From: Diphasiastrum complanatum
Lineage: Eukaryota; Streptophyta; Lycopodiopsida; Lycopodiales; Lycopodiaceae
DNA: 64,000 bases
Direction: 5' to 3'
NCBI GenBank assembly: GCA_029204225.1
Contig: CM055113.1
Coordinates: 24,847,571-24,911,570 of the forward strand
This document shows, piece after piece, positions 1 through 64,000 of this stretch; positions within the stretch are counted from its first letter, which is position 1; the number at the start of each line of letters is the position of its first letter. Both the position numbers and the translations under genes were made by a program. The notes under the pieces were generated by a model, which worked only from the letters and a program-made list of their open reading frames with translations, did not search any database and had not been told where the DNA came from.

Positions 1-1418
1 TCTAAGTATAACCAGTTGCCTTCATTGCATGTTGTTAAAATTATGACATGGCTGAAACTGATGCACGTGAGACAATAGAAGATAGTTGAAGATTCATGAA
101 TTTGCTACAATACATACATCCCCAAAGTGGCCAAGTAGTTGACATTTGTCTTTACCTCGAGTTTTGGAGTTTCATTCAACTTGGGTACACAAGAACAGAC
201 ACACCATAAAAGTATTTGCACTTTTAGCTTAATATGTCTGAGCACCTCCTTGATAAGAATTAGAGCCTAAGCAACCATAATACACCATAAGCGTAATAAC
301 CAAAATAGTAACTGTCATATCAATCTTCCTCGTAATTTTTATGTGAGCTCATTGACCAAAATTCATGCAAAAGCCCAATTATAGACCTAACAATATGTCT
401 TTGAGAGATTACGATATATCGAAAAGTCACAAATGAAATTGTAGAGTTGAAAGGCTAAAACAGTAAACTTCAGCCAAAAAAGTCAAATGGTTAGAGGGCC
501 ATTTTCGAACCCAAAATGACCCCAGATGAATCAGTTACTCAAGGGCCGATAGAATGCAAGCTAACGTGATGGCTGGTGAACACGGCTAGGCATTTCACCC
601 AAGACAGGTCGTCGGCCAAGACAGGTCAGGTCACAGGTGTGTCACAAGCTACAACTTGGTGAGCCTATCTAGCAAATTTCACAGATGTGGCCGCCATGAG
701 CATAGCCAACATGGAGATTTCACAATTTCTGGTGTCCTAACTCATGATGACTAATTTGAAAAATGTTGCTATCCCCTTCTGAGAGCTAGTTCCAAGAATC
801 TAAGACTGATGTTTCTAGTATAATTTGGAGCCATAGGCTGGAAATCAATGTTTTCTTCAAAACCCAGCAATCTGGATAAAATCTTTGTCTGCCCTTGTTA
901 TAAAGTAGAAATTTGATGGTGCTCACCTTAATCCTAAATAGAAAGTGCTTTGACAAGAAGTTAAGAACATCATTCATAAAACATAAGATAGAAGTGTAGA
1001 TTGTCTATTTCATATCAATCTCCTAAAGAGATATCAAGATCATCAACAATATATTCGTTGAATAAGCCCTCCATACAAACATTAGCATAGAATTCTACAA
1101 CAGAAACTCTCAAGAATCATGATCATAAACTACCAAATCTGACAAATCACCCTTAGGATTAGGGCAAGAGGGATCTCATATAGTTGTGAACCTCATGCGA
1201 TTTAACTAACTAATGTCCAAATGTCTTAGAACTGCCCCCAAGTGGTAATATATGGACCTGATGTGATTTAGTAGTAAAATGGAGACCCAAGTACACTAGA
1301 ATATCAAGATATGCTCCAAGTACATGTCCATAACCACAAGAAATGTTCCTTCTTTTTTAAGGTAGCTAAAAGTTGAAAAAGAATTTGTCTCAGTCATATC
1401 GACACTTCCCTGCAAGTA
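1..1418. other. Intronic sequence of the RAD23-like gene, nothing else recognised
   Basis: AT-rich sequence without a convincing exon, RNA gene or recognisable repeat. I searched the minus strand for the UBA-domain exons that should follow the RAD23-like exons at 6717-13422 and found none, so this is most simply intron. The short open frames here show no family resemblance. Confidence 0.45.
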
Positions 1419-1423
1419 CCAAG

Positions 1424-1892
1424 AGTTGAGATTCTGTTAGGGTCTAGTGCAGTATGCAGATCACATCACACAATCACCATAGCCACTCCTCACAAGCTCT
1501 CAGAGATGGCACAACAAAAGTTACTAGATTACAAAGAAACACTGTACATATAGAGTATTCACAAACTGCATGAAAAGGTAGGTGTCCTAAAATTGGCCTA
1601 CCACCTGTCAAACTAAGGTCGGGCCCAATATGGCCAAATTCAACCGACAAACTTGGGACATGCCCCCAAGTATAGCAAGTACTGTAAATAACTCTGTACA
1701 GGCTAATTCTTCCTATGTGTGGCTACCCGGCTAACCCAATAGCCGTCTACGGGATCAGTGCCCGATCAATATATCCTAACGGGTCACGTCCCGATCACAA
1801 CCATATACAGTAAACCAAATAAACTGTACACTAATCACATCATCACATTTAGAGCTTATACTAATGAATCAGATCAAAACTGATTTCTAACT
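1424..1892 (-). repeat. Terminal direct repeat (3' LTR) of the LARD-like element
   Basis: About 97% identical to 5830-6300. Shared landmarks include TGTTAGG near the left edge and GATTTCTAACT at the right edge. Confidence 0.65.
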
Positions 1893-4800
1893 CTCTCCCT
1901 TAAGCTCAAATGTGATAAGAGTGAAAAACAATATATTGCAGCAGCGTCTCGAGTGTCCAAAAGATGTTATGCATATCCCTGCTACCCTGTACTTGACTCA
2001 CACTCAAGCACACCGACAAACCACCAGGTTTGACTCACAAAGTATCATGCAAACACAATGCTCATACAGAGAGTCTACCATACTCTCGACCAACTGACTC
2101 GTCCCCAATCCGACTTGAACACAAGTGGACCACATGAGCGACATGGCTCAAACTGAGGAAATCCCACTGCCACCATGAGACTTACATCCTCCATCTAGCT
2201 AGGCTGACATCCTATCAGACACTTACAAGCACAGACCTGTAAAGCTGACATACATGAGCGACTGAGGCTCAACCTGAGGAAATTTTTCTACCACCATAAG
2301 ATTGCACCCTCACCAGATAAACAGCTAGTAGACAATGACAAGTCAATGAGCATAAAATGACTACTTTGTTCTTGACGTAGCAAATGCACAACCACATACA
2401 ACTCTGACTCAGATCTAAACTCTCGTGACAAGGCAACATGCAAGCCCACACACACTCATGCAAACCAACACGAATGATAAAGCGTCAAATACATGACCAA
2501 GGCCTGCCCATAAGTGGTATCCTGTCGTACCAACACATGTGCCACCTATAGATCCGCTGCTACACCACTGGTCACCAAATTAGGTCCTCAACCATGGCCT
2601 GCACCTGTACCAAGATGCTCTCACGTCCAAGCATATACATCTATCCAATAAGTCCTGAAAGTTGATCCTAATCCATTCCCCATGCTCCAAGCACAAGAGT
2701 CTACCAAGGACTCAATGAATGAAAGTACACAAACCTCACCATAGGCTATACCTGAGTAGCTCGCCCACCTCCCAGAGATACTGATGATGATCTGCCTGTC
2801 CTACATCCCATGTAGGTTCAACTTCCATGTTTGACGTTGCCAACTCTAATTTGACCAGTACATAGGCCTCCGACCAAGGAGCCTATCTCGCCAACATTGT
2901 ATCCATCATAGCGTCCAAGCCAAAGCAAATGCAAACTAGATCCACTATCATGATGAACAACTCACCCACGATCCATAGCATATCAGGTAGGATAGATCCA
3001 GAACCCTGTACCCTGTACCATCTGATCACCAAGTATCCATAACCCGCTGATAGCTCCCCAAGAATCTCCACCTGTAGTGCAACTACACTCCAACTCGATC
3101 TAACTAAAAACTGCATCCTGCTTACCAAAAGATGATGGATAGAAATAACATGTGACGCCAACCTGGAGATAGCTGTGCATATAACCATGCAGCTCCTAGT
3201 CACCATCCTGCTAGACAAGCCGAACTCAAAAGCATCACCTGCTCCACCTAGCTCCTAGCATCTGCTCGCTCTCCCTGGCTATGTGCCACCCGACACCATG
3301 CCAACGCAAGCATATCCCTGAGTTGCCGCTCATGGGATCCCGAGACTGCTGTCTCCCTGATCGTACTGAGGTATATGGCTCTAAGTGACTCCCTCTAGGC
3401 TTCCCCATGATCTCACCACCTGAGAATCTGCATCATGGAAATTCCAACACAATGTGCCAAGCCTAAACTCCTGCAAATACAGCCAACTGCATGAAAGCTA
3501 TAGATAGCTTATCCACGCCCGTGATGGTAGATGCCTCCCCATCGATGCCAATGTCCAAAACTGGCCCCCTGCTGTAATGTCAACCTGTACTCCCAAATGA
3601 GCACACCATGAAGTCCTCGCCATCAATATTCCTTGCAGTAGATCACTTGCAAAACACTCACCACAGTGTTTGCCCTCTGATCACACCCCGTGCGATCTCC
3701 ATCAGCTCTCCAACCTAGAGTTGGCTCTCAAAGTTTCACGCTTTGCCCATTTGCGTTTGCAGCTTCTTGATTCCATCATGAATCCCACCTGTAAGTCCTA
3801 TCATGCCAATGACTCAAGTCCAATATGAAATAGCTGCCCCCTAATGATCATCCCATGTCATCCTACAGTGTTATCCCTACCAGGTATCCCAATGCCATTC
3901 CTGATCACAAAGATCTAAGCATCTACCCTGTAGTGCCCACCTATATTCCCCCAAGCTAGCTCCAAGCTGCTCTGTGAATGGTTCCAAACCACTCCTTGAG
4001 AATACACTGAGCTGTAAACTCCAAAGCCACCATCAAGTCCCTCACATGATTGTGCATGCCAATATCCCTCCAAGTGAAGCTGTGAGATCTTCCATGGCCC
4101 TAACCAAATGATCTGCACCTTGCCATCACTAGAATCTGCATCCTTGATGCAATCCTGATATGGCAAATTGACTTGACTTATCCAAACTGGCAGTTGAAGT
4201 GTATCTCCTCGATGACAAACCTGATACACTGCTCCACAACTACAATGGCTTGATCAAAATTGACTTACCGACTGCAAAACCGCAAAATCATCACACTCAC
4301 CACTCACCAAGAGCATCCAAAGTGTGATTATCGACCCGTTCTTCATCCTCTGCGTGCCCCACACACAGCTCGTCCAATGCAAGTCCATTATCTTGCCCAA
4401 TGGCTTCTAACTGGCACCACCTCGCACTTCCATCACCCGTGACCACCAAAATGTGTGTACCCCCAAGCTAGCCCATATTTCCCTCCGAACGAGAAATTTC
4501 AAGCTACAGATGCGTGTGTCAATGCAGCTATCACCTGACTCGACAATGCCACTGCCGATCATCCATGTGAGAGCGTTCCCCCAAAACGCCACTTGACGTT
4601 GGTTGGTTCGAACTCCAACAGTTGAATATGATCACAACAATTTTTCACCTGTAACCGGCATTTCATGCCTACCGCTCACCTGTGATTGCTTGCACTCTCA
4701 AAATTGTCACCAATGATGAGTAGTCACGCCGCCAAACTGCACTTTCGTCGCCACAACTAGCTTTCTCCACACAATTCCACTACCATTCGCCCCCATACTG

Positions 4801-5829
4801 GATTTATCACTTCCAAACACCCTGTTACCCTATCAGGAGTAAGTAATAATGATTCCCAAGCAATAATGCCTCATTGTACCGCCCTTTAGGTTTCACCAGC
4901 CCAGAATAGCCCCAAATTTGGCCCACGGTACCCAAATAGCGAATGTAGCCCATCACTAGGTCACCCGCACTCCACTCGATAGAATGGTGATGAAAACTCC
5001 CCAAAACACCTTTCTCTCTGCTCTATGACGTCGCTCTGTACGCTGACTCTGAGCAGCCAATTTCAGGGGTCATTTTGGCCCAAGGATGGCCAAAAAAGGT
5101 GCCCTCTAGCCAAAGATATTCCTCTCAAAAGATTGCCCTAGCAAAATGAACTGTTTCTTCGTTATGAAAATTTTTTATGAAGAAATCCATTTTCTAGACT
5201 TCGGGTCCCTTCAGCCCATTTTTTTTTGAAATTTTTTAAAGAAAAGCCTTCAGAAATGGCTTTCAAATCTTCGTGGGCCCTTCACCTAAAATCCAATGGT
5301 GTCTTTCAATCCAATGGTCCAGTTTGCTCTCCGAGCAAGCTATCACGACCGTTGATCCTCGATCTTTATGATCGGACGGTTCTCCCATCTTCTGCGTGCT
5401 GAAGCTTCCTCAAGCAGCCGCTACGCACTCCAACACGCTATGGACCTGGCCTATTTCACCGCGCGCGACCTGTCCGCCCACGAGCTCCTTCTTTGCCTCT
5501 CTCTCTCCAAACTGGCTATGGTAGACCCTCTCCACGGCTGCCTTGCTCCCCACAGATTTGTGTTAAATCTGCACCATGGCTGCCAACGGCCATTTACATG
5601 ATGATTTGAATTGCTAAAGCGCCCTCAAGCATGCTTTTACAACTCCATAAATAGTGTCCTATATCAAAAGAACCAAGCTTTTGCATACTGAAACCCTAGC
5701 TTTCATTTTTCAATCATAGCAATCATAGAGCAATTATCCTTCTTCTCAGTCATGGAAACTATGGTCAGCTAGGGTTTACAGACAATAAACCTTGGATTTC
5801 TCTCTGTATATGACATATTTTGGAGACCA

Positions 5830-6300
5830 AGTTGAAATTCTGTTAGGATCTAGTGCAGTATGCAGATCACATCACACAATCACCATAGCCACTCCTCACA
5901 AGCTCTCAAAGATGGCACAACAAAAGTTATTAGATTACAAAGTATAAAGTATACATATAAAGTATTCACAAACTGCATGAAAAGGCAGGTGTCCTAAAAT
6001 TGGCCTACCACCTGTCAAACTAAGGTCGGGCCCAATATGGCCAAATTCAACCGACAAACTTGGGACATGCCCCCAAGTACAGCAAGTACTGTAAATAACT
6101 CTGTACAGGCTAATTCTTCCTATGTGTGGCTACCCGGCTAACCCAAGTAGCCGTCTACGGGATCAGTGTCCGATCAATATATCCTAACGGATCACGTCCC
6201 AATCACAACCATATACAGTAAACCAAATAAACTGTACACTAATTACATCATCACATTTAGAGCTTATACTAATGAATCAGATCAAAACTGATTTCTAACT
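5830..6300 (-). repeat. Terminal direct repeat (5' LTR) of the LARD-like element
   Basis: Partner of 1424-1892. It is followed on the plus strand by the second CCAAG of the target duplication. Confidence 0.65.
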
Positions 6301-6716
6301 CCAAGATACCCAACAACTAGAAAGTCTTAAGCTTGTCAGCCAATCCCAGTTGTTGACTACAACTTTTAGGCAAATGATAAACCTAATAGTGAAGTCCAAC
6401 CACAAAGAAGGATTACAAAGCATGATCCGCAAGAATCTCAAAAGGCCATTCATAAAAATGATTACCAACAGGACATTTATGACAGTGAAAAACACTTCCA
6501 TAAGATGACATGCACAAGAGGACTATAGAATGAAAAATGAGATCAAAGAATAATTATCTGACAAAGATAATGCTAAAAGGTGACTAAAGACTACTTTGCA
6601 AGCCCTCCCACAAAAGCATGCCACCCCTCTGAGTTCTCCCACAAAAAATAGACAATACTAGAATCAAAAAGGTGAGAAATAACGACCCTTTTGTGCTCAG
6701 AAAGTTGGACGACTAC

Positions 6717-6765
6717 CTTTAGTTGCCTCCTTCCTAGAAGAAGAATTGGGTTCTTGAGAAGGTGA
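6717..6765 (-). CDS. RAD23: Possible RAD23-like exon 4 (linker)
   Basis: In phase with exon 3, this stretch reads [16 protein letters not shown] between an ATTTAG acceptor and a GTAGTC donor. The composition fits the linker. Both splice sites are weak and the segment is short, so it is tentative. Confidence 0.45.
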
Positions 6766-9700
6766 CTAAATGGTAAAATTGGATACTGCCAAGTTCGGAG
6801 ATCCAAATGAAATTAATGAAGTTTTGAAAACAAATAATAAGGGCTCTGTGCAATCAATATTTTTGAATCTACCTGGGGTGGTGTTGGTGAAGATGATGAC
6901 GAAACCTGTGTTGTTGATGCCTTGCTCTGTGCAAACACGAAGGATCTACTGTCACAACAATATAGCAAGACTCTCCAACTCAAAATGGTCATGCAAGACA
7001 AGTAAAAGTACAATCTCAACCATAAACCTTGAATGCCTCAAATTAATAAAGGGCATAAGACTAAGCCATTACAATTTTCCAACACTCACCTTTGTCAACA
7101 TTACTACAAGAAAACTATTCTCTATAATTGTATTGTCATCCATGGTTGTCTCATCTTTCAAGACTTTTCCTTGATGAATCAGCAATTGTTGTGAACATGG
7201 CAGTGCCTCTCTCCCCTGCAAGTCTTCTATTTGTTTCTTGACAGCAATGACCTATTCATAGAACTTGCAGCCATGTAAGATATGCCTGGTAATAGCCAAA
7301 AAGCCAAAAAGATTGATAACTAGCAAAACAATAACCAGCATGCAAATATCTATAGCGATTTTCACAACACGAGTTTGAAGCCCTAATTTAAAGGACATAA
7401 GTACTGTAGATTTTCCATATAGCCCTTCATAAAGTGAGAAGACTGCCTTTTAGTGAACCAAAAGAAATCATATGGACAAGGCATTACAGTAAATGAGATT
7501 TTTTCTTCAAAATGAGCTTTATTGCACGGTTGATTTAGCAACAAATTTTACAAAAAGCACGTACTAAAGAGTGAAAAGGTGGCAACAAGTCTGATAACAG
7601 GTACTTACAAAACAAAAAATGGTAATCCACAAACCAGAATGCAATGGAACAAAAAGATAAGGTCAAACCAAACAATGGAATGCATAAAGTATAAACAAAA
7701 ACATATTGCTGTGGGGAAGATATTTTGAATGCAGTGTTTGAACTGTTCAGGATTCAAAATGCATCATTGTGACTTCCACGTTTCAATAAATCATTCTAAT
7801 TTAGCAAAGCTTGTGCAAAGTAGCAGTCATCATGAAGTGCCACTAGAGATGTTCACAGAACATTTAGATACCAATTATGCCCTTCATTTAGAATTTTCTA
7901 AAGTTAATTTTAATGTTGAACCTAACTAATGAGCATTTTGTCATGTCCTGATAACTTTCATAAGTGATCTCTTGTGGGGTTAAGAATAGTTGCAACCATA
8001 CTCCAATGCAAATCAAACATTATACCACTGTACAATTACTGTTTTGAAGTAGCATAATTTCAACCAAGTCTACTTTTTTACCAATCCTGGACGACTATTG
8101 TCCGTAAATACTCTCAATGGTTCATCAAATTACATATGGAAGCAAAAACCATAGATGTGTGTATTCAAAACTTTCAAGAAGTTTTACTCAGTTCCACCCG
8201 GCAAACCTTAGGCAACTGATAGTTCAGGCCGGATGTGTCACTGTAAGTGACCTGGTGTACCCACACGCCACCAGGACCATCATGCAACTAACCAATCGAC
8301 CCTAAGCCATACAGGTCATGACCAAGGTTAGCTTAGCTAGCCTAGGACCGGAGTGGTCCAGTGACCACTTAGGCACGGTAGGGCCAGGGGGTGGCTACTC
8401 GATGAGTCACTACAGCTTGAAGGGTTAAGGTGCCTACAAGGCATGCCAAGTGGCTTCATTGCCCCACGCATGGATGCAATGCTTCACTTGTACTGGAATA
8501 CCAGGTAATACGACTTGAAGGACCAGGAAGAGAATCATTCTACACGCCGGCTATTGTGTTATTTAAGAGAAAACGTCAAAAATCAGCAGTACTTTGATGG
8601 ATTGATATCAAGTATGGATCTCATCATCAAGACAAAGATCTTCATAAGTGCTTCCTTTGTGGGGTAAATTTGCTGCCACGTGATCACGTCGAAGTTGCTG
8701 CCTCAGCAGCAGTGCTTTGGCTAATAGATATCAGTTTATCGCAGCTTCTATAGGGATCTACGATGTTGTAGCCAACCAGGCTTCTAAAAAGGCAGCAATT
8801 TACCTCGTGCCACTCGGCTGCCAACAACTATGATCATGCCTAAGACAACATTTGCCGATGACAAGTAGATCCACACTACATCAGTTAGGCAAGGAAGAAC
8901 TTCGTGCATCACTTTGATATAAAGTCAGAGGCTCATTGCAAAACCACTTTCATACCATGCGCGAAACAAAAACCAGCTAATTGAAGTACCGACAACTGAA
9001 ATAAATGGCTACACTTTTTTCTTTGTTGTGTCCAATCTACTTCTCTTGGGCACCTGCTCTGTTCTAACTCGTTGGGCCTCTTGCCCTTGTTAGTTTTGGC
9101 CCACATAGGTCAGGACCAGGATCCTCTCTTTTTGCATCTATCTCCTTGTTGCATGAGTGCCACGACCATTATCATGATGGATTCCTGTACAAAATAAGCA
9201 ACATTTGCTGTCTCCAAAGAGTTTGCTAACCAGCAGCGTTCGCTGCCTCCCTAAATCATGATCAGAGATCGCTCCTTCCAATTAGCCTGATCAGCCAACA
9301 ATTAGGCAGCCTCAAGCTCCAAGGTTCCTACTCAGTCAGTGCTTGAAAGGAAGGAACAAGTAGAAATTACTTGAATCTTTTCCTCAAAAGCTTTACTAAG
9401 AATTGGCTGCATGTTCTTCCAGCCTCTCTGTGCTAACTGAAGCTGCATTGAGGATCTTCAACTCCACGTTGATCTCTGGATAAGGCAGTAAGTAGTGCCA
9501 CTCCAATGGATGATGACCTCACATATATCCACGTGGAGGAAAAGTGTAAGGCCTTCTAGGAAACCCCAAAGTCAGGTAAACGAGTTATCTATCCGAATGG
9601 ATAAGTGCGCTTTTTTTATAGCGCTCCTGACAGTTCCCAAGGATAGGGATTTGGGGTCCCCAGGACCGGGAGTATCCCGTGGCCCCATCGGACATCCACA

Positions 9701-11291
9701 CCATCTCTAGATTGGAGTATGGAACTGTGATGGTATAGACTCATCTTCCATTGTTTCCGATCATTCTTTCTTCTTTTTCACTATTAATCTCATCTCCCAC
9801 CCCCCAAGGTCACCCTCCCACCCCACGCTTACCCGTGCACCCAGATATACATTTAGCCCTCTATACATGCCAGTCTACCAAGGGTGTTTGGCTTCATTAC
9901 TCCACTCTTTTCCCCATGACAGTACAGTTGACGCACAAGCTGCTTTCCTTACCAACTCTCTTGCTCAGCTTAAGCAATTTTGCTTCCGGAAGTCCATTCG
10001 GGATGCTCGGAGTAAGTGTCGACTCTTTGACACCATTGTCACCCCCACACCCTTATATGCAGCAAAGACATGGTGTGCCAGTCTTTCTTCCTCACACTGG
10101 GCCAGTATCTTGAGATTACAAACCACCATGTTAGCTTGTATGATTCAGGCGAAGCCTTATGTTCCACACGAGAACCTCCTTGCCGAGTTTGTTGTTCTAC
10201 CTATACAGATAGACGCAACTTTCCAGCTTATTACATATATTTAGAAAGTTCAAGCACTTCCAGATGCAAATGGGAGATATACATAGATAGAACTTGCTTC
10301 CTCACATGTCTTCACGATCAGGGCGATAGATTGTCATGGTTTTCTCAAGCATCTCACCTCCTCCTTTAATCATTTGGTATCTCCTTCACAGAGCTTCCCT
10401 CGAATACTCATCAGTACATCAGACGCTTTTTATATCGAGCATATCTTGATCATATACTTGGAGACAACAGCTAGGGGTTAAGCCCGACTACTACCTGACT
10501 CCTATTGAGCTTGACATATCAAATCCCCAGTTTTGCCACATTATCTGGATTCAGGTTTGTCACACAACCTCAAATTTACATTTCGCCAGCTCCACATGTC
10601 ATCACATCAGCTAGAATTTGAGACTGGAAGGTTCCATGGTATTTCGAAAGAGGAGCGGATTCGCCAATTATGCTCTTTGGGTGAGGTGGAGTCTGAGGAG
10701 CATTTTATCTTTAGATGCATTGTATACTATGAGATCAGGGAGATACTATTGTCTATTTTGCGACATGCCCACCACACTATGATCGCTCATAGCATATGAG
10801 AATTCCTTGTGTGTTGCACGTATGCTACGAGAGATGTTCCTATTGTGGTGGGATATATGTCAGACATCTCAACACATTATTTCTCAGCCTCTGATTACCT
10901 CTTTCTTCTCTAGGAGAAGGTCACGACATGACCCAAAGCATCATGATGATGATGATGATGACGACGACATACATGTTCACAGAGATCAGCCATGTTGTTG
11001 CTTGAGCCGTCAAACCTATCACGAAGGGACATCCTAGGCGACGTCAGCGACTACCAAAGCTCCCCCTGTTGCAGCTCGTATCACATCTTCCTATAGCATC
11101 GGCACCAGCAGGACATGATGATAGTGTAATACTTTATTTTAGACATCCATTTGCATCTATGCTCCTACATATACCCTGGATTTATTTCAGTTCGTAGTAG
11201 ATGTTTCTTTCTTACTGTTTCGGAAACGTTTCATATGCTCCCAATGTTAACACATACTTGACATGTACATATGCCTTTTGGCATGAAAAAG

Positions 11292-11350
<59 letters not shown>

Positions 11351-13422
11351 CTTAGACCCAAGCATCATAAAAACTCTCAAAGTAAAAGACCCTAGACTCC
11401 AAACTCTAAAACCTAGGCAAAAAAGAAAAATTTCCAACATCAGTGCTCGATTGTCCCATGATCAAAGCAAGCAAATTGAACATGTTGGTTTTTGCATTAA
11501 AAAAAAAAGTTTTTTAAGCCCAATGTTAGTTTTGTTTTATAGTTACTTTTACAAGAAATTCTAAAAACAGTAGGTTTTGAAGAAAAAATGTGACCTCCAT
11601 TCGTACCTAACACGAACATGATTTTGAAATGTGTCTGGTACAAAACAAGGCAACTATGACTCAAATAATACTTTTTTACCACATGTTCCCCTCTAATAGC
11701 TACGAAGGCTAATAAAAAAACCAGCTTTTAGACAACCAATCATTAACCCACCTTTCAAAAATAAATAAATCAGATTCACATCCCCAACAATGAAGCAAAA
11801 GCCACCAAAATTAGCTTATAGAGGTGAGTTCTGTGGCCCCCTACCACTATGGGGTCCCAACTTTTTCCATGACAATGATTAGCCTTTAATCATGGATAGA
11901 AGAGAAATCATCCAAGCACACGGAAGAGACACCCACCAAACTCATGGTGTATTGGCTTATCCATAATTTGTTGCTCAAGTATTACAATTTGAAGGGTTTA
12001 GACCTTTTGAATCAATAGAGAGAGATTGAATTTAAACGGTTAACCGTCAAACATAGCAAGGAGATGACCACATCCAATAATTGTCAGAATTTTAATTTTT
12101 TAGTCATCAAACTCTGAAGGTCAAAGGTAAAAACACAAGGCTACCATGTCAAAACTAAACTTAGGTTAACCTAAGTATGTTCTTCATGGTACATGTTACT
12201 AACTTCTTGACAGATATTTTAAGTGCTCTTCTACTTCTGACATAATAAGAACCTGGCTGAATTTGTTTATTTCAATATTGGGCACATTATCAAGCATAAT
12301 TGCCCTGCTTTTTTCTTTGCACAAAAGATCCATGGCTTTTCACCGTAAATGGCACTATGAATATGAAGTCCAAACGCTTTGCACTTTGCACGGCCCCTAA
12401 AGCCCATGGGATTTTCACCATGATAGGCAGGTGTCAGAAAAAGCAAAGAACAAAAATTCAGCTGCCATTTTTTCACCCAAGGAAAGCGGAACCTTCACCT
12501 ACACTAGATATTGCTTTGTGAAATGGTTGCCTTTCAATGTCCATACCAATGCCTTTCGATGTAGATTAACCAAGGCGTGTAGCAGATATTATGAAAGGGA
12601 GTAGATTTATGAATTGCAATATAGAGCACGGCCTGAAAATGTGATACAGATATCTGATACAGCAAACTCCAATTTCAGTCACGAAAATCAATCATTTGCA
12701 TTGAGTTAATATAGTGCGGCTCATTTTTCTGAAACTTACACCGCTTATGTGCTGCGCCGATGCATCAACAACAATCTGGAAGAGCCTGAACGCCCTAAAA
12801 TGCCTGTAGTACACAATTCTAGCAGTTGCAGTGCAAAATGGATGCTGTTCCCGTTTTAAATCTAATGCCCGACAAAACTCCAAAAAAACAAGGCTGGAGT
12901 CAGCGACTGCAAAGATGAAGGTGTCTCCCCCAACCCTCATTAATCTGAGATTTCATTGAAAGCATTCTTACGGAATGTAGAAAATAAAATTCTATTTGAA
13001 ACAAAATTTCCGGTGCAAAAAGTAGAAAACGACGTGCACAGAACTACTAAGCATAGAGAAAAACGAGCCTAAGTCACAACAAAGAGCTCTCAAACTCCCG
13101 AAAGAATCAAAATACTCGAAAACAGAACCGAATTGACATCTCTATAACCGGAGCAGTGAGTGCAGCACTCTAAATTCCTGGCACGCTTTCAAAATAGAGA
13201 CAAAAAAATCTGGAGCTCCAAAACACATGCGTTAATTTTCCCTCAAATCAAAAAAAAAATGCACTCCAATCAACACCATCGAAATCAGAGACCAAAACGA
13301 GCTCGACAATTGAAGGAAAACGTTGAAGCGAGAAAATGACGATGAGGCATACTTACTGTGTCTGATGGACTGACGTCGATATCGAAATGGTTTCCCTTGA
13401 GAGTCTTCACAGAGATCTTCAT
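6717..13422 (-). CDS. RAD23: RAD23-family ubiquitin receptor, 5' part (UBL domain and start of linker)
   Basis: RAD23 proteins shuttle ubiquitylated proteins to the 26S proteasome and work with XPC/RAD4 in nucleotide excision repair. The N-terminal UBL domain docks on the proteasome and two UBA domains bind ubiquitin. Exons on the minus strand are 13357-13422, 7090-7251, 6873-6926 and, less surely, 6717-6765. Exons 1 and 2 join in phase 0 and encode a 76-residue UBL with the family motifs [22 protein letters not shown] and FLVVML. Exon 3 continues directly into the Ser/Pro/Thr-rich linker typical of RAD23. The UBA1, XPC-binding and UBA2 exons are not in the window, so the gene runs off the left edge. 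Intron 1 is about 6.1 kb and carries a LINE remnant. A later intron carries an LTR element. No stop or frameshift is seen in exons 1-3, so it looks like a working host gene. Confidence 0.88.
6873..6926 (-). CDS. RAD23: RAD23-like exon 3 (linker)
   Basis: 18 codons reading [18 protein letters not shown], bounded by a TTTGCACAG acceptor and a GTAGAT donor. Plant RAD23 proteins pass from FLVVML(S/T)K into just such a Ser/Thr/Pro/Gln-rich linker, often at an intron. Confidence 0.8.
7090..7251 (-). CDS. RAD23: RAD23-like exon 2 (rest of UBL)
   Basis: 54 codons in phase 0, from [13 protein letters not shown] to [10 protein letters not shown]. An AG acceptor precedes position 7251 and a GTGAGT donor lies at 7084-7089. 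It contains the hydrophobic patch region LLIHQGKVL that defines the ubiquitin-like fold. Confidence 0.92.
7252..9789. other. RAD23 intron 1, 3' part, no gene recognised
   Basis: Intron sequence between exon 2 and the LINE remnant. It is mostly AT-rich to about 8240. From about 8240 to 9740 it becomes more mixed in composition and looks like old repeat sequence, but I could not assign a family. Confidence 0.4.
9790..11290 (+). mobile_element. 5'-truncated LINE remnant (C-terminal RT region and terminal zinc knuckle)
   Basis: Plus-strand frames carry the C-terminal part of a non-LTR reverse transcriptase protein: [20 protein letters not shown] (about 10010-10075), then [16 protein letters not shown] and [22 protein letters not shown]. 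About 300 bp later (10590-10740) comes [13 protein letters not shown] with a [16 protein letters not shown] knuckle, the arrangement seen at the end of many plant LINE ORF2 proteins. Several frameshifts and stops separate these blocks (for example after LITYI at about 10242), so it is dead. Only the 3' end of the element is present, as is usual for LINEs. It sits in RAD23 intron 1 in antisense orientation. A short GAT/GAC run (about 10943-10968) and a long CT tract (11293-11348) lie in or after its 3' part. Confidence 0.75.
11293..11348. repeat. (CT)n microsatellite
   Basis: Uninterrupted CT dinucleotide run of about 28 units just after the LINE remnant. The Leu-Ser and Glu-Arg open frames across it are artefacts of the repeat. 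Confidence 0.95.
11349..13350. other. RAD23 intron 1, 5' part, no gene recognised
   Basis: Unique-looking AT-rich intron sequence between the CT tract and the exon 1 donor. Short frames at 12267-12521 and 12692-12940 show no family resemblance. Confidence 0.5.
13357..13422 (-). CDS. RAD23: RAD23-like exon 1 (start codon, first half of UBL)
   Basis: ATG at 13422 opens 22 codons with the conserved [12 protein letters not shown] motif. The exon ends in SPSDT and is followed by a strong donor GTAAGT at 13351-13356. The plant RAD23 N-terminus begins the same way, which fixes this start. The 5' side has a GGCGAT-type hexamer run near 13463-13485, probably in the 5' UTR. Confidence 0.9.
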
Positions 13423-13930
13423 ACCGCCCGCTCTTCGTCTTGCTTACAGAAAGGCTTCTGGCGATGGCGATGGCGATGGCGAGCGAGCGTTCCAAAGAAA
13501 AGGAAAAAAAAAGAAAGAAAGAGTTTCAAAAGCAAGGGATCGCGAATAAAGAAAGAGGAAAAAAAATAGAAGGGACAGATTGCACGGAGAGAGATGGGGG
13601 GGGTTTTGCGCACGCCACATTTGAAGCCCCCCCGCACTTGGATTCTTGCCACGTGTCAGAAAATGCTGACAGCTCTTTTCGATGGTTAGCATTTCAAACA
13701 CGTGGCAAAATCTGCATGTCTTTGATGATATCCAACGGGGAATAGGTTTGAACCTAGCGTGCCGGTAAGGTACGTAAGAGAGAGAAGGGGCAAGTTGAAT
13801 GGCACGATGTATTTTAGGCTCGCCCACTTGGATTCTAGCCACGAGTCGTGGCTGCCACGCGGAAGATTTTCAGTGGTTAGATCGTGTAACGTGGCAGGAT
13901 CCAAATGCTTTTGAGAATATCCAACGGTGG
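13423..13930 (-). promoter_or_regulatory. RAD23-like 5' UTR and promoter with duplicated 106-bp block and G-boxes
   Basis: This is the region upstream of the RAD23-like start codon. Two related blocks of equal length lie 190 bp apart (13635-13740 and 13825-13930). Both start with CACTTGGATTCT and end with ATATCCAACGG. The first holds two CACGTG G-boxes (13650-13655 and 13699-13704), the core bound by plant bZIP and bHLH factors. In the second block the equivalent sites read CACGAG and AACGTG, so the perfect cores are gone. The transcription start was not located. Confidence 0.6.
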
Positions 13931-14237
13931 TAAACTGAAAGTGCTGGCGTGAGAGTCAGATCAAGCAAGAGCCTCTTTTTAGGTTTACTTCATTGAGTTG
14001 TGGGCCTCCATAGATTTTGATGCTTTCAAGGAATCTTATGCATCAAAAAGCTCAAACATCCACATACAAGCTTAATCTATGTTTGTGGTTTTGGTACATA
14101 GTTGTGGTGAAGTGTGCAATCTAAGTTTCGTAGTTTGTTAGCTTTGCTACAAATCGGTAAGTTAGTGTGATTATATGCACTGTTGTGTCTTTGTGTGGTG
14201 AGTTTGAGTGGCAAACTCGTTCTTGAACAACAATGAT

Positions 14238-14359
14238 GTGGTATTGTACCACAATGCTTCTTGGTTTCCAAGGGGAGGCTCGAACCTGGGACCAAAGAAA
14301 CTTTGGATGCCAAGCCAACCAACTGAGCCAACCCCGTTGGGTGGTATTGTACCACAATG
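14238..14359 (-). mobile_element. tRNA-derived SINE-like insertion with 19-bp target duplication
   Basis: An 84-bp body (14257-14340) is flanked by perfect 19-bp direct repeats GTGGTATTGTACCACAATG (14238-14256 and 14341-14359). On the minus strand the body has an A-box-like TTGGCTCAGTTGG (14319-14331) and a B-box GGTTCGAGCC (14277-14286), the internal Pol III promoter of tRNAs and SINEs. Its ends, CCAACGGGG and CCCCTTGG, can nearly pair as an acceptor-like stem. The T-stem pairing is poor, so it is not a working tRNA gene. A long target duplication and a tRNA-like head fit LINE-mobilised SINE insertion. The body is unusually short and has no clear A-rich tail. Confidence 0.7.
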
Positions 14360-15639
14360 GCCCTGCCATGTCATAATATCATTTTTTTATTTTGTGTGAA
14401 TCCTAAGCGTTGTTTAGGTTATAGAAAGGCATTTGCGACATAATATGAGAATAATAAGTTGAAAATAAAATTTAAAAATATGTGAAAAATTATTTCGTGT
14501 GATAAATTTATATTTTGATTTTGAAATATGTGCACGATCTTGATAAGTTTGTATTGCATAGTTAAAAATTGGATATAAGTTTGTTGTAAGTTTTGAATAC
14601 AAATTTAAAAATTAGACAATGATTATGATTTCGTTAATTAGCAAAATGTGAGAAAGTAATTAGTCTATGTTAGATTGATTATTATTTTACAGGTGATTAT
14701 TGAAATGTGATTTGATTGAACAGTGAATCCGTGGACGACTTTGTAACATGAAAAGCTTAATATTATGTCAATCTGATAGAAATGGAAGTTATTACATGAG
14801 ATAGTAAAACTTTTCTTCTTGTCACTTACCAAATCATTATCTTCATTCAAATCTACAAAACAATTTTATCACAAGTAATCAAAATTAACAATCGCAATTT
14901 TTATTTTTGAATAATCACATTTTCACATTCATAATTTGCATTTAAAAGTGCCCACAATAATCACGATTACTTTCTAAAGTATTTCAGTTAGTATTCAAGA
15001 CTGTTCACAATTGTTCACGATCAATATTCACGATTCGTAGTCACAATATTCACAATTAGTATTCACCATATTCACAATCAGTATTCACGATCATTCTCTC
15101 ATAATATTTGTTTCTCAGTATTTGTAATCAGTATTTGCAATGTTCACGATCAGCATTCACAATATTCACGATCAATATTCACAATATTCACAATTAATAT
15201 CTCCAAATAAATATTTGCAATTTTAGATCTCACAAACCATCAATTAAGTAGTCTTCATGACGCATATCTGAAAAGTCAACCATTGTTTCATCTAATATGG
15301 AAGACATTTTCTATAAGTCCTGCGAAAGAAAACACAATAACAAAATTATAATTAGATGAAAATCAAGTATTATTAGTGAAAAATTATTGATCCGTTTTAT
15401 GTTTCACAAAAAAGCGTAAAAGTACAATCGTCTGCCTCAAGGAAAAGAAAAGAAAAGAAAACAAAACACAATACATGAGCTTTGGACATATTTGATACTA
15501 TTTGCTAATGAGATAACCAAAGCTACTGGGAGATGCATTAAAAACAAAGTTAAACTTACTCAAACTTCTTGAATGTAAACTTGGGATGGCAAAGTAGGCC
15601 TTTGTGGTATTCAATCATTTTGCCTATCTGGAATGCAAA

Positions 15640-15677
<38 letters not shown>

Positions 15678-16320
15678 TTCAAAATCAAAAGTCTGGAATG
15701 CAAAATCTACACACACAATTTTCAAAATCAAAAGTCCTGTAATATGATGGCCTTAAATTTATATATTCGTTTACGTCAATCAACTTTTGTATGGAAAGCT
15801 ATGGCTATTACTCATTGGACTACTCATCAAGTTAAGCAATAGATTTGGTATCAATTTTGGTCATTACGTCCATAACAACCCTAACAAGCAAAAAAAAAAA
15901 CTCATGTTGTTTATGCTAGGTAAAGACCCAATATGCAAATCGCATTTGTTAGGCGAGCTTTGGTACTATAAGCAATGAAAAACTGATCCTTCAAAAGAAA
16001 AATCATAATAAATTTGCCAACTTCATTTTGAATGTTAGTTATTTCAAAATCTTAAATGATTAAATTTTAAACCCTCATTATACATGAGTATTATCCAACT
16101 TTTTTGTTTATCAAATCTTCCATGACAACTTCGATTTTTATGTTGCCAAATTAGACTCAATTTTATGGCTACACTTCAACCAATAAATGTAACGTAAATT
16201 GAATTGTGTCTATAGTATAAAATTTTCAAGATTAGAGACCAAATTCGATGTGTATATATATATAAAGTCAAGGATCGTGCAGATATTTGATTGAATGCTA
16301 CTAATGGATGCATAGCTTGA
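14360..16320. other. AT-rich intergenic sequence with degenerate repeats
   Basis: No gene is recognised. Positions 14990-15200 hold a degenerate tandem array of ATTCACRAT/CARTATTCAC-type units. Positions 15627-15740 hold a short duplicated segment (TGGAATGCAAAATCTACACACAC) around a (CA)n run at about 15643-15675. Confidence 0.6.
15643..15675. repeat. (CA)n microsatellite
   Basis: CA dinucleotide run within a locally duplicated segment. Confidence 0.9.
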
Positions 16321-16324
16321 CGCC

Positions 16325-17902
16325 GGCTCTGATACCACTGTGAAAAAAAAAAAAAAAAAAAGGCTGGAACGCTCCAACCAAGCCGAGCAATCGGGTTGCT
16401 CTGATACCACTGAAGGGCGAATCTCTGTGACATTCCCAAGAGATGAAAGCCGGATAGAGCCGACTTGGCAGGAGTAGCTACTGCTACTGACTGCTGTCTA
16501 ATTCTCTTCCAAGCCCTAGATCGTTTTTGGCGACCGTTGTAAAATTAAACTTGTAAACAGTAGACAATGGTGAGTAGAACAACAGCGGAAAGATATCTAC
16601 TGCTAGCATGCATTTCAATATTGCAGATCATACACATTGAGAGAGAGCTAACTATTCAATACTTGATCTGAGAGTAAGATGCTGAAATATAAACAGCTAT
16701 TTATACTAAGCAATTAGGTCATCAAATGCGGCTGCCAGTTGGCTGGAGTTTGATGGCATTCATCCAGTTCTTCTCAGAAGTTGCTTGCTGATAAGCGGTG
16801 ACATTTGGCCATAAGCAGTCTATCTGCAGAAATGAACGTAAACGACCACAGGCGAAAAATGCAAAAAATGTGACAGTCTTTGCTAAAGTCATTTCCTTCA
16901 CTTTTAGGGCATCTGGCATTTTGCGAAAAAGCCGAAGTGAGAGAAAATCCCTAAAAGTGAAAATCTCAACACTATGAGCCGTTTCCAAATAGTTATGCAG
17001 ACTGTGTAAAAACACGAAAAAATCTATAGGTCTGGATAAAAGTTGGACAAAAATTAAAATGTCGATTAGTCGATTAGTAGGAGAATAATCCAACCTCTCT
17101 CTTAATCTGAATCCATGAATGCCTTGACCTTTAAACTTACTTCTGCACAAAACTTTCTGTGTGCATCCAAACTTAGTGCTTTGGTAAAAAATATTTGTTG
17201 TCATATCTTGCATTCGACCAAACTGCAATCTGACCTCTTTGTCGAGAACTTTGCTTCTGACATAGTGATACTTGAGTTCAATGTGCTTACTCCTAGAATG
17301 AAATCTAAGGTTGGCTAATAAGCCAATAGCACTTTGATTATCACAAAATAATAATGTCGGAGCATATTGATTCAGACTGATATTTGAAAGTAAGTTTCTC
17401 AACCAAATTGTTTCCTTTGTAGCTTGTGAGGCTGCGATATACTCTGATTCTGTAGAAGATAGAGCTATCGAAGATTGCTTACGACTGTTTTAGGAAACAT
17501 GACCATTGTTGAGGAAGAATGTAAATCCAGAAGTGGATTTACGAGTGTCTACATCTCCTGCCCAACTTGCATCTGTGTAACAATGAGTAAATTGAGTTTG
17601 TCGCTCCATAACAAATGCAAAAGTCCATAGTAGCTCGAAGATATTTCATGACTATGATAAGAGCCTTCCAAAGTGTTACACCAGGGTTGGTCATATACTG
17701 ACTTAGGGAGCTGACTACAAAAGCGCTGTCTGGCCTGGTATAGATCATTGCATACATAAGAGATCCTATTATTGAATGATAAGGATACTCACGCATTTGC
17801 TCCTTCTCTTCAATTGTTCGGGGACACTGGTCCTTCCACAATTTGAGACCTGATTCCATTGGTGAGAGAGCTAGCTTGCAATTAATCAGATTGTATCTGA
17901 CT
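16325..17902 (-). mobile_element. Copia fragment D (RT/RNase H end, LTR and priming-site leader)
   Basis: Minus-strand Copia fossil. Its parts are the C-terminal RT and RNase H region (17115-17859, with CDNQSAIG and FHSRSKHIELKYHYVRSKV), an LTR of about 685 bp (16411 to about 17095), and beyond it TGGTATCAGAGC, the initiator-Met tRNA priming site (16398-16409), which recurs at 16326-16337. It is broken, with several breaks, and its 5' part is missing. Copia A begins at 17903 right inside it. A related copy in the other orientation lies at 58185-59530. Confidence 0.75.
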
Positions 17903-19084
17903 TGTTGGATTTATATCCTTTACTCTCCTAAATCCTATCCTAATTTGCCTCCATTCATGCTGTATTTTTACTTATGTTGTCACACAGTCTGCATATTTAT
18001 ATGTAAAATAAGATAGGCGAAAAATGCGACTGTCTGCATAAATACATGTAAATTTCCATAGGCGAAAAAGGTGAAAAAGGTGACATTGTGTTTTTACACG
18101 TGATTTGTGAAAAGCAAAAAAGATGACACTGCCCTACAAAATGTCGAAGGTGCCCTTATAGAAAGTGAAGACACCTTGTAAAGCAAATTTTTTAAGGCAT
18201 TTGTCGAAGTGTCGCTTTTTTTGCATCTTCACCAACGTTCATTTCAGTGAAGGCTGATGTCGCGGCCTTCTCATGCTCATCCCATGAACTGTGCAATCAG
18301 ATTTGACAACGACCATAGCCACCCACGATCTCCTACAAAAAGCACAACCACTTTGTACCTTCTTCATCTGCACACCTGTAACATTATGTCTATATATTTT
18401 GGATACCATCTGCATATTCAATATCAATGAATAAGCAACGAGTGTGTGAAAAAAAATAATAACATCAGATGCTTATCAGAGATAGACGAAGTAGATGCTT
18501 TCGCGCATCGACTCTTTGTATTGTCAATAATAAGTTTAATTCTTTTTTTTTCAGATTGGATTAGCTTTGTGAAGCACGCGGTTTTGTCCGCTATTGTCTT
18601 GTGCTCAACAGCATTATTGACCTATATATTTTGCTATACATAATCTGACTACAGCTTTGTTTGTTCTACGTTCAGATTTGTGTCAACATTGCTATGCCTT
18701 TCTACATTATGTTTGACTCTCTTATTGCTTAATTTGATAGTCTATTCTTAGCGAATCATTATCAGTCTAGCTCGTCGCAAATTATGCGTGACAAATAATT
18801 TGTCTAGCTGTTCGCGACAAATTATCTTTCTGATGTTTTTTTTTGTTGCTTAATGTTTGGCTATGTAATCAGAACGAACGTGATTCTATCACTAATGTTT
18901 TGTTCGTTTTTTATAAGCGTAGTCATGCTTTAGGGAAAGAGTGAGAAAGCTCATTCCGCTGCGCACGAATACTTTCCGTTCGAGTTCGTTTCCTTTTTCG
19001 ATTTTTGAGTTCACTTCTTTTTGTGTTCGTTTCTTTTTCGAGCTAATTTTCATTTCTCTCTCACACACATCTCTTTCCCCAACA
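17903..19084 (+). repeat. 5' LTR of Copia element A
   Basis: 1182 bp with perfect TGTTGG/CCAACA ends and the priming site directly after it. About 530 bp of its left part matches the LTR at 58992-59530. Confidence 0.8.
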
Positions 19085-22000
19085 TGGTATTAGAGCTATT
19101 TTTGTAGCTTGGTAAGCTTCCACAGTACAAGACTGTCTTATTGTTTTGTAATCCATTACTGGATTTTCATACTTAGGTCACTGATAGTTTTTCCTATCAC
19201 CTAGACTAATCTTCCACATGGATTCCCAAGGGAAAGCCAGTCCTATCATCGACAAGCTTGATGGAGCCAATTACCATATGTGAAAATTCAAGACAAAAAC
19301 TGTACTAATGGCTAAAGAATTATATGACGTTGTTACAGGTGTAGAAGGGAAACCCGAAGCAGACGATGCAGCAATTGCCAGATGGAAGCTGAAGGATGGC
19401 AAAGCGTTCGCGTTGATCATCCTCAATATTTTGGATATCCAGATCGGCCATGTATCCGAAGCCCATACATCCAAGGAAGTCAGGGACATCTTGAGCACAC
19501 TATACAAAGTGCGAGATATAGCTTCCTATTAAGATCAGTCCTCCAGCAGCTCCGCGAATTCTATCTCAGAGATTTTGCCTATTTACTGTCAAAAAGTCAC
19601 ATTTTTTTTCATATTCCCTATCTGCCAGTCAAACCTCTCTGTTAGAATTCGCCATCCAGCCTAAGAACCCGTTCTCAAAGAGTACGATTTCTCAGTCATA
19701 CCCGCGAATTTTGAAAGTACAATTTTTTTCCAGAAAATAAAAAAAAAATCACTATTCTAACATTCAGAACTCCCTGTCAGAATTCGCGAGTATTACAGTT
19801 CGATTTATCTGCCTCTCCACGATTTCTCAGCCTGTCCGCGAATTCTATCACGACCAGAAAGACCAATTTTTTGGTCCTACACTATCAATTTTGCAAGCAG
19901 ACTGCCTTTTTGCCAAGTACAGTACTGACCTGCTCATCTGTATTCTGCATCATGTCTTGTGGTTGTGCTGAATCTTCTAATCCGGCTCCTCCACGACTAG
20001 AATGAAGAATTCCACGTATCGATACACTAAAGTACGATGGAGAATCTGACCCAGTCCGATTTCTCAAAGACTTTGATAATGCATGCCGTTTTTATGGAGA
20101 TACCTCTGAAACTAAAAAGCTATGTCTATTTCCTATGGTACTCTATGGAACCGCCAAGAAATGGTACTTGAATCTGAAAGCTCCTGATTTTGCTTCTTGG
20201 ACCACCCTCAAAGATGCTCTCATCAAGCGTTTCAAACCATCCAAACTGACTCCGAGCCTGTTCATTCAAATTACCCACATCAAGATGCGTCGTGAAGAGT
20301 CTATTCGAAAATACATTGAGCGTTTTAAACGTCTCAAAGTAGAATGTGTTGATGAAAATATCACTGAACGTATGGCCATAAAACTGTTCTTAGTTGAATT
20401 GCCTAAAAACATACGCCGTGAACTCAAACCAGTGGACCTTTATGGTCAACTTAAGGATGTGATGACCGATGCTATCGTGAGGAAGACGAAGGTTCCGACG
20501 ATGACTTTGACCATCGTGAAAAGAAATCTAAGAATCCGGACCGTCCTAATCACTCGAAGTCTGACAATATCGCTCAATCTTCTAAACTTCTACATCAAAT
20601 GGAAACTTGGCAAAAAGCTCAACAATCTCATATGGATAGACTCACTGCCGATTCTCAAACCGCCATGAAACAGATTGCTGATAAATCCTTTCCAACAAGG
20701 AAAAATGTCTGGTGTCCAATTTGCTCACAACATCACACTGCCTGCGAAACCATTTCCTAGCAGCCACCAGACCCACCATCTATCAAGCTTACCACCCTTA
20801 CCCTCCACAACAGCCTGTGCCATGACCAGAGATTTACCAACCATGACCAACTGCACCAAATCAATATCCATTCCCATGTCAACAATTTTTCGTTAACCAA
20901 CCTGCCCCACACAACGTTGTCCATTATCTTGATCCAAATACCATCAATCCGGCCACCTACTATGTGGAAGACAATACTCCACCGCAGTACTCTACTGAAA
21001 CGGTTGTTTATTATACCTATGATTCTAATGCTCAACCAGTGGATCCCAATGCCCAAGCTTACAATCCAAACCAAGTTGTCTTTGCCACACATCAGCTACC
21101 CGCAATACGAGTATGTTTTATCTGTGCAGGTAAACATCCTAGTATTCGCTGCCCAGATAAACTTCGCTTTCCTCTAGCTTGTGAAAAATGTGGTATTGAA
21201 CATCACGTGAAGGATTGCCCATCCCAATCTAAGCCAACCGCTCTTGTTTGTTCAGTGCAAGTAGAAACCTTACCCATCGAAACACATTTTGCTTGGGTCT
21301 TGACTCGTGCACAAACCCAACGCCAAGCCCCTACACTTGCATCCAACAAAACTCAACTGCAGGTTGTTCCTCCAAGTGAAGATTCAACCCCGATAGTTTA
21401 CCCTCAGCCATCTGAAAAAATTTGGCTGCATCATCGGTATCGCCAGCAAATCCGCAATGCCGACCAACAATCTTCCTCTTCCCATAAAGTACCTCACAAG
21501 CCCTTTGAAAGCAAAACCCTTGAAGATACTGAAGTTTGGGAAGATTTATTCCAAGCCAATGTCAGTCTTCTTTTCCATGTACTCTGGAAGCATGCTGGCC
21601 AGTGGAAACAACAAATCCAATCCAATAACACCACCACTACTGACGAGTTACCTGAAATGCCCTTACATCTAACCAATCCACTCAATGAACGAGACAACAT
21701 CAAAATCCTAGCTACCCATCATCAATCCCGTGAAGTTTTAGCAGTACTCGATGGAGGCTCCAGGGTTAATATCATTTCCACATCCCTCATGATGGAATGG
21801 AATCTGAGAGACAAGCTAGCCAAATCCACTTGTCAACTTCGGATGGCTGATCAAAGTGTGGTCCGACCTACCGGTTTCTTCCGCACGTGCTGATCAAACT
21901 AGGAGGTCTCAAGTTTTCTGTCGATCTCGTAGTACTTGATATTCCCAGTAATGTCTATTCTTATGAATTACTACTTGGTCGTCCGTGGCTCACCAATGCA

Positions 22001-23105
22001 AGAGTCGTTCATGACTAGAGAAAAGGCTGAGATACTTTTGGAAATCGTGATAGTTCTGTCACCATTGATTCAACGGGTAAACTCAAACCTGCACGCATCC
22101 ATGACGAAAGGTCCTCAACCACCAACTCAGTATTTGAGCCATACCAGTCTAGCCACGAAAAAGGTCATTATGTTAAATCCACTGATATCATAAACTAGAG
22201 TCACAATCTAGCTACTATTGATTGTGTAAATGTCGATTACTGTGCTCAACATCAGGATAATTGTACCTCTCCACTCCCAATCGATCACGACCAATTACCT
22301 GATCTGGATACACTTATCATCAATATCATTTTTATTGATATTCTTTCACACCATGATGAGCTGCTAAATGTTGCATGGGTACCTACTAATGAATCACACG
22401 ATTTATTCATTGATGACGAGAATGTCTTACGGATTTAGAATTGCCCAGAAGATATGGACATTTCTGATATTCAGATCCTCAACTATATGGAGACGCTCCC
22501 ACTTAGAACCTATCCGCAACATGCTTCCAAGTTGGAACCAGTTGCCAAGGTTGCAATTGAAAAGTCTGAGACAAAATTCTACCATCCCAAACACCCACAC
22601 TATCCATGGGATCTCTGTGAGGAGGAGACTATCTTTCAAATTGATGATGAGATCCTCCATGCCATACCAACCATCCCTCATCCACACACCTCTCCACCAC
22701 CAAAGCCTCAACCACGTGGTCATACTATGAAAGAGAAAATGAAAAAGCCACTTCAAAATCAACTGCCGAGTGACCTCACATTGTTAGGAAAGTTCCTGAG
22801 ATTGTCTCTATTCCTACACCAGCCTCCGAACATTCCCAATCACCATCTTGGAAAGAGAAAGACAAGGCCCCCCTCGAATCTCTAGCCCATGATGTTTTCG
22901 CATACTTTAAGGACTATACGATCGAGGATGTCACAATCCAATTATCTCAAGCTCAACGTGAGCCAACTGGCAATTCACCCTATGAAGGCCCTGCACAAAC
23001 CATAACGCTTTCTCTAAGTGAGCCAAATGAAACCAACGAATATCTTGTCCACGTCGGAGCTCATCTCAATCGCAAACAACGCAGACGGCTTGAAAAGCTT
23101 CTGCG

Positions 23106-23133
23106 AAAATATCGATATATATATCTATATATG

Positions 23134-23171
<38 letters not shown>
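23106..23171. repeat. (AT)n microsatellite inside the Gypsy element
   Basis: TA-rich dinucleotide run embedded in the pol region. Confidence 0.9.
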
Positions 23172-23175
<4 letters not shown>

Positions 23176-24318
23176 TTTGCCTGGACCTATAAAGACATGA
23201 AAGGCGTCTCACCCCAAGTAGTTGTGCATCGTATCCCGCTTAAACCGGGTGCGAGGCCCACTGCTAGTCGTCCATACAGATGCAGTCCCATCTATAAGGC
23301 CAAAATCAAAGAAGAATTACAATGCCTCTTAGATGCAGGATTTATCTATGAAATTGAGCATATTGAGTGGGTCTCCCCAATTGTCATCATTCCCAATAAA
23401 TGGAAAATCGGTTTTTGGTGGCCAACACTCTTCAAGGATATGCACAATTACACTAAGGCTTGAGATGTCTACCAACGCACAAAATGCTTTCAAAAAGCAG
23501 ACTACATGTCTTTACAGCCCGTAACCACTGACCAAGCTTTCCAGAAATGGGGAATTGATTATGTCGGACCTATTAATCCCGCTGCTTGACAGACACAATC
23601 TCGTTACATCATCGTAGCTACGGACTATTGTACCAAATGGACTGAAGCAAGAGTTTTTCGCAATGTTGACACTCGTTCTACCGCCAAATTTCTCTATGAA
23701 CAGGTTATAGCTCATTTCAGATGTCCTATAGAGCTTATCAGTGATAGAGGAACACATTTCTTTAACTCTCTCATAGCAGATCTTCTTTCCAAATTTTTTG
23801 TGGTACATTGCAAAAGTTCCCCATACTATCCACGCTGCAATGGCCAGGCGGAATCCACAAATAAAAACCTATACGGAATTCTCACCAAAATCGTCGAATC
23901 CAGCCGATCTAATTGGGAGCTCAAATTCCATGCTGCTCTCTAGCCTTATCGCACCACCCCGAAGCGAGCTACAGGCTTAACCCCCTTCCAGCTCACATAT
24001 GGCCAAGAAGCCGTTATGCCTGTGGAATTCCATATCCCCTCCCTTCGAGTAGCCTATAACCTTGAGCTTGATACTCACCAGAATCTAGCAAACAGGTTAT
24101 TCCATTTGGAGCAACTCTGTGAAACATGACAGATCAACATCCATGCTCAACAAGTCCACAAACGACGACAAAAGGCATGGCATGATCGATCATTGAAACT
24201 TAGAGACTTCCAGGTTGGAGATAAGGTCCTGCTATACTACGCCAAAGCCTTCAAAGACAAACTGAAATTTTCTGGCCAAGGACCTTACGTCATAAAAAAA
24301 ATCTTTGCCTCTAGATAT

Positions 24319-25547
24319 TGTAGCGCAGGCATCCCAAAGGGAGCCGGGAACCACGACTTAGCTTCCCAGCCTTCAACTCTTGCCATCCAAACCCACTTGA
24401 CATACAAGCAGCCAACTCGCCAACAACAATCAGACTTAACCAACTTGAAGTTCCGAAAACCAACATTGAGATCCAACCTGGCGCCATGCCAGAGCGGGGG
24501 TCCCGACGTGGGTGACTTCCCTCCAAGCAAGCCGCCCGACATACATCAAACTTAACCAACTCGAAGCTTCGTTACAAACGAGTAACATCCATTCCAAGCA
24601 AGCGGTCTGACTTACATCAGACTTAACCAACTGAAAGCTTCGTCACGAGCGCTGGAAGCCAACTTGGCACCACGCCAGACTGGACAGCCATAAACAGGTA
24701 ACATCCACCCAAACAAGCCATCCAACTCAGCCGACAGGTTAGAGCCCGTTCCCCAAGAGCTTAACTCATTCACGTTCATGCAAGGAACACTCAGAACCAC
24801 AAGTCGCGACAGATATGGAAACAACCAGTTCTTGGACCAAATGGTCCCGACAGCATACCGCTGGCGCCATGGACCGAATGGTCCCGACGGCATACTGCTG
24901 GCGTCCCGGGATACGACCCTCAGCTATGTGCCAAGTTAAAAATTTTGAAAGCGGCCTTACAACTGGCGCTTTTACCGAACACTGAAACCCAGAAGGTAAT
25001 CAGAGTTAGTTTGAGGAAAATCCCACTTTATTGATCTGAGAAGGTTACATTTCAAGTGTGTCATCGACCCTAGTCTCCGGGGCGCTAGCATGCCAAGGCG
25101 AGAGCCATGACAACATTCCAGCAAGGGAGGCTGAGACTTGGTTGGAGCTCGTCCTGAGTCGCAACCCGCACTCCCCTATAGTATTGGTGTGATTCGGCAC
25201 CCCCCCTCATACCAAGCACTCTACCCAAGCTGGTAAAGCACGTTTCTCTCTCTCTGGGATTTTCTCTTTCTAGAAAGTCATTTTCTCTCTCTAGATTTTA
25301 TTGATCCCCAGGCTTCCTTTAATCATGCCTAGATCGTGTGAGGTGATTGCACATCGATCTGAGCTCTCTGGACTTCGCTAGAACCGATCAAAGATTTTCA
25401 GCCATAGGAACTTGGCGCCGGCTGGATTCTGGTCACAGTGGCGCCGGGAGCGGCGCCGGCGCCGGCGCCGGGAGTAGCAGGGGCGCTGCTGGCGCCGGGG
25501 ACATAGCTGGCGCCAGAAGTAAAGCTTGTAAAGGTAGCTTTACAACA
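24319..25547 (-). repeat. 3' LTR of the non-autonomous element
   Basis: Differs from its partner at about 20 single positions, and a GGCGCC-rich stretch (about 25440-25500) is longer here. Confidence 0.9.
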
Positions 25548-26119
25548 TCCACCCCACCTTTATAAAATCTGATGTCCTCATCAGATATCAGATTAAAGTA
25601 AAGGTGTCTCCCAATTAAAATGACTATACATTTAAGCTACTTGGCACAGTACTCAATTTACTGGCCACGTTTTATTAACATTGAAGCTGGCACGCCACAA
25701 GTCGGAGGCTCAACTCTTTGTACTGAAAAATTACATAACCTGAAAATATATCTTTGTTTGGGAAAAGCGTAGATTTGATATCGCTTTCGTAAAACCCGAG
25801 AATCTTATTAACTGGTGACAGAGGCCTTTCCTTGAAATGTTCGCCCCTGTCGCTTTTGACTTTCGACTTTGGAACTCCTTTGAGCTCCTGATTTGTCCTT
25901 GATGCACTTTGTGTTGAGCTCCCTGAGCTCCAGATTTGTTCAGTTCCACACAGGTATCAAGGCTCCCTGAGCCGAAGGATTTATCGTTTGATTGCCCACT
26001 TTAGGGTCCACTCCGTGCCTTGTTGCTTCTGCACCTTGATTTCTCTCCTTGTCCAAGCCTGATCTTAATACTTTTCCATCTTGGCTCTTTAAGGTAGGCA
26101 AAGATTGAGTACTCCGCAA

Positions 26120-26500
26120 TGCACCTCTCACTTAGCTTGAAATAGCTCTTTGAATCAGTCCAAATGTAACCATTGACCTCGTGGAAAGCCAAAGGGTCAC
26201 ACCAGTTTGATCCGCATCCGAACTATCTCTTCGCGTTTGTTTGAAGCACCATGTCCATCGTGCAAAACTTGACTTTCACAATTCCATCACTGGTTAGTTG
26301 CCTCACAGTCAAAACAAGAAGTGTACATCGAGCTTGGCTTCAAGTAGCTCTCTTTGAATCAGAAACATGCACCCAGAGTTTGCACTAATCCGATCTCAAT
26401 GCGAACTGTCCCTTAGCGTCCGTTTGAAATACCAAGTCTCTCATGCAAGACTCAACTTTCACAGTTCCTTCATTGATCAACTGCCTTACACGTAACACAA
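26120..26500. repeat. Two-copy tandem repeat, unit about 200 bp
   Basis: Two diverged copies share TAGCTTGAAATAGCTC/TGGCTTCAAGTAGCTC, GTTTGAA.CACCA and the ACTTTCACA.TTCC.TCA..G segments. They lie inside the non-autonomous element next to the nested Copia. Confidence 0.5.
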
Positions 26501-26629
26501 GCTAGCGTACTCATATGTTTCCTCATCATTGCTGGTCCAGAGAAAGCCTATAACAAACTTTCCTTTCCTCAACAAAAACTTGTCAACTTATTAGGTCCAA
26601 AGTTCGCCAGTCTCCTCGTGTGAGTATTG

Positions 26630-27149
26630 TGAAAAATACAGATCCTAAGTGGATCTAAACTCCAAGATCATTGGCTTGAATGCTTGCACTCCAAACTACA
26701 TAAGCTAGGAATTGGCAACACATTCTATGCTACCTAGAATGCAAAGAACTTGATCAAAAAGCATTTATCACAAATGGAAACTTCCATAAACATCAAGTGC
26801 AACCCAAAATAGCATTATACAGTCCATAATACATCAGCCTATCACTTTTGGAAAGCACCTAAGATCATACACAATAGCTTGAAGACAATACACACAACAA
26901 TGCTCTCAATGGAGGAAGAAACAATGACAATGATCTATTGATCTCAATGAAGCATACAAAAGGTTTCTCCAACCTGTTCTCCACGACTTCCCTACTATTT
27001 ATGGATGAGGAAGATGACTCTCTCTCCTCTCTCTAGAAGGTACTTGACCCTAGATATTCCCTATATAGGAAAAATAGCTAAAAATGGCTTATATGACCAA
27101 AATACATCAAAATGGTCTCATTTTGAAGGGTATGAAGTTTGACACTTCA
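26630..27149 (-). repeat. 3' LTR of Copia element B
   Basis: 520 bp, paired with 32271-32789. The end of the polyprotein frame overlaps it by about 40 bp. Confidence 0.93.
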
Positions 27150-30100
27150 TCCTCTTCAACATTGGATGCTAGTTTCAACATAGTCTTTGAGCACATTCCA
27201 AGATTAGATCTATGCATTAAATATAGGTCCTTTCCCAATGGTTTGGTGAAGATATCAGCCACACACTCCTTTGAAGAGACATGTTGAAGCTCCACCTCTT
27301 TGGCAATGACTTGATCTCTCACAAAATGGTGAGCAATCTCAATGTGCTTGCTCCTTGCATGAAAAACAGGATTGCTTGCCAAGCTTTGGGCTGAAAGGTT
27401 ATCACAAAGTATGATTGGAGTCTTCTCTGGTTCCAGCAAGTGAAGATCCAATAACATCCTCTTGATCCAAAGAATCTCCTTGGTGCATGTTGTTAATGCC
27501 TTGTACTCGGCTTCGGTGGAAGATAGAGAGATAGTTGGTTGCTTCTTTGATAGCCATGAGACCACTCCATCTCCAAGATAGATTGCAAAGGCACTTGTTG
27601 ACTTCCTATCCATTTGATCACCTGCAAAATCTGAATCTGAAAATCCACAAAGGTTAGGTGTAGTACCTCCATACAAGATGCCAAAATCTCTAGATCCCGA
27701 GATGTATCTAAGTACTCTCTTTCCTAGCTTCCAATGGGCCTCACTAGGATCTTGCATAAATTGACTTAGTTTACCAACCACAAAGCTTAGATCAGGTCTT
27801 GTGATGGTTAACCATATAAGAGATCCTATTAGCTTTCTATAGAGAGTAATGTCCTTGAAGGATCTTTCATTACTTCTTGTAGTTAGCTTTACATTTGATT
27901 CCATAGGAGTAGAAACAACTTTACAATCTTCCATATGAAACCTTTTTAGAATAGAGTTAACATACTTTTCTTGACATATGAATGTAGATTTAGAAGTTCT
28001 AATAATCTCTATTCCTAAGATATAATGAAGTTTACCAAGATCTTGAATTTCAAACTCTCTTTTGAGTGCCATCTTGAATTCATCTATATCTAGATTGTTA
28101 CCACCACTTAAGATAATGTCATCAACATAGATCAAAAGTAAAGTGATATCATTTTCATTCAATCTAAAGTAGAGAGAATGATCATACTCTCTCATAACAA
28201 AGTTTTGAGAAAGTAAGAAGGAATTGAGCTTAGCATACCAACTCCTTGGTGCTTGCTTTAGCCCATACAAACTCTTTTGGAGATAGCACACATGATTAGG
28301 CTCATCATAAGAAACATAGCCCTCGGGTTGCTCCATGTAAATATCTTCTTCAAGATCACCATTCAAGAAGGCATTAGTAACATCCATTTGCCACATATCC
28401 CAATCATAAAGAGTTGCAAGAGAGATTAGGATTCGAATAGTTACCATCTTTGCCACGGGTGCAAAGGTCTCATCATAGTCAATACCATATTCTTGAGCAT
28501 ACCCCTTTGCCACCAACCTTGCCTTGTACTTGTTGATTGATCCATCTTGATTTGTCTTGATCTTGAAGATCCACTTACAACCAATTGCCTTCTTGTCCTT
28601 TGGAAGCTTTACCAACCTCCATGTGTTGCTTTTGATGAGTGCTTGATGCTCATGATCCATGGCTTGGATCCATTCCTTCTTTTGAATTGCTTCACCTACA
28701 CAAGTTGGTTCATCAAAAGAGGTAAGAAAAGCAAGGTTAGAGCTGTCCACCACTTGCTTTCCTTTTTCATCATAGGTTAGCCTTGATGGCTTAGCCCTTT
28801 GCCTTTGAGTCTTCCTTGAAGTTTGCTTTGGAGTGGCATCTCCATCTTCATCCAAGACATCTTGCACATCATGATGATTAGTAGGCACATCAACATCAAC
28901 ATCAACAACATTGGAAACATTCTCTTCATGAAAGATGACATCCCTACTTATGACAACTTTCTTTGTAGAAGGAATGTACACTTTGTAAGCCTTGCTTACT
29001 TCACTATAGCCAACAAACACACCCTTCTTTGATGAAGGATCTTCTTTAGTTCTATCATCAAGTGTGATATTGACAAAACATGTACATCCAAAGATCCTAC
29101 AATGCTTGACACTCGGCCTTCTACCATAAAGAACCTCATGAGGAGTTTTACCATCCAAGGAAGCACTTGTCCATCTATTACATAGATAGTTAGCACATGC
29201 TAAAGCTTCCCCCCAAAAAGACTTAGCAAGATTAGCATGTAGTCTCATTGCCTTGGCACATTCACAAAGGGTTCTATTCTTCCTCTTGGCCACTCCATTC
29301 TGTTGTGGAGTCCTAGGACTAGACATCTCCCTCTTAATCCCATGTGCTATACAAAAGTCTTTGAACCTATTTGAGGTGTATTCCCCTCCATTATCAGATC
29401 TTAAGCATTTGATCTTTGTATTGAATTGGTTTTCCATTTCATTCTTGAACTTGACAAATGCAGCAAACACTTCATCCTTACTTTTAAGAAGATAGATCCA
29501 AGTATACCTACTAAAGTCATCAATGAAAGTTGCATACATCTTTGCCCCACCATTGCTAGTTGTACTAGAAGAATGAATATCAGAATGCACAAGTTGAAAA
29601 GCTTCTTTAGATCTAGAAGTAGATCTAGAATAAGCAAGTCTATGAGATTTGGACAAGGCACAATGTTCACAAACACTATTGTTTGCAACAAGACTTTTAG
29701 GGAGACCAAGAACAAGCTCTTTCTTTGCCATTACCTCCAAAGATTTGAAGTTGGGATGGCCCAACCTCTTGTGCCAAACTTCTTGGTTTGTCAATTGCTC
29801 CCTAGCCATACATCCTTCATGATTAGAGATCACACATGCATCAAGCTTGAAAAGTTTACCATGCCTCCTACCTTGAGCAATCAAGGATCCACATTTACTT
29901 ATCAAACATGCATCTCCAATGAACTCCACATCAAGTCCTTTGTCAATCATTTGACTTACACTAAGCAAATTCTTAGTGATTGAAGGAATGTACAAAACAT
30001 TTTCAAGATTTGCTTTCCTATTTGTTGAAAGGGAAATAGGAATAGTGCCTATGCCTTTGATGTCACATTGACCATCATTTGCAGTGTAGATGATGTTACC

Positions 30101-31096
30101 TTCTCCCTCATAAGACAATAAGGATGTAAAGTATTCCTTATGTCTTGTCATGTGAGATGAGGCTCCACTATCAATCCACCAAGGATCATTATCATCTATG
30201 TTGGCTAACAAACTTGAAGTCATAACAAGTGATTCACATGTGTTATGTTCTTCCTCATCTATTGTAAGATTTCCTTGCCTCTCTCCTTGCTCTCTTTTCT
30301 TCTTATAACATTCATTTGCAAAATGACCTTTTATCCCACAATAAAAGCACTTGAACTTTGACTTATTGTTCTTAGTAGAAGAGGAAGAGGAAGAGTGATC
30401 ATCATGATCAAAGTTACCACCTTTGGACCATTTCCCTTTGCCTTTACCTTTGCCCTTGAATTTGCCTTTTGTGAAGAAAGCCTCTTCACCTCCACCTTGC
30501 AAGGATGCACCATCAAGCTTTGATTGCAGCCTATGTTCTTCAGCCAATAAGATTTCTTGCAAGTCAACCACACTTGGCAAGACTCTTTGAATGGCAAAAC
30601 TTTGCACAAGGTTAGCATGTTCATTTAGCAAACCATTCAACATAACTTGGACTATTTCACCATCTTTTATGTTCTCATCAATGCATGCTAAATCATCACT
30701 TAGGGACTTAACTCTCAAGATAAATGCATGAGCACTTTCACCCTCTCTTTGCCTACTAGAAAATATTTGTCTCCTTAGGGTCAATACCCTAGATGTGGAC
30801 TTTGATTCAAAGAGCTTCTTTAAGGCATTCCATGCCTCACTTGCACTTTGACACTTTCCAACTTCCTTGAGAAGTTCATTTGTAACATTCATTTTAATGA
30901 TATGAAGAGCCCTTTTGGCCTTCTTATCAAACCTTTGTTGCTCTTGAAGTGTGAGAGGTCTCTCTTCAATTTCTGCAACTATGTCCATGAGTTCATTCAA
31001 CTCAAGTAAGGACTCCGTCCTCACTTTCCAAGTAGAGTAGTTTGATGAACTCAACCTTTCACTAGACTCTAGCATGATCCCACCATTGGAAGCCAT
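27107..31096 (-). CDS. Copia gag-pol polyprotein (1329 residues)
   Basis: A single frame in standard Copia order. It has gag (residues about 1-230), a CCHC knuckle CFYCGIKGHFANEC (about 250) and aspartic protease with DSGASSHMT (about 305). Integrase follows with its zinc-binding N-terminus and DNGGEYTS (about 430-640), then reverse transcriptase with the YVDD box (about 830-1080) and RNase H with SSTEAEY and a C-terminal ADIFTKPLG (about 1180-1300). The length of about 1300 residues is normal for plant Copia. The frame is uninterrupted. Fragments of a related lineage occur at 61420-61990. Confidence 0.95.
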   Translation of the reverse strand: MASNGGIMLESSERLSSSNYSTWKVRTESLLELNELMDIVAEIEERPLTLQEQQRFDKKAKRALHIIKMNVTNELLKEVGKCQSASEAWNALKKLFESKSTSRVLTLRRQIFSSRQREGESAHAFILRVKSLSDDLACIDENIKDGEIVQVMLNGLLNEHANLVQSFAIQRVLPSVVDLQEILLAEEHRLQSKLDGASLQGGGEEAFFTKGKFKGKGKGKGKWSKGGNFDHDDHSSSSSSTKNNKSKFKCFYCGIKGHFANECYKKKREQGERQGNLTIDEEEHNTCESLVMTSSLLANIDDNDPWWIDSGASSHMTRHKEYFTSLLSYEGEGNIIYTANDGQCDIKGIGTIPISLSTNRKANLENVLYIPSITKNLLSVSQMIDKGLDVEFIGDACLISKCGSLIAQGRRHGKLFKLDACVISNHEGCMAREQLTNQEVWHKRLGHPNFKSLEVMAKKELVLGLPKSLVANNSVCEHCALSKSHRLAYSRSTSRSKEAFQLVHSDIHSSSTTSNGGAKMYATFIDDFSRYTWIYLLKSKDEVFAAFVKFKNEMENQFNTKIKCLRSDNGGEYTSNRFKDFCIAHGIKREMSSPRTPQQNGVAKRKNRTLCECAKAMRLHANLAKSFWGEALACANYLCNRWTSASLDGKTPHEVLYGRRPSVKHCRIFGCTCFVNITLDDRTKEDPSSKKGVFVGYSEVSKAYKVYIPSTKKVVISRDVIFHEENVSNVVDVDVDVPTNHHDVQDVLDEDGDATPKQTSRKTQRQRAKPSRLTYDEKGKQVVDSSNLAFLTSFDEPTCVGEAIQKKEWIQAMDHEHQALIKSNTWRLVKLPKDKKAIGCKWIFKIKTNQDGSINKYKARLVAKGYAQEYGIDYDETFAPVAKMVTIRILISLATLYDWDMWQMDVTNAFLNGDLEEDIYMEQPEGYVSYDEPNHVCYLQKSLYGLKQAPRSWYAKLNSFLLSQNFVMREYDHSLYFRLNENDITLLLIYVDDIILSGGNNLDIDEFKMALKREFEIQDLGKLHYILGIEIIRTSKSTFICQEKYVNSILKRFHMEDCKVVSTPMESNVKLTTRSNERSFKDITLYRKLIGSLIWLTITRPDLSFVVGKLSQFMQDPSEAHWKLGKRVLRYISGSRDFGILYGGTTPNLCGFSDSDFAGDQMDRKSTSAFAIYLGDGVVSWLSKKQPTISLSSTEAEYKALTTCTKEILWIKRMLLDLHLLEPEKTPIILCDNLSAQSLASNPVFHARSKHIEIAHHFVRDQVIAKEVELQHVSSKECVADIFTKPLGKDLYLMHRSNLGMCSKTMLKLASNVEEDEVSNFIPFKMRPF

Positions 31097-32270
31097 GATT
31101 CTAATGTTTCTTCAACTTTTAGGTTCTGTCCTAAAGCACTTAGCACTCACTTTTCTCTCAACAAATGATAGATAAAGAGATCTATGAAGATTTAGGACCC
31201 TAAAACACTTCTATCTTGAACCTAGATGGTTTCCAAGCATAGAAAGGAAGATTGAAACACATGCAACACTTTGCACACACTAAGAATGGATTACAAAATC
31301 AAACCAACCTGAACACACTCTTGCTTAAGCTCTCAAACTTTCCAGCAAGTGACCAAATCAAGTTATGGTGTGAAGAGTTACTTGCATTCTTAGAAAATAC
31401 CCAAAACTAGGATGCCAAGATTACCTAGTAATGAACAAACTTGATCAACATATGATCAACACACTAAGATATTGATTCAACCTGTAAAACCACATGTAAA
31501 CCACACTTCTAAAAGTTTATAAACTCCAGCAAGTGATAAATACAAGATTTAGAGGTGAATGAATGAGCACACTTAGTGAATCACAAGACTAGCTTCACTA
31601 TCTTGTCAAATCTTGGTGTTTAGATGTAGATCTAAGATCACTTCACATGAGAATGTTCCTCAACCTGTTAAGAACCTGAAAACACACTTGCATAATGGTT
31701 AACACCTTCCAGCAAATGCTCCAATCAAATTACATAAGGAGAGTTACTTACATGCTCAACAAAGTACACCAAAAATTATGCCAAAATTGATGACAATCTT
31801 TACAATATGCTCTTCACAATGGAGCTTACAATATGTTCACCCAAAAAAGGGGATCTTTCATCCAAATGAGAGCTTTGCTCAGCCTTTAGGAGAATTACAA
31901 CTCACTCAAAAGAGCATTTGTCATCCACTTAAGGAGAAGTTTCATCCACTTAAGGAGAGTGTTCATCCAAGAATGGAGATTGTCAACAATAGGATTGAAA
32001 AGAACATTGTTAGTATTGAATATGCACAAGCCTCACAATCACAAATGATTAGGTGTTATGATCTGATCCAAAATAGTTTCTTTTCAGCCTCTGATCTTCA
32101 ATAGACCTGAAATATGCTTTTGATCCACAAGTTCAACTCACAAAACAAAGGTTAGTAAGATTTGATCAACAAAGCAATGCAAAATCATGCTAGAACTTGA
32201 TCAAACATCCAAATATCACCAAAAATGGAATACTTACTGTAAATAGAAGCCAACAAGCTCTGATACCATG

Positions 32271-32789
32271 TGAAAAATACAGATCCTAAGTGGATCTAAA
32301 CTCCAAGATCATTGGCTTGAATGCTTCAATTCCAAACTACATAAGCTAGGAATTGGCAACACATTCTATGCTACCTAGAATGCAAAGAACTTGATCAAAA
32401 AGCATTTATCACAAATGGAAACTTCCATAAACATCAAGTGCAGTCCAAAATAGCATTATACAGTCCATAATACATCAGTCTACCACTTTTGGAAAGCACC
32501 TAAGATCATACACATTAGCTTGAAGACAATACACACAACAATGCTCTCAATGGAGGAAGAAACAATGACAATGATCTATTGATCTCAATGAAGCATACAA
32601 AAGGTTTCTCCAACTGTTCTCCACGACTTTCCTACTATTTATGGATGAGGAAGATGACTCTCTCTCCTCTCTCTAGAAGGTACTTGACCCTAGATATTCC
32701 TTATATAGGAAAAATAGCTAAAAATGGCTTATATGACCAAAATACATCAAAATGGTCTCATTTTGAAGGGTATGAAGTTTGACACTTCA
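32271..32789 (-). repeat. 5' LTR of Copia element B
   Basis: 519 bp, directly beside the Met-tRNA priming site at 32257-32268. Confidence 0.93.
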
Positions 32790-33699
32790 TCATACTGAAA
32801 AAATACAGTAAATAAAAACATTGTGGCCTGGTTCACACGTGTGAAACTCCAGAACCAAAACTATTTACAATTTTAGCCAATTTAGGCCTCAAACTAGCTA
32901 GGAAATGTTGACAATTTTCACAAGTATGGCTAGGTCACCTTGAATTTGCCCCCATTTTGATCAACTTTCATTCAAAATTTGCCCCAAGAGAGAGGTGTGT
33001 GTGATAGTTCCCCTCCACTTAATAAATCAGCTGATCGGACTTAGAGTAGAGTTCTTCGGACAAAAAGCCTTTCCAACACTTTGCTTCCCATCTGCTAGGA
33101 TTATGGCTCGATCCAACTTGTTGCCAATCTCTGAAGAGGATCCTAGTCTTTTCCCCTTTGAGGAAAAACCCAACTGATACTAGATATCACCCATGCTCAG
33201 TGAGTTTCAGTTCCGAAGGTGGCCGTCCCAAAATGAAGACCAACTACTATAGAAGATCTCCCCTGAAATTGCCCTTTCCAACTTTTGACTTCCTGCTTGC
33301 TTCTGGTGGGCGTTGTCGCAAATGAAACTAACCCAAGAAACAGGCTAGCCATCCATCCTTTGCAAACATTGAGTCGTTTCGTTGTCGTTCACGTGTGAGT
33401 ACTTGAACTGCAAATCTGTCCCACAGATTCTGTAGTCCTCTTTGTTTGATGGTATCAACCTTCAAAAGAAAAGGTTCCTTCTCGAGCCATCAGCTCCTTG
33501 TATCACAAGCAATCATGCAAACCAGACAAAGCACGAGTACTAAGACTCACCACGAATACGTACAAGTAAGACACTCAGGCAGGTTTACTAACAAGTAACA
33601 AAGACAAGGTCCCCCTTTGAGATGGTCCTGCCAACGGACCTTTGCATGGCCGCGCCCATACAAATCGATAACGGAATCAGCCCACATAGGACACCCCTC

Positions 33700-34115
33700 C
33701 AACTATCCGTGCTTTCACCATTAAGCAGCACATTGCCTCAGTCACGCCCCACCACTTTTTGGTCGATAGCCCTTATAGCTAAACGATCGGCAGCTATCCC
33801 GCACCGGCAGCTAACCACCCGTGCTTTACACCCGAATTCGAACAGCATCTCTGTATCAATGGTTAACCCGTACAGTTCGAATATGTCGCCCCGCACCCCA
33901 CAAGGTACAGACCATGCTTTCACCTCCCTAGGCAGCACTTTGCCTCATCCGTCCTACGTGCAGACAACGCCAGGCCCGAACCGCGAGAACTGACCGTGCT
34001 TACACCTCAAGGGCAGCACCTTGACTCATCAAGTCCCCCGTTTTGTCGACCACCCCGACCGTAGACGCACCCGTGCTTACACTGTGGGCAGCACCTTGCA
34101 CAACAGTTGTCTTGA
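33700..34115 (-). repeat. Repeated hairpin-like motif in the leader of the non-autonomous element
   Basis: At least four copies of a pattern like CGTGCTTTCACC..GGCAGCACTTTGCCTCA (about 33708, 33912, 33994 and 34069), where GTGCT can pair with AGCAC. They sit between the primer site and the internal region, where retroelements keep packaging and dimerisation signals. Confidence 0.5.
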
Positions 34116-34184
34116 TGAACCCCAAACCGTGGCCATTTCCGTGAGATCCGCATAGCTGACCGGCCAGTCGGCTCTAATACCACA

Positions 34185-35382
34185 TGTAGCGCAAGCATCC
34201 CAAAGGGAGCCGGGAACCACGACTTAGCTTCCCAGCCTTCAACTCTTGCCATCCAAACCCACTTGACATACAAGCAGCCAACTCGCCAACAACAATCAGA
34301 CTTAACCAACTTGAAGTTCTGAAAACCAACATTGAGATCCAACCTGGCGCCATGCCAGAGCGGGGGTCCCGACGTGGGTGACTTCCCTCCAAGCAAGCCG
34401 TCCGACATACATCAAACTTAACCAACTCGAAGCTTCGTTACAAACGAGTAACATCCATTCCAAGCAAGCGGTCTGACTTACATCAGACTTAACCAACTGA
34501 AAGCTTCGTCACGAGCGCTAGAAGCCAACCTGGCACCACGCCAGACTGGACAGCCATAAACAAGTAACATCCACCCAAGCAAGCCATCCAACTCAGCCGA
34601 CAGGTTAGAGCCCGTTCCCCAAGAGCTTAACTCATTCACGTTCATGCAAGGAACACTCAGAACCACAAGCCGCGACAGATATGGAAACAACCAGTTCTTG
34701 GACCATATGGTCCCGACAGCATACCGCTGGCGCCACGGACCGAATGGTCCCGACGGCATACCGCTGGCGTCCCGGGATACGTCCCTCAGCTATGTGCCAA
34801 GTTAAAAATTTTGAAAGCGGCCTTACAACTGGCGCTTTTACCGAACATTGAAACCCAGAAGGTAATCAGAGTTAGTTTGAGAAAAAGCCCACTTTATTGA
34901 TAAATCTGAGAAGGTTACATTTCAAGTGTGTCATCGACCCTAGTCTCCGGGACGCTAGCATGCCAAGGCGAGAGCCATGACAACATTCCAGCAAGGGAGG
35001 CTGAGACTTGGTTGGAGCTCGTCCTGAGTCGCAACCCGCACTCCCCTATAGTATTGGTGTGATTCGGCACCTCCCCTCATACCAAGCACTCTACCCAAGC
35101 TGGTAAAGCACGTTTTTCTCTCTCTAGGATTTTCTCTTTCTAGAAAGTCATTTTCTCTCTCTAGATTTTATTGATCCCCAGGCTTCTTTTAATCATGCCT
35201 AGATCGTGTGAGGTGATTGCACATCGATCTGAGCTCTGGACTTCGCTAGAACCGATCAAAGATTTTCAGCCATAGGAACTTGGCGCCGGCTGGATTCTGG
35301 TCACAGTGGTGCCGGGAGCAGCAAGGGCGCTGCTGGCGCAGATGGCGCCTGAAGTAAAGCTTGTAAAGGTAGCTTTACAACA
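34185..35382 (-). repeat. 5' LTR of the non-autonomous element
   Basis: Lies next to the priming site at 34171-34182 and is followed on the plus strand by the second GATAT. Confidence 0.9.
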
Positions 35383-36138
35383 GATATGTACAACTCCAAA
35401 CCCTTCAAGGTGGTCAATGGGAGCCGACTGAGAAAGTACAATGAACACTGTTTTTATCTTGATATGTATTAGCTGTTTTCTTTCCTACTATGTTTCTTCA
35501 TTTTTTATTGTCTGCCTGCCATTTCGACAATATTTTTGCTGTGCTTTCTTGTTCAAACCATCAAGATACTATCAGATCAGGTATACCAACAGTCTCCTCT
35601 GAGAAAACCACAAAAGCCATTAGTTTCAGAAGAATTGTTTCACACCATCTCAGATAGAATTCGCTTGACCCCTTTTCTACAAAGCACGATTCATTTTTGG
35701 CTTCTACGAATTCTGTCTCACTGACAAAATTTCTAAAAATAGAAAAATGTAGTTTTATTCATCAGATATCCATCATCAGAATTCGTAGACAATTCGTTAG
35801 AGCTCAAAATGATTTCCACGATTTCTCTGTCATCTCTGCCAATTCTGATCAGACACAATTTGGCACTATTAGTCGATTTTTTCTTTTGGCATAAAAAGTC
35901 ACTTACAAGAATTCGCAGACCCTTAGCACGTTGTCTCGAAATTCGCGACTATCATTACCAAATCATAGACACTGAGGACGATTTCTAAGTGAAGTTGTGA
36001 ATTCCTGCCAAAAAAAGTCTATATATAATCCTCCACCCTTCTCTCCACGAGTTCATTTTAGATTGCTGCTCTCGAGTCCATGTCAAAAAATTTCAAAATT
36101 TTCAAAATTCTCAGAGCAATCTAAAATCACTACTATCA

Positions 36139-39100
36139 TGGCTTCCCGCGATTCCTCGCTCAACCTGCATCGCCGTCAACCCCCTCGTCCTTATTCAAGG
36201 GATATTTTTATGATCTGTATCAAGAATTACGCCGAGCAGCTCACCCTAGCCAGGATATCCTCACAAACCTTGGCTTTGATCTGATACTTTTCTGGGACCA
36301 GTAGAGCGAGAGTCTCATCCGAGTGGCCTACTCCACCTATTTGGATGAATTTCAAACTTTTCGGATTACATCCAAGAGTGGTAGCTATACCATCATCAAC
36401 GTCTCTCTTGGGGATCTCCAGAGTATTGGCTTCCCTAATCTCGGAGAGACAATCCATCTTCACAAAGTTTCTGACAGAGGATGGCAAAACCATTGTCCAA
36501 ACCAACGATGGGATCGCTATCCGCCTCATCATGGATTCCCATCTACGGGCGCCTCAGAAGTCCTCGTCACCATGGTCGAAGTGCATACCGCCAAGATGGA
36601 TCGCATACCACCGAGCGACCTCTTTTCTTTGACCCTCACCATGGACGATCCCACTCAAAATTACAAGTGGACTGAGAAGGTAGCAGAGAAGCTGTGCGGA
36701 GCTCTAAAAGCCCGAAAACCAACTACCAAATGTGGGTATCTCCTCCACATGTTGGTCACCAAATAATTGGGGTCTAGGGCGGCTGCTGCCATCAAGGAGC
36801 TGGATGATGTTTATCCAAGCACAAAAAAACGAGCCACCCCCCAACCGACAGCAGAACTAGTCTCACCAGCCCCACCTACTAAGAAGCAGAAAGGGAAGGC
36901 GATCAGCACAGAAGCCGATGTCTCTCACGACCTCTTATCTAGCAACATCGGGACGGAGTATGCTGAATCCGGAGGGAGTCTTAAACCATCTCAGGTCCCA
37001 AAGGAGGTTCTAGAGCAGCAGACGACCTTACTTCACCAGGCCCAGCAACATAGACAAGCAGTAGCGACATCAGCAGACAGCTCAGTGACGGCAGACACTT
37101 CGAGCTCTGATCCTATGGGCGTGATTTTGTCCACACAGGCAACCTCCTCTCTCTCACTTGATCTCACACTCCCACCATCACTCCCAACATTTACTGCCAC
37201 CTCCACACCATCACTAACTCTCAACACGGGCTTCACTTCCACAATTCCACCAAAGCCCTCACTTGTACAAATTTCCACCCTACTTGACTCCACAGTCAAC
37301 GTAGATGACTTTGCATTACAATTACTAAACGCACTTCCATCAACCACCGTCACCGCTCACCCAATCCAAACATCTCCGCCATGCAGTATCTCCTCACCTC
37401 TTGTAACCATCAATCCACAATCACCTCCACCTATCTTTCATACACCTCCATCTAGCCCTGCCCCTGTTTTTCTACCCTTTAATCCAATGTCGTATCCTAA
37501 CTACACACGCACCCTCCCTGACATTGGACCTTGGGAGCAGTTACCCCTTGCAGCCCAAAAAGCGATATGGTTGGTGAATGAGCTCCAATACAACCTATTC
37601 GGCACCCTAGGGGGACAATATACTATGCGGCAATTCGACGATGGTGCTATGGCAGACCTTCAGAAAGAAAAAACAAGGCTGGAGGAGGAAAACAAACAAT
37701 AGTAGTTGCAGATCCAGAACTCCACCAATTACAATAAACAACAGCAGCAGATGCTACTCCACCTCCAGAACCAGCTCCAATTGAAGGTATCCAATATGCA
37801 GCAAACCATCGATACCCTCAAAGCCGAAAAGGATGAGGCTCTAGCAGATGTTCAAGCAGCACATTCCGCTATGAAAGAACAATTGGAATTGGTGGACTTC
37901 AACGACTTCGCACCACCAGCTATTCTTGAGGGAACTGCCATTCCAGTGGTGGCCTATCAAACGCTGGCCCAAAACTTGAAAGCCACGACAGAGCAACACT
38001 CAAAATTACAACAATCCTACCTTGCTTCCGTCGAGGCCCTGAACCAGCACATAGCCACCCTAGAAGAACGCTTAAAGGCTGCTGCCTAGTCGACACCGTC
38101 ATTTCATGTAGAGCACGCCCAATTCCATGATTCGAGACACCAATTTGATGGACCAGATGGTGGAGATGGAGCAGGATTTCAACAACCTCCTCCTGTAACT
38201 CAAGGCTCCTCATTTTAAGGCCAACCCCTGGGGTAAGGAGCTCAAGCACCAACCAATCCGTCAGGCTCTGGGGGTACCAGGTCCCAACATTATCTTTTCC
38301 CTTCCACCGCTTCTAACCCTCTCGACACCACTAACCCCGCCTTCATTCCACGACAATTTTCTCCTGAGTCACAAAGAATTGCTGAAGCTAACCCCTCGCC
38401 TCCTCTCTCTCCTAAACCCGATCCACAAATTCAACACGAGGTTGCCTCTGAAGCACCAACCATTCGGCACATAATCACACCCCTAAAACCAAACAAGGAG
38501 TTGCGCATCTCTCAGGAGTTTGTCAAGAAATATCCAACAACAAAAGAACGAGGTGGCTACATACTGTCAGATCTGGACCAGAGTAAAACACATAAAGAAG
38601 TAGTCAAACTCCTAGATCCATAACCTCTCTGGCATCATCAGCTCTTTCTACAAAGTAAGACCTCAATGACACGATATATCAAAGCCCCCTCCTACTACAT
38701 GCGCACAAATCCGTATTACTATCCAGTAGCGAGGCGAGAATTGTTTCCTGTCACTAAGGTGGAGAATAGAATATTTTGGCCCAAGCTCATAGGCATTGAT
38801 ACCGGCAACTTAGCCGAAGACATGGTCACCAACTGCCGAGTCTTCTACCAGAAGCACCATGGCAATCTTGATTGCGACGTCAGATATTTTGCGGAGAATT
38901 CGGCCTGGTGGCATTTTTGGCAGAACTCAGAGGTTTTTGGGATTGAGGGCTACTCCCAATCGCCCTTGATATCAACAAACCCCTACGAATGCAAGACGAC
39001 CATATCAGTGTAGCAAGACTCTATGATCGTGCTGCACTCACTTCCGCCCTGCACGTTGATATGGTGGAGCTATGGAAAACCCATAATTTTCTACAGGGTA

Positions 39101-39280
39101 TGTTCCATTATTACAAACCCATGCCCTTCCTGAAACAAATTATGGTGGCAAATGATGGAGGGCATCAACACGACAATCTACCACTCCCGACAGCAACAGT
39201 CTCGCCTCCAAGAAGCACAAAAGATCCAAGACGAAAAGGCGTCGATTGGTGTGGGACCACCAATCCAATAAGGAGGGGGA
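36139..39280 (+). other. Accessory coding region of the Gypsy element, between integrase and 3' LTR
   Basis: Several open stretches lie downstream of the pol end and upstream of the 3' LTR. The longest (36767-37702, about 310 residues) begins with a Lys-rich part, has a long Ser/Thr/Pro-rich middle and ends in a charged segment. The next (37706-38089) is Gln/Leu-rich and looks like a coiled coil. A later one (38666-39013) is aromatic-rich. Some plant Gypsy lineages (Athila-like and others) carry a further ORF in this place, sometimes called envelope-like. I see no clear membrane segment or signal peptide, so the function is unassigned. The region is broken, with a few breaks. Confidence 0.5.
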
Positions 39281-39283
39281 TAA

Positions 39284-40070
39284 TGTTAGCAATTGTGCTA
39301 ACACAGAGAAAATAAAAAAGAAAGAAATAAAACTCTGTGGCATGTGTTTTGTAAGTCCACGTATGAGTTTCTGTTAATAAACTTCAACCAAGGCATGTGT
39401 TTTGTAAGCCCATGAGTAGAAGTTTAAAAAATAATAAAATAGCTTAAACTTAGATTTAGAACTTAGACTTAGGAAACTTAAGATTAGAAATATTTTATCT
39501 TAAGTTTTCCTAAGTTAAGAAACTTTGAAGTTCTAAATCCTAAGTTAGAAGTTCTAGAAAGACTAGAAACAGATTAGTCCCATAAGTTAGTAGACACTTA
39601 TGGAAGACCCTCCTTGCTATAAAAGGAGAGGTATTTGCATTGTCAACAACACTTTGTGATTAAGACAAAATTACTATTGTGATTATCTTGCATTTCATTT
39701 TGTTCCCATTGGAAGGTGCATAGCTTGAGGGAAGGTGCTCGAGCCTCCTCTTGCCTCCTTTCATTGGCCTTTAATTGCGGCATGGTTTTATTTATTTATT
39801 GCCTAGTTCAGCCGCAATTCTTATTATCTCCCTTTGGGTGTTAAGTAAGATTTAGCATCTTGCTAGTTGGGTCTGCCTTAGCAAGGAATTTTATTGTTGT
39901 TACTAATTAGCTTTATTTTCGTTTATAGCACTAGTTAGGTAAGCCTCAGTGCTCTCATTCCTGTTGATTCTTTCCGTATTTCCATGGAAGCTTGTTGTAG
40001 AAACTTAAAAACTGGATGAATCTCTACATCTCTATACTACACCCGTAAGTAGATCTAGCCACCGCACACA
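39284..40070 (+). repeat. 3' LTR of the Gypsy element
   Basis: Begins after a purine tract (AGGAGGGGGA) with TGTTAGCAATTGTGCTAACA, itself a perfect 8-bp inverted repeat around ATTG, and ends ..CCGCACACA. After it the Copia A gag resumes. Confidence 0.6.
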
Positions 40071-42794
40071 CTAGAAATACTTCCAAGGTATATCTCATGA
40101 AGAAATTTTATTCCCTCAAGATGGCGAATGGTGATTCCCTGTAGAATCACATCAACCAATTCAAGAACCTGCTGAAGCAAATGGGCGCTATCGGATCTGT
40201 CATAGACGATCAAGACGTAGTAATGCAACTGCTTACAAGTTTGCCAAGCTCATACGACAGCTGGGTGATGATCATCACAACACATCCAAAACTGACTCTT
40301 TCGAGAGTCATTACTATGTTGTTGCAGGAAGACACGCGGAGGAACGAAGCCTCAAGTTCCTCAACTGATTTTCACGCCTTGTACACCAACAAGAACACGA
40401 CTAAGCAGCAGAAGAAGAAAGGCCCGAAGCAATCAAAGCAAGACCAGAAATCAGCATAGCACAAAGAACAGTCAAATTCGCAAGTGAAACAACCACGAAA
40501 TTCAAGACTGCCGGATACTGCAAGCAAAGAACAACACCAAGGGGTAGTTGAATCAAGTGAAAAATGCAGCTACAGAAGCTCCACAGCCTATTCAAGAAGC
40601 GGATCATGATGCCTTCATGACTAGCCATCAAGGAGCATCCAGCGATTGTTCTTGGTTCTTGGATTCCGGTGCCACTCAGCATATGACCAGTCTCATTGGC
40701 TGTTTCGAGTCCTATACAACTTACGGTTCCAACAAATATGTTTACCTTGGCGATAATTGCACACAAGCTATTAAAGGTAAAGGTACTATGAGATTAAGCT
40801 TTGCAAATGATCAATCTAAGCTACTCTCTAAAGTCCTGTATGTACCAAATTTATCTACGAATATGCTCTTTGTAAGCAAGATCATAGATCTAGAAGATAG
40901 AGTAGAATTCGAGTGTGATCAATGCAAAGTAGTTGATAGGACAGGAAAGATCCTAGCACTCGGAGAGAGGCATTGATACTTGTATAGATTAAGTCATTGC
41001 TTTTATACCTCTAGTCAGACACTCAGTACTTCTATTCGTGCAAATAAAGTTTACTTTGGCATTATAGACTTGGTCACTTGAATCATGCTGATGTACAACA
41101 AATGTCTAGACAATCTATTGTTTTTGATCTCGACTATCCTCATGATAAAGTTGAGTTACCTGTCTGTCAAGACTGTCTAGTTGGTAAACAGACTAGGAAA
41201 TCATTTAGATCAAGCCATCAGCATATTGCTAGACATTGTACATTCAGACATTTGTGGCCCAATGAAAAATCCTTCGCTGAAGGATGCAAAGTATTTTATA
41301 ACTTTTATTGATAAATTTTCCAAAAAGACTATGGTGTACTTTATAAAAAAGAAATTAGAAGCTTTCAACTGCTTCAGAATCTTCAAGGAGTGTGCAAAAA
41401 AAGAGATTGGAAGGACGATCAAGGCCCTTAGGTCAGACAATGGTGGAGAATACATCTCTACCGAGTTTAAGGAGTACTGCCAAAGCCAAGGCATTGAGCA
41501 GCAATCACTCCTTACAATCCTCAATCTAATGGCTTAGCCGAGAGGAAGAACCGTACCCTGGTTGAATCAACCAAATGTATGCTAGCGCATACATCGTTGC
41601 CCAAGAAATTCTGGGCCGAAGCTGTCTCTACTGCAGCTTACGTCCAGAATAGATGTTCGACCAAGGCCCTCTCAGGCAAGACACCCCATGAGGTGTGGAT
41701 AGGCTCTAAGCCTTATGTAAAGAATCTAAGAGTGTTCGGATGCATTGCCTACGCGCAGATTCCGAAAGAAACGAGGAAGAAATTGGACTTCTAAGGTCTG
41801 AAGACCATCCTGATTGGATACACTTCATCTGATAATGCATACAAGCTGTATGATCCTGATACCCAACAAGTCTTGTATAGCTAGGATACAGTCTTTATCG
41901 AGGATCAGTTCATCGACATCAAAGGCAAGGATATTGCTACAGGAGGACCTACGAAGGCAGAAATGAAGGGGTATCCATACCAATCTATTACTGGATCCCT
42001 GATGTATGCAATGATCTCGACCAGGCCAGATCTTGCATATGCCATTATTTCCTTGAGCCAATACGTACATGACCAATCCTGACATGATCCATTGGAAAGC
42101 TCTCATCAGAGTAATGAGATATGTATGAGCCATAATGGAGCTCTGCATTTGCTATGGTGATGGAGATCCATCCAATATCCATACTCTTCATGGATATACA
42201 GATGCAAATTGGGCAGGTGATATCGACACCAGAAAATCAACTTCTGAATACGTTTTTCTATTCAACATTGGTCCAATATCTTGGAATAGTCATAAGCAGA
42301 TTTCCATTGCAATGTCTTCGACAAAATCAGTGTACATTGCGTCCTCTCAAGCTACTAAAGAGGCAATTTGGTTGAGGAATTTAATGTCTGATATTGGTCT
42401 CAGACAATTTGCTCCAACAATGATCCATTGCGACAATTAGAGTGCAATTGCATTATCATTTAATCCTAGATTTCACTCTAGGAGCAAGCACATCAAAATT
42501 AGATATCACTATACAAGGAGCATGATACTCAACAAGGAGGTGAATATAAAATTTTGCAGAACCCAGTACATGGCAGCTGACATATTTACAAAGGGATTAA
42601 ATCAGGAAGCACACAACAATTTTTGTGCTATCTTGAATATGAAAATCAAGGCAGTTAAGAATCCAGACTAAGTGGGGGTGTTGGATTTCTATCATCTCCA
42701 TCCTTATTTTATGCTAATCTAGATTCATTTATTAGTTGTTGTGAATATTTGTATGGTCGCGACATCTGCAAAAATACAAGAAAATTTGATGACA

Positions 42795-43005
42795 GTGTCC
42801 ATCGACTTGTCCGAAGTCATCGACGTGTCCGACATCTTCAACATAACCGACATCCAAGTCATCAACTTGTCCGAAGTCATCGATGTCTCCAACTTATCTA
42901 ACGTCCACGTCCTCGACTTCCACGTCATCGACTTGTCTGACATCTTGCAGCTTGTCCATGATCTCCGACTTGTACAAAGTCATCGACATGTCCAACATCT
43001 CTAAC
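42795..43005 (+). repeat. Degenerate minirepeats in the 3' LTR remnant of Copia A
   Basis: Many copies of a GTCATCGACTTGTCCGA-like unit follow one another in a loose 55-63 bp higher-order repeat. They keep an open frame of VIDLSEVIDVS type by virtue of repetition only. Confidence 0.6.
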
Positions 43006-43044
43006 TAAATCAGATGTCGACTGGAAGCGACGTAGTCTCATGTC

Positions 43045-43550
43045 CTTCCTTCTACCGCGTCCCACTCTTCCCGTAGGCGTGTTGACATTGTCCTCTCCCG
43101 AAATGGGCTTCGTACTTTGGCAGATGTTGTTGTTGCCGATCCCACGCGTGGTGACCGACTGCCTCGCTCTAACTTCACACCAGGAGAAGCGGCAGGTGTG
43201 GCGGTACAAGAGAAGGAAAGAAAGTACTCCGACATCACCCTACTGATGCTTTCATTCCCCTGGCGATTGAGACTTATGGCACCTTGCATCGACGCTTTGA
43301 GGAATTTCTTCGCATGTGTTCTCATCAAGCAGCAGAGCGTCAAGGTATTCCAGGTTCCATTCTCATGGCTTCTTTCAAACAACGTATTTCCATTGCCCTA
43401 CAACGTGCTCAGGCCTTATCAAACCTCCAACGTGCGACGGTGGCTGGGTCTATTACATCTTATCTCCCTTCATTAGCCGACTCACCACCTCTTCACTTTT
43501 TTGATCTGCTGCAGTCAGTTGGCAGACTCCCACTGCCATCATCATAGTTC
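43045..43550 (+). pseudogene. Non-LTR retrotransposon endonuclease-like C-terminal domain, remnant
   Basis: Plus-strand frames read RRRVDIVLSRNGLRTLADVV, then VADPTRGDRLPRSNF and AVQEKERKYSDI. After a frameshift near 43240 they continue with DAFIPLAIETYGTLHRRFEE, QRISIALQRAQALS and DLLQSVGRLP. This D...DPT...K...E layout resembles the PD-(D/E)XK-like domain at the C-terminus of some non-LTR retrotransposon proteins known from seed-free plants and from other eukaryotes. The family assignment is from memory and not checked. At least one frameshift and the missing upstream part mark it as dead. It directly follows the partial 3' LTR of Copia A. Confidence 0.5.
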
Positions 43551-44345
43551 TTGCACCTTACACTTGCTAAAACTTCCCTTTCGGGGTGTATATATATTTT
43601 TCATGGATGCACCTACTAATTTTTTCTATAAATAAATGCACCATGGTTGCCAAAACCAAAAGGCCCTTCAAGTTAGTCATTATAATTTACGTCCCTTCAC
43701 TCAATGTGTAACTCACTCAATATGTAACTGTCTCCTCTCTCTCTCTCTCTCTCTCTCTCGATCGGTCTACGATCCATCTGTTCTTTCTCCTCTCCAATTC
43801 ATGTGTTAGCCGGCCATAGCGGCAATCAACCAGCCTTGCTTCAAAGCGAATCTGCCTTTTAACTGCTAAGGCCATGTCAGGAGTGCTTCATTTGTTTGGC
43901 TTGATCTGGATATTAGTTTATCCGCAGGATCTGTTCTGAAAATAAGGTTTCAATGGCTGGGATGGCTTTTGCGTTTTCTCCGAAGGAACATCTGTGAGCA
44001 CTTGTCAATTGATATATTGACGCAAGTCTGTAGCAGTACTGGTGAAATATTTTCAAGCCAAGCTCATAAAAAACGTACAAGGCTTCAACGAAAGTGGTAA
44101 AACACCATACCAAAACCTATAACTGTGACTTGAATAACTCAAACTGGTTGAAATTTTGCCCCTTGAAGTCCAAAGTCTGAGAAATCACAATAGTTGGCTT
44201 GTAAGACTGTATCTGTTGTTGTTTGTTTGCAAGTACAGGTCTGGAGGATTGAACATACCCTAGCTTGTCTGAAGGATAATCTGCCAGCACTTATCAATTT
44301 ATCTGCTAATCGAAATCAGAAGCGATGAACATAGCCTAGCTTGAA
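43551..44345. other. Intergenic or 5' region upstream of the coiled-coil gene
   Basis: Contains a (CT)n run at about 43735-43760 and otherwise no recognised feature. It may hold 5' UTR or upstream introns of the gene starting at 44346. A CCTAG just before the start codon could serve as a splice acceptor. Confidence 0.4.
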
Positions 44346-45752
44346 ATGAGGTCTTCATCCAAGACACCTATTGCGTGTTCTCTTCATTCAGAGGCATGTG
44401 ATTACTCTCAAGGCCAAGGTAATGGCGATGTTGCTAGCATGTCTGCTTTCATTAGAACAGAAAAACAATCTCAATTCATCAAGCCCCTTCTTAAAGGACT
44501 AGAACTACCAACTCATGAGCTGCTAGAGAAGGTAAAGGATCTGCAGGAGCGCTTAGATGCAGATATGTGCGAGATAACAGAGTCTAAGCCGCATTGGCAG
44601 GCTCCAGACAAACATGTCGCAGCCTACACGATAAAGAAGGATGTGTTTATAAATGCGGGTGATAAAGGTGCGTTGATGGCTGAAAGGGATGCGCTACGCC
44701 GGGAAAAGAAGGATCTCGAACTTCTGCTTGTAGATGCAGAAAAGAAGCTTTCGCAGGCCGCTGAAAGGGTGAAGGAGGCAGAATATACAAGTGCTGCTAC
44801 TAACTCTAGAGTAAGTTCTCTTGATTCTGATGTAGAGAGGCTATGTACCTTAAGCAGGCTTTTGAGCGATGAGAATGCAAACTTGAGGTCGCAGATTGGA
44901 GCTGCTAAAGCAAATATTGAAAATGTGAATCTAAAGAAGGAAGTTGTTGAAAAAGAACAAGCAAATCTGTCCACTTCCTTGAATAAAGCAAATGAACAGG
45001 TTTACTGTTTAAGAGAGAGTATCAGCAACTTGCAAGCCGATGCGGCAAGATTGAATGCAGACAATAACAGACTGGAAAGTTTGTTGCAGATTGCGTCAGA
45101 GCAATCTTCAATCTTTGAAAGGCAAAACACGGACTTGAAACTGAGGCTAGAAGTGCTAGAAGGACTTATTTCAGAAATGCAAAACGAGCTTTGTGAGGCA
45201 AGGTCGGAAGCTCAGAGACTTTCCCATGATTTGGAAAAGGAAATGGCGTCTAAAGAAGCTCTACTAGAAGAAGTCTCGTTGGTTCATAGAAAACAGCAAG
45301 CCCTTGCCCAGGAATTGGAGTTAGCAAGATCTTGCCCTTCACAACCAACAGAGGGCGGCAATGAAGACGGTCCTGGCGTAGAAAGCCAAATATCTAACCG
45401 GCAATGCGAACCTTCTGAGATGCATGAAACCGGCAGTGCTCTCGAAGCTGAACTCCGAAGTATGACTGCTAGTTTCTCAGAGAGCCTAATGAAAGCAGAA
45501 GATGAAATGACCAAATGGCGAACGAAGGTAGAAGGATTGGAAACTGCACTAGTTGAAGCAAATGTTACAGCGTACACCAGTGAGAAGAAGGCATGGCAGC
45601 TGTTATCTGAGCTGAAAACTGTGAAGATTCTGATGGAGAAAAAATCTAAAGCAGCAACATATGCCATGCCAGCTACAGCTGTTTCAAGTGCTCTAGCAGC
45701 AATATGCATCTTTGCTTTCATCAAAACTCACCAGCCAGGTATGCGTACCTAA
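44346..45752 (+). CDS. Coiled-coil protein with C-terminal membrane anchor (possibly WIT-like)
   Basis: 468 codons without interruption. The first ATG follows an in-frame TAG at 44337. Most of the protein (residues about 110-430) is rich in Glu, Lys, Leu, Ala and Arg with heptad-like spacing, a long coiled coil. Residues about 436-459 form a single hydrophobic segment (Ala/Ile/Phe-rich) followed by only a few residues, the layout of a tail-anchored protein facing the cytosol. Plant WPP-domain-interacting tail-anchored (WIT) proteins of the nuclear envelope have this architecture and anchor RanGAP and myosin there, but golgin-like proteins look similar. The match is by architecture only. The frame may be one large exon: CAG/GTATGC at 45736-45744 could be a splice donor, and upstream exons are possible. 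It is the only clearly intact host reading frame besides the RAD23 exons. Confidence 0.7.
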   Translation: MRSSSKTPIACSLHSEACDYSQGQGNGDVASMSAFIRTEKQSQFIKPLLKGLELPTHELLEKVKDLQERLDADMCEITESKPHWQAPDKHVAAYTIKKDVFINAGDKGALMAERDALRREKKDLELLLVDAEKKLSQAAERVKEAEYTSAATNSRVSSLDSDVERLCTLSRLLSDENANLRSQIGAAKANIENVNLKKEVVEKEQANLSTSLNKANEQVYCLRESISNLQADAARLNADNNRLESLLQIASEQSSIFERQNTDLKLRLEVLEGLISEMQNELCEARSEAQRLSHDLEKEMASKEALLEEVSLVHRKQQALAQELELARSCPSQPTEGGNEDGPGVESQISNRQCEPSEMHETGSALEAELRSMTASFSESLMKAEDEMTKWRTKVEGLETALVEANVTAYTSEKKAWQLLSELKTVKILMEKKSKAATYAMPATAVSSALAAICIFAFIKTHQPGMRT

Positions 45753-47570
45753 TGAGTGCAACTCTTTGTCATCTAGAAATACATTGACAAAACCAGTTCT
45801 GCTATAAAATTTCAACAAGGGAGTCAGGCCGTTTTATTGTCTGCCACTTACTGCTCCTATACATTATTGAACAATGTAATATCTCACACCTCTAAATACT
45901 TGGCTTTGTGGACAAACCTGAGTTGCAAAGTCGCGAACCGAACTTGCCAAAATCCACTTAAGCTGACATAACATATTCAATTGGCGAAGAACAGGTATTT
46001 AATTTAGTACACATCTCTGTTGCCTATAACAACATGAAAACTTTGCTCAAGGAAAACAAGAGGCCAAGTGAAGGCATGATGCAAGTTGCCGCCTGATGTC
46101 TAAAAGGAAGAACAGCGAGTATTTTCCCAAGGGATCCAAAAACACGCCATGATTTACTTCAGCTAGGAGACTTCAGGAGAGAATGAAATCATTGAGTTTA
46201 CGTTAGTTTGCTGGGGTAATTTCCAATGACAAAATAGGATACAATTTCAAACGGGTGCAAGCATGATCATTCTTAGCATGCCTTAGGAGTGTGCGCTGAC
46301 AAGCGTGCGTTATCTAAGAAAAACTGCATGATTCATCCTTGTAAGTTGCACTTTCCACGCATGCACCCTATAGTTAACGCAAAATAAGCATGCTCAAGCG
46401 ATAGATATATATACCGACCTACAGCATTCAATTCCCTTATTCGCTATACTTTCAAGTTCATGGACATACTACCTCTCAGAGTGCATGATAAAAAGCTTCA
46501 TGCATGCCAGATTAAGTTCATTTAGCTTTTTAAGTCCAATATGGCTAAACTCACGAGTTGATTTCAGTGGCTTTGGTTGATATCTCTTTAATTATGGATC
46601 TTGTCTGAAATATGAGCTGCAAACGGACTTGAAGTCATTTGCTGGCAATTATTCTAAGGTTCTGCAACGTATTGTGAAGGATTTCATTTCAGAGTTGGGT
46701 CCCTTAAACTGGAGACAATTAAGTAGCGTTATTGATTCATTATCTTCTTGTCTAGAATATGCATGCACAGGGTTACTCTTTGATTCCACCAGACCACTAG
46801 ATTAACGTAAGGAACATGTGTTGAGTCTTCATATAGTTGCTTTTTCCATACATTCTCTTATTACCATTTCAATGTCACAAGAAGCAAAAGAAAGATCGAC
46901 ACTACTTGCAAGCTAAGCTAAGACAACTCTCAATAAAATCACTACTTGCAAGCTAAGCTAAGACTACTCTCAATAAAATCAACGCCACCATTAAAACTAC
47001 CACTATTCTTAGCAATCTAAGACTACCATCAACACTACCACTACCACGATGGAAGCATACACCATACCTCACAAAACTTAAAGAATGAAGATGCAATTGC
47101 TACTCAAATCTTAAAAGGGATACACTTCTTTTTAGGTTAAAAGAGTATGGAGTGAAGAGCACAAAGCACCAAAGAGCACCTTGCCTCTTCCTCCATCACC
47201 ATAGCTTGCTTGAAGGAAACATAGGCTAAGCATGATTTATTTGTGATAATATTTAAATCACCTTGAAAAAAATCTATTTTTTTTTTCATTTCTTATAATT
47301 TTTAACAATATTTTTTTTACAAAAAATATTATAAAAACACATCTAAAATATTGTAAACTTGACAAATCATTACAATTTTAATTTTTGGTAATAATTATCA
47401 ATGTTAAATTCTTTAAAATATTTCAAATTTTAAATTTTAAATCGTTAAGAAATAAATTATAAAATATTAAATCAATAAAAAAAAACTCAAAACACAATAC
47501 ATCAAAAAATATAAACACAATTATTCTTTAAAACGAAAGAGAATTTTTTATTCCCAAAAATCATCGATGT
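45753..47570. other. 3' flank of the coiled-coil gene and AT-rich intergenic sequence
   Basis: No gene is recognised. A 41-bp unit is duplicated in tandem at about 46899-46980 (ACTACTTGCAAGCTAAGC...CAATAAAATC). Positions 47260-47530 are very AT-rich. A sequence resembling half of the palindrome found at 51038-51510 (CATAGGCTAAGCATG) occurs once at 47220-47234. Confidence 0.5.
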
Positions 47571-47573
47571 CAT

Positions 47574-50500
47574 TTACATCTTTTTCTTTTGTTTTTTCTT
47601 GAGTAGCCACTGTACTATTTCCTCAACTACAATTACTACATTGTAATCTTGAACCAAGACATCAGCAAATTCTCCTGTGTCGCCTACTTTTCCGCTAGCA
47701 GGAGGCTGAGGTTCCTTGGACAAGGGAATTATTGTATTATCGCTGTCCAAACTCTTTCCCACCTTAGATAATTCATCTGGCAAAATTGAAAGAAATTTCA
47801 TTCTCATTTTTATAAAATCAACTAAATTAGTATCTAAATTTACTGCAACAACATGTCTGCCTTTCTGAACAGCACATGCGCTCGTAGTGCCGCTACCGCT
47901 AAATAAATCTAAAACCCAATCAGCTGGGTGAGAAAAAATATCAACTAAATGATTAATTAACTGTTGTGGCTTTTGGTAGGGACAAGCCACGGAACCCATC
48001 ATTGGATTTTTTGATTTCTTTGTCACAGTTGGATACTGGAACAAGTTTTCAAATTTGTCAGTCTGGAAGTGTTATAATGCAACATCGAGCATTTGCCATC
48101 CAAAAGATAATAACCGATGGTTATGTATTCTATTTCATTGCAAAGTCGAGCTCCTCCTGAGTTCCTGACATTGGGCTTGTATCTGACATAGAATGTTACA
48201 AGTAAAATCAGTTTAAAATTTTAATTTTAAAATAAAAAATTTAAAATAAAATTATGATTAAAAAAAAGAATTGATAATTCAGGAACTTAAGAACTTACCA
48301 CACAACATTCTCAATTCCCGCATTACATTAGTAGAGCTTTCTGTACTGATGCTGACTGTCAAGAAGAACGAAAAATAACAACTCTCCAAATTGGAGAAGT
48401 TGTGACTTCAAGAAAGCCCTACATAAAACTATGGATTTCAGTGAATTTGAAAGGAGTATCATCATTAAATCATTCCTTCATCTGAAATCCATATGGTATA
48501 TCGGCGATGCAGAGTGTATAAGGCCTTTTTCTTCAAAATTTTAAAATTTCTCTGCAATTGCCCTCCTCAACAGAGTAAAAGCATGATTGATCATCGACAC
48601 TTTTGGAAAGGTAGGTCTCTAATGGATCCTCCTCTGCAATGGTCTCACCCCCTGCCAATCTCTCTCTGTCTCTTTTTTCTGCTCTCTAAACAAAATAAAA
48701 AATGGACTCAGGGCTTCATTTCGACTGCTCAGAGGATAAAGCCTCTGGCACTCATCGAAATCTTGATTTAACCCTGTCACAAGGGCTTTTTGAACTTTCA
48801 TGAATAATTTGTGCCTGCATTTAAAATATATGATTGTTAAAAATCCAACCAAATTATGAAAATCATTTTATTAAAAAAAGTAACATGAAAATAAATATTT
48901 AAATTATGATTATTACCTCTAAAATTCTTTTTCCATTTTTGCCAAGAAAAGTTGACCATCGACAACTCTTGAAAGAACACTTATTATTAGCTTTGAAGAG
49001 CTAATCCCTTATATTCTTCCACTATGATATTCCCATTTCAGTAGGGATTGGCTTCAGAGTTTGAGTGCTCACAACTTTTTTTTTTGGACTTTGAGGCACC
49101 TGAGTAGGTTGGCCTTTTATTCGAAAAGTTTCTCACTTATCAAAAATTTTAACAACAAGGGCCCACACCTGAAATAAAATAGAAAAAATTGATCGAGAAT
49201 TTAACCAATATTAAAATTGAGTTCAAAATTTTAGTCTGATAAAAACAATTTAAAAAGATTATAACGTATATTATGACCAGAGCATTCCATGACGAGCATA
49301 GCCAAACAAATTACCTGGCCACTACGAAAAGCAAGCTGAAACAAAATTATCGTATTTAGTAAGGCTCTACGTAGGATTTTTTGAATCAAAAGACAGGCCT
49401 GTCTCTTGAGCACATAGTGCTTTCAGCTCAAGTTGATTCACATCTCCTGCTTTGGAGACGCTCATGTATTCTTTGTGAAAAAAACGAATTCTTTGTATCA
49501 CGGTCATCTTCATCCGGTAGTCCTGATCAATATTGTGGTCCCAAGCCAATAGTTTCGCTTCTTCCATTGTCAGGCTAGCAAATGCAATGGCACTCATAGT
49601 TTGAAAGCTTGGGATATGGGGATACTCTTGAGATAATTGTTTTCGAGCTTGTAAACTGTGTATCCCCCCAAGAACCAAAAAAAAGATATGAATCTAATAA
49701 AGAAAAATCAAAATTTACAACATCGTTGCATTTGTTGGGATCAACCAAAACAACAAAGGGAGTAACTATGGCCTGTGTATGATCTTTAAATTTTATTTTT
49801 AAATTATGTACATGTGTTTCATTAGGCTCTCTAACTTCCATTGGCCCGTCTCCTATTATTGGGTCTACAAGTGGCCTATCACACTGATTTATGTCTAAAA
49901 TTAAAGTTGTTTCTTTTATTTTTTTTTGTTTTATGGATATCCTCTCTTAATTTGGCAAGTTCTGAGCTGTCTTGTAATGGGCGGGTGGATGCACCAAGTA
50001 GCGACAAAGATGGTTCGGTGGTGGCTTTTTTGCTTTCAGCAGAAGGGATGGACTTATGGTGATGTGTAGCCATGGTCTTTGGGCGTGACTTAGGTCTAGT
50101 GGGCGAAGTCTCAGAAATATTATGAGATCTTTTTTTTTGGGGGATGAGGGACGGCTATGGTTTCATCCTCAACATTTTTAGAGGCCGGCTTTGTGACCTG
50201 AGCAGTGGTAGAAGCGGGCTTGCAAGGTCCAATAGATACACCTTTTGAACTCCGTAATGAATAGACCGGATCTTTTCCCTCAGCAATAGTAGCTAAAACC
50301 ATTTTTAAGTATTGTTTCATGCTCTGAACATAAACAAAAATCAACTTTAAAATATAATGACTAAAAGATTAAATCTAAAAGTTTAAATAATTTTATATTT
50401 AATAACAACTATGCTAAGCTTAAAACAAACATGATTAAAAATATATTTTATAATTACTCACCAAAGTAACTAGAGCTATATCAAAATAGGCTTTGATGGC

Positions 50501-50827
50501 CTCACCTTGACAAAATCGGATCTTTATCATAGTCTCGTTCAGAATGAAAATAGAACGAGACTTATCCATCTTCTTTACAAGTATATTCACAAAGCCTTCT
50601 TCTTGATTCTCATATGGTTGATCAGCAAGCAATCTTCCTTGAACTTTGAATTGCGAGTCTCCTCTGCCAGGCTTCTCAGAATGAATAAAAAGCTTCGAAA
50701 GCTTTGTGTTGTTGACCCCTTTGGTGAAATAGTACATGAATTTTTTCTTATCTTTTAACGGAATATCTTGAGGTTTCCACAAAATTCTAAAAGAAATCCT
50801 CAATATTTCAAAAATTATCAAAGACAA
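47574..50827 (-). pseudogene. ParB-like domain plus N4/N6 DNA methyltransferase gene, decayed, multi-exon
   Basis: Minus-strand gene with several clear splice sites. Exon A (50827-50462) is an unrecognised N-terminal domain ending in donor GTGAGT. Exon B starts at 50323 after TTCAG. It has a Pro/Ser/Lys-rich linker, then a ParB-like domain (about 49890-49375) with VREPNETHVHNLKIKF, TPFVVLVDP and GIHSLQARKQL. Smaller exons follow (49315-49335 and 48917-49168). The exon 48299-48814 holds ADIPYGF (48486-48506), which matches methyltransferase motif IV (DPPY type). The exon starting at 48182 holds VLDLFSGSGTTSA (about 47880-47915), the SAM-binding motif I. Motif IV before motif I is the beta-class order of bacterial N4-cytosine/N6-adenine methyltransferases. 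Frameshifts at homopolymer runs (for example about 49905-49920 and 49670-49690) and stops in the motif IV exon show that this copy is inactive. It diverges from the transposase-like gene at 52087. Confidence 0.72.
49375..49890 (-). other. ParB-like domain region of the methyltransferase gene
   Basis: Pieces in two frames show the ParB N-terminal pattern: a P.E.HV..L...F helix, a VVLVDP strand, then G.H...A...L (here GGIHSLQARKQL) and a helical segment with LLAWDHNIDQ. In bacteria and phages such domains bind CTP or DNA, or have nuclease activity, and are sometimes fused to DNA methyltransferases. The assignment is by motif pattern only. Confidence 0.55.
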
Positions 50828-51172
50828 TTGAAAATCCGCAAAAAAAAAAGACTTTTTAGGAAAATTTTAAAACGCTATCTTAATGAAAATGCTGAAAACT
50901 TTAATAAAACAAGCCATTTTTGTGAAAAAAATTAAAAAAACAAAACTACAAATTCAACATATTTTCTTACTAAAACATCTCAAAAGGATCACTTTTCTGA
51001 GACAAAGCGTTATAAAACAAGAAAATACAAGTAGCGACCTATGCTAAGCATAGGTTGTGGTCGAGTCCTTACTAACAACTTATGCTTAGCATAGGACGGA
51101 GGCGAGATTCTTCAATTCTAACCTCCTTTTGACCTCTGTTGAGCATAGCTTTCATCTCTGGTCTTGTTCCAA

Positions 51173-51313
51173 CCTATGCTCAGCATAGGTTAGCAAGCAA
51201 ATTGCGAAGACATCCTATGCTCAACATAGGTCGTTACTCGCGCGCTCTTGTCCAACCTATGTTGAGCATAGGATGTCTTCGCTATTTGCTTGCTAACCTA
51301 TGCTAAGCATAGG
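51173..51313. repeat. 59-bp near-perfect inverted repeat inside the palindrome array
   Basis: Left arm 51173-51231 and right arm 51255-51313 are reverse complements with two mismatches, separated by 23 bp. Each arm contains two of the 17-bp palindromes and the spacer TTAGCAAGCAAATNGCGAAGAC. The pairing extends more loosely outward to about 51038 and 51384. Confidence 0.9.
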
Positions 51314-51792
51314 CTGAAAGAGGAATCCTATGTTGAGCATAGGATATTACTAAGGACCCGAGCACAACCTATGCTCACAATAGGTTAAAGGAGAGGACTG
51401 GTGCAGGCACCTATGCTGAGCATACGTTACCCATGTTGCAAGAAGATGAATACAAATTAAAATATGAATATTTTTTAATGCAATAATTTATTACCCATGC
51501 TAAGCATAGAGCAAAGCTAGAAAATGACAATAATCTTACCGTCAAGAAATCTGGAAGCAAGAACGTATGCGAAATCTTATAGAAAGCTGTAACTTGGTCA
51601 TAGCTATTGCTCTGGCAGCATGTGGGCTTTTGAATTCACAAATGAGGTGAGTTATGCTTGGACTATGGTCCTAAAATAATTTTTTTTCCGAAACCCCCAT
51701 CTCACGCCAGTCCTCCAGCTTGCTTCGGGACCAAGTTGCCGTGACTCACCTCACCCCACGCCGACCTCGAGTATTAGCCCGGACAGTCCAAA

Positions 51793-51834
51793 CCTAACCC
51801 TAGCCCTAACTCTAAACCTAACCCTAACTCTAAG
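51793..51834 (+). repeat. Short telomere-like CCCTAA/CTCTAAA tract
   Basis: ACCTAACCCTAGCCCTAACT and similar units repeat seven times in about 42 bp, between the palindrome array and the rightward gene. This could be an interstitial telomere-like patch or promoter telo-boxes. Confidence 0.6.
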
Positions 51835-52086
51835 AATGCTGCCAAACAGTATTTAAGTAATGGTAGCCACCGAAAATTTTATTAACCAGTTACTTTTTAG
51901 GCTTGTTGCTCATTTGCATTTAGTTGGTTTTTCTGTGTATGTCTATTGAGGTTCGCATAGGTTTTTATTTGTTCTATGACCAGCATAGGTTGCAGTTATG
52001 TTTGAGGAGCACATTGCGGTGTTAACTATTTGAATGGTTCTATGCTTAGCATAAGTACGTAGTTAATTTTTTCTTTTGAGGTTACG

Positions 52087-55000
52087 ATGTCAAGTAGTTC
52101 TACCTCTTCTATTCCAGTAGTTGTAACTCAATATGTTGCAACAAGTGCAACATCTTCATTTGACATTCCCAATGAAAGCTTTTTTCATAAAACCACTCCT
52201 AAATCTGAACATATTTTGGTAAACGATGTGGCATCGTCATCATTTACCTGTTCATCATCTGAAATTCCTCAAGCAAGTACTTTTCAAGAAATGACAACTG
52301 TAACTCAGCTTGTATCTAATCTTTCGACCTCGTCCTCCTCTTCAGATACAGGCTCAACACAACTAGAACATTGTTTTTTTGAACAAGTTGAATCATTGAG
52401 TGATGAGTCAAAAGCTTCAATTCACTCACTTACTGATTCTAGTAAATCAATAGATCCACATAAGTCTGTTGATCTGCGACGTTCAAGCTTTTCTCATGTT
52501 CGTAGGAGACCTTCTCAAAGTGATGTTCGTCGTGTTAAATCTAAAAGAGCTATATTCGTTGAAAATTTAGAGCCTTCTGAGGGTCCTAAACATCTTGGGG
52601 TTGGAGTCAGAATTCCCAGTCATGAAATTTCAACACCTTCTCAACCAGTTCAAGCACCTACTAGTGTCACAGGTTCAATTTATAGATCAGACTCCAAACA
52701 AAAAGAAAAATACAAGAGAGACTTGAGATCTTCATTTGATTTAACGAATCGTCAAAAATAGTTGATTACAAAATCTGAGATTCGAAAGGTACGGAATATT
52801 ATTTGCTACTCATCCTATTGTTTGCAAAAGCTGAGTATCAGAGAAATTGAAGAATTAAGATCAAATTTTTTTTTACGAAGTAAGGATGAGAGAAATTACT
52901 ATTTGTGTGCAACAGTGAGGCCGGACAAAAATTCATTTTCGTATTTTTTAAATGCTTTGGAGGTTTGTCGCAAAGCTTACAAAGCAGTTCACACAATCGA
53001 AAACTCATGGCTTCAACGAATGCATCCACGACTTTAGAAAGACCCAACATTACGGGGATCCTTACAAGGTCAAACTGTTTCTCCAGATGCTTTAAATGCA
53101 TTTGCTTGGCTAAAGCATTTCATAGATGTGCACGAAAAAATTGCCTAATTCCTTATATTTTCACTTGCCGGATAATTTTACAAAATTAGAAATATTTTTG
53201 ATGTACAAAGAGTTTGCAAAAACAAAAAATGTTCCCTATTTGAGTTACTTGTATTTTTTTAGAATTTGGAAAAGAGATTTTGGACTGGTAAAGATTTCCA
53301 AAAAATTACGAATGACAGTATGCTCCACTTGTGAGTTGTTAAAGTCTACAAAACAACTTACAAAGACCAATGACAAAAAAAATAAATATTAATCAAATTT
53401 GTCATTCATTTTAATACTTTCTGTTTTGAAAATTTTTATGTTGCAGTCTTTTTTAACACCATTATGGTATGATCTTTATTTTATTAAATAAGTGTATCAT
53501 TGTATTTTCAGTGGATGCTACAAAAGCTCTTCAACTGCACAGAAATCAACAAACAGATGAAAGACAAAAGTTGGCCAAGCATCGAAAGAAATGTTTGGAA
53601 TGTCCACAAAAATATTTGGGGCTTGTTATTGATGGCATGGAACAAGGCAAATTTTATTCAAGTTCATCTCGTTGGAGCACTTGTGTTTAATGACACTTTG
53701 GAGTCCAAGGTCTTTTTTATCTATCCCAATGTTCGAAATGATCCAAATTTGACGATCACCATTGTACATAAAATAATATGCAAATTTGGTGAAAATCTTC
53801 CAAAAATACTTTATTTGCAGCTTGACTACACTGCTAGGGAAAATAAAGATCAAACTGTTTGGCATACTTGTCTATGCTAGTGGAGAATTTTTTTTCAAAA
53901 AAGTAAAAATAGGATTTTTGTTGGTAGGACATACCCATGATCAAATTGATTAAATGTTTAGTTGCTTTTCTAAGAGGTTGAGACACAAGAAAACATTTTC
54001 ATTACCAGTGCTTCAAAACATTGTTGAGGAATCGTATGTGCCAAAGCCAAATGTGTCATTAATCAGACACACATGATTTTCGTGATTATGTTAACATCCA
54101 ACGAAACAGAGCAATGCATAGCTAATATTAATGATATTAGCTTTCAGCACCAGTTTAAAATCAAATGTAACGAATCAGACATTATATTATTATGGGGCAA
54201 ACTATTTTCAAATTCAGTTTCGTGGCTACCTCTTGAAGAAGTTTGATTTTTGCTTAACATTCCATCGACTCAAATCAAGCTTGCTGTGTTGTCTCCCTTG
54301 CAGTCCTTGCTAGAAGAACAAAAGGCGCAAAGAGAACATCGTGAGATTGATCCATTTGCCTTATTAAATTTTTTGGAATCAAGTATTCAAGTAGCTTATC
54401 ATTTTTTTGATGACTTTGATCAGCATTGGTGGATGGACTTTTTCGAAGAACAAAAATTCAGTCTGCTCAATCTCGAACATACATCAACAATTGATGAATT
54501 TCATTGGCCTCATAAATTAGGAACATCAACTACGACTGTCGAACTTTCAAATCTTCCTCGAGATAATGATTTCCTACAGCTTGTGCAAGGTGAGGAACGT
54601 GAAATTTATGTGGGCTCAAGGAAGAATAGGCAATTTGTAAAAGCTGCAAAAATGAAATGGCACGGTGATTGAATGAAATCCAAATTGGAAGCCTTGTTGC
54701 ACTTATAGCTTCAGAAAACAATGAAGGACATCCATTTTGGATTGCCAAAGTATTTGGTTTTATTCAAAATAGGAATCAAACAAAAGTACTACATGTCCAT
54801 TGGTTGCGCACCACTTCAACAAATGCCTTTTGGGAAGGTACGAACTCGAAATGTTGCAAGTAGATCCAAAGGGCAAGAGAAAGAGGTTGCGAAAAAATCA
54901 ACCAAGAGTCGACGATTTGAATCTACAGGATGTAGATGTTTTGGCATTTAATTTTGAATTAACAATGACCAATCATCTACGAAAGTCAACAATATCTATA

Positions 55001-55240
55001 TTGAAAGAACGACTTGGATTACTTGAAAAACCATCATCCTCCACTCGTGATCAACAAAGAAAAGCTGATTTACAAGGTTTTTTGTCAACATTAGATGCGG
55101 ATTCTGAGGAAGACATGCCAGTTGACTTTGATGAAGAAGATGGGTCTTCCACTTCATCAACTGAAAACGAGAGTGTTGAGAATATGTCAAGTTCTGAATT
55201 GAGAGGCATTAGTGAAAATTCCTTAGAAAATGTACTTTGA
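52087..55240 (+). pseudogene. Transposase-like gene (DUF7869-like core, BAH/Tudor-like end), decayed
   Basis: It opens with a 224-codon frame (52087-52761) rich in Ser, Thr and Val with a basic end. Further blocks follow in shifting frames: CATVRPDKN...VCRKAYKAVH (52762-53037), LPNSLYFHLPDNFTKLEIF and CSTCELLKSTK (53126-53392), then introns (donor at about 53467, acceptor at about 53511). Next come LGLVIDGMEQGKF (about 53615-53655), LPKILYLQLDYTARENKDQT (about 53800-53860) and GHTHDQID (53927-53950). The DGM, LQLDN..ENK and GHTH..ID signatures typify a eukaryotic transposon protein family (DUF7869, probably RNase H-fold). At 54690-54860, IGSLVALIASENNEGHPFWIAKV looks like a chromatin-reader (BAH/Tudor-like) module, followed by an acidic tail. 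At least five frameshifts or stops make this copy inactive. Confidence 0.7.
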
Positions 55241-56290
55241 AAAAAAGAATGTGCAAATATAATTTAAGCTATTTTGTATTTCAATGGGATTTTGAGTTTC
55301 AAAAATCATTTGTTCTCTTGAATTATTATTTCTTTTGTAATTATGATGGCTTTATGAAGTTTGCAACAAAAAACTTGTAGTTCTTTATTTAAAATATGCA
55401 TTTTTTTTGGCTTTTTTAACAAACAAAATTTAGAGATTTATTAAAAAAATCCATGATTTTGGCCTAAAACTAGGACCATTAAAAAACACCAAAAAAGATT
55501 ACTCTTTTTCAAGTCAAAGTCCCGAAACAAATGTCATCGTGTTGCTATGGAAAGAGCACACAAGGTAGAAGTTAATCACCACACAAAGAGAGATAATCAT
55601 GATCCAAATACCAAATCTTGCATTTGGAAAACGTAGATGAAAATAGAAAGGGAGGGGCTTCTTTTATAACAAACTAACTCTCTTTAGTGGCTAGGCACCA
55701 TATGATTGGCTTGTCTTGAGTCTTAAGCTAAGATTACATTTGGATTAGCCTAGCATATGGTTTTTGTTTTAGTCTAATCTAAATATTATACTTCAGTAAG
55801 TTTCACTATTTTGTCTGAAAGAAGTCACGACTAACTCTTTTCTAATGCTCACAACTTATATTCATAGAATGCTGGTCTTGGGCTTATTAATCGGCTTTTA
55901 ATATGAACAAATATATTCCCATAGAATATGTTGGGAATATGAGAATCTCTTGACATTCTCCCACTATTGAAGTGGTGCAAGTCCCATGGCACCATCATGT
56001 TGATGGCTTGTCCATGTGATGATGTTGATAAGATGAGCTATTGTGTTCTTGAAGATGGTGAATGATTGAGAGTTTTTTTTGGAAATCTAAGAAAGTGTGT
56101 GGATAACCTTTCTTTCATGTAAAACTTGGCACTTTTCTAAAAAACAACTGTCATTATTTGTCCCCTTTGATATTGATGTATTTTGGGACTATATCGTAGA
56201 AAACTATGATTTGAGGTGATAATGAAGTGGAGAAGAAGTTGAGATGATGTGGTGAATGGCATGAAGAGTTGTTGGCAATTAAAAAATGGA
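55241..56290. other. AT-rich sequence, nothing recognised
   Basis: Right flank of the transposase-like gene. No inverted repeat matching the left flank (47250-47570) was found by eye, so the outer ends of the DNA element are undefined. Confidence 0.5.
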
Positions 56291-56299
56291 TCAACTGAG

Positions 56300-57470
56300 T
56301 CTTTTTTGCTATAAGTAGTATACGGTGAGTGGAGCATATCATGAAGTCATCGAATTGAGATATGATCAAATATAAAAGATGTTTGTGGAAGGTTGAAAAA
56401 CATATAATTTAACTTATGTTGTCTTAGATTTGTTTGATCCTTAACAAATCTTTTTTTTTTTTTGCAATTTTCAATGTGTTGGTGAAAATTTATCATTGTA
56501 ATTTTTTGTTGTCTGCATAATATGATCTCATTGATCTACTTTAAAATCTAAACTTAATCCTTGTCATATGAATAAGAGTTGTAGTCCTTTGATCATGTGT
56601 GCATTGTGATTGTAGTTGAAGGAGTAGGCAGATGTGATTCAAGGTAATAATTGTGCTTATAGATCTAATACTTTAATCTTTCACGTAGGGTCACCAATAC
56701 TCTGTCTATACTTTTCCAAAGGAAATTGAAAATAATACAAAGTATTGTTTCAATAATATCTTTGTAGGTGACTCCTAGTTGGTGAGATGGGCTATTATTG
56801 AGGCCTATTTGATTGCTTCAAAACCGTGTAAGGTCTCAATGATCCATGTGGTTGACAATGAGTCTCCAAATCGGATGAGCCAACTTTGCAAAGTTAAGGA
56901 TAAAGCATAGTTAGCATGTCCCATGAAAGTATTAATATTTCCCTTGGTTTTCAATAAGTAAATTTGACTTGGTCAATGAATTTATGTGTTATTGATTTGT
57001 TGTGATCCCATGTTTTGACACATATGATTAAGTACAATTCCATGTGACATCCATATTTGACATTTGGTGGGGTTGATAGAAATTTCGTACTCTTGAAACT
57101 TAATAAGTACATTCCAAGAAATGTAGATGTTTCTAATGTGATGAATGCAAGCAAATATAATTAAGAAAGATATTAAGAAAATACTATAGAAACTCTTTTA
57201 ATACATGACTTGTTGAAACATACTAGGTGCACTACAAATTTCAAATGGCATGACTTTGTAGGTGCATATCTTGTTAGAATTTAAACAATGGTTACCTTGT
57301 TTTAATCTTGGTTAAGTTAAGTTTGATTTCAATTAGTACACATGTCATTGTACAAAGATTACAGTTGGACCTGTTGAACTTGTGACATTGTAAGTGTACT
57401 CACTGAGCCATATGGGTTTGAGTACACTACCTTATAAGTTTTAATTCGAATAATAGGCCTAAATCCAATA
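56300..57470 (-). mobile_element. Gypsy pol fragment, heavily decayed
   Basis: Minus-strand fossil of a Ty3/Gypsy reverse transcriptase. Near 57230 it reads YKVMPFEICSAPSMFQQVM, equivalent to the YKVMPFGLCNAPATFQ block. Further on (about 56830-56930) a FLGHANY-like and A.LTLQSWLIRF segment matches the FLGLANYYR...FA.L..P region. There are many breaks. It is old. Confidence 0.55.
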
Positions 57471-57729
57471 TGGTTTTTGAGGGCCAAACCACTGATACGC
57501 TGTCAAGTGGTGCATTTTGATAGGGCTATTCTGGTAGTAACTGCTAGAAATGGTTCTTCTTCTCTCTCATCCATAGGCTGTTGCTATAGCAGGGGAGAAG
57601 GAGACATTTTCATTAACCATTCCAGAGATGTAAGAAGTAAGAAGCTTCTGTTCTATGCTAAGCTATGGAGGATCCAGCTTTTGCAACCTTCTTTGGCAGC
57701 CTTTGTTAGGCATTTGGTTGTCCTGATTT

Positions 57730-58097
57730 TCTTTTCATTGTTCACCTCCCTTGAGAAGATTAACCTCTTGAGGAGAAGATCTAGAGCCAATGATGCCTAG
57801 ATAAACCCAAAAGAAACCAAGATCGAAGAAAGGATAAAAACCAACCCAAGAAAACTCAAAAAGAAGAAGGTAGGATGATGAATCTCACCCAAAGATCTAA
57901 GCCATTCCACTTCTAGATCTTACACTAAGCTTGACACCCTTAGTAGGCTTAGATCCCCATTCCCATTTCATTGTTTACCCTCTCCCCATTGGATTGAAAC
58001 CCATTACGACACATGACTACTCACCCGGTTGGAGATCCAAACCCATTATTTGCCCTCTAGATCCGACCGATTAGGGAGGCACGAAAAGGGTCCAATA
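57730..58097 (+). repeat. LTR copy, plus orientation, of a Gypsy family
   Basis: Ends in GGGTCCAATA. It is an inverted match of 60495-60815, sharing GTTCACCTCCCTTGAGAAGA, GCC.A.GATGCCTAGATAA and GATTAGGGAGGCAC. The LTR start was not fixed. Confidence 0.6.
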
Positions 58098-58184
58098 GTT
58101 TTTGTCTGGGCATTCAGCTCCATTGAGACAGAGTGAGACAACTGATCTAGATCACTCAACAAAGGTATCTTCACAATATTATTG

Positions 58185-59530
58185 ACAAATACAATCTAAT
58201 AAATTGTAAGTTAGCTCATTCACTGATGGATCCAGACTTCGTTTGTCAAAGGACCAATGTCCCCAGACCAAGCAGGAAGAGGAGCAGATGAGAGACCATC
58301 CTTATCGATTAATACTTGGATCTCTCATATATGCAATGGTTTGTACAAGACCTGACATCTCTTTTGCAGTAAGCTCACTCAGCCAATATATGGCTAATCC
58401 TGACATTAACCATTGGAAGGCTCTCATAAGAGTCATGAGGTATATTCGAGCTACCATGTACCAATGCATCTGCTATGGAGAACTCAGCAACGACAATCTT
58501 CATCAGCTCATTGGATATTCTGATGCAAGTTGGGGAGGAGATGTAGACAATTGTAAGTCCACATCTGGATTTACATTCTTCTTCAACGAGAATCTATCTC
58601 ATGAAACAGCCATAAGAAAACCTCTATCGCTCTTTCTTCTACAGAAGCAGAATACATTGTTGCTTCTCAATCTATTAAAGAAGCATTTTGGTTGAGAAAT
58701 TTATTGTCAGACATTAGTTTGTATCAGTACAGCCCTACAATTATATTCTGTGATAATCAGAGTGCTATTGCCTTATCGGCCAACCCTAGATTTCACTCTA
58801 GGAGTAAGCACATTGAAATCAAATATCACTACATCAGGGGCAAAGTTCTCGGCAAGGAGGTAAGCTTAACATACTGCAAAACGAGGGACATGGTTGCAGA
58901 TATATTCACAAAGGCATTAAGTGTTAATGCACACAACAAGTTTTGTGCATTGCTTAGTCTGAAGATCAAGACATTCACGGATCCAGATCACGGGGGTTTG
59001 GATTTATCTCCTAAATCCTATGTTAATCTGCCTCCATTCATGTTGCTATATTTTTGTGTTGTCGCATAGTCTGCATATTTACATGTAAAATAAAACAAGC
59101 GAAAAAGATGCGACTGTCTGCATAAATACAAGTAAATTTCCACAGGCGAAAAAGACGACACTGTGTTTTTAAACATATTTATGACAGGCAAAAGAAAAAG
59201 AGACGACATTGCCCTACAAATGCCAAAGGTGCCCTTATGGACAAGCGAAGGTGCCCTGTAAATCAATTTTAAGGCATTTGTCAGAGTGTCGCATTCTTCA
59301 CATTTTCATCAACGTTAATTTTAGCGAAGGTTGACATCGTGGCCTTCTCACGCTCATCCCATGCACTGTGCAATCAGATTCGACAACGACAACAGCCACC
59401 ACGATCTCCCACAGACAACACAACCACTTTTGTACTTTCTTCACCTGCACACTTGTAAAAATTATGTATATATTAAATACCATCTGCATATTCAAATAAT
59501 GAACAGGAGGAGCATCAGAACGACATCAAA
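58185..59530 (+). mobile_element. Copia fragment E (RT/RNase H end and 3' LTR)
   Basis: Plus-strand fossil. It holds the C-terminal RT block (SLIYAMVCTRPDISFAVSSL), RNase H (GYSDASWGGDVD, CDNQSAIALSA, HSRSKHIEIKYHYIRGK, ADIFTKALS) and a purine tract, then an LTR from about 58992 that matches the left part of the Copia A LTR. It has a few breaks and lacks everything upstream of RT. It is similar to fragment D in the opposite orientation. Confidence 0.8.
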
Positions 59531-59599
59531 ATAGAAGAGAGAGAGCAAAACATCAATGGCTTTCAGTGTCAATACAATGGCGTTCCAATATTTTTTTTT

Positions 59600-60494
59600 T
59601 GAAATGAGAAAAAAGAAGAAAGAAAAGAGTAGATAAAAGATTGATCAGTATGGATGAAAAAATACGAATAATAAAAACAAAAACTCACTGTAACAGATGG
59701 AGGCAATAAGTGAATTTAACAAATGGATATTATAGGCGAACAAGATGAAGGTTACACATAATGGAGATGGAAAAAAAATGAACATTGTGATGGCGCGAAT
59801 GATAACGAATGTGAAGGAACAATGGTATCTATGGTGCCGGGTGGGGTCCGGGGCCTCCCCGCTAAGGCCTCGACGATGGTATGATCTGTTTGTGATTGAG
59901 CGGGTGATTGGCATGTCAAGTCATTAGCCGATGAGACCTTTTTTTTTTTTAATAAAGAGGAGGGCGAGTAGTGGAGGTGAGTTATGGGACGAGGAATGGA
60001 CAAGAGTAATGGAGGCTAATGACGAGTTATAAATCCTTGATGTCGAGTTATAACAGACGAGTAATAAAAAAGACGGAAATAAAAAAAATGACAAGAGAAT
60101 TCAAAATGGTGAGTGATAGCTCTAAGCATGAGTAATAAATTTATAATTTGCTGATCACGAGGAAGATGCCTCTGAACTTGTTGATTACTCTGCTTTCATG
60201 GCGAGTAAAGTGGATGAGAAAAGAGTGGAAATAAAAGGTGGATGGGCGAGTAAAAGTACCGATGGCGAGTTAGAACTTATAACTCGCCGAGCTCATAGAA
60301 CAGAGTTTGGACCCTACCTAGCTCTCTGAAAAAGTGGCAAGTAAAGAAAATGATAGAAAAGTGAAAAACAAATACAGTAGGCGAGTAATAAACTTGTCAA
60401 AAAGAGAGAAAATAGCAGAAAAATACAAACCAAACAACCACTCCTAGGACTGTTTAGCACTGTCTCCTCTCCCCGGCAACGACCCCAAAAAAAA
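59600..60494 (-). mobile_element. Gypsy leader fragment with primer site
   Basis: Next to the minus-orientation LTR at 60495-60815 lies TGGGGTCGTTGCCGGGGA (about 60470-60487). It is one or two changes from the TGGCGCCGTTGCCGGGGA Asp-tRNA-type priming site of many plant Gypsy elements. The following leader has scattered GGCGAGT motifs, one pair forming an inverted repeat at about 60259-60284. No coding region is recognised. Confidence 0.55.
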
Positions 60495-60815
60495 TGTTGG
60501 ACCCTTTCTGTGCCTCCCTAATCAGTCAGATCTAGAGGGCAAAGAAGGGGTATCGAGCTTCGATCCAATAGGGAGAGGGCTAAGTGACTAAATAGGAGTG
60601 GGGATCTACGCTTTCTAAGGTTGTCAATCTTAGCTTCGGATCTATTCATGGAATAGCCTAGATTGGTGCAGAGTTCATCTCTGATGCTATCTCTCTTTTT
60701 GGTATTTTCTTGGCTCGGTTTATTTGTTCTTATCTAGGCATCCTTGGCTCCAGATCTTCTCCACAAGAGGTTGGTCTTCTCAAGGGAGGTGAACAGTGAA
60801 AGGAAACCTACCTAT
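60495..60815 (-). repeat. LTR copy, minus orientation, of the same Gypsy family as 57730-58097
   Basis: Ends in GTCCAACA (read on the minus strand) directly before the Gypsy-type primer site. Confidence 0.65.
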
Positions 60816-60838
60816 GAATCCTATTGACCACTCCGTGA

Positions 60839-61018
<180 letters not shown>

Positions 61019-61419
61019 AAAGTAAAAGGGACAGAGTTTTATTGAGAAGAGTAGAAGATTATTATATACAAGAGAAATGGCTCATTGTTTAGATTTGAGA
61101 TGTGAGCCCCCTTCACTCTGATTGGCTATTGAAGTTCCATCAGGACCATCATGTGTTTTTTGAGGTCAAGTTGTGTTTCCCAGCTTAAGAACTTTACAAA
61201 ATCTAAGTTTAAAGTACTTTATTGAATTATTGTGCTCCATGACACTTATTAGCCTAAGGCCCAATGTTGAACTCACACATGCAGGATGCCAACTGGTCTC
61301 CTATTTCTAATACTTCCGACTCTCTACTTTATTTATGTATTGTTTGGGCTTATTGCAGAAGCCTCTTGCCATATTCTAGAATATTCCATGTCGTTCCCAT
61401 AATCGGACAACATAGTAGA

Positions 61420-61990
61420 AGGAATGTAAACCTTGTAGGCTTTACTCACCTCACTATATCCAACAAATATACCTTTCCTTGAAGATGGATCTTCCTTGGT
61501 CCTATCATCAAGAGTTATGTTGACATAGCATGTTCATCCAATAGTTCTAAGAAAATTGACACTCGACCTCCTCTTGAATAACATCTCAAAAGGTGTCCTT
61601 CCATCCAAAATAGCACTCGGCCACCTATTGCACAAGAAATTAGCACACAACAAAGCTTGATCCCAAAATGGCTTATCAAGTTTAGCACTTAATCTCATGG
61701 CTTTGGCACTTACATAAAGTCCTATTCTTCCTTTCGGCCACTCCATTTTGTGGTGGGGTCCTTGTTGTTGTATACTCTCTCTTGATCCCATGCTCATCAT
61801 GTACTCTCCACCATTGTCACTCCTCAAACATTTGATCCTTGTAGAAAATTGGTTCTCTCTTGCATTCTTGAACTTGACAAAAACATCATACACTTCATCT
61901 TTGCTCTTTAGTAGAGAGATCCAACAAAATCTACTAAATAATCAATGAAAGTTCCATACATCTTAGCTCCACTATTGCCAATTGTAGTAA
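61420..61990 (-). mobile_element. Copia integrase fragment related to Copia B
   Basis: Minus-strand fossil with integrase blocks KCLRSDNGGEYM, AKAMRLSAKLDKPFWDQALL and NFLCNRWPSAILDGRTP. The DNA from 61425 to 61500 resembles 28988-29060 of Copia B. It is broken, with a few breaks. Confidence 0.8.
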
Positions 61991-62004
61991 TTCCATAAAT
62001 ATCT

Positions 62005-62935
62005 GAGTCAAGAGAAAGAATCATACCTTGGTTGAGTCATGGCACATGCATCATTGCCAAAGAGCTTCTGGGCTAAAGCTGTTTCCACTACACCTTACAT
62101 ATAGAACATATGTTCGACTGAGGCCCTCTCAAACAAAACACCCCATGAGATTTGGACAGAATCTAAGCCTTCGTTGAAGAACCTACGAGTATTCGGTTGC
62201 ATCGCCTATGCATAGATCCCGAAGGAGATAAGGAAGAAATTCAACTTTCAAATTCTAAAGACCATCTTGATTGGTTATACTTCCTCCGACAATACTTATA
62301 AGGTGTCCAATACCCAGCATATTTATTCAGCAAGGATACTATTTTTATCGAGGATCAATTCATCAACTTCAAAGGCAAAGGTAAATTTCCATGTGAACCT
62401 TCGACACTTATCACTGACATGACAATTCGAGCCTCAGGCTCCATCATGTCGACAATCGACCAACTATGCGACAATGAATCAAAGGAAGAAATTGTTGTTA
62501 CTCAGCAACAATCCAATCAAGGAATGGGTCATCAGCCACCACGACCTCCAAGAAGATCGAACCGATGTGCACACAGCCCACAAGGTATATTCCTGAGTCT
62601 GGTTGTCTTTTAATTCAGGAACCGACTACAGTCGAAGAGACACTTAGCCAATCAGAATCCAATGGCTGGAGAGAAGCAATGGACAGAGAGTATTGCTCTC
62701 TAATAAAAAACCAGACATGTTCATTAGTCAAACTCCTGTCGGCATCAATCTGATCAATTGCAAATGGGTTTCAAGATCAAGTATAGAGCTAACGAGAGCA
62801 TTGACCAAAGGAAAGGCCGACTAGTAGCCAAAGGATTTTCTCAGATCCCAAACATCAACTACAATGAGACTGTTAGTCTAGTAGTCAAGCTCCTCTTATC
62901 ATTTGTTGCTACGGCCGACCTCGAAGTGTGAGAGA
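62005..62935 (+). mobile_element. Copia pol fragment, plus strand
   Basis: Plus-strand fossil. It has an integrase-to-RT junction with KDTIFIEDQFI and later ESNGWREAMDREYCSLIKN, the start of a Copia RT. It resembles the Copia A lineage (41580-41930) and has several breaks. It ends where the LTR-like sequence at 62932 begins. Confidence 0.7.
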
Positions 62936-63290
62936 TTTCAACTAGTTTAGTCAAATTTGGTTATTTGGCAATTGAGGCCAATTTTCATATTAGCCTTAGA
63001 GATTGTCATTTCAAAGTTATTTTTGTACAAATCTACTTGAATTACCACTTTTATAAAGTGATGAAATTAGTGGGAGTCGAGTTTGGTATATTCAAATTTG
63101 AATGTTGGAGACATTGAACCTAGTTCACATTATTGGTATGGTTTTTGATATGGAGGGAAACCAAGATCATTAATGAGACATGGATCTGCTATATATAGTT
63201 GTACACATGTGGGAGGCAAAGCATTCTCTCTCTCTTTCATCGCATTTCATGCTTATACATGAGTTCTCTTGGGTGCATCTATGTGAAAGA
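62932..63290 (+). repeat. LTR-like sequence, plus orientation
   Basis: Starts TGAGAGATTTCAACTAGTTT and carries a TATATATAG box (63192-63200) followed by a short CT tract. An inverted, diverged partner lies at about 63590-63966. Confidence 0.5.
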
Positions 63291-63589
63291 TTTCAGATCA
63301 ATTAAGATCTAAATCCATAAAATGATCTTGGGTTAGAAAGACAACAATCACCAATCTTACCAATGTAGAAAAACCAACATCTACACTATGAATGAGATGC
63401 AAACTCCAATAGATCTTGACCAAACATCAACCAAAACATGAAATGAAGTTTCTTTTCATACAAAAATAGTAAGCTATTGTATTTCACATGTGTAGATTTT
63501 AAAATAACATTTAATGAGCATTCTACACACAAAATTGCAAGACATCACAATTATAGTGCACCAATGGATAGTAGAACCCAAAGAGAATC

Positions 63590-63593
63590 ATGT

Positions 63594-63687
<94 letters not shown>

Positions 63688-63966
63688 CTTCTCTTCCCTT
63701 GAGTTATATACTTTTATAACAGTTCCAAGCCTAACTTCAAACTTTGGTTTCCCTCCATAATGAAAAAACCCCACTATTATTGTGACTAGATTGAATCTAC
63801 CAAAAACTCGTGTTCTATAGTTTCCCACACTTTCCAAAAAATGCTTTTAGACTAATATAACTTTGAAAAGCCAAACTCTAAGTCTAATATGAAACTGGCC
63901 TCAATTGCTATATAAACAAATGTGGCAAATTCGACTAAACTAGTTGAAATCTCATAGACTTTGATG
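63590..63966 (-). repeat. LTR-like sequence, minus orientation, with GA tract
   Basis: Reverse-complement partner of 62932-63290. It shares AGATTTCAACTAGTTTAGTC, CAATTGAGGCCA and TATGGAGGGAAACCAA. The CT tract of this copy has grown into the long GA/CT run. Confidence 0.5.
63596..63685. repeat. (GA)n microsatellite
   Basis: About 44 GA units. Open frames across it are repeat artefacts. Confidence 0.95.
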
Positions 63967-64000
63967 ACACTCCAAGTGATGTCCTATGATTCATAAACAA

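Follow-up and report, generated by a model that had tools for sequence, protein, structure and literature searches.

A palindrome repeated between two genes

The stretch of Diphasiastrum complanatum DNA analysed here (the window, 64,000 nucleotides in all) raises the question of why a 17-bp palindrome, CCTATGCTNAGCATAGG, should be repeated eleven times within 473 bp between two divergent and decayed genes. This arrangement had been described in a first-pass annotation, together with two further copies at 51973 and 52039, and all of it holds, the matches to the two genes being spread over several frames (a sign of introns or of damage). With up to three mismatches allowed, the window contains 13 sites, every one of them within 51038-52055 and none in the rest of the 64 kb, against an expectation of 0.24 in dinucleotide shuffles, and not one of 100 shuffles reaches 13. 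The sites are:

51038..51510, no strand: palindrome array, 11 sites of CCTATGCTNAGCATAGG, from the motif scan and found at the same place in other copies of the element described below
51973..51989, no strand: outlying site with three mismatches, upstream of the transposase gene
52039..52055, no strand: outlying site with two mismatches, ending 31 bp before the transposase ATG at 52087

Within the array the sites start at 51038, 51079, 51133, 51173, 51214, 51256, 51297, 51327, 51368, 51410 and 51494, and three of the eleven are perfect. The spacing given earlier, 40-42 bp and once 84 bp, is indeed there, but a 54 and a 30 had been overlooked, the whole series of start-to-start distances being 41, 54, 40, 41, 42, 41, 30, 41, 42 and 84 bp. 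Similarly, the description of the spacers as mostly unrelated fits six of the ten, which are not above shuffle level, but not the other four, which make two inverted pairs; a 70-nt inverted repeat (91%) also runs across the middle of the array. Between the array and the transposase start, at 51787-51833, lies a degenerate CCCTAA-like (telomere-type) short repeat. A search against Rfam gave no match at gathering scores, and a search for tRNAs found none.

The element that carries the array

The array is real, clustered and borne by a mobile element, a DNA transposon whose recognisable parts in the window are the following:

about 47237-55543, plus strand: the transposon copy, from blastn to L016-L024 and comparison of ends, with its right end present
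47658..48053, minus strand: C-terminal part of a predicted N6/N4 DNA methyltransferase with the FSGSGTT motif (PF01555, E 2.6e-14; tblastn of P0058)
48344..48577, minus strand: middle part of the methyltransferase, the DIPYEF motif being read in copy L021 (tblastn of P0058)
48679..48687, no strand: gap preceding the middle part of the methyltransferase, about 250 bp being absent here from the window copy (comparison with copies)
49277..49943, minus strand: conserved region preceding the methyltransferase domain, made up of two pieces that overlap and are in different frames (tblastn of P0061)
50438..50866, minus strand: N-terminal open frame of the methyltransferase gene, ending 171 bp before the first palindrome
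52087..52758, plus strand: N-terminal open frame of the transposase gene, Ser-rich (open frame and tblastn)
53488..53950, plus strand: DUF7869 domain split over two frames, the RNase-H-like core of the transposase (PF25273, E 3e-14 and 3.8e-6; fold of the relative P0003)
54226..55377, plus strand: C-terminal part of the transposase gene, matched in tblastn by an L021 frame and by P0003
55526..55543, minus strand: right terminal inverted repeat, reading inward AACACGATGAC..., with the left counterpart AACATGATGAC in L016 and L024

Both ends of the copies of this element carry short terminal inverted repeats, AACAYGATGAC. The window copy is without its left end, about 0.5 kb being missing up to the terminal inverted repeat seen in L016, L024 and L021, and the L016 left end was looked for in the window and not found. 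A target-site duplication is possible in L016 (4 bp, TATT) and none is clear in L021. The roughly 250 bp missing from the window copy bear further palindromes in L016, L020 and L021. No copy with two intact genes was noticed among those viewed, unsystematically.

By its motifs, a DPPY-like DIPYEF ahead of an FxGxG (FSGSGTT), and its match to PF01555, the divergent gene is a predicted beta-class N6/N4 DNA methyltransferase, and RsrI and CcrM are the nearest solved structures to the methyltransferase piece. Its relatives P0058 (Gb_37443) and P0059 (Gb_03516), whose Gb_ prefix we take to stand for Ginkgo, carry PF01555 (E 7.6e-18 in P0058) and match along the gene, whilst two metagenome proteins, P0060 and P0061, match the region that precedes the methyltransferase domain; all four were found with a chimeric query, on which the tblastn matches of P0058 and P0061 to the window do not depend. 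Among named organisms, the closest relatives of the window proteins are in Adiantum and Riccia. To the eye, the region at 49277..49943 has some likeness to ParB, and the best Pfam match there is a weak one to DUF6551 (E 0.019 in P0058 and 0.031 in P0059). No significant profile match and no match to a PDB entry was obtained for it, and the structure model of P0061 was unusable (pLDDT 37.7), so that neither profiles, nor the PDB search, nor this model establish a ParB identity.

As for the transposase, the fold of P0003 places integrases and mariner-type transposases first among the VIA-align matches listed, a list in which the lack of other superfamilies does not count against them. With Foldseek the first matches are Argonaute, a herpesvirus terminase nuclease and UvrC, with unrelated ones (lactonase, DNMT1) mixed in, Sleeping Beauty coming 35th and Mos1 40th. 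A kinship with Sola-type transposons is conceivable. Methyltransferase and transposase matches lie within 20 kb of each other in three cases against 0.5 expected, two of them divergent, a weak count because the scoring covered 150 of 1605 and 150 of 2953 candidates. Pfam scans of both genes reveal no recognised DNA-binding domain.

Occurrence across the genome

As support, the first-pass annotation had named clusters confined to copies of this element, and it had proposed a test for co-occurrence with intact methyltransferase or transposase genes. Across the genome the palindrome is clustered in copies of a mobile element with both kinds of gene. There are 10,282 places with up to two mismatches to CCTATGCTNAGCATAGG in the 1.74-Gb assembly, against 47 for the reversed (uncomplemented) control, and 858 pairs of exact 15-bp cores lying 0-30 bp apart, against none for the control. 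Of the first 50 pairs in the list, 40 have starts 39-42 bp apart, six are at 30, two at 45, one at 26 and one at 28. Close pairs of palindromes were also searched for in viral and prokaryote collections, with none found in either.

Among the matches listed, which extend over the initial 22.8 Mb of contig 1, the exact 17-mer occurs in 11 places (L016-L026), each with 5-24 sites per 9.9-kb stretch; these places were chosen by the motif, so that its presence in them is no test. The window element is matched by blastn in eight of the 11, the other three being L022, L025 and L026. Of these, L026 does match L029, a relative whose transposase is of the same type. The pairs listed add clusters of weaker sites from the same range of contig 1 (e.g., L035 and L036), with L035 having an array and no element gene found within its 5 kb.

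Some of these places have other contents that deserve mention. In L022, some 2 kb away from the palindrome cluster, a plus-strand open frame at 838-1965 combines a histone fold (PF00125, E 1.8e-22) with a long tail unrelated to it. Two neighbouring minus-strand open frames at 4125-5379 stand beside this cluster without a Pfam match, and tblastn of them against the window and L016-L034 gives no match except L022 itself. In L026, a carotenoid cleavage dioxygenase-type gene (PF03055; 866-2954, plus strand) lies upstream of a palindrome array with a 28-bp period, and in L025 (4320-5250) the palindromes are contained in a larger block, of which there are about four repeats, with retrotransposon pieces nearby.

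Palindromes avoid protein-matched sequence

Taking the window copy together with 12 further copies or relatives, in which 51% of the bases are matched by proteins, no site with up to two mismatches lies in the 31,930 protein-matched bases and 113 lie in the 30,566 others (binomial 8e-36), coding sequence without a protein match being counted among the latter. The palindromes are found between the genes, before the transposase start and, in L016, L020, L021 and L031, within a putative intron of the methyltransferase gene. In L037 the corresponding stretch has five palindromes at intervals of exactly 45 bp, which lie in a 237-codon open frame, so that translation is possible there. No sites occur within 1.7 kb of either end of L021 and L016, which speaks against the palindromes being motifs for end binding by the transposase.

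Variation and symmetry

The array is probably under constraint. Pairwise divergence among ten window-family arrays is 0.095 in the palindromes, 0.343 at their central base, 0.227 in the spacers and 0.283 in the flanks (0.091 in palindromes and 0.211 in spacers when CpGs are left out), from an alignment in which the palindromes served as anchors, to their advantage, and with the central base and the spacers supplying much of the contrast. Conservation is likewise loose at the C/G pair second from the centre (0.30 and 0.24), and between the four closest copies the contrast is small, i.e., 0.060 in palindromes and 0.093 in spacers.

The two halves of the palindrome seem to vary on their own. In 131 window-family sites the same variant on both sides is found at none of the eight half-site positions, with 2.5 expected at the first C, and as these sites were taken with up to four mismatches, double changes are somewhat under-counted. 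Perfect dyads are slightly above independence in this family (48 against 41.2, p 0.03), and in the 28-bp group (44 sites) one position covaries across the two sides (10 against 3.4 expected). Independent half-sites around a free centre are what would be expected of a dimeric protein bound to duplex DNA, and the pattern of variation supports the dimer-type palindrome of the first-pass annotation.

Spacing and the helix

The period of the window array recurs in other copies, where spacings of 40-42, 54 and 84 bp are again seen, including in L042 and L044, two loci picked up by their transposase domain without use of the motif; relatives, however, run at 28 or 45 bp. It had been suggested that the sites would align bound dimers on one face of the DNA, and in the window family 71 of 98 spacings do fall within 1.5 bp of whole 10.5-bp turns, against 28 expected, these spacings being mostly inherited copies of a few values (40-42 and 84) and the 54 and the 30 being out of phase. 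Phase coherence of whole arrays ranges from 0.16 to 0.87, and in the relatives with a 28-bp period 6 of 29 spacings are in phase, with 8.3 expected. Since relatives keep the palindrome at a 28-bp period (in L029, L026 and L038) or a 45-bp period (in L037), helical phasing is not general, and as a strict rule it is ruled out by these arrays and by the out-of-phase spacings. The L035 array, which has no blastn match (E 1e-8, more than 90 bases) to other loci, has spacings of 42, 41 and 42 bp, a hint that about 41 bp is favoured, even if 28 and 45 bp also occur.

Arrays of other DUF7869 loci

Upstream of DUF7869 matches, 22 stretches were picked without regard to the motif (8 and 14; L033 is partly masked). 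At least three sites are present in four of them (L029, L030, L042 and L044), one or two in another four (L031, L041, L045 and L047) and none in 14. All eight site-bearing stretches are among the 12 of type A, with 0.007 sites expected per 1.6 kb in shuffles. Sites are absent from the ten stretches of type B, a class to which four were assigned by sequence and six solely by the start of the profile match. An array of another kind, of the heptamer AAGGGYY, is present in five of these ten (L027, L032, L048, L051 and L053), and L040, of type A, has at 955-1601 an array of AATGACTCGAATTTTTCC with an 18-bp period, upstream of its DUF7869 gene. A crude array score (an 8-mer at least four times in 300 bp) is reached by 11 of 21 DUF7869 stretches (L033 left out) against 6 of 53 controls, same-family loci not being independent of each other. 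To judge by these sequences, different DUF7869 families seem to keep different arrays at similar positions.

What the array may be for

The interpretation we favour, with a probability of about 0.55, is that the array consists of operators for a dimeric and probably element-encoded protein, which would control expression or counteract silencing. Each 17-bp palindrome, with its free central base, would be an operator for a homodimeric DNA-binding protein. The presence of many operators at the shared promoter region and in the apparent methyltransferase intron would allow dense loading and higher occupancy, and the loaded protein would then control both genes and probably work against the copy's silencing, in the manner of VANC in VANDAL and TnpA in Spm. 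We infer that the element itself probably encodes the binder, with the product of the methyltransferase gene as the leading candidate.

Two other explanations are unlikely to about the same degree. The array could be mainly a substrate of the element's methyltransferase, which would methylate adenine (or N4 of cytosine) in it, the marked copies being read as active or protected. The usual sites of DNA methyltransferases are far shorter than 17 bp, which counts against such a role. In its favour, the methyltransferase gene starts beside the array and has more sites within its span, RsrI and CcrM are the nearest solved relatives of its product, and 6mA is described as accompanying permissive chromatin in several eukaryotes (PMC12695648). 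Alternatively, a neutral minisatellite may have arisen from a palindrome-prone sequence by slippage and hairpin-mediated inverted duplication, and be carried by the element as a passive passenger. The inverted duplications within the array are what such a process would leave, as are the different array lengths among copies, the short arrays elsewhere in the genome (the 6 of 53 controls scoring at least 4 on the 8-mer count) and the small palindrome-spacer contrast between the closest copies. Against this, one and the same palindrome persists among other spacers and at other periods, the palindromes are less diverged than the spacers whilst their centre is free, and none of the 113 sites is in protein-matched DNA, although a satellite, too, tends to stay outside genes.

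More doubtful is the use by the element of sites for a host transcription factor, for the sake of its own expression. A promoter-like position and a palindromic shape would suit this, as would the sharing of sites by several families, but all 11 exact-match places are clusters (among the matches listed, from one contig and for exact sites only, a coverage that lone or weak host sites could escape) and arrays differ among DUF7869 families. Equally unlikely is a more elaborate scenario, in which a ParB-like/adenine-methyltransferase protein would load on the array as bacterial ParB does on parS, spread from there over the element and write adenine methylation, so that the transposon would mark its copies as active chromatin with a DNA mark of bacterial type; related families would have kept their systems private by altering the palindrome or the period. 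Least probable are RNA hairpins or cruciforms, with strand structure mattering for a small RNA source or a replication origin, since the perfect palindromes, the larger inverted repeats and the covarying position of the 28-bp group (explainable by copying of two unit classes) are met by the lack of same-variant pairs at all eight half-site positions of the window family, where selection of this kind is unsupported.

Comparison with known systems

Operators for a protein of the element would have parallels in plants. The domain of the VANC protein of VANDAL elements is DUF1985, and Pfam scans of the frames of our element detect neither VANC nor a MULE/MURA-type transposase, with the proviso that broken frames could hide small pieces. 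The VANDAL elements of Arabidopsis are described as having VANC anti-silencing proteins and family-specific short motifs (PMC5735166, PMC10398659). What the two have in common, as far as those accounts go, are fast-changing arrays of family-specific short motifs in intergenic, intronic and other non-coding parts, a further gene, and related families with other motifs; the location of the arrays in non-coding regions of the element is found here too, with the open frame of L037 as the exception. They differ in the motif, as the one given there for VANC21 is YAGTATTAY whilst ours is a true 17-bp palindrome, and in the genes, VANDAL having a MuDR transposase and VANC where this element has DUF7869 and a DNA methyltransferase.

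In the Spm/En of maize, TnpA is linked with demethylation and activation, and a short motif is repeated. Spm with its TnpA is itself named as a comparable system in one of the accounts of VANDAL (PMC10398659), and a 12-bp subterminal repeat is described for En-1 (PMC2613891). On the side of Spm, the likeness consists of an element protein tied to activation and a repeated short motif, and on ours of the repeated motif. The Spm repeats, however, are subterminal, whereas here the sites are at least 1.7 kb from either end (in L021 and L016), and CACTA ends are absent, the element ending in AACAYGATGAC.

DNA-modifying enzymes are known from other mobile elements. There are DIRS retrotransposons with Dam-like adenine methyltransferases and other retrotransposons with cytosine methyltransferases (PMC5890265); like our element they have a DNA methyltransferase of their own, but they are retrotransposons, and neither DUF7869 nor a palindrome array is part of their description there. 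Fungal DNA transposons with a TET/JBP dioxygenase, thought to counter silencing (PMC12730594), share with it the combination of a DNA transposon and a DNA-modification enzyme, but the enzyme and the host kingdom are different and no such array is part of their description. The combination of a DUF7869 transposon, a methyltransferase and a palindrome array was not found in the titles and abstracts of the open-licence literature searched, nor was DUF7869 by name in that literature.

The array points to another case of control through motif arrays in plant DNA transposons, this time with a bacterial-type DNA methyltransferase. If a protein of the element binds it, sequence-private anti-silencing would become testable as a general strategy, and so would the contested possibility of a mobile element writing 6mA/4mC on land-plant DNA. 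Judged by its sequence, the element resembles VANDAL and Spm in principle and, by its genes, is a member of neither family.
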